From Fibrobacter sp. (GTDB lineage Bacteria; Fibrobacterota; Chitinivibrionia; Chitinivibrionales; Chitinispirillaceae): 38,592 nucleotides of DNA. The notes under the pieces are model-generated. The model was not told the DNA's origin. It worked only from the letters and a program-made list of their open reading frames with translations, and ran no database searches. The stretch is from contig JAAYEB010000006.1 in assembly GCA_012728995.1 (NCBI GenBank), positions 1 to 38,592 on the forward strand, written 5' to 3'. Every line of letters starts with the position of its first letter. Positions within the stretch are counted from its first letter, which is position 1. This document shows, piece after piece, positions 1 through 38,592 of the stretch. The translations under genes were made by a program, and so were the position numbers.

Positions 1-141
1 TCATTAGCTGGTTATGGTTATATTATGTCTTGTGTTAGTGGTGTTAATCCCGGCAAAACTTCTATTCAAAAAAACATAGATAAAATGGTAAAGCAAATTC
101 TGAAGAAAAGTCCATTCGCATTTTCCAGAAAACGCGGCTGA
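1..141 (+). CDS. C-terminal end of an unidentified protein (partial)
   Basis: Frame 1 is open from the first base to a TGA at 139-141, giving 46 residues that include a Gly/Tyr-rich stretch (SLAGYGYIMSCVSG) and a basic tail ending KSPFAFSRKRG. The amino-acid mix looks like real protein rather than random translation. The rest of the gene lies outside the window. I do not recognise the family. No terminator hairpin follows; a short tandem repeat begins 27 bases downstream. Confidence 0.5.
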   Translation, partial: SLAGYGYIMSCVSGVNPGKTSIQKNIDKMVKQILKKSPFAFSRKRG

Positions 142-167
142 AAATAATGTAAACTGATAAAAAATCA

Positions 168-200
168 GGGTATGTTTAGGGTATGTTTAGGGTATGTTTA
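168..200. repeat. Three perfect tandem copies of an 11-bp unit
   Basis: The unit GGGTATGTTTA occurs three times head to tail at 168-178, 179-189 and 190-200 with no mismatch. It lies between the end of the partial gene and the 3' end of the convergent gene at 278-757. A period of 11 bp is close to one helical turn. It could be slippage-prone filler or a phased protein-binding site; nothing in the sequence decides between these. Confidence 0.85.
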
Positions 201-277
201 TTGTGAGTTATTATGAATTGTTTTAGCCAATTATTTTTGTGGATCAATAAATGTGAATTAAAAAAAAGGTTTTCGGA

Positions 278-757
278 TCATGAGTTGGTTTCTTTTTTTC
301 TGAATTTTACAATCTTGCTTTCCAGTTTATTTTCGCCAGAAATGGCCTTTTTTGTATTTTCATTAGCATTTGATTTTTCCAGATCTTCAGACATCTTACC
401 AATACTGATTTTCAGGATGCGAATTTCATGAGATCTTTCTGAATTCTGGAATCGTCCTTTGACTACGTGTGGAGGTTGTAATTTTAATACCTGAACTGCA
501 GGTGGAAATGTATCAAGACTTACAAAGTGCATCCACAGCCATTTTCCAGCAGGTTTTGACTCCTCATCTTTAACATATCCAATACAGATTCCATATCCTC
601 TGAATGACCAGCCTTCTTCTTCCTGAAGAATTTTGTCGTGTGGTATCTCGCGAATCAGCATACAGAAGATATCATTTTCAAATGGAAAATCAGTTATCTC
701 TTCAGTTGTTACATATCTGGATGCAAGTTCGATTATTTCATCTCTGGATATCCCCAT
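278..757 (-). CDS. Hypothetical cytosolic protein, 159 aa
   Basis: The ATG at 757 is preceded on the minus strand by GAGGTG seven bases away, a good ribosome binding site. No signal peptide or membrane segment is visible. The first ~115 residues look globular, with aromatic-rich stretches (EEGWSFRGYGICIGYV and KWLWMHFVSLDTFPP). The last ~40 residues are Lys/Glu/Asn-rich and probably flexible. I do not recognise a family and give no function. It is a single-gene unit facing the partial gene at the left edge. Confidence 0.7.
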   Translation of the reverse strand: MGISRDEIIELASRYVTTEEITDFPFENDIFCMLIREIPHDKILQEEEGWSFRGYGICIGYVKDEESKPAGKWLWMHFVSLDTFPPAVQVLKLQPPHVVKGRFQNSERSHEIRILKISIGKMSEDLEKSNANENTKKAISGENKLESKIVKFRKKETNS

Positions 758-1189
758 AAATTCACCTCAGATCTAAAGACATGTATAATGTAACTGAATA
801 TGGAAAACGAACAGGTAGTCTATCAAGTACTTTATTAAAATAGCCGAAAAATTTGTATATGGGAATCAAGGATAAACAATTGTAGAATTATACTAACCTT
901 AACAGTCCGGGGTTAACTGTAAAATAGAAATTAATTCCTGAATGAAGAAGATTAATTTATGATTACAGTGAGAGCGAAACTATAGCAGAAAGGGCATTAT
1001 TTCCAACTAGGTATTATCTATCTATCTTTTTCGGATTGCTGTCGTAATCGTAATCTCCAATATTTCACGAAGCAGACTGCGTAAAGGATCGTCTGATTAG
1101 GTTATGGATTATCTCTATATTCATTACATTTGCAGGAATTATAGAGAAAAACTGGAAAATATGAAAAGCGAAAATTGAGGGTTAATCTA
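758..1189. other. Intergenic region, 432 bp, no gene seen
   Basis: This AT-rich spacer separates two divergent genes and should hold both promoters. No open frame with a ribosome binding site and plausible composition was found; the best is a 24-codon frame from ATG 1104. I saw only minor repeats: a doubled CGTAATC near 1045-1058 and a short TATC run near 1015-1026. No riboswitch or tRNA was recognised. Confidence 0.5.
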
Positions 1190-1888
1190 ATGATTAGATC
1201 TGTATTTCTCCCGTTTATAATTCATTCTTTACTATTTGCTCAACATCAGCCTGTTACTGGATTTAATGGCGCACAATGGGGGAGTCAACCAGATGAAGTA
1301 AGAACGGCAACTGGTGTCAAAAACTGGTCTCAAATGCCTGTAAAGGAATTTCCGGAGCAGATGAATATAAAAATATTTTCTTCAAACACCACTATTGCCG
1401 GTTATCCTGCCGTAGTCAGATACTATTTCTGGAACGATCTTTTTTTTCAGGCTACTACTTCATTTATTTTCAATGAACTGGAAAACTTTGATTTTAATTA
1501 TAACGTTTATCGTAGTGTAAATGAATACTATAGTGCAATCAGAAACAAGACCATGGGTTTTGTGCATGAAATATACAGATTGCTGGAAAGTAAATATGGT
1601 AAAAAAAAGCCTGTTTTTAAAGATCTGAATCCATTAGAAATATTTTCAAAACTTGATTCTTATTTGAAACTTGAGAGGTGGAACCTCAGATATCATCCTT
1701 ATGATTATTATCAGCATATTGTAACTTCGGCATACGCCAGGTGGGATTTTCCAAAGAGCAGGATTATTTTTTCCATTAATATTTCCGCACCGGATAAAAG
1801 ATTTGATTATATTCTTTCAGCAGCATCTCTTGAAATGAAAAGAGCTATAGATGATGAAATTGAGCAGTTCAGATTAAGTGGGTTTTAG
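1190..1888 (+). CDS. Exported hypothetical protein, 232 aa
   Basis: The frame is open from a TTG at 1175, but ATG 1190 is preferred: GAGGG lies at 1177-1181, eight bases upstream, and the protein then begins with a signal peptide (MIRSVFLPFIIHSLLFA, cleavage before QHQP). The mature N-terminus contains FNGAQWGSQPDEV, which resembles the W-G-x-x-x-x-E-V opening of several small exported proteins of unknown function. The rest is rich in Tyr, Phe and Asn and looks like a folded periplasmic domain. No membrane helix or lipobox is present. The family is not identified. Confidence 0.7.
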   Translation: MIRSVFLPFIIHSLLFAQHQPVTGFNGAQWGSQPDEVRTATGVKNWSQMPVKEFPEQMNIKIFSSNTTIAGYPAVVRYYFWNDLFFQATTSFIFNELENFDFNYNVYRSVNEYYSAIRNKTMGFVHEIYRLLESKYGKKKPVFKDLNPLEIFSKLDSYLKLERWNLRYHPYDYYQHIVTSAYARWDFPKSRIIFSINISAPDKRFDYILSAASLEMKRAIDDEIEQFRLSGF

Positions 1889-2118
1889 ATTGTTCATATT
1901 CCACCGGAATTTATTTCAGATATTAAATTTGGGGGTTTCATCAGGAATGAAAGTTGATTTATTTTTCTATTACCTGCTGCGTGAGACACAGGTATAAAAT
2001 ATTCAATGGCTTTTTGTCATATAATTTGAAATTTTGGGATTTATCTGTACTTTCAGGTATCAATGATCAAGTAATAACCCCAACTATGTGAATTTGAATA
2101 CTGTAGGATATCGAATAA

Positions 2119-2127
2119 TGTTATAAT
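2119..2127 (+). promoter_or_regulatory. Extended -10 promoter element
   Basis: TGTTATAAT at 2119-2127 is a perfect extended -10 (TG-N-TATAAT). Transcription would start near 2134, just before the AGGAGG at 2149-2154. The -10 overlaps an in-frame upstream ATG at 2126, which argues that this ATG is not the translation start. No clear -35 is present, as is tolerated with extended -10 promoters. Confidence 0.5.
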
Positions 2128-2158
2128 GAGTGAAAATCACACTAAAACAGGAGGCTTT

Positions 2159-2512
2159 ATGGATAATGTTTGGGAGAAAGTGAAAAAAAGTTTCAGAGAA
2201 GGTGCAACACTTTCAATGGAAAAAATTGAAGAATTTACAAAGATTGGAAAGCTTAAAGTGGAAGAAATGGCTGCCAAAAGGAAAATAGAGCGAAATTTTA
2301 TTGATATGGGGGAACGGACATTCGATTTAATTGAAGAAGGTAAAAAGGATACAATTGGTGACGATTTAACAATAAAAAAGGCAGTAGAAAATATAAATGT
2401 TCTTCGTGATGAACTTGTAAGTATAGAAAAAAAGATTAAAGAGATTCAGGAAGAAAACAAAAAAAACAAAGAGGAACAGACCGAATCTGAAAGTGAAACA
2501 ACTGGTTATTAA
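2159..2512 (+). CDS. Small coiled-coil protein, 117 aa
   Basis: The start at 2159 is chosen because a perfect AGGAGG sits at 2149-2154, four bases upstream; an earlier in-frame ATG at 2126 lies inside a -10 promoter box. The protein is highly charged and mostly predicted helix, with heptad-like patterns from about residue 75 (VENINVLRDELVSIEKK) and a hydrophilic Lys/Glu tail. It has no signal peptide and no membrane segment. The stop lies 3 bp before the start of the M23 peptidase gene, so the two are probably cotranscribed. A role in cell-wall or division-site organisation is only a guess from the neighbour. Family not recognised. Confidence 0.75.
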   Translation: MDNVWEKVKKSFREGATLSMEKIEEFTKIGKLKVEEMAAKRKIERNFIDMGERTFDLIEEGKKDTIGDDLTIKKAVENINVLRDELVSIEKKIKEIQEENKKNKEEQTESESETTGY

Positions 2513-2515
2513 TTA

Positions 2516-3400
2516 ATGGGTAAAAAGACGATTCTTATTGTTCCGCCACGGGGAGTTTCGGTTAAAGCTTTTCGCATACGTCTTTCTGTGGCGGTTATCT
2601 TTTTTTCAATTGTTATATTAGGGTTCGCAGGATATTTCATACCTTTTGATATATTTACCCTAAATGAAGCAGAACAGAACCAGCACAAAAATCTTACAGA
2701 ACAAAATAAGGCTTTGCTTCAAAAAATCCTGTCTACATTGCGTTTATTGAATAATCTAAAAGAACAGGTTACCCGTCTTGAAGGAAAACGTGAAGTAGTT
2801 TTAAATTATGGAATAATTGACAGTGAGTCGTTATCAGAAGAAAAAAAGGTAATAGATCTGGTCGGATTAGAGGGTGATGTTCTTTTAAGATATGCAAAGA
2901 ATCAGGAATACCGGTTAAAACAGTTTCTTTCTGGTATAGGTGAAAACAACAACGTGTTTGACAGTATTCCAGTGATTTATCCGGTCCCCAAACCATATGT
3001 TGTTTCCAGAACCTTTGGCCTGTCTAAAGATCCTTTTACATCAAAAGAAAAATGGCATTATGGAGTGGATTTTGTAGCTGAAAAGGAAACACCTGTTTAT
3101 GCGACTGCTTCAGGTGTTGTAAAACGTTTTGAAAATCATCCAATATGGGGAATGCGGCTGTATCTTGATCATGCAAATGATTTCAGCACTGTTTATGCGC
3201 ATCTTGGAAGCTGCAAAGTAAGATACAAGGGGAAAAAGGTTACCAGAGGTGAGATAATTGGCACTGTTGGAATTAGTGGCCTTAGTACAGGACCTCACCT
3301 TCATTATGAAGTCTGGCATAATGGCACAGCGAAAAATCCGGAAGATTATTTCTTTCCAGAAACAGAGTTTGCAGAAATTTTCAAGGGAGAGGCGCAATAA
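2516..3400 (+). CDS. M23 family metallopeptidase (LytM/NlpD-like)
   Basis: The 294-residue protein has a short cytoplasmic N-terminus, one membrane segment at about 22-45 (RIRLSVAVIFFSIVILGFAG), a coiled-coil stretch at about 50-95 and a C-terminal M23 domain at about 160-285. The zinc-site motifs are intact: H181-x-x-x-D185 (HYGVD) and H261-x-H263 (HLH). Family members cut peptidoglycan peptide cross-links in the periplasm or, in degenerate forms, activate amidases; the intact metal ligands here favour an active enzyme. It follows the coiled-coil gene by 3 bp and has only a weak ribosome binding site, consistent with translational coupling. Confidence 0.93.
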   Translation: MGKKTILIVPPRGVSVKAFRIRLSVAVIFFSIVILGFAGYFIPFDIFTLNEAEQNQHKNLTEQNKALLQKILSTLRLLNNLKEQVTRLEGKREVVLNYGIIDSESLSEEKKVIDLVGLEGDVLLRYAKNQEYRLKQFLSGIGENNNVFDSIPVIYPVPKPYVVSRTFGLSKDPFTSKEKWHYGVDFVAEKETPVYATASGVVKRFENHPIWGMRLYLDHANDFSTVYAHLGSCKVRYKGKKVTRGEIIGTVGISGLSTGPHLHYEVWHNGTAKNPEDYFFPETEFAEIFKGEAQ

Positions 3401-3411
3401 CAGTTCATATC

Positions 3412-3425
3412 CCCGGTAATCCGGG
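3412..3425. terminator. Short hairpin between convergent genes
   Basis: CCCGG (3412-3416), a TAAT loop and CCGGG (3421-3425) form a perfect 5-bp stem 11 bases after the M23 stop and about 50 bases from the convergent kinase stop. There is no strong T-run directly after the stem, so termination is only plausible. Confidence 0.35.
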
Positions 3426-3474
3426 TATGTCACTGTTTAGCTGAAGTTTGATCCGGAAAAAAGATTGTTTACAT

Positions 3475-4566
3475 TTATAATATTGCTTTTACAATCATAA
3501 TCAGTATTGCTAATGCGATTATGATTAAAATAAACAAATAATTTTGTTTTTTTGGTGGGGTCCAGTAAGTTATGCTTGCAGGATTATTTGAGTATTGTGA
3601 AATGATGTCCTGGGGAGCTCTGTCAGAGATACTTCTTAAAACAGAAAAAAGATCATAATTAAATTCAGCAGCATTATTATACCGGTTTTTCGGTTCCAGG
3701 GCCATTGATTTATTGATTATGGATAAAAGCTGTCTGGGTACAGGGATACCGCATGATTCGACAGGCCGGTATTGGCCTTTTGTTTTTTTCTGCACAAGTT
3801 CTGAAAGCGTTTTTTGTGGAAAAGCTCTGCATCCCGTTACCATTTCATAGAGCACTGTGCCCAAGGAAAAAATATCACTTCTTAAATCAAGTTTGTTGCT
3901 GCTTAATTGTTCTGGACTTAAATATACCAGTGTTCCCATTATTTTTGCACCGACTGTGTGAAGACTTACTTCACTTGGTCGTGCAATACCAAAATCCATC
4001 AGTTTGACGATGCCATCTTTTGAAAAAAAAATGTTTTCTGGTTTTATGTCGCGATGGATAAGCCCTTTATATACTTTTCCGTAAAGAGTATAATCTTTAT
4101 TGTGAGCGTATTGGAGCGCCTGGCAGACAGAATATGCTATTGAGAGTGCTACTGAAAGAGGAAGCCGGGATCTTTGACTTATCATGCTTTTTATTGAAAC
4201 TCCATCAACAAATTCCATTTCAATAAAGGGAATTTGCTGATCGATAAGGCCTATGTTATGAATTTCGATAATGTTTGGGTGATGAATATCTGCAAGAATT
4301 TTTGCTTCAGTAAGAAATCTCTCCCTTGCTTCCTTGTTTGAATACTTTTTCAGAACTTTTACAGCTCTGATTACCTCCAGTCCTTCATGCCAGACTTTAT
4401 ACACATTGGAACTGCCACCTTCACCGATCTGGAGGAGTACTTTATTAGGTCCGATTTTGTCATCTGGTTTTAAAATCTTTGGGCTTTGAGTTTTATATGG
4501 GTTTTTGACCTGTTTTTCGATATTTACTTTTTGTAACTGTTCTCCGTCTTGATTGGAATCACTCAT
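3475..4566 (-). CDS. Tail-anchored Ser/Thr protein kinase (PknB-like)
   Basis: The 363-residue protein holds a complete eukaryotic-type kinase domain at about 40-310: Gly-rich loop GEGGSSNVY, ATP Lys70 in AVKVL, catalytic loop HRDIKPEN (Asp173), DFG (Asp191) and SPEQ in the activation segment. A single membrane helix at about 342-361 ends the protein almost at once, so there is no extracytoplasmic sensor domain like the PASTA domains of PknB. A short insert precedes the HRD motif, as in some myxobacterial kinases. AAAGG precedes ATG 4566 by eight bases. It is divergent from the GT9 gene with 112 bp between. The substrate is unknown. Confidence 0.93.
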   Translation of the reverse strand: MSDSNQDGEQLQKVNIEKQVKNPYKTQSPKILKPDDKIGPNKVLLQIGEGGSSNVYKVWHEGLEVIRAVKVLKKYSNKEARERFLTEAKILADIHHPNIIEIHNIGLIDQQIPFIEMEFVDGVSIKSMISQRSRLPLSVALSIAYSVCQALQYAHNKDYTLYGKVYKGLIHRDIKPENIFFSKDGIVKLMDFGIARPSEVSLHTVGAKIMGTLVYLSPEQLSSNKLDLRSDIFSLGTVLYEMVTGCRAFPQKTLSELVQKKTKGQYRPVESCGIPVPRQLLSIINKSMALEPKNRYNNAAEFNYDLFSVLRSISDRAPQDIISQYSNNPASITYWTPPKKQNYLFILIIIALAILIMIVKAIL

Positions 4567-4678
4567 AAATTTTACCTTTTGGTAGAAATGTGCTATATTA
4601 AGGGATTATTTTCAGAAAAACAGTGAACACAATTAAAATATCATTTTTTTAATCCGGAAAACACATAAAATTTGATAA

Positions 4679-5722
4679 ATGGCTATAAATGCAGGAAAAA
4701 TTCTAGTTATTCGTTTTTCATCTATGGGAGATGTAATCCTCACAGCTCCATTATTTTCGGTTCTAAAAAACCATTTTATCGGTTGCAGTATTACCTTTCT
4801 CACAGATACAAAATACGTTGAACTGTTTTCTGAAGATAAACATTTAAGTTCTGTAAGAGGAATTTCAAAAGATGAAGAAATTTCAACATTTGCGGTATCT
4901 CAGCAAAACTGGGATCTTGTAATTGATCTTCAGAATAACAGAAGAAGCTGCAGGGTAGTTAATGGATTACGATTTAAAAAACGGACCTGTAGATTTGATA
5001 AACTTCATTTAAAAAGGACAATGTTACTTTTTACACGCATTAATCTGTATAAAGCAGATGAGCATGTAATTACCCGGTATATAAGGTCAGTTAAGGAACT
5101 ATCGGCAAAACCGTTTTCATCTCCCAGGTTGTTGTTCAACAAAAAGATACCCCAAAGAATTGAACAAATGTTGCAGTATGGAAAGATAAAGCGTCCATTA
5201 ATAGCATTTTTTCCATTTAGTGCCTGGAAAAACAAAGAATGGATAGAGAATTATTATATCACTGTCGGTCGTTATTTTATGATAAAAGGCTGGATTACTG
5301 TAATTATGGGTGGTCCATCTGATCGTGAAAGAGCAGAAAACATGTGTAGGTTAATTGGGAAAAGGTGTTTTTCTTTAGCCGGGAAAATTTCATTATATGA
5401 GTGCGGGCAGGTATTAAGTAATTGTGCTCTTGCTTTGGGAAATGATACTGGTTTGTCTCATCTTGCACGTGCTTGTGGCGTAAAGGCAGGTATCGTATAT
5501 GGACCAACTACTTATCATTTAGGTTTTTATCCAGTCAAAAATCCTCCATTTGTAGTTTTTGAGAAAAAGCTTTTTTGCAGACCATGTCATGCTCACGGTG
5601 GAAATAAATGTTTAAGATTAAACAAACAATGCATGCGAGATGTTAAACCCGATGAGGTGATAAGGGGATTGTTATATTTGTTTTATTTGAATGATCCGGT
5701 TTCTTCAGAAACTCAAACTTGA
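4679..5722 (+). CDS. Glycosyltransferase family 9 (heptosyltransferase-like)
   Basis: The 347-residue protein starts with the typical GT9 N-terminus KILVIRFSSMGDVILTAPLF. The C-terminal half carries a donor-binding region with the GNDTGLSHLARACG segment characteristic of ADP-heptose:LPS heptosyltransferases. The extreme C-terminus is Cys-rich (FCRPCHAHGGNKC...C), a feature seen in many GT9 proteins. It would act at the cytoplasmic face of the inner membrane on LPS core or a related glycolipid. The acceptor cannot be told from sequence. It is the first gene of an envelope-related unit running to 9069; the ribosome binding site is weak. Confidence 0.9.
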   Translation: MAINAGKILVIRFSSMGDVILTAPLFSVLKNHFIGCSITFLTDTKYVELFSEDKHLSSVRGISKDEEISTFAVSQQNWDLVIDLQNNRRSCRVVNGLRFKKRTCRFDKLHLKRTMLLFTRINLYKADEHVITRYIRSVKELSAKPFSSPRLLFNKKIPQRIEQMLQYGKIKRPLIAFFPFSAWKNKEWIENYYITVGRYFMIKGWITVIMGGPSDRERAENMCRLIGKRCFSLAGKISLYECGQVLSNCALALGNDTGLSHLARACGVKAGIVYGPTTYHLGFYPVKNPPFVVFEKKLFCRPCHAHGGNKCLRLNKQCMRDVKPDEVIRGLLYLFYLNDPVSSETQT

Positions 5723-5785
5723 CAATGCCGTTTCCGGTCATCATTTTTATAACACAAAATTTTCTGTTCATCTGGAATAAAACAA

Positions 5786-6097
5786 ATGATACCGCAGATA
5801 AAAATTCCAATTATTATATTTATACTTATCATCATGCCCTTGTATTCAAATCCTTCAGAAAACGATTTTAACAGGTTTTTAGCGGGAATCATTTTTTTAA
5901 AAGCTAATGACACGATCGATCCGGAGTCGAAAGTTGAAAAATATATTCAACTTAAAGAGATTACCGGCATAGAGGCTTCTGATGCAGTACAGTATCTGGA
6001 AAAATACAGGAGTAAACCTCAGAAATTCAAAGCTGTTTTTGATTCAATGAAAAGTTTAATAACCGATAACCCCAAACAGAAAAGGAAAAAGGAGTAA
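5786..6097 (+). CDS. Small exported hypothetical protein, 103 aa
   Basis: The N-terminus is a strong signal peptide or anchor (IPIIIFILIIMPLYSNP, residues 8-24), followed by a short helical domain (ENDFNRFLAGIIFLKAND, then KVEKYIQLKEITGIEAS) and a basic tail ending KQKRKKE. There is no lipobox Cys. The stop codon overlaps the Shine-Dalgarno of trxA (AAGGAG), so the two are almost certainly cotranslated. A periplasmic helical protein of unknown function; no family recognised. Confidence 0.7.
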   Translation: MIPQIKIPIIIFILIIMPLYSNPSENDFNRFLAGIIFLKANDTIDPESKVEKYIQLKEITGIEASDAVQYLEKYRSKPQKFKAVFDSMKSLITDNPKQKRKKE

Positions 6098-6099
6098 TT

Positions 6100-6432
6100 A
6101 TGGCTGGAGATATAAAAATAATTACAGATGATTCTTTTCATTCTGAAGTTATATCAAGTGAATTGCCGGTAGTTGTGGATTTCTGGGCGCAGTGGTGTGG
6201 ACCATGTAAAATGTTGACACCAATAATTGAAGAATTGGCTTCCGAATATAAAGATTCAGTTGTTATCGGCAAAGTTGACATAGATACAAACCCGCAATCT
6301 GCCCAAAAGTATGGTATTATCAGTATACCTTCCTTGTTGTTTTTTAAAAACGGTCAGATAGTAGATCAACATACTGGTTTGTTAGCCAAGGGACCGCTAA
6401 AAGAAAAAATTGAAAACCTTTTAAACAAATAG
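6100..6432 (+). CDS. trxA: Thioredoxin
   Basis: This 110-residue protein has the canonical active site W-C-G-P-C (Cys33 and Cys36), the cis-Pro loop (ISIPSLLFF) and no signal peptide, so it is a cytosolic disulfide reductase. It begins 2 bp after the preceding gene with AAGGAG four bases upstream of the ATG. It sits directly before a B12/radical-SAM gene, in a unit with two glycosyltransferases. It may be a general thioredoxin, or may supply thiol electrons to this radical-SAM enzyme; the second idea is inference from position only. Confidence 0.95.
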   Translation: MAGDIKIITDDSFHSEVISSELPVVVDFWAQWCGPCKMLTPIIEELASEYKDSVVIGKVDIDTNPQSAQKYGIISIPSLLFFKNGQIVDQHTGLLAKGPLKEKIENLLNK

Positions 6433-6442
6433 AATAAATCGA

Positions 6443-7915
6443 ATGCGAATTGTTACACTTAATCCACCATTTTTTTCAAAATATTCCAGAGAATCCCGTT
6501 CACCCGCTGTTGCCAGAAGTGGCACATTGTACTATCCGATGTGGTTAGCATACGCAACCGGATATCTTGAGAAGGCGGGCCATGAAGTGTTATTGATTGA
6601 TGCTACTGGGGCTTCCATAGATCGTAATGAAACCGTAAAAAAAATTAAAAAGTTTAATCCCGCTATGGTGGTTATTGATACTTCAACACCAAGTATTTAC
6701 AACGATATTGATGTGGCAAAAGCTCTTAAGGAAAAGATTCCGTCTTTGTATGTGGTCTTGGTTGGAGTACATGTTTCTGCCCTTCCTGAGCAGACTCTGG
6801 AAATTAGTGATCAGATTGATGCAGTTGCTTTTGGAGAGTATGATGAGACTCTGGTTGAACTCGCAGCAATGTTGCAAAACAAAAATACAACCGACCGGGC
6901 TTTGGAAAAGATAAGCGGACTGGCATTTCGATCCGAAAATGGATCTATCGTAAAAAATAAGGTTCGCCCGTATATTGAAGATCTGGATGGGATTCCGTTT
7001 GTATCATCTGTATATAAAAAATATCTTGATATTGATCCATATTTCTATGGCCACAGTCGTCATCCGCTGGTAGTAATAGTAACAGGCCGCGGTTGTCCTT
7101 ATAAATGTACATATTGTGTTGTTCCCCAGACATTACAGGGACATCGATACCGGAAAAGATCAATAGAATCAATTGTTGAGGAATTTTTATATATCCAGAA
7201 AAATTTCCCTGGTATAAAAGAGATAATGATTGAAGATGATACATTGACAGCAGACAGGAATAGATGCAGGGCGTTGGCTAATGCGCTTATTGATGCAAAA
7301 GCGACTAAAATTCCGTGGTCTGCTAATTCCCGGGCTGATGTCGATTATGAAACAATGAGAATAATGAAAAAAGCCGGATGCAGACTCTTTTGCGTAGGCT
7401 TTGAGAGCGGGGACCAGTCTATTCTTGATAATATTAAAAAGTCAATTACATTGGAACAGATCAGAAAATTTATTAAAGATGCTTCGAAAGCCAAAATCCT
7501 TGTTCATGGATGCTTTATGGTAGGGAACAGGGGAGAAACAAAAGAAACACTGGAAAAAACGCTTGCATTAGCAAAAGAATTAAATCCTGATACAGCTCAG
7601 TTTTTTCCAATTATGGTGTATCCAGGAACGAGTGACTATCAGTATTATAAAGAAAAGGGCTGGATAGTAACACAGGATTTTCGAAAATGGATTACAGATA
7701 AAGGCCTTCATTCTTCTGTGGTTTCAAATCCGGATTTAAGTTATGAGGAATTGGTGACTTTTTGTGCAAGAGCACGAAAAGAGTTTTATCTCAGACCTAA
7801 ATACTTCTTTTCAAAAACTGTTCAGATAATTACTCACCCGTCAGAAACAAAACGCATAATAAAAGCTGGTTTTACATTCTTCAAATACATGTTTATATCG
7901 CCTGAAGGAAAATGA
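6443..7915 (+). CDS. B12-binding-domain radical SAM protein, 490 aa
   Basis: An N-terminal cobalamin-binding-like Rossmann domain (about 1-150, with LNPPFF and a YPMWLAYATGYLEKAGHEV segment) is followed by a radical SAM barrel. The Fe-S motif is C218-x3-C222-x2-C225 (GCPYKCTYC). A C-terminal region of about 70 residues ends in basic and aromatic segments that may lie on the membrane. Class B relatives do methylations, cyclisations and ring rearrangements on unactivated carbons. It overlaps the following GT2 gene by 4 bp (ATGA) and follows trxA by 10 bp, so the likely substrate is a lipid or glycan in the same pathway. The reaction is unknown. Confidence 0.9.
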   Translation: MRIVTLNPPFFSKYSRESRSPAVARSGTLYYPMWLAYATGYLEKAGHEVLLIDATGASIDRNETVKKIKKFNPAMVVIDTSTPSIYNDIDVAKALKEKIPSLYVVLVGVHVSALPEQTLEISDQIDAVAFGEYDETLVELAAMLQNKNTTDRALEKISGLAFRSENGSIVKNKVRPYIEDLDGIPFVSSVYKKYLDIDPYFYGHSRHPLVVIVTGRGCPYKCTYCVVPQTLQGHRYRKRSIESIVEEFLYIQKNFPGIKEIMIEDDTLTADRNRCRALANALIDAKATKIPWSANSRADVDYETMRIMKKAGCRLFCVGFESGDQSILDNIKKSITLEQIRKFIKDASKAKILVHGCFMVGNRGETKETLEKTLALAKELNPDTAQFFPIMVYPGTSDYQYYKEKGWIVTQDFRKWITDKGLHSSVVSNPDLSYEELVTFCARARKEFYLRPKYFFSKTVQIITHPSETKRIIKAGFTFFKYMFISPEGK

Positions 7916-9069
7916 ATCAAACAGTTATTTTAATAACCGAAATCGTATTCTGGATTTCAATATTTTTAATTGGTTATTCTTACTTTTTATATCCTCTTAC
8001 TCTGATTATTATTGAAAAAAAGTTCAGAAAGCCAGTAAAACAAGATAAAAACTATTATCCCAGCATCGGTGTTTTAGTTCCGGCATATAATGAAGAAAAA
8101 GTAATAGCTAAAAAAATTCAGAATATTTTATCAATCGATTATCCTTCTGATAAGCTTGAAATATGGGTTGGTTCCGATAATTCGAGTGACAAAACTGATG
8201 AAATCGTATGCAGCTATAATGATAAAAGAATAAAACTATGGGTATCTGCCGACAGAGTCGGTAAAACCGGTATTCTTAACAGAATCGCCACATTAATTGA
8301 AACAGATATAATATTGTTCACTGATGCCAATACTTTTCATAATCCTGATTGTCTTAAGGCGATTGCCAGAAATTTCGCTGATCCGCTAATAGGAGGTGTT
8401 GCTGGCCATATTAAACATGTTTCAGAGAAGATTGAAGAATTCGGTGAAAATATTTACAGAAAATTTGAATCAAAACAAAAATATATTGAAGGCAGTTTGC
8501 ACAGTACTATTTCGGCGTTTGGTGGATTTTATGCAATACGGAAAGAACTATTCAGTCCAATTCCTGATAACGCATACTCAAATGATGATGTCTTGATACC
8601 CATGAACGTTATCCGCAAGGGTTACAGGGTCATATATGAGCCAGAAGCTGTTTCGCAGGAAGATATGACAGGTGATGTTTCAAGGGAGTTTTTAAGGCGT
8701 GTAAGAATCGGGGCCGGAAATTTTCAGGCTTTTTTCTGGTTGCTTGATTTCTTGAATCCATTTATCGGATGGCCATCATTCTGTTATATCTCCCATAAGG
8801 TGACAAGATGGTTTTCACCTTTTTTCCTTCTTTTTGCTTATATTAGTTGTGGATTACTTTTTTACTATAAACCTGTAGACATGTATAGAATGATCTTTGC
8901 CGCAGGGTCAATAATACTGTTGAGCGGATGCCTTTTCAAAGTAATCCCGTTAAGAATTACCCGTCATATCTATTATTTTCTTGTGATGAATGTTGCGTTA
9001 ACCCTGGGTTTTTTCAGGTATTTAAAAGGTATAGAATCTGCTGCATGGTCTCGAACTGAACGAACATAA
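7912..9069 (+). CDS. Membrane glycosyltransferase family 2
   Basis: The 385-residue protein has an N-terminal membrane helix (about 8-30), a GT-A domain beginning SIGVLVPAYNEEKVIAKKI with the DxD-like TDANTF motif near residue 137, and an acceptor/product region QEDMTGDVSREFLRR followed by RIGAGNFQAF. Two or three membrane helices fill the last ~110 residues. This layout is that of processive or polyprenyl-linked GT2 enzymes. Its ATG overlaps the stop of the radical-SAM gene, indicating translational coupling. It probably adds a sugar to an envelope lipid or polymer; donor and acceptor are unknown. Confidence 0.9.
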   Translation: MNQTVILITEIVFWISIFLIGYSYFLYPLTLIIIEKKFRKPVKQDKNYYPSIGVLVPAYNEEKVIAKKIQNILSIDYPSDKLEIWVGSDNSSDKTDEIVCSYNDKRIKLWVSADRVGKTGILNRIATLIETDIILFTDANTFHNPDCLKAIARNFADPLIGGVAGHIKHVSEKIEEFGENIYRKFESKQKYIEGSLHSTISAFGGFYAIRKELFSPIPDNAYSNDDVLIPMNVIRKGYRVIYEPEAVSQEDMTGDVSREFLRRVRIGAGNFQAFFWLLDFLNPFIGWPSFCYISHKVTRWFSPFFLLFAYISCGLLFYYKPVDMYRMIFAAGSIILLSGCLFKVIPLRITRHIYYFLVMNVALTLGFFRYLKGIESAAWSRTERT

Positions 9070-9259
9070 TCTGGGCTGAATTGAGAGAGATTATACAAGT
9101 TTTGCTAATTTTTGGTGGATTTGATGAGGCTCCCTTATGTAGCAAATAATGAATCATTCAAATCACATATACCATATCGTTAGATCGGTTTTTAATTATA
9201 TACAGATAATACCTGATCCTGGTTTTTTGTACAGGCATGGTTTATAAAATATGGTCATT

Positions 9260-9291
9260 AAAGAAACCGGCCGTTAGAGACCGGTTTCTTT
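9260..9291 (-). terminator. Strong bidirectional terminator after groEL
   Basis: AAAGAAACCGG (9260-9270) and CCGGTTTCTTT (9281-9291) form a perfect 11-bp stem around a 10-nt loop. It lies 20 bases downstream of the groEL stop on the minus strand. The A/T flanks built into the stem mean it can act in both directions, so it may also end the plus-strand glycosyltransferase unit. Confidence 0.85.
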
Positions 9292-9311
9292 GAGAGTTGA
9301 TTATTTGGTCA

Positions 9312-10952
<1,641 letters not shown>

Positions 10953-11013
10953 TTACTCCTTTTCAAATGCAGATGATTTACGTTAGTTGTAACGAAACGA
11001 TAAAGACAAGATA

Positions 11014-11298
11014 TTATAAAACAGCAAGAACATCACTTTCACGTACAATAAGATAGTCATTACCATCAATAGAGATATCAGTTCCCGAGTATTTTCCAAA
11101 TAAGACTTTATCACCTTTTTTGAGACTCATTTCTATCTTTTGTCCTTTTTCATTTGTTTTTCCCGGGCCAACTTCAACAACTTCTCCTTTCTGAGGTTTT
11201 TCTTTTGCTGCATCGGGAATAATAATACCGCCAGCACTCTTTTCCTCAGCTTCCATGGGTTGGATTATTACACGATCTTCAAGTGGCTTTACGTTCAT
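11014..11298 (-). CDS. groES: Co-chaperonin GroES
   Basis: The frame is open further upstream, but the start at 11298 gives the standard N-terminus [20 protein letters not shown] and has GGAGG at 11304-11308 five bases before it. The 94-residue product contains the mobile loop ([17 protein letters not shown]) and the conserved [12 protein letters not shown] segment near the C-terminus. It caps the GroEL ring. No CIRCE element (GCACTC-N9-GAGTGC) is present upstream, so HrcA control of the usual kind is not supported. Confidence 0.98.
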
Positions 11299-11599
11299 AT
11301 AAACCTCCATTAAAAAGATTTGGTAAATAGGATTGATCAGATTTGGCAAGTCTTTTAGCAAATAACATGCCTATAATTACTGGCATGAAAAACAGAACAG
11401 TAAAATGAGTTTTATTTACCCAAAGAACTATTTTTTGCTGAATTGTTAAAAAATGTTTGTTTAACAATGAAACAGTTGTTTCGTTATAAAACATCGATTC
11501 GTTGTTGCAATGAAAAAAATAGTGCAGTCTCTTTTGATTACTGTACCAGAGTTTTTACCAGGTGCTGCAAAAAAGATCTGCATGAAAGGATTGTTTAAT
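11299..11599. other. groES upstream region, 301 bp, no gene seen
   Basis: This AT-rich spacer between groES and the upstream glycosyltransferase stop has no convincing open frame. It should carry the groESL promoter on the minus strand. I see no good sigma-70 pair, no sigma-32 box and no CIRCE. It contains an inverted repeat at 11366-11387 and a small hairpin GAAAC-AGTT-GTTTC at about 11468-11481. Confidence 0.5.
11366..11387. promoter_or_regulatory. Inverted repeat upstream of groES
   Basis: CATGCC (11366-11371) and GGCATG (11382-11387) are perfect inverted 6-mers separated by 10 AT-rich bases, 68 bases upstream of the groES start. The arm spacing fits a dimeric regulator. It is the only dyad I see in the region where a heat-shock operator would be expected. 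The binding protein is unknown and the site could be chance. Confidence 0.3.
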
Positions 11600-12358
11600 T
11601 CAAGTAATGGTAACTTGAGGGACTCTTCCGCGCAAATCGAAATTTTCAAAAGGTATACGTTTTGAAAGATCTGGAGTATCCTGTGTGCAGGAAGCAGGAA
11701 GCATGTCTTTGTATTTGGTTAAAAAATGTGAAGCATATTTTTTCCAGGAAATATCAAAAGAGCCTCCCGAAAGGTGTTTTACCAAAATATCCCAGGTAAC
11801 TATCAGTTTATGACTTTTTCGTATTTGCATACAGATATCAAGATCGTAAAAATGGAATCCGTCAAAATTTATTTCATCAAATTGGATTTTTTCAAAAAGA
11901 CTTTTTCGTATTGCAAAAAAAAGTCCATCAACAGCAACTACCTCTGAATCACTGCGATCCTGATTGAAAACGGTTAAGTTATAAACGGAACCATTATTTA
12001 GTTCATGAATGACATGTCCACGAATGAAGGGGCGGCCTGCAAGAACCCATGCCGGATTATCAGGAAAAATATACTGTGTTCCCGCAACACCAACCAGACC
12101 GGTTGCAGGGTCATTAAATTTTGATTCCAGTACTTTACCCCAGTTTTCTTCCATGAAGAATACATCTTCATGCATAAAAACCAGGATATTACCCGATGCA
12201 TTACCGACACCAGCATTATATGCACTGCAAAGATTGTAAGTATTATTCCTGTTGTCGATTTTCAGATATTCGAACGGTGCACCAATTGTTTTGGCAATAT
12301 TTCTTTGGTGAATATTCCACGATGGATTTTTGCGCGAACAGACAATAATACTGATCAT
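11600..12358 (-). CDS. Glycosyltransferase, GT2-like (Glyco_tranf_2_5 type)
   Basis: The 252-residue protein starts MISIIVCSRKNP, has the donor-site region YNAGVGNASGNILVFMHEDV with HED in place of a classic DxD, and a second conserved part (VDGLFFAIRKSLF, then FHFYDLDICMQI). These match small soluble GT-A glycosyltransferases of the Pfam Glyco_tranf_2_5 group as I recall it. No membrane segment is present. It stands alone between nifU and groES on the minus strand and lacks a strong ribosome binding site. The sugar and acceptor are unknown, though surface polysaccharide or protein glycosylation are usual roles. Confidence 0.8.
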   Translation of the reverse strand: MISIIVCSRKNPSWNIHQRNIAKTIGAPFEYLKIDNRNNTYNLCSAYNAGVGNASGNILVFMHEDVFFMEENWGKVLESKFNDPATGLVGVAGTQYIFPDNPAWVLAGRPFIRGHVIHELNNGSVYNLTVFNQDRSDSEVVAVDGLFFAIRKSLFEKIQFDEINFDGFHFYDLDICMQIRKSHKLIVTWDILVKHLSGGSFDISWKKYASHFLTKYKDMLPASCTQDTPDLSKRIPFENFDLRGRVPQVTIT

Positions 12359-12434
12359 TTAAAACACTTTCGAAAAGTAGACCATAATTATAAAATGATG
12401 AATAATGGTGGTCAATAGTCGAAATCGATCTGTA

Positions 12435-13283
12435 TTATTCCTGTTCGGATAATTTGACAAACAATTGATCCGAAACTGCCTCATGAAGTTTCTTTTCAAC
12501 AACAGATTTTAAAGTTAATCCGGAAAAAGCACATCCCATGCAATGACCTTTAAATTTAATAAATACATCATTGCCGTCAACATCAACAAGTTCACAGCTT
12601 CCTCCATCTTGAGTCAGTATTGGATTGATATCAGTTGTGATTACTTCACGGATCCTATCAATTTTCTGTAATGTTGTTAGTCGCGGTGAACTTTTGATTT
12701 TTCCGCCGCTTTTGTTTCCATGAATTTTATCCAGTATTTTCTGGATTTCTCCATGGCATCCTCCGCATGCACCACCGGCCTTGGTGAAGTTTGTGACTTC
12801 TTCAATTGTGTTCAGTCCATTTTCCCGAATAGCTTTTTCGATTGTTTTGTCGGTTACGCCGAAGCAGGTGCAAATAATTTTTCCTTCAACCTGATCTTTT
12901 ACTGGTATTTCGCCACCTGTTTCATAGAATTTTATTGCAGCTTCAAGAGCTTCCTGGCCCATTACACTACAATGCATTTTTTCTTTTGGTAATCCACCCA
13001 GTGCTTCAGCTATATCTTTATTGGATATTTTCTTTATATCATCAAGCGTTTTACCTTTGCACATTTCTGTCAGGACAGAAGCTGATGCGATAGCACTTCC
13101 ACAGCCGAATGTTTTAAAACGGATGTCGGAGACTCTACCATTTTCATCGAGTTTGAAAGTAAGACGAAGAGCATCTCCACAAGTAAGATTTCCGATTTCC
13201 CCAAATCCATCCGGATGCTGGATTTCTCCAACATTACGGGGATTGAGATAGTGATCACGTACTTTATCGGTATAATTCCACAT
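12435..13283 (-). CDS. nifU: NifU, three-domain Fe-S cluster scaffold
   Basis: The 282-residue protein has all three NifU domains. IscU-like domain: Cys35, Asp37, Cys61 and Cys105. Central BFD-like [2Fe-2S] domain: Cys138, Cys140, Cys173 and Cys176. C-terminal NFU domain: Cys248 and Cys251 in CMGC. It assembles Fe-S clusters from sulfide delivered by a cysteine desulfurase and passes them to apo-proteins. No nifS or nitrogenase gene is adjacent, so it is probably the general housekeeping scaffold, as in epsilonproteobacteria such as Helicobacter. Likely clients in this window are aconitase and the two radical-SAM enzymes. AGGAG precedes ATG 13283, and a sigma-70-like promoter lies just upstream. 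Confidence 0.96.
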   Translation of the reverse strand: MWNYTDKVRDHYLNPRNVGEIQHPDGFGEIGNLTCGDALRLTFKLDENGRVSDIRFKTFGCGSAIASASVLTEMCKGKTLDDIKKISNKDIAEALGGLPKEKMHCSVMGQEALEAAIKFYETGGEIPVKDQVEGKIICTCFGVTDKTIEKAIRENGLNTIEEVTNFTKAGGACGGCHGEIQKILDKIHGNKSGGKIKSSPRLTTLQKIDRIREVITTDINPILTQDGGSCELVDVDGNDVFIKFKGHCMGCAFSGLTLKSVVEKKLHEAVSDQLFVKLSEQE

Positions 13284-13315
13284 AATGTTTTATCTCCTAT
13301 AAATAATACCTGGTT

Positions 13316-13345
13316 ATTATCTGAATAGAGACGATTAAATATCAA
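13316..13345 (-). promoter_or_regulatory. nifU promoter with overlapping dyad
   Basis: On the minus strand TTGATA (13340-13345) and GATAAT (13316-13321) are separated by 18 bases; each matches the sigma-70 consensus at five of six positions. The start point would be near 13309. An imperfect dyad (ATAATACC, one base, then GGTTATTAT, 13303-13320) covers the -10 and start point, where a repressor of the Rrf2/IscR kind could bind. The promoter is plausible; the operator is a guess. Confidence 0.45.
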
Positions 13346-13529
13346 TACGTATACTGAATCAGTTTGATATACAAACGACAGGCATGGCACAATTGCTTAA
13401 CATTTTTGGTAGTGTTTAAGTTTGATAATTGCATATCATTTTCACGCCAGTTTTCGTTTTTTTATTTGCACGGTATTCTGTGACTGGTTGTATCGCAGAA
13501 TCGTGTAAATTAATCATCACTATTGAGCT

Positions 13530-14585
13530 TTAACTCAGTAATTTTTCTTCAGCAACATTTTCAATATTTAATTTAGTCTTAAATATGTATTCGAATTTAT
13601 CGAGAATTTTATTCACTGGTTCAGTATCAAAAGGAATTCTTCCGGCAGCAACCCTTGAATGACCGCCGCCGCTTCCATCAAAAGCCCTTGCAATATTTTC
13701 TGCAATTGTTCCTGCAGAATCGGAATTTTTAGAACGAATTGAGTAAAAAATCTGATTTTTAAATATACCTGAACAGATCATCCATTCAAGTTTCTCCAGA
13801 CTGTGGAACAAATCAGCCATTTCGGCAATATAATCAGGAGTAGTTACATTTCCCAGGTGTGTGTATCCAACATCATTATAGCTGACAGCCGATTCTGCAG
13901 CACGGTGAATTATTTTAAAGAATTCAACATCACGATCGGGATTTTCAATTTTAGAAAGCAGCTTGTGTTCCATGATGTCGAAAAGAAATTTATAGCAATC
14001 AAGATCATCCTGAGAGACTTCACGACGCATATCGCCGGTATCTGTTTTTATGCCATAAAACAGTGCTGTCGCAAGTTTTGGTGAAATAGGACAATGTGCT
14101 TCAAGAAGATATTTTGTTACCAGTGTTGAAGTTGCACCGTAGTTTTTCCTTATATCATAAAAATAAGGTGCATCTGGAGGAGGGTCATTAGGGTGGTGAT
14201 CCATCACAGCATGTACTGGCACTTCTGGTGAGAGGGATACATTGCCTTTTCCGGGAAATGAGTCGACCAGAATAATTCTTTCAAAATCTTTTATTTCTGT
14301 GAGAACAAAAGGTACTGTCCGGATATTGAGGAATCGGATCATTGCTCTGTTTTCTGCCCTGCCAACAAATCCACCAAAGGAAATAACAGAGGATTTTATA
14401 CCCCAGAACGATAAAAGATGAAATATACCGAAAGCAGAAGCCAGGCAGTCCGGGTCCGGATAATCGTGTGTAAGAATAAGTACAGTTGATGCTGGTATAA
14501 TATGGTTTCGAAATGATTCCAGTTTTTCGGAAATATCACTGGAATTATGCTTTGGAACAGAATTTTTATTATTTGGTTCAGACAT
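13530..14585 (-). CDS. DHH-DHHA1 phosphoesterase (NrnA-like)
   Basis: The 351-residue protein has motif I THDYPDPDCLASA (His40, Asp44, Asp46), a second acidic motif (Asp108 in LVDSFPG), the signature DHH at 129-131, a later KTDTGD motif and the DHHA1 substrate motif GGGHSRVAAG near residue 310. The family includes nanoRNases, pAp phosphatases and c-di-AMP phosphodiesterases, all Mn2+-dependent cytosolic enzymes. Motif I has PDPDCLAS where most members have PDxDAxGS, so it belongs to a less-studied branch and the substrate is open. It is divergent from the metallophosphoesterase gene. Confidence 0.9.
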   Translation of the reverse strand: MSEPNNKNSVPKHNSSDISEKLESFRNHIIPASTVLILTHDYPDPDCLASAFGIFHLLSFWGIKSSVISFGGFVGRAENRAMIRFLNIRTVPFVLTEIKDFERIILVDSFPGKGNVSLSPEVPVHAVMDHHPNDPPPDAPYFYDIRKNYGATSTLVTKYLLEAHCPISPKLATALFYGIKTDTGDMRREVSQDDLDCYKFLFDIMEHKLLSKIENPDRDVEFFKIIHRAAESAVSYNDVGYTHLGNVTTPDYIAEMADLFHSLEKLEWMICSGIFKNQIFYSIRSKNSDSAGTIAENIARAFDGSGGGHSRVAAGRIPFDTEPVNKILDKFEYIFKTKLNIENVAEEKLLS

Positions 14586-14651
14586 TGTAGTTATTCATTA
14601 TTTTAGCTACAGTTCTTTTGAACTGAGAATATTGTATGATATTATATTTAT

Positions 14652-14680
14652 TTGTACCGAAAAATATAGCATAATATAAT
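14652..14680 (+). promoter_or_regulatory. Candidate promoter for the metallophosphoesterase gene
   Basis: A perfect -10 TATAAT (14675-14680) is preceded, 17 bases upstream, by TTGTAC (14652-14657), a weak -35 with three of six consensus bases. The start point would be near 14687, leaving a leader of about 48 bases before ATG 14735. The region is very AT-rich, so chance matches are possible. Confidence 0.4.
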
Positions 14681-14734
14681 ATATGATCCCTGCAGTTTAT
14701 TGTATATATAACAGGATTTGTAAGGTTTTTGAAT

Positions 14735-15466
14735 ATGCGATATGCGGTAATTTCTGATATACATGGAAATGCAGAAGCTCTTGAAGCAGTTTTGCGCGAT
14801 ATTGAAAAGCGCCCAATCGATTCAATTGTTTGTCTCGGGGATATCGTTGGGTATTATCCAGATCCGGAATTGTGCATTGAATTAATAAAGAAATATTCTG
14901 ATTTGTGTGTTGCCGGAAACCATGACTATGCTGCGATTGGAAAAATTGATACTCAGAACTTTACCTATTTTGCATTTGCTGCCATGGAATGGACCAAACA
15001 GAATATTTCAGAAAATGCCAAAAAATTTCTGGAAACACTTCCTTTAACAGTCGAAAAAGACAATATGTTTTTTACGCATTCATCTCCTTCAAATCCTCAG
15101 GATTGGGTTTATGTTTTTCCGGATTCTGAGGAAACAGTTTTTGAGGCATTTAACAGTCTTGTTTATCATATAAATTTTATTGGCCACACGCACTGGCCTT
15201 CTATAATGATACAGGAAAAGGATCGTATTATTCTTCATTCTGAGCATAGCATAAAGCTTAATGAGAATAATTATTATCTTATTAATGTAGGAAGTGTAGG
15301 GCAGCCAAGAGATTTTGATTCAAGATCCTGTTATGCAATCTACGATTCGGATTCAAAAGAGTTATCGTTAACAAGAGTCGTTTATGATTACACGGTTACC
15401 CAGAAGAAAATTAAAGACAATCATCTTCCTTTGTTTCTTGCTGAAAGGCTTAAACGGGGCAGATAG
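14735..15466 (+). CDS. Calcineurin-like metallophosphoesterase
   Basis: The ATG at 14735 is preferred over an in-frame TTG six bases earlier because TAAGG lies nine bases upstream and the product then begins MRYAVISDIHGN. All metallophosphoesterase motifs are present: DIHGN (Asp8, His10), GDIVGY, GNHDYA, a TH dyad and GHTH. The 243 residues match the YfcE/MJ0936-like single-domain subfamily of two-metal phosphodiesterases or phosphatases. The natural substrate is unknown. It is divergent from another phosphoesterase gene of the DHH family and convergent with the Ca2+ ATPase gene. Confidence 0.92.
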   Translation: MRYAVISDIHGNAEALEAVLRDIEKRPIDSIVCLGDIVGYYPDPELCIELIKKYSDLCVAGNHDYAAIGKIDTQNFTYFAFAAMEWTKQNISENAKKFLETLPLTVEKDNMFFTHSSPSNPQDWVYVFPDSEETVFEAFNSLVYHINFIGHTHWPSIMIQEKDRIILHSEHSIKLNENNYYLINVGSVGQPRDFDSRSCYAIYDSDSKELSLTRVVYDYTVTQKKIKDNHLPLFLAERLKRGR

Positions 15467-15555
15467 TTAAAAGCAAAACCGTGTTGATTCTTTTCTGATT
15501 CCAACAGTTTGAAAAAGAGGGCATTTAACTTATACATTTGCAATGATAAGTTTTT

Positions 15556-18249
15556 TTACAGAATCAGTTTTCTGGACAATTTATATATCTGACCTGCCAC
15601 CAGAGGTATCAGACTGGTAATCAGAATCAAAAACCATCCAGATAATCCAGGATCATGTGTACCAAGTGCATCAGATAGCCCTGGCAGATAAACGGCAATA
15701 AACAGAAGTATACTCCCCAAAAGCAGTGTGCCCCACAGGAATCGGTTTCTGGTAATTTCATTGAGAAAAATACCGGAATCATTCTGCCGCATGTTGAAAA
15801 CATGCCATAACCGGGCAAAACCCAGAGAAATAAAGGAGACAGTGTTTGCCTGGTTGTGTGTAAATCCAAGAATTTGTTCAGCAAGAAAATATGCTGTAAG
15901 GATTGTAGCACCAATAATCAGCCCATATATTATAATGGTAATCCAGCTTCGAATTGTCAATATTGATTCCTCAGGATCACGAGGTGGTCGATTCATAAGG
16001 TTTTGCGCACCTTTCCCCATACCCAGTGCCAGTGCCGGGAAAGTATCATTTACTGCGTTAATGTAAAGAATTTGTAATGGTAAGAGAGGAATGGGAAAAC
16101 CGGAAATTGCAGTTATTCCCACAGCCATAATCTCTCCAGTATTTCCGGAGAGCAAATAGATGGTAAAGGCCCTGATGTTAGTGAAAATGGCTCTTCCCTG
16201 CTCGACAGCTGCTACAATTGTTGAAAAGGCATCATCCCGGAGTACCATATCTGCAGCCTCTTTTGCTACATCCGTTCCACGGCAGCCCATTGCAATTCCA
16301 ATATCTGCTTTTTCGAGAGCAGGTGCATCGTTTACACCATCACCTGTCATTGCTACAACTTTGTTGTTGCGGCGATGCAGATCAATCAGATTAAGTTTTT
16401 GCTGCGGACTCACTCGTGATAGAATCGCGGCCCTAATAACTTTTTCTCTTTCCTGCTGTGACATTTTGTCTGGTTCGCGAATCTGATTTCCCTCTAAGAC
16501 AGATCCGTTTTCTGCATTCAAAAGACCTACTGCTTTTCCGACATTGCGAGCGGTTATTGACTGATCGCCAGTAACCATAACTACCCGTATACCCGCTTTC
16601 TGGCATTTACGGAGTGCCGGGCGAACAGACTGGCGAGGTGGATCGACAAGTCCTATTATGCCAATAAATGTAAGATTGTCGTATGGGTCTACATTGATAT
16701 CGTTAACAAACTTTTCTGCAAGAGCAAGTATCCGGAACCCTTCATTGGCAAGATTATCTGAATTTTGTTTCCACTTAAACACTAAATTGCCAGACATTGA
16801 AGTAGTTTTATCATTACTAATGATTTTGCTACATTTCTGCAAAACAGTTGAAGTGGCACCTTTTACTGCAACACGATACTGATTGTTTTTCAATTCATGA
16901 AATGTGGCCATCATTTTAATTTCCGGGTCAAACGCTTCTTCTTTTACTCTTTTTTGTCTTCTGTTTAATTCTTCGAATGGTATTTGAGCTTTTTCTCCGG
17001 CAATCAACAGTGCGATCTCCATTGGATCTCCTGAGACCTCAAGTTTTTCCAGATTATCCAGTTCTGCATCATTGCATAATATCCCGATTTCAAGCGCAGT
17101 TACAAGGTTATAGTCTGATAAGGGATTGATTGTTTCACCGTTTTTCATGAAAAATCCTTTTGCAGTAAGCCCTTCACCAGATATTTCATAGTCACCAACA
17201 GGCAAAATGACACGTTTCAATGTCATCTGGTTTTCAGTAAGGGTACCGGTTTTATCTGTACAGATTACACTTGTAGCACCCAGTGTTTCAACGGCTGCCA
17301 ATTTTCTGATTAAAGCATTACGTTTTGCCATACGCCACATTCCTCGTGCAAGTGCTGCGGTTGCAACAATGGGTAAACCTTCAGGAACGGCTGCCACTGC
17401 AAGCGCAATAGCAATTTCGATCATCATTCTAAGATTCCGTCCTGCAGCAATTCCTGAAACAGCTACAATAAGCGCAACAGCAAGAGTAAGCCAGACAAGC
17501 CATTTTCCGAGTTGGTCGAGTCTTCTTTCCAGGGGAGTTGTTTGTTTTTGAGCCCCTGCTTCCTGTGCCAGGGTAGAGATAATACCAAGTTCAGTATTCA
17601 TTCCAGTAGCTACAACAACACCTGCTGCAGTTCCCCGTGTTAAAGAGGTTCCTTTATATAACATGTTTTTACGTTCTGCCAGTGGAAGTTCATGGTTATA
17701 GATTGGAGTTGTTGTTTTTGAAACTGGTACGGATTCTCCTGTGAGTGAAGATTCATTTACCTGAACTTTTGAAGCTTGAATCAGTCGGCAGTCGGCAGGA
17801 ACTAAATTTCCACTTTCCAGTGTAATAATGTCGCCAGGAACAACCTTTTGAGATGGTATGTTTTTTTCATCGCTGTCCCGAAAAACCCTTGCTGGTGTCC
17901 TGCTTAATTTCTGTAATGCTTCCATTGAGCGTACTGCCCTCAGTTCACTGAAAAAGCCTACACTCGTATTGATTAAGATCGCTATCATCACTGCAGTCCC
18001 TTCCATCCATTCCTTCATTACAAAAGATAAAATCCCAGCAATTGCAAGTACTGCGATGATAATACTTTTAAACTGTTCGATGAATATGCTCCATGTGCTT
18101 TTGGACTGGGTCTGGCTGATCTGGTTGTGTCCATATTGCTGTAATCTTTTTTGTGCTTCGTTTTCAGAAAGACCGGTTTTACTTGAAACGTTGAACTTTT
18201 TCAGGATTTCATTTTCATTCTGTGCCCAGAAAGGTTTTGTTTCAGACAT
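15556..18249 (-). CDS. P-type Ca2+-transporting ATPase (P2A, SERCA/LMCA1-like)
   Basis: The start at 18249 (MSETKPFW) is chosen over an open extension to 18303 because GGAGA sits nine bases upstream; it gives 897 residues. Motifs in order: actuator TGES 170-173, M4 PEGLP 289-293 (Glu290), phosphorylation site DKTGT (Asp332), KGAT 463-466, TGD 560-562 and TGDGVNDAP 635-643. The ion-site residues of M5 and M6 match SERCA: Asn703, Glu706, Asn731 and Asp735. In M8, Arg813 replaces the SERCA site I Glu, as reported for Listeria LMCA1, which carries one Ca2+ per ATP. It probably exports Ca2+ from the cytosol. Confidence 0.93.
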   Translation of the reverse strand: MSETKPFWAQNENEILKKFNVSSKTGLSENEAQKRLQQYGHNQISQTQSKSTWSIFIEQFKSIIIAVLAIAGILSFVMKEWMEGTAVMIAILINTSVGFFSELRAVRSMEALQKLSRTPARVFRDSDEKNIPSQKVVPGDIITLESGNLVPADCRLIQASKVQVNESSLTGESVPVSKTTTPIYNHELPLAERKNMLYKGTSLTRGTAAGVVVATGMNTELGIISTLAQEAGAQKQTTPLERRLDQLGKWLVWLTLAVALIVAVSGIAAGRNLRMMIEIAIALAVAAVPEGLPIVATAALARGMWRMAKRNALIRKLAAVETLGATSVICTDKTGTLTENQMTLKRVILPVGDYEISGEGLTAKGFFMKNGETINPLSDYNLVTALEIGILCNDAELDNLEKLEVSGDPMEIALLIAGEKAQIPFEELNRRQKRVKEEAFDPEIKMMATFHELKNNQYRVAVKGATSTVLQKCSKIISNDKTTSMSGNLVFKWKQNSDNLANEGFRILALAEKFVNDINVDPYDNLTFIGIIGLVDPPRQSVRPALRKCQKAGIRVVMVTGDQSITARNVGKAVGLLNAENGSVLEGNQIREPDKMSQQEREKVIRAAILSRVSPQQKLNLIDLHRRNNKVVAMTGDGVNDAPALEKADIGIAMGCRGTDVAKEAADMVLRDDAFSTIVAAVEQGRAIFTNIRAFTIYLLSGNTGEIMAVGITAISGFPIPLLPLQILYINAVNDTFPALALGMGKGAQNLMNRPPRDPEESILTIRSWITIIIYGLIIGATILTAYFLAEQILGFTHNQANTVSFISLGFARLWHVFNMRQNDSGIFLNEITRNRFLWGTLLLGSILLFIAVYLPGLSDALGTHDPGLSGWFLILITSLIPLVAGQIYKLSRKLIL

Positions 18250-18499
18250 GTACTGTCTCCAGTATAAAATCGTTTTCCCATTTTGTAGCAATAATCGTAC
18301 CAAAATCTTCGTTTTTAGTCTCTAGAGCGAATCATGGGAAAATGGAAATCATAATCTGTTATTTTGTTAAAAATTACCCGATATTGCTGATATTAAGTAT
18401 TTTTCTATAAAGAACAATAAACCAGTATCAGATTTCAGAATCGTGCCGGTTAAATTTTATCTCATACCTGAATAGTCAAAGGTCATATTTGTAACTGAA

Positions 18500-20998
18500 A
18501 TGAAAGAAATTCAATCTGTTTTAAGAAGTAAAGTTTTACCTTTTGTTGAGAATCCGATGCGGTATACAGGTGCAGAGTTTAACTGCATCAAAAAAAATCT
18601 CTCAGAGTTAACAGTGCATGGTGTGCTCTGTTTTCCTGATCTGTATGATATTGGTATGTCTCATTTCGGCCTTCAGATCCTTTATAATCTGGTAAATAAA
18701 AATCCCAGATGGGCTCTTTCACGCTGTTTTCATCCATGGATTGATGCAGAGCAGTTATTGAAAAAGCTGAAAATACCCTTATATTCGCTTGAGTATTTTG
18801 CTCCTATAAAGGATGCTGACTGGATTGGTTTTTCTGTACAATATGAATTGCAATATACAAATATTCTGAACATGCTTGACCTGGCTGGTATTGAATTGCG
18901 CAGCGAACAAAGGAGTGGTGAAGATCCTGTTATTATAGCTGGGGGACCTTGTATCGGAAATCCACAACCACTTGCACCATACATTGACGTATTTGCAATT
19001 GGTGATGGAGAGGAAACAGTTGTATCGATCTGTTCTGTTTTGGAAAAAATGAAAGCCGGCAAAAAATCCCGTTTACAGACTATTGAAGCGCTTTCGGATA
19101 TTGCGGGTGTATATGTACCAGTTATACACAAAAAAAAGGTGGTTCATGCTGCAAAGGTACCGGTTCTGAAGAATGAATATTATCCACAAAAGCCGCTTGT
19201 TCCATTGATTAAAGTTGTTCATCACAGGCTGGCTGTAGAGGTAATGAGAGGCTGTACGCGCGGTTGCAGGTTCTGTTCTGCAGGCATGTATTATCGTCCT
19301 CTTCGTGAACGTGATCCTCAGGATATTTGTAACCAGATCCGCAAAGGTGTTGAGTCAACAGGACTCAAGGATGTCGGTTTGTTGAGTCTGTCAACAGCTG
19401 ATTACAGTTGTCTTAAAGATCTGCTTGAATTGGGACAGGTCATTAAAAGCAAACAACATATTTCCATTACTCTTCCATCAACAAGGATTGATGCATTGAA
19501 TGAAGAGCAGTTCCGTTTGTTTCGCACTGTTTCTTCTGTATCATCGATGACTATAGCCCCTGAAGCCGGCAGTCAAAGGCTGCGAAGGGTAATAAACAAA
19601 AGCTTTTCGGATCAGGAAATACTGGATACTGTTAAAAGAATGGCAGAAAATAATATACAGACCCTTAAACTTTACTTTATGATTGGTCTTCCTACGGAGT
19701 GCCAAGAAGATATCGAGGCGATTGTATCGCTTGTTTCACGTATTGCTGGTCTGGTGCGTGCCAGATCGGGGCGTTACATGGTTCATGTTGCGATATCTCC
19801 TTTTTCTCCCAAACCGCACACTCCTTTTCAGAGAGAAAAAATGGAAGATGTAGAAGTGTTGACAAATAGGGCTAAATATATCAAATATTCTTTGAAGAAT
19901 TTAAAGAACGTACGGGTTTCATACAGAAATTCTAAAATTACACTGTTGGAAACGCTCATGGCCAGAGGTGACAAATGTATTGCAGATCTGATCTGTCTTG
20001 CGTGGAAAAAGGGAGCACGTTTTGATGGCTGGGATGAATTGTTCGATTTTGAACGATGGAATAAAGCTGCATCTGAATTAAAAATTGATATTAAAAAATA
20101 TACAGACAGCATACCTTTATCGGAGGAATTACCCTGGTCCAATATATCTATCGGTGTAACACAGAAATTTCTGGAATTGCAACGGGAAAAAGCACTGAAA
20201 GAAGAGGCAACTCCTGATTGTCGCAGTGGTGGTTGTACAACTTGTGGGGTTTGTAACGGAAAAGTCAAAAATGTTTTTGGTTCTAAATTACAGTTGTCAA
20301 AACAGGGCTATTTCAGTAAAAAAGCAATACCTATTGACTGCAAGACAAACCGTTACCGGTTTTTTTACAGAAAAGGCGAATCACTTCGTTTTCTGGGACA
20401 TCACGATATGGTTGAAATTTTCAACAGGGCATTCATTATTGCGGAGATTCCGGTTCTTTATACAAAAGGATTTCATCCTCATCCGCGTTTATCATTTGGT
20501 CCGCCTCTGCCCTTTGGTTCAACAGGAGAAAATGAGGCTTTTGATGCTGTGATTACTGCAAATTTCGCGGGTGATTTACTGTGCATAAACAGATGGCTTC
20601 CTGAAAATCTTCAAGTTATAAATATAGTATCAATCAGTCCAGAACAAACATCCGTGAATGCTTCTGTAAAAGCTGTTATTTACAGGATCAGGCCCGATTT
20701 CGATACAGAGCCCAAGACCATTGCCGAAGCAATGAAAAACATTCTTAAAAGTGAAAAAATAGAGATTGTAAGCGAAAAAAAAGGAAAAATTCGTTGTAAA
20801 GATATTCGTCCCGGTATTCTGGATCTCAGCTTAAGACAAGAGCTTTTTATGGAAATTGAAGCAGTTTTGTCTATGGGATCAGGAAGATCATGTAAGCCTT
20901 CAGAATTAATCAAAGCGATGTTTTCACAGATGCAATTCAGTGATTTTCTGGTATGCAGGAAAGATGTTTTGTACAGTTCTGATGAGAAACCCAGTTAA
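18500..20998 (+). CDS. B12/radical SAM protein fused to DUF2344 (TIGR03960 + TIGR03936)
   Basis: The 832-residue protein joins two parts. Residues ~1-570 are a B12-binding-like domain and a radical SAM barrel with the cluster motif C252-x3-C256-x2-C259 (GCTRGCRFC). Residues ~617-832 are the DUF2344 domain (starting RYRFFYRKGESLRFLGHHDM). The linker holds four cysteines, 574, 579, 582 and 585 (CX4CX2CX2C), which could hold a second Fe-S cluster or zinc. The family is widespread in anaerobes, often near ribosome or RNase G genes, and its reaction is not established. Here it is followed by the giant kinase instead. It has a weak ribosome binding site and is divergent from the Ca2+ ATPase. Confidence 0.92.
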   Translation: MKEIQSVLRSKVLPFVENPMRYTGAEFNCIKKNLSELTVHGVLCFPDLYDIGMSHFGLQILYNLVNKNPRWALSRCFHPWIDAEQLLKKLKIPLYSLEYFAPIKDADWIGFSVQYELQYTNILNMLDLAGIELRSEQRSGEDPVIIAGGPCIGNPQPLAPYIDVFAIGDGEETVVSICSVLEKMKAGKKSRLQTIEALSDIAGVYVPVIHKKKVVHAAKVPVLKNEYYPQKPLVPLIKVVHHRLAVEVMRGCTRGCRFCSAGMYYRPLRERDPQDICNQIRKGVESTGLKDVGLLSLSTADYSCLKDLLELGQVIKSKQHISITLPSTRIDALNEEQFRLFRTVSSVSSMTIAPEAGSQRLRRVINKSFSDQEILDTVKRMAENNIQTLKLYFMIGLPTECQEDIEAIVSLVSRIAGLVRARSGRYMVHVAISPFSPKPHTPFQREKMEDVEVLTNRAKYIKYSLKNLKNVRVSYRNSKITLLETLMARGDKCIADLICLAWKKGARFDGWDELFDFERWNKAASELKIDIKKYTDSIPLSEELPWSNISIGVTQKFLELQREKALKEEATPDCRSGGCTTCGVCNGKVKNVFGSKLQLSKQGYFSKKAIPIDCKTNRYRFFYRKGESLRFLGHHDMVEIFNRAFIIAEIPVLYTKGFHPHPRLSFGPPLPFGSTGENEAFDAVITANFAGDLLCINRWLPENLQVINIVSISPEQTSVNASVKAVIYRIRPDFDTEPKTIAEAMKNILKSEKIEIVSEKKGKIRCKDIRPGILDLSLRQELFMEIEAVLSMGSGRSCKPSELIKAMFSQMQFSDFLVCRKDVLYSSDEKPS

Positions 20999-21011
20999 TT
21001 CTGGAGAAACC

Positions 21012-21049
21012 GGATAGCTTGTATTCGAGGAGAGGGTGGATAGCTTGTA
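21012..21049. repeat. 12-bp direct repeat upstream of the hybrid kinase
   Basis: GGATAGCTTGTA occurs perfectly at 21012-21023 and 21038-21049, a 26-bp period (about 2.5 helical turns), between the radical-SAM stop and the hybrid kinase start. It could be a tandem activator site or a chance duplication. Confidence 0.6.
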
Positions 21050-21245
21050 GCTGAAGATCCAGCAATGGACATGAAATACAATTGACAAAGAATATATCTG
21101 AAATTCAGTTTTTTGAATGAAAAAGAACCGAATTTTATCTGTAATTAGGAGATTTTCGAGAAAAAAGGTGCAAAAATATTGACTTGATTGAGACGGTATC
21201 ATAAAATAAATAGTTATCTCTTAACCCCCCATCATGAGAGGTACT

Positions 21246-24200
21246 ATGGGAATGTTTATTGGAGAATATCAGGTTGTAGAAGAGCTGATATCGGATGGAA
21301 AAACCGGTATCTATTCAGCACACAGTTCTCTTTCCGGAGAATTTTATATTATAAGGGTTTGTGATTGCAGTAAAGATAAAAAGCGCACCCTCAACGAGTT
21401 TTCGATAAACAGAGATTTTAATATTGCATCCGGTCTTGATCATCCCAATATCGCCAGGCCTGTAGATAAGTTTATTTGTGAATATGGTCTGGCAATAGTT
21501 TACAAACATATCGAAGGTACAACACTGGAGCGGGCATTATATACCGGGAAGAGGTATTCTTTATCGGATTGCTTTAAAATAGTGTCCCAGATTCTGGATG
21601 CATTGCATTATATACACAGCAGAGGAATACTACATTGTAATATCAACCCGCAAACAGTTTTCATAGGTGATGATAATGGAGTGAAATTGTTTGATTTCCG
21701 GTATGCATTAACCGATGATGAAGCGTGCAAGATACCGGAAGGCAAAGTTGTTGGTAAAATACCTTATATTTCACCCGAGCAGACTGGTTTTACAGAAAAC
21801 AAGATTGATGCCAGATCGGATTTATTCTGCACAGGAGTTTTATTTTACAAACTTTTGTGCGGAAAAGTACCCTTTGGAGTTGAAGATGGACCGATGGATC
21901 AGTTTCTTACTTCAATGTTCAAAACAGACGTATCACCGATAAGGTCCATACACGTATATGTAAATGAGGTACTGCTTAAAGCTCTTCGCATAATGCCTTC
22001 AGAACGATATCAGACTGCATCAGGATTTAAATTTGACATTCAGAGTGTCACTGAAATATTAATTGACGGAAATAACAGTAGTTTCATTGCAGGGAAAAAG
22101 GATCTGTTAATCGCTGCGGGAGAATCGAAAGTCTTTATCGCCCGTGATGAAGAGATACAGACGCTTAAGAAAAGTTATGATAATTTCCTGAAAAAGGGTG
22201 TAGTTTCGGTAGTTATATATGGACCCTCCGGAATCGGGAAAACTGAAATCGTCAAGCAATTCAGAAAAGGTTTGAGAAGGGAAGAGGGAATACAGTTTAT
22301 TAATGTTAAATGTAATCAGTTTACTATTCATCAACCCTTTTCTGTCTATAACCAGATCATACTCTCTGTGATCAGTTCGATTGATACTGTATTTGACATA
22401 GAAAACAGAAACAGTATTATTAATTATCTAAACAGGAAAATGCAGGGTAATTCCGGGTTAATCTGCAAGATAATTCCTGAAATGTCGGAGTGGTTTCCCA
22501 AAATAAATAATATAGACAAGATTGAGCCTGACAAGGAGGCTGATCGTCTTACGTATGTATTATCGAATCTGCTTAAAACTTTTTGCGAAAAACTGAAACT
22601 GATTTTATTTGTAGATGACATACAATGGATTGACAAAGTGTCAAATGATATTTTGCTGAATTGCAGAAATATAAGCTGTCCAATGATGTTGATATCTACA
22701 TTGCGGACAGATGGTGAGTATTCAAGGAAAATGCTTTTTGGTAACCAGATCGCAAAAACCGCAGATAAAATTGTAGAAATTAAACCATTACACGAAACCG
22801 ACATAGAATGGTATCTATCATACAAATTTGGTGATATCAGCAATAAATATTATTTGCGTAAACTGATACTGCAGAAGTGTAATGGAAATCCTTTCATGTT
22901 ACTGGAACTTATCAAGTACCTTATAGACAGCTCTCTGCTATATGAAAATGAGAACGGATGGGAATTCAGGGTAAGGGAAGTCTGTAATCTGCCAGACCAT
23001 TTTGATTCCGTATCACTTATCATGCACAGGTTTTCAGGGTTTGATAAGGAACAGATGTCTTTTTTGCAAATATGTGCAATAATCGGCAAGGCAGACATGT
23101 CTCTGATCAACGAGCTTGGCGCCTTTGGAAACAAGCTTGTTCCAATGATTCGTAAAATGGAATATGCCGGGATTATACGTTACACCGGAAATGGTGAATG
23201 TGTATTTTTACACGACAAGATCCACGCGGCGGTGCTCAGGACAATAAATGAGAACAACCGTATAATGCTTTATGAGAAATTGGCAAATGTTTATGAATCG
23301 AGAGTGGAGCAGGACAAGGATTATCTGTTTAAAGCAGCAAACGCCTGGCTTAATACCGGAAATGTAAAAAAAGCCTTTCATTATTCCTATAATGCCGGTC
23401 AATATGCCAGAGAAAAGCTTGCATTTGACCATTCGGTACGGTTTTTCAGGAATGCGCTTTTGCTTGCGGGTCAGTTAAAAAAGACCGGGGGAAGTGAATT
23501 GACGGTAAGCGTTTACAAGATTCGGTTATCACTTGGAGATGCACTATTATTATCTGGTAAGCACGAACAGGCAATGCATGTTTTTAGTGACCTGCTTGAA
23601 AATGATGACGGGAGGGATAAAAAACTGACAATAGATCTGTTGTCAAAGCTTGGGATAATTTTTTATAAAATGGGAGAATTCAAACAGTCTATTGTATATC
23701 TCAAAAGGGCATTGGCCTATTTTGAGATAAGAATTCCGGAAAAAAGAATATTGATACTATTTAATCTGTTGCTGGAAGTATTAAGACAGGCATTACATTC
23801 AATAGGCATCAAAAGGAGAGTGCGAAAGCAGAAGAAAGGAGAAACTGTAATACTGAGGCTTTTAAACAAGCTGTCATTATCGCTTTATTTTACAGACATG
23901 TTTGGTTGTTTATATTACCATGTCAAAGCGCTGAATCTATTTGACAAGCTTGAATACAGTTGTGAATCCATAGAGGCTTATTTGACACACGGGATAGTCG
24001 TTAATCAGTTGTTCATGAAAAAGAGGGGATTGAAATATGTAAAAAAGGCAATTTCCCAGGCTAAGAAATTGAACCGCACTGATCTTCTTGCAACCGGGTA
24101 TTCATATCAGGGGATGGTTCTTTACTTTGGAGCCAGGTGGAAAGAAGCAGAAGAGAGCTTTAATACCAGCATAGAGTTATTTGAATCCATTGGTGATATG

Positions 24201-26357
24201 TCTTCAAAATCACTTTGTACGGAGCATCTTTGGAGAATCCAGTTGATGAGAGGTCAACTGTCTGAAGCAAAGAAATATATTCAGTACACGATTGTGAATT
24301 GCCGGAAAACTGAAGACAAACATTATCTTCATTCTTCAACATCTGCGAAAGTGATGATAAATACTATTCAGAAAAAGGGATCATCACCGCAGGATATTGA
24401 ACTGGTAAACAAGTCTTTTAAAAACAGGGATATTTTCCTGACATATACTCATACTGCCATGTCTTTATTTGAAAAAGAGATACTGGAAGGTAATTATGTT
24501 TTAGCAGAGGAGATCGCGAATGTACTGATACCGTTTATAAATAAAAATGGTTTGAATTATGAGTATAATGTAAAGGCATTCTCATTGATGTGCGAATTGA
24601 TTTTCCGCAAATATTCAGGTGCAGGATTTGGTGCTGAGAAAGGTTTACGATTCAGATATATGCGGAGCCTCATGGCTTTGATTTTGTCCAGTTTCTGTTA
24701 TCCTGCATACAGGGGTGCTGCATATCGCGCAATTGCCTGGTATCTGATATTGGCAAAAAGAGAGAAGCTTGTTTCAAAATTTTTTAAAAAATCAATTGGT
24801 ATCTATCATCGTCTGGATATCAATTATGAAAAAGCACGTACTGTCAATGATTATGGAAATTTCCTTGAAAAAAAGAATGCTCCAGGCTTGGCGAGAAATC
24901 AGTTCGATATTGCATATAAATTGTTTGAGAGTATTGGCGCATGTCTGGAAACTGACCGACTGGTAAACAGGGTCAGTAATGATGTACGCAGGGAGATTGT
25001 TTCAAGCAATGAAAAATCATCTGTGCTGCCGATGGAGAACAGTAATCATGTACGTTTTGACTCACTTTTAATGGTAAGTTCATCTATATCCGGAATCAGT
25101 GAAATGCCGGTTTTACTGAATCAGATCCTTACAGCCATGATTAAGGTTACAGGTGCACAATATGGTGGAATATTTCTTTGTGATAATAATAATGAGACAC
25201 GAAAAATGCTTTTACGGGATTATGCCGGTAATAATCTTGATAATACAACAGTATACATATCTTCCAAACTTCTGGAAAAGACCAGACAGTACAAACAGGT
25301 TATATGTGTAAGAGATGGTATGGAAGAGGAGTTTAAAGATGGTGGTATAGAGAAAAACCGGTCGGTTTTATGCGCCCCATTATTTCGTGAGGATAATTAC
25401 ATGGGTTGTGTTTATCTGGGCAACGACAAAATGAGTGGTTTGTTTTCTGAAAGTGCTATTAAATCTGCACAGATTCTTGCTGCACAGGCAAGTATTTTAA
25501 TGGAGAATGCATTTTTGGTGGAGAAATACAAACAGCTTAACCGGGATCTGGACAAAAAGGTTAAACAGCAGACACAGGATATTCTTGAAAAAAATCATCA
25601 ACTTGAAATTGCAAATCTCAAACTTGTAGAATCTGAGCGAATGAAAGGGATTCTTTCGGGAACATTGGTTCATGATATAAAGAATTATGCAGCTGGTATT
25701 GAGGGTAATCTTCAATATCTTGGAAGAAGGCTGGAAAATGACCCTAAAATAAAGAGAATTGTGGATATGGTATGTGAAACATGTTCTGATATCGTAAGTC
25801 TGGCGTCTAATCTTCTTGATGTTGCGAAGATGGATGATGGGAAACTGCTTATCAGAGCTGAAAATCTTCAGTTCGGATATATTGAGGGCATGATTTTAAA
25901 ATTTACTGGAAATTCATTATTTGAAGAAAAAAATATAACTCTTAAAATTAATTCACCTGTTGAGCCATTTGTCATAAAAGCTGATGTTTATCTTTTGGAG
26001 AGGGTTATTCAGAATATGATAAGTAATGCTGCCAAGTATATTCCAAAAAACGGAAGTTTTGAACTAAGCTTTGAGTCGCTCAATAATTACAATACAATCT
26101 GTTTTTTTAATTCTGGCAGGCCAATTCCAGATAATGAAAAGGATATTTTATTTGAAAAATATGCCCGTCTTGAAAATCGTCAGTCACAGTACTCTAAAGG
26201 CTTGGGACTGTTTTTTTGCAGGATGGTTATGAATGCCCACAATGGTAAAATATGGGTAGATTCAGATGAATTTGGCAACTGTTTTAAACTCGCATTTCCC
26301 CGCATTGAAGAGAAATATCCGCAGATTCAAACCCCCTTTGAAGTTTTGCAGGCTTGA
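21246..26357 (+). CDS. HstK-like hybrid kinase: pseudokinase, AAA ATPase, repeats, GAF, histidine kinase
   Basis: GAGAGG at 21236-21241 supports a start at 21246, or the next ATG at 21252; an earlier in-frame ATG (21234) overlaps that site. The product has about 1703 residues. Domains: kinase-like ~8-270; AAA ATPase ~296-640 (Walker A GPSGIGKT 326-333, Walker B LILFVDD); helical repeats ~700-1250; GAF ~1279-1431; coiled coil; histidine kinase with H-box LVHDIKN (His1476), an N-box (QNMISNAAKY) and GLGL. YISPEQTG in the kinase domain is a mark of cyanobacterial HstK-type proteins. The catalytic loop reads HCNINP, so the catalytic Asp is Asn132, and Arg37 stands where the ATP Lys is expected: probably a pseudokinase. 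No membrane segment or receiver domain is seen, and no response regulator is nearby. Confidence 0.9.
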   Translation: MGMFIGEYQVVEELISDGKTGIYSAHSSLSGEFYIIRVCDCSKDKKRTLNEFSINRDFNIASGLDHPNIARPVDKFICEYGLAIVYKHIEGTTLERALYTGKRYSLSDCFKIVSQILDALHYIHSRGILHCNINPQTVFIGDDNGVKLFDFRYALTDDEACKIPEGKVVGKIPYISPEQTGFTENKIDARSDLFCTGVLFYKLLCGKVPFGVEDGPMDQFLTSMFKTDVSPIRSIHVYVNEVLLKALRIMPSERYQTASGFKFDIQSVTEILIDGNNSSFIAGKKDLLIAAGESKVFIARDEEIQTLKKSYDNFLKKGVVSVVIYGPSGIGKTEIVKQFRKGLRREEGIQFINVKCNQFTIHQPFSVYNQIILSVISSIDTVFDIENRNSIINYLNRKMQGNSGLICKIIPEMSEWFPKINNIDKIEPDKEADRLTYVLSNLLKTFCEKLKLILFVDDIQWIDKVSNDILLNCRNISCPMMLISTLRTDGEYSRKMLFGNQIAKTADKIVEIKPLHETDIEWYLSYKFGDISNKYYLRKLILQKCNGNPFMLLELIKYLIDSSLLYENENGWEFRVREVCNLPDHFDSVSLIMHRFSGFDKEQMSFLQICAIIGKADMSLINELGAFGNKLVPMIRKMEYAGIIRYTGNGECVFLHDKIHAAVLRTINENNRIMLYEKLANVYESRVEQDKDYLFKAANAWLNTGNVKKAFHYSYNAGQYAREKLAFDHSVRFFRNALLLAGQLKKTGGSELTVSVYKIRLSLGDALLLSGKHEQAMHVFSDLLENDDGRDKKLTIDLLSKLGIIFYKMGEFKQSIVYLKRALAYFEIRIPEKRILILFNLLLEVLRQALHSIGIKRRVRKQKKGETVILRLLNKLSLSLYFTDMFGCLYYHVKALNLFDKLEYSCESIEAYLTHGIVVNQLFMKKRGLKYVKKAISQAKKLNRTDLLATGYSYQGMVLYFGARWKEAEESFNTSIELFESIGDMSSKSLCTEHLWRIQLMRGQLSEAKKYIQYTIVNCRKTEDKHYLHSSTSAKVMINTIQKKGSSPQDIELVNKSFKNRDIFLTYTHTAMSLFEKEILEGNYVLAEEIANVLIPFINKNGLNYEYNVKAFSLMCELIFRKYSGAGFGAEKGLRFRYMRSLMALILSSFCYPAYRGAAYRAIAWYLILAKREKLVSKFFKKSIGIYHRLDINYEKARTVNDYGNFLEKKNAPGLARNQFDIAYKLFESIGACLETDRLVNRVSNDVRREIVSSNEKSSVLPMENSNHVRFDSLLMVSSSISGISEMPVLLNQILTAMIKVTGAQYGGIFLCDNNNETRKMLLRDYAGNNLDNTTVYISSKLLEKTRQYKQVICVRDGMEEEFKDGGIEKNRSVLCAPLFREDNYMGCVYLGNDKMSGLFSESAIKSAQILAAQASILMENAFLVEKYKQLNRDLDKKVKQQTQDILEKNHQLEIANLKLVESERMKGILSGTLVHDIKNYAAGIEGNLQYLGRRLENDPKIKRIVDMVCETCSDIVSLASNLLDVAKMDDGKLLIRAENLQFGYIEGMILKFTGNSLFEEKNITLKINSPVEPFVIKADVYLLERVIQNMISNAAKYIPKNGSFELSFESLNNYNTICFFNSGRPIPDNEKDILFEKYARLENRQSQYSKGLGLFFCRMVMNAHNGKIWVDSDEFGNCFKLAFPRIEEKYPQIQTPFEVLQA

Positions 26358-26497
26358 GAATACTCTTTTTTTTAGTTTGAGGGTTGTACAGGCTTTTTAC
26401 AGAAATTATTTTGGTTAACACTCATCTTTTGATTCTTTTTAATGTATTTACCCGAAATATATGGTGATAAAACTTAGTCCCTAGTGGAAGGAGTAGA

Positions 26498-27913
26498 ATG
26501 TATCGACGCGAAATAACTGAATTCGAAAAACAATATCTCGAGCAGTCTTCAGAAATTGCAATCATGAATAACTGCATTGATGCAGAAACATATTCCAGAT
26601 ACAACGTAAAACGTGGATTACGCAACAATGATGGAACTGGGGTACTTGTTGGTTTAACAAGAATTGGAGATGTTCATGGATACATCATGGATGAAAACGA
26701 GAAAGTTCCGGTTGAGGGGAGACTCAGATACAGGGGTATAGATATTGGAGATATTGTAGAGGGATTTCAGGCTGATAAGAGATTCGGGTTTAATGAAGTA
26801 GCTTATTTGCTTTTATTTGGGTATCTTCCAGACAAACTGCAGTTAGAAAATTTCAAGGACATGCTGGATTCTTGCAGGGATTTGACGGCTGGTTTTACAG
26901 AAAATATGATTCTCAAGGCACCCAGTTCCAACATAATGAATAAATTAGCAAGGGCTGTTCTTGCTTCTTATTCTTATGATGACAACCCGGATGATTTAAG
27001 TATAAAGAATGTTTTGCGTCAGTGTATAGAATTGATTGCACGTTTTCCAACGATGATCGCTTACGGATTTCAGGCAAAAAGCCATTACTATGATGGTAAA
27101 AGCTTGTTTATTCATAATCCGCAGTCAGGTTTGAGTACTGCACAGAATTTTCTCCATATGATCCGACCAGACAGCAGTTTTACTGATCTTGAAGCAGAAA
27201 CGCTTGATTTGGCTCTGGTTCTGCATGCTGAGCATGGTGGAGGAAATAATTCGGCTTTCGCTCTTCATGTTGTATCATCATCCGGTACAGATACCTATTC
27301 AGCAATTGCTGCTGCAGTGGGTGCACTTAAAGGACCCAAGCATGGGGGAGCCAATATCAAGGTTGCTTCAATGATGGAAGATATATGCAATAATGTTAAA
27401 GACTGGTCTGATGAGGATCAGATAGCTGCATATCTGACAAAAATTTTGAATAAAGAGGCATTTGATCATACCGGATTAATTTATGGCATGGGACATGCCG
27501 TGTATACACTTTCAGATCCTCGTGCGATTATTTTGCGCAACAAGGCAGAGGAACTGGCAAAAGAAAAATCCAGGACAGATGAGTTTGAGTTATACAGGAG
27601 AATTGAACGTATCGCACCGCAGGTATTTAATAAAGTAAAAGGGAATAAAAAAACAGTATCTGCAAATGTGGATTTTTATTCAGGGTTTGTATACGATATG
27701 CTGAACATTCCCAGAGATCTGTATACACCAATTTTTGCCCTTTCAAGGATAGCAGGATGGTCAGCCCACAGAATTGAAGAACTTGTAAGTGGAGGAAGAA
27801 TAATCAGGCCTGCTTATAAAAATGTTTCAAAAAGAAAACATTATATTTCTCTTGATCAGAGAGAGTGTATAAATGAACCTGTTGATGCTCTGGTTTTTGA
27901 TACATTTTTATAG
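26498..27913 (+). CDS. gltA: Citrate synthase
   Basis: The 471-residue protein condenses oxaloacetate and acetyl-CoA. Catalytic residues are present: His246 (HAEHGGGNNS), His282 (GPKHGGANIK) and Asp392 (NVDFYSG), matching His274, His320 and Asp375 of the pig enzyme. The N-terminal extension (about 50 residues, with YNVKRGLRNNDGTGVLVGLT) resembles citrate/methylcitrate synthases of clostridia and relatives rather than the NADH-regulated enterobacterial type. AAGGAG precedes the ATG. It stands 48 bp before the selenoprotein gene and may be cotranscribed with it. 2-methylcitrate synthase activity cannot be excluded. Confidence 0.95.
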   Translation: MYRREITEFEKQYLEQSSEIAIMNNCIDAETYSRYNVKRGLRNNDGTGVLVGLTRIGDVHGYIMDENEKVPVEGRLRYRGIDIGDIVEGFQADKRFGFNEVAYLLLFGYLPDKLQLENFKDMLDSCRDLTAGFTENMILKAPSSNIMNKLARAVLASYSYDDNPDDLSIKNVLRQCIELIARFPTMIAYGFQAKSHYYDGKSLFIHNPQSGLSTAQNFLHMIRPDSSFTDLEAETLDLALVLHAEHGGGNNSAFALHVVSSSGTDTYSAIAAAVGALKGPKHGGANIKVASMMEDICNNVKDWSDEDQIAAYLTKILNKEAFDHTGLIYGMGHAVYTLSDPRAIILRNKAEELAKEKSRTDEFELYRRIERIAPQVFNKVKGNKKTVSANVDFYSGFVYDMLNIPRDLYTPIFALSRIAGWSAHRIEELVSGGRIIRPAYKNVSKRKHYISLDQRECINEPVDALVFDTFL

Positions 27914-27961
27914 AAATACAGAACGGATCAATCATGGCGAAATCAATATTAGGAGGTTTGT

Positions 27962-28192
27962 ATGAGTGAAACAGCAACAATAAAAATCACATATTGTGGT
28001 ATGTGAAATTACTACCCTAAAGCCGTCAGTTTGGCGCAAGAGATAAAAGAAACATTTGGATATGAAGCCCAACTGGTTAAATCCAGCGGTGGAGTCTTTG
28101 AAATAGAAAAAAATGGTAAATTGATATTTTCGAAAAAAAAGACAGGAAAATTCCCGGAACCGGGAGAAATAATAAAGTTACTTTCCAAATAA
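27962..28192 (+). CDS. Selenoprotein W-like protein (SelW/Rdx family), Sec encoded by TGA
   Basis: The gene has a perfect AGGAGG before ATG 27962 and reads through an in-frame TGA (28004-28006) to a TAA at 28190-28192, giving 76 residues. The TGA is residue 15, in Y-C-G-M-U, the C-x-x-U redox motif of SelW. After it come SSGGVFEI, GKLIFSKK and FPEPGEIIKLL, which match the SelW/Rdx fold (human SelW has GFFEV and GKLIHSKKK in the same order). Both halves are in one frame and similarity continues across the TGA, so it is not a pseudogene. These are small cytosolic thioredoxin-fold redox proteins. It implies selenocysteine machinery elsewhere in the genome. It lies between citrate synthase and the IspF-like gene. 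Confidence 0.93.
28022..28035 (+). promoter_or_regulatory. Candidate bacterial SECIS hairpin
   Basis: GCC (28022-28024) can pair with GGC (28033-28035), with an extra G-U pair inside, leaving a loop that begins GU. The loop G lies 22 bases from the first base of the TGA, within the distance known for bacterial SECIS elements read by SelB. The stem is short, so the position supports the call more than the structure does. Confidence 0.35.
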
Positions 28193-28230
28193 TAAAATAG
28201 AGATTTGTAAAAGATACTCCCGAAATTAAA

Positions 28231-28734
28231 ATGTATATTTCTTCGATAGGTCAGGATTCCCACAGGTTTGAATCACAGGATTCTTCAAAGCCTCTCATTC
28301 TTGGAGGAGTTATAATCCCACAGTGTGTGGGATTAAAGGGAAACAGTGATGCTGATGTTGTCTTGCATGCTATTACAAATGCTATATCCGGTTTAAGCGG
28401 AATAAATATTCTGGGTAAAGTAAGTGACGATATTTGTCTGAAACATGGAATTACCGACAGTCGTGTTTATTTGGCTGAAGCACTTAAAACAGTTTCAGAT
28501 TACAGGATATTACATGTATCTGTTACTGTCGAAGCTTTACGTCCACATCTTGCAGACTACATACCAGCTATTAGAGAATCAATCGCACAATTATTATCGC
28601 TTGAAACCGCACATGTCGGGTTGACAGCTACTACTGGTGAAAGCTTAACCGGTTTTGGAAGAGGTGAAGGAATCGGAGTTTTTGCAATCATTTCAGCGCA
28701 AAAAAATGTGAGTAATTGTAAAAGCATACTGTAA
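28231..28734 (+). CDS. ispF: Divergent IspF (MECDP synthase-like)
   Basis: The 167-residue protein aligns along its length with 2-C-methyl-D-erythritol 2,4-cyclodiphosphate synthase of the MEP isoprenoid pathway. The zinc ligands are kept (Asp9, His11, His46), as are the GGVxIP, SDADVxLHA and GRGEGI segments. Several residues normally constant are changed: E. coli His34 is Asn38, Asp46 is Asn50 and Asp56 aligns with Ile60, and the N-V-D segment before the late strand reads L-H-V. It may be a divergent true IspF or a paralogue with another role. It lies 38 bp after the selenoprotein gene with a weak ribosome binding site. Confidence 0.8.
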   Translation: MYISSIGQDSHRFESQDSSKPLILGGVIIPQCVGLKGNSDADVVLHAITNAISGLSGINILGKVSDDICLKHGITDSRVYLAEALKTVSDYRILHVSVTVEALRPHLADYIPAIRESIAQLLSLETAHVGLTATTGESLTGFGRGEGIGVFAIISAQKNVSNCKSIL

Positions 28735-28790
28735 GTGATTTTTTGAAAACAAAACAGATAAAAGTAATATACCGACATTGAATAAGATAA

Positions 28791-28917
28791 AGTCGGAATC
28801 AATACCGACTCCGAACTACGGGTTGCAACCCCGGCGAGGCGATCGGAAATAGGCGGTAAAAAAGTCAGCAGTATTTCCATTCTGGCATCGAAATTCCGGG
28901 TCGGTGTCGGAATTGGT
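28791..28917. other. Structured intergenic element with nested inverted repeats
   Basis: About 127 bp between the convergent ispF-like and small exported protein genes is richer in G and C than its surroundings and highly self-complementary. Local hairpins: AGTCGG/CCGACT (28791-28796 with 28805-28810), the perfect palindrome GGGTTGCAACCC (28820-28831), and AATTCCG/CGGAATT (28892-28898 with 28908-28914). A long-range stem can pair 28798-28814 with 28901-28917 at about 15 of 17 positions, counting one wobble. It has no T-run and no gene. It could be a mobile repeat, a structured RNA or a bidirectional terminator. Confidence 0.55.
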
Positions 28918-28966
28918 ATCAAATCTTTTATCTATAGGATCTCTCTGTAAATCAAAATAGGATGGT

Positions 28967-29515
28967 TTATGGAAAATGAGGGTAAAAAAAACTGACTATC
29001 TGTATGTATGGGAAATTCCTGCGGTAATTTGAAAAAAGTTTGTTCATATAACCAAAAGGTTTTTTATCTTTTTTTGATACCACTGCAGTTGCGTAAGCAG
29101 GTACGGTGTATATTGAATGATGTCTGTCTGAGAGCCGTTCTACTTCAAGTCTTACAGGAATAAACAGTGTATCACCCTCTTCAGCAGAAATCAGGGTAAC
29201 AGAGATTCTTACAGTTGGATGTTCTGTATCTTCAACCATTTTGTATAAACCGAACGTTTCACATCTTTTGAATTCTCTTTTAAGTTTTTCCCAGATACTT
29301 GTAAAATTTTTTAACAGAATCTTTTGCTTGTCAGGCTCTTGAGGCCAGAACCGGAGTTTTTCGAGAGAAATATCATTTTGAAGTGGTGCAAGGTATAAAC
29401 GTTCATGTTCAACGGGTATTGTAGCTGTGCCTTCAGACACATTTCTCTTTATAGATGTGCAGTTACAGGAATATGCCAGGAAAAATAAAAGTGATAAATA
29501 CAGGAATTGTTTCAT
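28967..29515 (-). CDS. Small exported protein, probable lipoprotein, 182 aa
   Basis: The N-terminus MKQFLYLSLLFFLAYSCNC is a signal peptide ending at a Cys in an imperfect lipobox (AYSC, with no Leu at -3), so lipidation is likely but not certain. The mature part looks like a soluble domain with beta strands (VRISVTLISAEEGDTLFIP). The ATG overlaps the TGA of the upstream metalloprotease gene by 4 bp, so the two are translated together and the protein may help secrete, anchor or inhibit the protease. Family not recognised. Confidence 0.75.
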   Translation of the reverse strand: MKQFLYLSLLFFLAYSCNCTSIKRNVSEGTATIPVEHERLYLAPLQNDISLEKLRFWPQEPDKQKILLKNFTSIWEKLKREFKRCETFGLYKMVEDTEHPTVRISVTLISAEEGDTLFIPVRLEVERLSDRHHSIYTVPAYATAVVSKKDKKPFGYMNKLFSNYRRNFPYIQIVSFFYPHFP

Positions 29516-31875
29516 GGGACAACCAGCAGTTTTCTTCGCAATGTTTTTGTCTTTAAATTATCGTAGCAGGAAACAGTTGCAACATATAAACCTGGAATTA
29601 TTACTTTCCCGCTTCTGTTTTTAAGATCCCATTTCAATATATTTGAATTGCCAGCCTGATATGATGCAGCATCTGTGGTGTTAGGGGTAATTTTCTGTAC
29701 TAAATTGCCATTCATATCAAATATTACAACATCTTTAATATCAACTCCATCAAAAATAATGTAATCATTATTTTTTCGCAAAGAAAAAGGGTTGGGATAA
29801 ACTGCCAGATCGTTTTTTGTAAGCCTGCATTTTGAAAAAATTCCATATACACCAGGTCTGGACAATACTATCGGAGCTGCAAACAGGGTATCATTTCTAA
29901 TAAAAAAATTGGTTTCAATAATCTTCCATGAAGAATCTGATTCCTGGTAAATGTATAGATCTGTTGAGTCTGGTACAGAAACCCTGTTTTGTGCAAATGT
30001 TCCTATGGCCAGTTCAATGCGGGATTTTTCATTCCAGAATTCAGGGTAATCGATAGTAAACAAAGTGGAAAGGGATGAGAGTGATTGGGCTTTCGCCATT
30101 TGGGTAAGAAAACTACTGCTTTCTGTAGACACTGCCAATGAGCAGCGAAGGTCTGATTGTGCCTCGATAAATATATCGGCAAAACTTTGTAAATCCGGAG
30201 ATAAAAATTTTTGAATCGATTTTTCTCCCGAGGCTATATTCACCCGACCGTATTCAAAAGAGATATTGAACTCTTTTTTCAGATCAGGATCACCATTAGT
30301 AACAACAACTCCAGCTTCAATACCTCTGTTCCAGTCTGGAAGTATCAATAAACCATTGCCTTGAGAAGAGAGAGGTACAGAAATTATCGAATCACCGGAT
30401 ACTTTTCTGAAAAGTACTGATGCGGCCCATTTGTTATCAGTTTCTTTGGAATCATCAAGACTGGAAAGATGAATGATAAGTGTATCAGTCTGGAAATCAA
30501 TTGATCGGATAAACACTTTTGCCATTGCGTAGGGATTGACTGTTTTTGTAATGCTAGATGATTTTGAAAAGTTGTAACTCCATTGCATTAATAAATTCGC
30601 ATCAGGAATAAATCGGGTCGTATCAGCCCTTATGCCGGAGAAAAATGAAGCAGTATGGAAGTTATTGAGGAGCTTAACCCATTCATATCCCAGATTTTTT
30701 GAGGTTTGTTCCAGATTGGAAAAAAAGGGGAGCGGATTTTTATAGTTATTGTCAAATATCTGATAGATGAAATCTATTCCGGGAGTTGGCAGTGTATTGT
30801 AGCAAAGGTACAAAACCAGCAAGGAGTTACTATAGTCAAATGAGCCGGAAAGTGTGCTGGTTCGGCTCAGAAGTGAATAGTCCGGATAGGAAAAAAAGAT
30901 ATTCGCATATTGTATATAGTCGTTTATGTCACCAAAGAGCAGTTCTTCCATTGATGTAGCTGTGCCTTCAATCCAGCTTAAAGGGAAATCATCGAGGTAT
31001 GTTGCACCATTGAGATTCCGGCACATGGCATATTGGACAGCGTGAAAAAATTCATGTGCACATGTAACTCTGACACCAAATTGCGGGTTCTTGTCATACC
31101 CAAGTTGACTCCATTCACTTGATGGCCAGTGGTTTCTTAGTGTAATATAACTTGCAAAACCGCCATCTGTACCTCTCTGTTCAGGAAACACATAAGTTAA
31201 CCCATAATCGCCACTGTTTCTGTAATGTTCAACAACTACTTTGTATTTATTTGACGTATGTTTCTCACTTTTAAATGGAATTGGTTCAACAAAACCAAAC
31301 CCGGTTATTTCAGCATTATATGTGCTGTCAAGAGCCCAGGCTACTTCGTCAATATAATCCGGAACTCCATTGGGGAGTTCACTTTTTGATCTCCAGTTTT
31401 CTTTGTTGTAGCCATAATTATCGGTTGTATCAACACAATCAGAAGAATTGGTATCTATGGTAAAAAAGATTTCAAAAAATCCACCTGGGGATTCATATTT
31501 CTGAAACCAGGAAGGAATCTGCGATGCTTGACGATATAACTGTTTGAATTCAGAAGAGAGATCATTCCACACTCTTGGAAGTGCAAAAAAATCGGATTGC
31601 ATGAAATCGTGATATTGAGGATGTGGTTGGGGGGAGTATCGTGAAAAGGTCCGCTGTTGAACCCTGTTTTCAAGAAAAGGGCGCAGGCGATTTTCAATGG
31701 TTGTTATATGATTTACTGAAATTCTGTTTTGAGTAATTTTGTTTTGAGTAATCCTGTTTGGAACAGATCTGTTCGCACCTGGAGCAGATTCAGCAAAAAC
31801 TGATACTGAAATTATGGTTAGAAAATAAATTTTAAATATTTGAAAAATATGTTGATTATTCAATTCCGGGTCCAT
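29512..31875 (-). CDS. Secreted zinc metalloprotease with FlgD/type-IX-like C-terminal domain
   Basis: The 787-residue protein has an N-terminal signal segment (FKIYFLTIISVSVFAES, about 14-30). Residues 41-60 are four imperfect pentapeptides of the RITQN type. The zinc motif is HEFFH at 274-278 (CAHEFFHAVQYA), with a downstream WIEGTATSMEE at 301-311, the pattern of putative MXAN_6640-like metalloproteases. The last ~80 residues (YPNPF, then IFDMNGNLV, WDLKNRSG and GLYVATV) form the FlgD/type-IX-sorting-like Ig domain that ends many secreted proteins in the FCB group. It is therefore probably exported to the cell surface. No Shine-Dalgarno precedes ATG 31875, so the exact start is uncertain. 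Confidence 0.85.
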   Translation of the reverse strand: MDPELNNQHIFQIFKIYFLTIISVSVFAESAPGANRSVPNRITQNKITQNRISVNHITTIENRLRPFLENRVQQRTFSRYSPQPHPQYHDFMQSDFFALPRVWNDLSSEFKQLYRQASQIPSWFQKYESPGGFFEIFFTIDTNSSDCVDTTDNYGYNKENWRSKSELPNGVPDYIDEVAWALDSTYNAEITGFGFVEPIPFKSEKHTSNKYKVVVEHYRNSGDYGLTYVFPEQRGTDGGFASYITLRNHWPSSEWSQLGYDKNPQFGVRVTCAHEFFHAVQYAMCRNLNGATYLDDFPLSWIEGTATSMEELLFGDINDYIQYANIFFSYPDYSLLSRTSTLSGSFDYSNSLLVLYLCYNTLPTPGIDFIYQIFDNNYKNPLPFFSNLEQTSKNLGYEWVKLLNNFHTASFFSGIRADTTRFIPDANLLMQWSYNFSKSSSITKTVNPYAMAKVFIRSIDFQTDTLIIHLSSLDDSKETDNKWAASVLFRKVSGDSIISVPLSSQGNGLLILPDWNRGIEAGVVVTNGDPDLKKEFNISFEYGRVNIASGEKSIQKFLSPDLQSFADIFIEAQSDLRCSLAVSTESSSFLTQMAKAQSLSSLSTLFTIDYPEFWNEKSRIELAIGTFAQNRVSVPDSTDLYIYQESDSSWKIIETNFFIRNDTLFAAPIVLSRPGVYGIFSKCRLTKNDLAVYPNPFSLRKNNDYIIFDGVDIKDVVIFDMNGNLVQKITPNTTDAASYQAGNSNILKWDLKNRSGKVIIPGLYVATVSCYDNLKTKTLRRKLLVVP

Positions 31876-32093
31876 TGAGGAGTTAATAATTAAATGGAAC
31901 TTTGTTTCGGATATCTACCGGATAACGATTCAAAAATATATTGTGAGAACCTATAGACAAATTTGTTCATACCTGAGAACGAAAGATGGGCAGGCAGGTA
32001 AATGGGTTGCAGGAAATAATTTAAAGAACCTGATGGCCAAAAAGTAGCGTATTAAGTGCTTTTTATCATTGTTTAAATTTTTGGTTTATTTGA

Positions 32094-32855
32094 TTACACC
32101 TTTTCAAATTCTTTGCTGACTTTTTCCAGTACTGGATATTCTTTTCTGTACGACTCATAGATCTCTTTTGCCAGATTAACCAAACCGCATTCTTTAGCTG
32201 CATCAAGCATATTCATGTATACATCCGGTTCTGATGGATTGAGCTTGAGAGATTCAACAAAGAGTGTAACTGCATCTTTATATCTTTTTTGGTGGTAGGA
32301 GACTATGCCCAGGCCACAGAATGCGGCAGCACTAGGTCCTTCCGTATCATTTGCTTCAAGATATTTTTTCATAGCGGAGCTGAGGTCACCATTTTCAAGA
32401 TGTTTTTCTGCTTCTTCAATAAGTGAGCTGTAGATTCCCACGGATTGTGCCCTGATGGAGGTATAGATATTGTCACCCTGTTCAGTAATTGCATCAAGAA
32501 TAACCTGAATCTCTTCAAGATCTGGTTCCAGTTCTAAAGCTTTTTCGAAAAATGGAAGAGATTCTTTGATTTTTTTTAGTTTCAGGGATGCATCAAAAAG
32601 ATTCATTAATCCATCAACATAAACCGGGTGAAGGGAAACCGATTTCTGGAACATGAGATATGCATCATCCCAGAATTTACGATCCCAAGAAAGAATTCCC
32701 ATATTGTTGAAAGCTCTCCAGTTCTGAGGGTCTTTTTCGACTATAGAAACAAGAATTCTTGCGGCAGTTTGATACTCTTTTTGTTTGATAGCTTCTTCCG
32801 CATTGATATTTTCTTCTCTGAACTGTTCTTTTGGAATTGTTCTTTCAGAGTTCAT
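32094..32855 (-). CDS. TPR-repeat protein, 253 aa
   Basis: The frame opens upstream to 32945, but GGAGAGGT lies four bases before ATG 32855 (MNSERTIPKEQF), so this start is chosen. The sequence is tetratricopeptide repeats: at least two in the N-terminal half (NWRAFNNMGILSWDRKFWDDA, read as consecutive helices, and PFFEKALELEPD) and two in the C-terminal half (AAAFCGLGIVSYHQKRYKDA and SLKLNPSEPDVYMNML). There is no signal peptide, so it is probably a cytosolic scaffold for protein-protein contacts. It is a single-gene unit and its partners are unknown. Confidence 0.9.
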   Translation of the reverse strand: MNSERTIPKEQFREENINAEEAIKQKEYQTAARILVSIVEKDPQNWRAFNNMGILSWDRKFWDDAYLMFQKSVSLHPVYVDGLMNLFDASLKLKKIKESLPFFEKALELEPDLEEIQVILDAITEQGDNIYTSIRAQSVGIYSSLIEEAEKHLENGDLSSAMKKYLEANDTEGPSAAAFCGLGIVSYHQKRYKDAVTLFVESLKLNPSEPDVYMNMLDAAKECGLVNLAKEIYESYRKEYPVLEKVSKEFEKV

Positions 32856-33493
32856 TTGCACCTCTCCTTGCTGATTATAGCTCAACAACATTCTGATTCG
32901 GTTTAAAGTTGATATGCTCCCTGATAAGTTATTAAAGGATAACATATTATATCATTGCTGAGCCATGAGGGCAAGAGGAGAATCGGGGGAATTGGGTGTT
33001 ATGGTTTTCCGACTGTTTCTATTACATTTGTTGGCAGTCTGTTTTTGTTTTCTGGTTAAAAATGAGTTGCATTCAGCTTTATAGGTGTGCTAAGTTTATA
33101 TCCGAAAAACAAACCTGTTAAAAACAGAAAACAGACAGCTATATCAATACTTTGATTTTTGATTGAGATTTCGTATTTTTTTTTTATAAGGCTGTATTTT
33201 TCTGAATGGTTTTTACGATCCAAGGGCTTTATAACAACAGTATCCTGCCACAATGTGTTGGGATTTCCAGATAGAAAAGGACAGCCTTTTTTTGCGCAGT
33301 AAGGCCTGGGGAAAGTCAGATTTAAATGCATGAAATATGCGCGCAAAGCTTTATATCCGTGATTATTTGCCCAGGTGACTAATAGTTTTATAAGTCAGTC
33401 GGTACTGTTAAGAAATACGGAAAAATATATCTTTATCACTTATCGTATTTAAATAACAGCAGTGTTGATAAATAATTTTGTGGAGGTAGTACC
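32856..33493. other. Long intergenic region, 638 bp, with one doubtful ORF
   Basis: This stretch between the TPR gene and dsbD holds no firm gene. It must contain the promoters of both divergent neighbours. A minus-strand ORF at 33056-33331 is the best coding candidate and is listed separately. No tRNA, riboswitch or transposon end was recognised. Confidence 0.5.
33056..33331 (-). CDS. Doubtful small membrane protein, 91 aa
   Basis: From ATG 33331 (or TTG 33346) a minus-strand frame encodes a Cys-containing N-terminal part (RPYCAKKGCPFLSGNP), a charged middle and one C-terminal membrane helix (SIDIAVCFLFLTGLFFGYKL). The composition is more protein-like than typical intergenic translation, but no ribosome binding site precedes either start. 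In the same frame the reading continues upstream to a TGA at 33395-33397 without another ATG. It could be a real small gene or the remnant of a longer one. Confidence 0.3.
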   Translation of the reverse strand: MHLNLTFPRPYCAKKGCPFLSGNPNTLWQDTVVIKPLDRKNHSEKYSLIKKKYEISIKNQSIDIAVCFLFLTGLFFGYKLSTPIKLNATHF

Positions 33494-35461
33494 TTGATAC
33501 AGATCAGTAATAAGCAGAACAGAATTTTTTTAAACCGTTTTTCAGTTTTATCCGGTTGCTGTTTAAAGTTTTTTTTGATATGTTCTGCTCTGTTTTTTGT
33601 AAAGTCTGGTTTTGCACAGGATGATATTGTGATTGAATCGATTGTTTCAAAAAATGAGTATTCTCCAGGTGATACTGCTGTTGTTGCGCTCAGCATTGAT
33701 ATTCCGGAAAAGTTTCACCTTTATGGAAATCCACTCGGACCTGGTATCGGGAAACCTTTATCAGTAAGTGTAACCGGTTTTCAATCTGTTAAATGGATAG
33801 AGGTTAAAAAGACTGAGGCTTCAAAATTTTCTCCGCCAGTTGGTGACTGGGTATGGGCTTATGAAAACAAAACCGATTTTTACCTGATTGGAGTAACAGA
33901 TCCGGATTTTACAGGTACAGTTTCAGGCAATATCATATTCAGTGGACTAATATGTCATAATTCATGTATTCCTGTCAATAAATCAATACCTGTATCGATT
34001 GATGTTTCCACCAATGCTGATGATAAGGAGCATTTTGGTTCTGATAAAAAGTTACGTGAAAGTTACAGATCTGCAACAGGATCTTTTCAATTTGAAGGCA
34101 GCACAAAAAGTGATATGGCTCTTTCCAGTGATGAGTTTGGCGGTTTAAAGCTGAATAACAACGGTTCTGACCTGTTGTTGACAACAGCAAGCAATGCTTC
34201 TTCAGATAGCAAGGAACCGTATGAATGGAACTATTCACCTCGCGAAAAGAGTGTTGAATTTAACATAGCGATTGCGATACTTTTTGGTTTTATTGCAGGA
34301 ATAATATTGAATTTTATGCCTTGCGTTCTTCCTGTGCTTGGGATAAAGATAGTATCATTTTCCAAATCACGTGAGGGGTCACGTAAGGAAACAATTGTAA
34401 GAAGCCTGTTTTTTGCAGCAGGAATAATTTCGGTTTTCATGATATTCGCAGCACTTGCTTCATTTGCCAATTTTTCATGGGGACAACAGTTTCAGAATCC
34501 AAAAGTACTGATTGGAATAATAGTTCTTATTGTAGTTTTTGCTTTGGGAACATTTGATATCTTTATGATAAATATTCCAGGATCTGTTGCTCAACTGGAA
34601 AGGAAAAGCGGATCCGGTATTTTAGGTGATTTTTTTAAGGGGATGTTTACAACTGTCATGGCGACTCCATGCAGCGGCCCTCTTCTTGGAGCTACTCTGG
34701 CGTGGGCTGTAACACAACCCCCCCTTGTTATTTTTACAGTGTTTACATCTATTGGTGCGGGTATGGCTTTCCCATATGTTCTTTTATCATTAAGCAGTAA
34801 ACTTTCAGGTTTGATTCCCAAACCGGGAGGCTGGATGAATGATTTTAAAATATTTACAGGATTTATTTTATTAGGGATGGCAGTGTACATGATGATGAGT
34901 TTACCGCAGGATATGGTTGTAAGTACTGTAAGTGTATCAGTTTTCTTTGCTTTTGCTATTGTTGCATATACAAGATATGCGCCTTTTGGGTCCAGTCTGA
35001 AAAAAAAGATACTATCTGGCATTGCTGCCCTGCTCATTGCAGGTGCTGGAATTTATACCAGTTTTGCTATAATTTACAAAAACACAAATGTCGATTACGC
35101 ATCAGAGGAGTTTGACAGTGAGTGGAAAGATTTTTCATTTGAAAAGCTGGAAAAGGCCAACAAGAATGCTCAGCATGTAATAGTTGATTTTACGGCACGA
35201 TGGTGCATGAACTGTAAAATAAATAAGGCTGCGGTTCTAAACACTAAAGAGATCAGGGATCTGATCAGGGAAAAAAAGATTCTTGCGTTGAAAGTTGATC
35301 TTACTCAGCCAGATCCTCATGAACAGGCTTTTTTGTATCATCTGGGTTCACGAAGTGTGCCATTTCTGGCTATTTTTCCTGGAAATGATCCATACAATCC
35401 GGTAGTGATGCGGGATCTTCTTAATAAAAGAGAGCTTGCAAGGGAGCTTAAAAAGCTGTAG
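33494..35461 (+). CDS. dsbD: DsbD-type thiol:disulfide interchange protein
   Basis: The start is TTG 33494, supported by GGAGGT at 33482-33487, six bases upstream. The 655-residue protein has a signal sequence (to about residue 41), a periplasmic DsbD-alpha-like domain with Cys154 and Cys158 (ICHNSCIP), a transmembrane beta domain of about eight helices with the redox Cys277 (FMPCVLP) and Cys393 (ATPCSGP), and a C-terminal periplasmic thioredoxin domain with W-C571-M-N-C574. It moves electrons from cytosolic thioredoxin to periplasmic substrates such as disulfide isomerases and cytochrome maturation factors. The thioredoxin gene in this window could be its donor. The 550-570 linker is short but intact. 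Confidence 0.94.
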   Translation: MIQISNKQNRIFLNRFSVLSGCCLKFFLICSALFFVKSGFAQDDIVIESIVSKNEYSPGDTAVVALSIDIPEKFHLYGNPLGPGIGKPLSVSVTGFQSVKWIEVKKTEASKFSPPVGDWVWAYENKTDFYLIGVTDPDFTGTVSGNIIFSGLICHNSCIPVNKSIPVSIDVSTNADDKEHFGSDKKLRESYRSATGSFQFEGSTKSDMALSSDEFGGLKLNNNGSDLLLTTASNASSDSKEPYEWNYSPREKSVEFNIAIAILFGFIAGIILNFMPCVLPVLGIKIVSFSKSREGSRKETIVRSLFFAAGIISVFMIFAALASFANFSWGQQFQNPKVLIGIIVLIVVFALGTFDIFMINIPGSVAQLERKSGSGILGDFFKGMFTTVMATPCSGPLLGATLAWAVTQPPLVIFTVFTSIGAGMAFPYVLLSLSSKLSGLIPKPGGWMNDFKIFTGFILLGMAVYMMMSLPQDMVVSTVSVSVFFAFAIVAYTRYAPFGSSLKKKILSGIAALLIAGAGIYTSFAIIYKNTNVDYASEEFDSEWKDFSFEKLEKANKNAQHVIVDFTARWCMNCKINKAAVLNTKEIRDLIREKKILALKVDLTQPDPHEQAFLYHLGSRSVPFLAIFPGNDPYNPVVMRDLLNKRELARELKKL

Positions 35462-35632
35462 AAAACAGTTGACGGTGAGAAGTGGAAGTGAGCAGTGGGT
35501 TGTGTTCGTCAAAAACATCCAATCCTCATTGATTAAACCTTTCCTATCTTCTATTTTTTGTACTCTTCTTTGAATAAACTGTCAGTTTAAAGGACATTTT
35601 AAATCAGTTATATATATAGAGAGGCATGAAAA

Positions 35633-37573
35633 GTGGGTAAAAACGTTGTTCAGAAGATTATTGATTCGCATATTGTTGAAGGGAAACCGCAGTGTGGAAC
35701 CGAAGTAGGAATAAAAATTGATCAGACTCTGACTCAGGATGCTACAGGGACAATGGCTTATCTTCAGTTTGAAGCGCTTGGGTTTGATAAGGTTAAAACT
35801 GAAATTTCTGTTTCTTATGTAGATCACAATACGATACAGGAGGGGTTTGAGAACGCTGATGACCATAAATATTTGCGTACAGTAGCATCACGTTTCGGAA
35901 TACGATTCTCAAAACCGGGTAACGGTATTTGTCATCAGGTACATCTTGAACGGTTTGGATGTCCCGGGAAGACACTGCTTGGAAGTGATTCGCATACTCC
36001 TACCGGTGGTGGAATCGGAATGATATCGATTGGAGCCGGTGGTCTTGATGTGGCTGTGGCAATGGGCGGTGGTCCGTTTTATATGACATATCCCAGAGTT
36101 GTAAAAGTTGAGCTTACCGGAAAGCTGAGTCCCTGGGTGAGTGCAAAAGATATTATCCTTAAAGTACTCCAGATACTTTCAACAAAAGGAAATGTAGGGT
36201 CTATCGTAGAATATGGTGGTGAAGGTGTTGTTGCGTTAAGTGTACCGCAACGAGCTACGATTACCAATATGGGTGCTGAACTTGGAGTAACTACATCGGT
36301 ATTTCCATCCGATGAAATAACACGGGAGTTTCTTGAAGCGCAGGGGAGGGGGGCTTGTTTTGTTCCGATTACTGCTGATGAAGATGCACAGTATGATAGA
36401 GTCATTACGATAGATCTTTCTACACTGGAGCCTCTTGCTGCGTGTCCGCATTCTCCGGGAAACATAAAAACAGTTCGTGAACTTTCGGGAACAGAAGTGG
36501 ATCAGGTGCTGATTGGGTCCTGTACGAATGCGTCATATCGTGATATAATGCTTGTTGCGAATGCTCTTAAAGGTAAAAGGGTCGCTTCTGGCACAGAGCT
36601 TGGAGTAGCCTGTGGGTCGCGTCAGGTGATGAGTATGGTTTCCAGGAATGGTGCTCTTGCAGATATTATTGAATCTGGTGCGAGGATACTGGAACTGGCA
36701 TGCGGGTTCTGTATTGGAAACTCGATGGCACCGCGGACAAATGCAGTATCTGTGCGCACATCAAACAGGAATTTTTTTGGCCGCAGTGGTACATCAAGTG
36801 CCGATGTTTATCTGGTATCACCAGAAACTGCGGTTGCAGCAGCTCTTACAGGTAAATTTACCGATCCCCGTGACCTGTTTAGTTCAGAGGATTATCCCAA
36901 AATCGAACTTCCGTCAAAATTTACAATTGATGATTCGATGATTCTGGAACCGTCAAATGATACTTCTGCAGAGATCTATCGTGGTCCCAATATCGGTGCG
37001 CCACCCTCAAATGATTCCTGTCCGGATGAGATAAAAGGTGAAGTAACGATTAAAGTTGGTGACAAGATTACTACAGATCATATTATGCCTGCAGGGAGTA
37101 GGCTCAAGTACAGGTCCAATATTCCAAAATATGCTGAATTTGTGTTTGAACGGGAAGCACCCGGGTTTTCGGAACGTGCACTTAAAAACCGCGAAAACGG
37201 GATTCATAATATTATTATAGCTGGGGAGTCGTATGGTCAGGGATCATCAAGGGAACATGCTGCTATCTGTCCCATGTATCTTGGAGTCAAACTTGTGGTT
37301 GCAAAATCGATTGAGAGAATTCACCGTGCGAATCTGATTAATTTTGGCATAATACCTGCTTTTTTTGCAAACGAAGAGGATTATGAAAGGATTGATGATG
37401 GTGACAAGCTTGAAATATGTAATGTAAGAAACGCTCTTGAAAGAGATGGGGAACTGGTATTGAATAACAGGACCAAGGGAGTCGAAATAAAAATCAACGC
37501 GATTCTGACAGGCAGGGAAAAGGAGATGATACTTGCAGGTGGATTGATAAATGCTACCAGGAACAAAAAATGA
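35633..37573 (+). CDS. acnA: Aconitate hydratase, Aquifex type
   Basis: The start is GTG 35633; GAGG lies at 35621-35624, eight bases upstream, and a nearby ATG at 35626 is in another frame and stops at once. The 646-residue protein is shorter than AcnA/AcnB (about 850-900) and fits the short putative-aconitase family (TIGR01342). The [4Fe-4S] ligands are Cys297 (GSCTNAS), Cys357 and Cys360 (CGFC). The swivel domain has GESYGQGSSREHA. It converts citrate to isocitrate, next after the citrate synthase about 8 kb away. A homoaconitase or isopropylmalate isomerase-like activity is less likely given its full single-chain length. Confidence 0.93.
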   Translation: MGKNVVQKIIDSHIVEGKPQCGTEVGIKIDQTLTQDATGTMAYLQFEALGFDKVKTEISVSYVDHNTIQEGFENADDHKYLRTVASRFGIRFSKPGNGICHQVHLERFGCPGKTLLGSDSHTPTGGGIGMISIGAGGLDVAVAMGGGPFYMTYPRVVKVELTGKLSPWVSAKDIILKVLQILSTKGNVGSIVEYGGEGVVALSVPQRATITNMGAELGVTTSVFPSDEITREFLEAQGRGACFVPITADEDAQYDRVITIDLSTLEPLAACPHSPGNIKTVRELSGTEVDQVLIGSCTNASYRDIMLVANALKGKRVASGTELGVACGSRQVMSMVSRNGALADIIESGARILELACGFCIGNSMAPRTNAVSVRTSNRNFFGRSGTSSADVYLVSPETAVAAALTGKFTDPRDLFSSEDYPKIELPSKFTIDDSMILEPSNDTSAEIYRGPNIGAPPSNDSCPDEIKGEVTIKVGDKITTDHIMPAGSRLKYRSNIPKYAEFVFEREAPGFSERALKNRENGIHNIIIAGESYGQGSSREHAAICPMYLGVKLVVAKSIERIHRANLINFGIIPAFFANEEDYERIDDGDKLEICNVRNALERDGELVLNNRTKGVEIKINAILTGREKEMILAGGLINATRNKK

Positions 37574-37621
37574 CAGGATAAAGATAAGGAAAATGTAGCC
37601 GAGCGCCATTAATATGTTTAT

Positions 37622-37705
37622 AGCTTGGGCACAAGCTCCGGTGGTGTAGACAAAGTCGGGTCCCGTTAGCGCGGGCCTGTCCCGTTCGCGGGAAAAACAG
37701 AGGCC
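37622..37705. other. Cluster of tandem hairpins after aconitase
   Basis: Four inverted repeats are packed into 84 bp between the convergent aconitase and nucleotidyltransferase genes: AGCTTG-GGCA-CAAGCT (37622-37637), CCCG/CGGG (37662-37665 with 37672-37675), CCCG-TTCG-CGGG (37681-37692) and GGCCT/AGGCC (37674-37678 with 37701-37705), the last enclosing the third. The second and third are near-copies of one unit. It is much richer in G and C than its surroundings. No T-run follows, so it is not a standard terminator; it looks like a REP-type repeat or a structured RNA 3' end. Confidence 0.5.
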
Positions 37706-37740
37706 TTTAGCCCCATGCACTTTAATATTTTACAAATTGA

Positions 37741-38421
37741 TTATTTTTCGTCCCCATATTCTACAATTAACTGTCCACTCCAAACCAATAATGATTCGGA
37801 TAAGCTATCGAAATCCACATTGTGGTTGGACTTGCCTTCTTTTATGTTTAAATATGCTTTCAGAATTAGCTGTTCATTTTGTGATACAGCGGCCATTAAA
37901 TCATGATGTTTTTTGATATAAATACCTGTTTGAAGGAAGAAAATTGCCTGTACGACAAAAACAGATGCTTTGTAAAGAGATGTTAGTATGGCAGGATCTT
38001 TTTCGTGAACAAGATTGTGTACGCACATATGGTAGATATTGCAGGCACCAGTAAGTATAGCACTCCGGACATCATTTTTACTGATATGAGGAATCAATGA
38101 GCGAAGGTTACCCCAAAGAGGCGTTGTATCATGGTAAAACTGGAACAGGTCTGCTTTATTCCAGTTGAATATTTCATTTTTTCCTGATATGAAACCACAG
38201 ATTTTATCGCGGTGTGAAAGTTTTGAAATTGCATTATCATAAGCTTTCAGGTCTTTGGCTGTTACTTTATCGAGAATAAGGACCACATCAATATCACTGG
38301 TTGCAGAAGCTTCTTTTCTTCCATAACTACCCTGAATCCCAATAAATAGTATTCGTGAAGCAAAAATAGTTTGAACAGTTTGTACATACGATTTTAACCA
38401 TTCTTCAAGATTAAGTTTCAT
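37741..38421 (-). CDS. Nucleotidyltransferase-fold protein (MNT/AadA-like N-terminus)
   Basis: The 226-residue protein has the polymerase-beta-type nucleotidyltransferase motif GSYGRKE (31-37) followed by SDIDVVLILD (Asp43 and Asp45). The C-terminal ~110 residues are helical, as in HEPN or KNTase-C helper domains. Relatives transfer a nucleotide to small molecules (such as aminoglycosides) or to proteins and RNA, as in MNT-HEPN toxin-antitoxin systems. No separate HEPN toxin gene is adjacent within the window, so a toxin-antitoxin role is not supported. AAAGG precedes the ATG at 38421. The substrate is unknown. Confidence 0.8.
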   Translation of the reverse strand: MKLNLEEWLKSYVQTVQTIFASRILFIGIQGSYGRKEASATSDIDVVLILDKVTAKDLKAYDNAISKLSHRDKICGFISGKNEIFNWNKADLFQFYHDTTPLWGNLRSLIPHISKNDVRSAILTGACNIYHMCVHNLVHEKDPAILTSLYKASVFVVQAIFFLQTGIYIKKHHDLMAAVSQNEQLILKAYLNIKEGKSNHNVDFDSLSESLLVWSGQLIVEYGDEK

Positions 38422-38592
38422 CTTATTTACCTTTTCCCAGAGTTAATAAAAATGATTATCACAAATTCCTGATTTGTATTGTTGCTTTTCTGTAGCAGGC
38501 AAACTGGATGCAATATAGTATATGATTGAATTTCATACATATACATATTGTCTACACCTGTTTTGAATCAACTTGCTGAATCTCCAGATGAA
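38422..38592. other. Upstream region of the nucleotidyltransferase gene, window edge
   Basis: AT-rich spacer up to the window edge. The minus-strand promoter should lie here; only weak matches are seen. The first codons of the minus strand at the edge are open in more than one frame, so the tail of another gene may begin there, but this cannot be decided. Confidence 0.3.

Follow-up and report, generated by a model that had tools for sequence, protein, structure and literature searches.

The window, 38,592 nucleotides of Fibrobacter sp. DNA, very probably contains a gene for a SelW-like selenoprotein of the Rdx family in which an in-frame UGA codon is decoded as selenocysteine (Sec); from the sequence and its homologues we put the probability of this whole explanation at about 96%. 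The initial annotation recognised the UGA-interrupted gene correctly from the raw sequence, and its description of the Shine-Dalgarno sequence, the ATG, the TGA as codon 15 within Y-C-G-M-(TGA) and the remaining 61 sense codons to a TAA (28190–28192) holds on rereading, coordinates included. The residues around codon 15 are ITYCGM-U-NYY, giving the motif C12-G-M-U15. At this locus a plain ORF caller returns only a TTG-started fragment of 53 residues (28031–28192). The expectation that the gene would be annotated as nothing or as a pseudogene is therefore borne out for plain ORF callers, which miss it, but it does not extend to NCBI, which has two models for the family, one of them named '(seleno)protein'. 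The features of the locus are compiled in Table 1.

Table 1. Features of the selW-like locus and its two flanking genes, in window coordinates.
Feature	Position	Strand	Evidence or detail
Citrate synthase gene, upstream neighbour	26498..27913	+	NF010635, 734 bits
Shine-Dalgarno sequence AGGAGG, 5 bases ahead of the ATG (27962)	27951..27956	+	Direct reading of the sequence
selW-like gene of 76 codons and a TAA stop, with a single in-frame UGA	27962..28192	+	Translation with TGA as Sec; Pfam and NCBIfam models; purifying selection
UGA codon 15, predicted Sec of the C-G-M-U motif	28004..28006	+	TGA at the same codon in homologues
bSECIS-type hairpin	28023..28037	+	28024–28027 pair with 28033–28036; loop AGUUU 28028–28032; conserved G 28029
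ispF gene, downstream neighbour	28231..28734	+	TIGR00151, 135.9 bits (cut-off 116.45)

The proposed relationship to SelW/Rdx proteins with a CxxU motif was confirmed with family models. Read through the UGA, the protein matches Pfam Rdx (PF10262) over residues 6–75 with the UGA spanned (E = 1e-21, 77.3 bits against a cut-off of 22.6), and it exceeds the cut-offs of both NCBIfam NF041051 (97.4 bits against 88) and TIGR02174 (66.7 bits against 34.2). The read-through protein thus belongs to the Rdx / SelW-SelT-SelH family by a full-length match that runs across the UGA, and since it matches these models the occurrence of an in-frame UGA with a frame downstream of it is not a matter of chance. 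Over the 50 codons 3' of the UGA, comparison with the nearest homologue gave codon-position differences of 14/7/23, with a dN of 0.19 and dS saturated. The frame 3' of the UGA is under protein-level purifying selection, as expected for a translated frame.

The UGA itself is conserved. A search of 168 genomes of the phylum, with a homologue threshold of E ≤ 1e-6, yielded ten homologues from five families, and each of the ten has exactly one internal stop, which is TGA and falls at the same codon. Among named genomes of other phyla the codon is TGA in 43 of the 44 resolved homologues and TGC (Cys) in the one that remains, from Myxococcales. Every resolved homologue therefore carries UGA or a Cys codon at this position of the CxxU motif, and the alignment contains none of the other sense codons that the initial annotation had named as evidence against its reading. 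The Myxococcales gene (L049:4025) retains a hairpin-like sequence, GCUGGUCUGGC, despite its TGC codon, and the Cys codon looks like a recent Sec-to-Cys change. Within the phylum, selA was found in 15 of the 168 genomes, and its distribution follows that of SelW: it is present in nine of the ten genomes with SelW versus six of the 158 others (Fisher p = 2e-10, uncorrected for relatedness), and the one SelW genome in which it was not found is 77% complete. These counts assign the Sec-decoding trait, of which SelW is a main user, to a minority of the phylum (15 of the 168 genomes searched).

A bSECIS-type hairpin downstream of the UGA, which the initial annotation had proposed to look for, is present by comparative evidence in the form of covariation and a loop G. 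With the T of the TGA numbered as position 1, positions 20–24 pair with positions 30–34 and enclose a five-base loop. Single-sequence folding is uninformative alone and covariation was used instead. Across 50 distinct elements 95.6% of the cells are paired and 42 cells carry changes in both partners. The observed values for paired cells, double-sided cells, pair types and covariation score were reached in none of the 500 shuffles. Shifting the pairing partner by 1 to 3 bases brought pairing down to 24–56%, and a G occupies the second loop position (G26) in 51 of the 52 distinct elements compared. A stem-loop that closely follows the UGA and has an early loop guanosine, as in bSECIS elements, is thus found family-wide, with the element in the window being a weak one. 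There the outer pair (28023/28037) is C-C and unformed and one further pair of the five is U-G, the conserved register has a folding energy of −2.9 kcal/mol versus −5.1 for a shifted fold, and the isolated 49 bases after the UGA are no more stable than shuffled sequences (z −0.30), while the stems in most relatives from the phylum are stronger (−6.8 to −13.1). Rfam at gathering thresholds gave no match within the window, and this does not speak against a bSECIS element because short hairpins are not expected to be detected in this way.

In the mechanism that we propose, a ribosome at UGA codon 15 would meet SelB carrying Sec-tRNA(Sec) and brought in by the hairpin starting about 17–20 bases past the UGA, and by analogy with the family selenocysteine would be inserted in place of termination. 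The product would be a small protein, predicted to be thioredoxin-fold-like, in which Cys12 and Sec15 of the CxxU motif could serve as a redox pair and, from the chemistry expected of the family, could form a selenenylsulfide. Judging by this motif, its most likely role is that of a small thiol/selenol redox protein that takes part in the metabolism of peroxide or in metabolism linked to glutathione/thioredoxin. A variant that we consider unlikely is partial decoding, in which Sec is inserted at the UGA by only some of the ribosomes, with the 14-codon truncation as the usual product or with Cys inserted when selenium is scarce. Decoding of UGA as Sec is of limited efficiency, and the hairpin in the window is weak compared with those of its homologues, both of which would fit such a variant; however, the energy of an isolated strand says little about SelB binding, and the conservation of the gene points to full-length protein being produced frequently enough for selection to act on it.

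Decoding of the UGA as Sec implies, as the initial annotation pointed out, that the organism has SelA, SelB, SelC and SelD, the absence of which would have counted against it, and all four were found. The assembly is a draft of 4.97 Mb that is 97.65% complete, and owing to this draft state (486 contigs, 3.26% contamination) the sel genes are located on contigs other than that of the window. The genes for tRNA-Sec (selC), selA and selB adjoin in this order on one strand of contig C92. Here selA and selB were identified by matches (E = 2e-155 and 4e-105, respectively) and selC by a match of 61.8 bits, which ARAGORN also reports as tRNA-SeC with anticodon tca. Contig C452 carries selD (E = 1e-113), which has no internal stop and hence no UGA. 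The genome therefore has the full set of genes by which the bacterial Sec-decoding trait is recognised.

Two further explanations of the in-frame TGA were rejected. The locus could be a pseudogene, that is, an ancestral Cys-SelW gene with a nonsense mutation at its active-site codon, and to a plain ORF caller the frame does appear broken; however, the same stop, always TGA and at the same codon, recurs in the ten phylum homologues (five families) and in 43 of the 44 named ones, the frame past it is intact and under purifying selection, and the Sec machinery is complete, which makes this explanation highly improbable. The codon would also be open under a general reassignment of TGA in this genome, for example to Trp or Gly, but we give this next to no credence given a tRNA-Sec with anticodon tca, SelA, SelB and TIGR00474-type genes that are intact under code 11, a window filled by long code-11 frames, and family alignments in which the alternative residue is Cys rather than Trp or Gly.

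SelW is accompanied by a second UGA-containing gene in the same genome, encoding an AhpC/TSA peroxiredoxin (G000:C75:10656-11051, L079). Its UGA occupies the peroxidatic position (FTFV-U-ATE) and is followed by a strong hairpin of 7 pairs with the loop GGUC, located 13 to 31 bases past the UGA. These two proteins make up a minimum list of the selenoproteins of the genome. No molybdopterin oxidoreductase (PF00384), and with it no usual-type formate dehydrogenase, was found in the genome with a search that was positive in 11 of 14 controls. A review describes FdhA as the bacterial selenoprotein with the widest distribution, and often as the sole one, although the Sec trait may also be maintained by alternative selenoproteins (PMC13188914), and a Sec user that lacks FdhA is thus less usual without being unheard of. 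Neither FlpD nor CMD/AhpD was found, and GrdB gave no match in a search whose control also matched nowhere, which is no evidence of absence. None of the eight thioredoxin-family matches has an internal stop, and among the TGA-read-through frames of the window and of 18 kb around the sel genes none besides SelW resembled a known redox protein by eye. The Sec trait in this genome seems to serve small redox proteins.

In the window the citrate synthase, selW-like and ispF genes lie on the same strand with spacings of 48 and 38 bases. The initial annotation correctly named citrate synthase and an IspF-like gene as the neighbours, but their presence is not simply unexplained as it had stated, since two further genomes from the same family keep the arrangement. 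In one of these (L028) SelW is flanked by citrate synthase and ispF, and in the other (L022) ispF is downstream of SelW and citrate synthase is upstream with other genes between. At the loci from other families neither gene was found within about 1.5 kb of SelW. The citrate synthase–SelW–ispF order is an arrangement conserved within the family. Elsewhere in the window, positions 21234–26357 encode a very large signalling protein of 1707 residues with Ser/Thr kinase, AAA ATPase, TPR, GAF and histidine-kinase ATPase domains; its matches to PADLOC defence models fall mainly over the kinase domain and are not evidence of a defence role.

Homologues with the UGA were also found in viral contigs. 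In IMG/VR, 12 contigs were identified that encode SelW, corresponding to eight distinct proteins (L092–L103; also L089–L091 and L076), with IMGVR_UViG_3300020442_002498 and IMGVR_UViG_3300032360_000023 as examples. TGA is present at the CxxU position in all 12, and in most of them it is followed by a clean hairpin, such as CUCUC-AGUUU-GAGAG, of the same bSECIS type as in the family of the window gene. Several of these contigs have T4-type replication or baseplate genes. Within a few kb of SelW there are a gp32-type single-strand binding protein, UvsX, a DnaB-type helicase and an exonuclease in L099 and L103, SSB and UvsX in L100, baseplate wedge subunits in L095, thymidylate synthase and PhoH in L090, and an endolysin in L076. 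TGA terminates other frames in the viral contigs and is thus not generally reassigned there, and no tRNA-Sec was found in the viral stretches examined, so that the machinery of the host would be used. In a protein tree of 62 sequences, built from few columns and relied on only for its starred groups, the viral SelW proteins form one group (97/88) whose nearest neighbour is a Calditrichota sequence. No SelW was matched in 50,697 deposited phage records (INPHARED), and the matches that exist on plasmids are all below 60% identity. The contigs are of uncultured origin and their viral label is that of IMG/VR. A marine survey found no or very few viral sequences in the other families that it examined (PMC9402790), and the literature that we searched contained no report of phage selenoproteins. 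The location of UGA-SelW beside T4-type phage genes makes a phage-encoded selenoprotein possible. Should selenoproteins truly be encoded by tailed phages, they are overlooked in viral gene catalogues that end frames at UGA, and infecting phages would draw on the selenium supply of the host. Taking the bacterial and viral results together, we lean slightly towards a joint view. In it, this lineage would retain its Sec machinery to make small thiol-redox proteins, namely SelW and a peroxiredoxin, while having neither a formate dehydrogenase nor Sec in its SelD. UGA-SelW, together with a hairpin that can travel with it, would moreover be passed around among T4-like marine phages as an auxiliary gene that relies on the Sec machinery of the hosts.

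SelW-like proteins with the CxxU motif are an accepted family of bacterial selenoproteins (PMC1088965, PMC1794560, PMC9312934, PMC13188914). They were the most abundant selenoprotein family in Sargasso Sea data in 2005, with 48 genes (PMC1088965), and again in GOS data in 2008, with 427 genes (PMC2398784). Being among the commonest selenoproteins in marine metagenomes, they make the window gene another member of a known family, and there is nothing unusual about the gene itself, given a protein family that was recognised two decades ago. It shares with the bacterial SelW-like selenoproteins (PF10262, TIGR02174, NF041051) the N-terminal CxxU, the UGA codon, the SSGGVFE and FSKK blocks, a length of about 75 residues and the bSECIS-type hairpin, and there is no substantive difference, the GMU-NYY residues being typical among its relatives. 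The SECIS element of mammalian selenoprotein W is of the eukaryotic type and is located in the 3' UTR; that protein (2npb) belongs to the same family by sequence but is more distant from the window protein (E = 7e-4) than are the solved bacterial Rdx proteins 2fa8 (Atu0228), 2p0g and 2ojl. These match over the whole length with E = 1e-11 to 2e-8, Atu0228 being the best match among solved structures (E = 1e-11), and all three carry Cys at the position where the window protein is predicted to have Sec.
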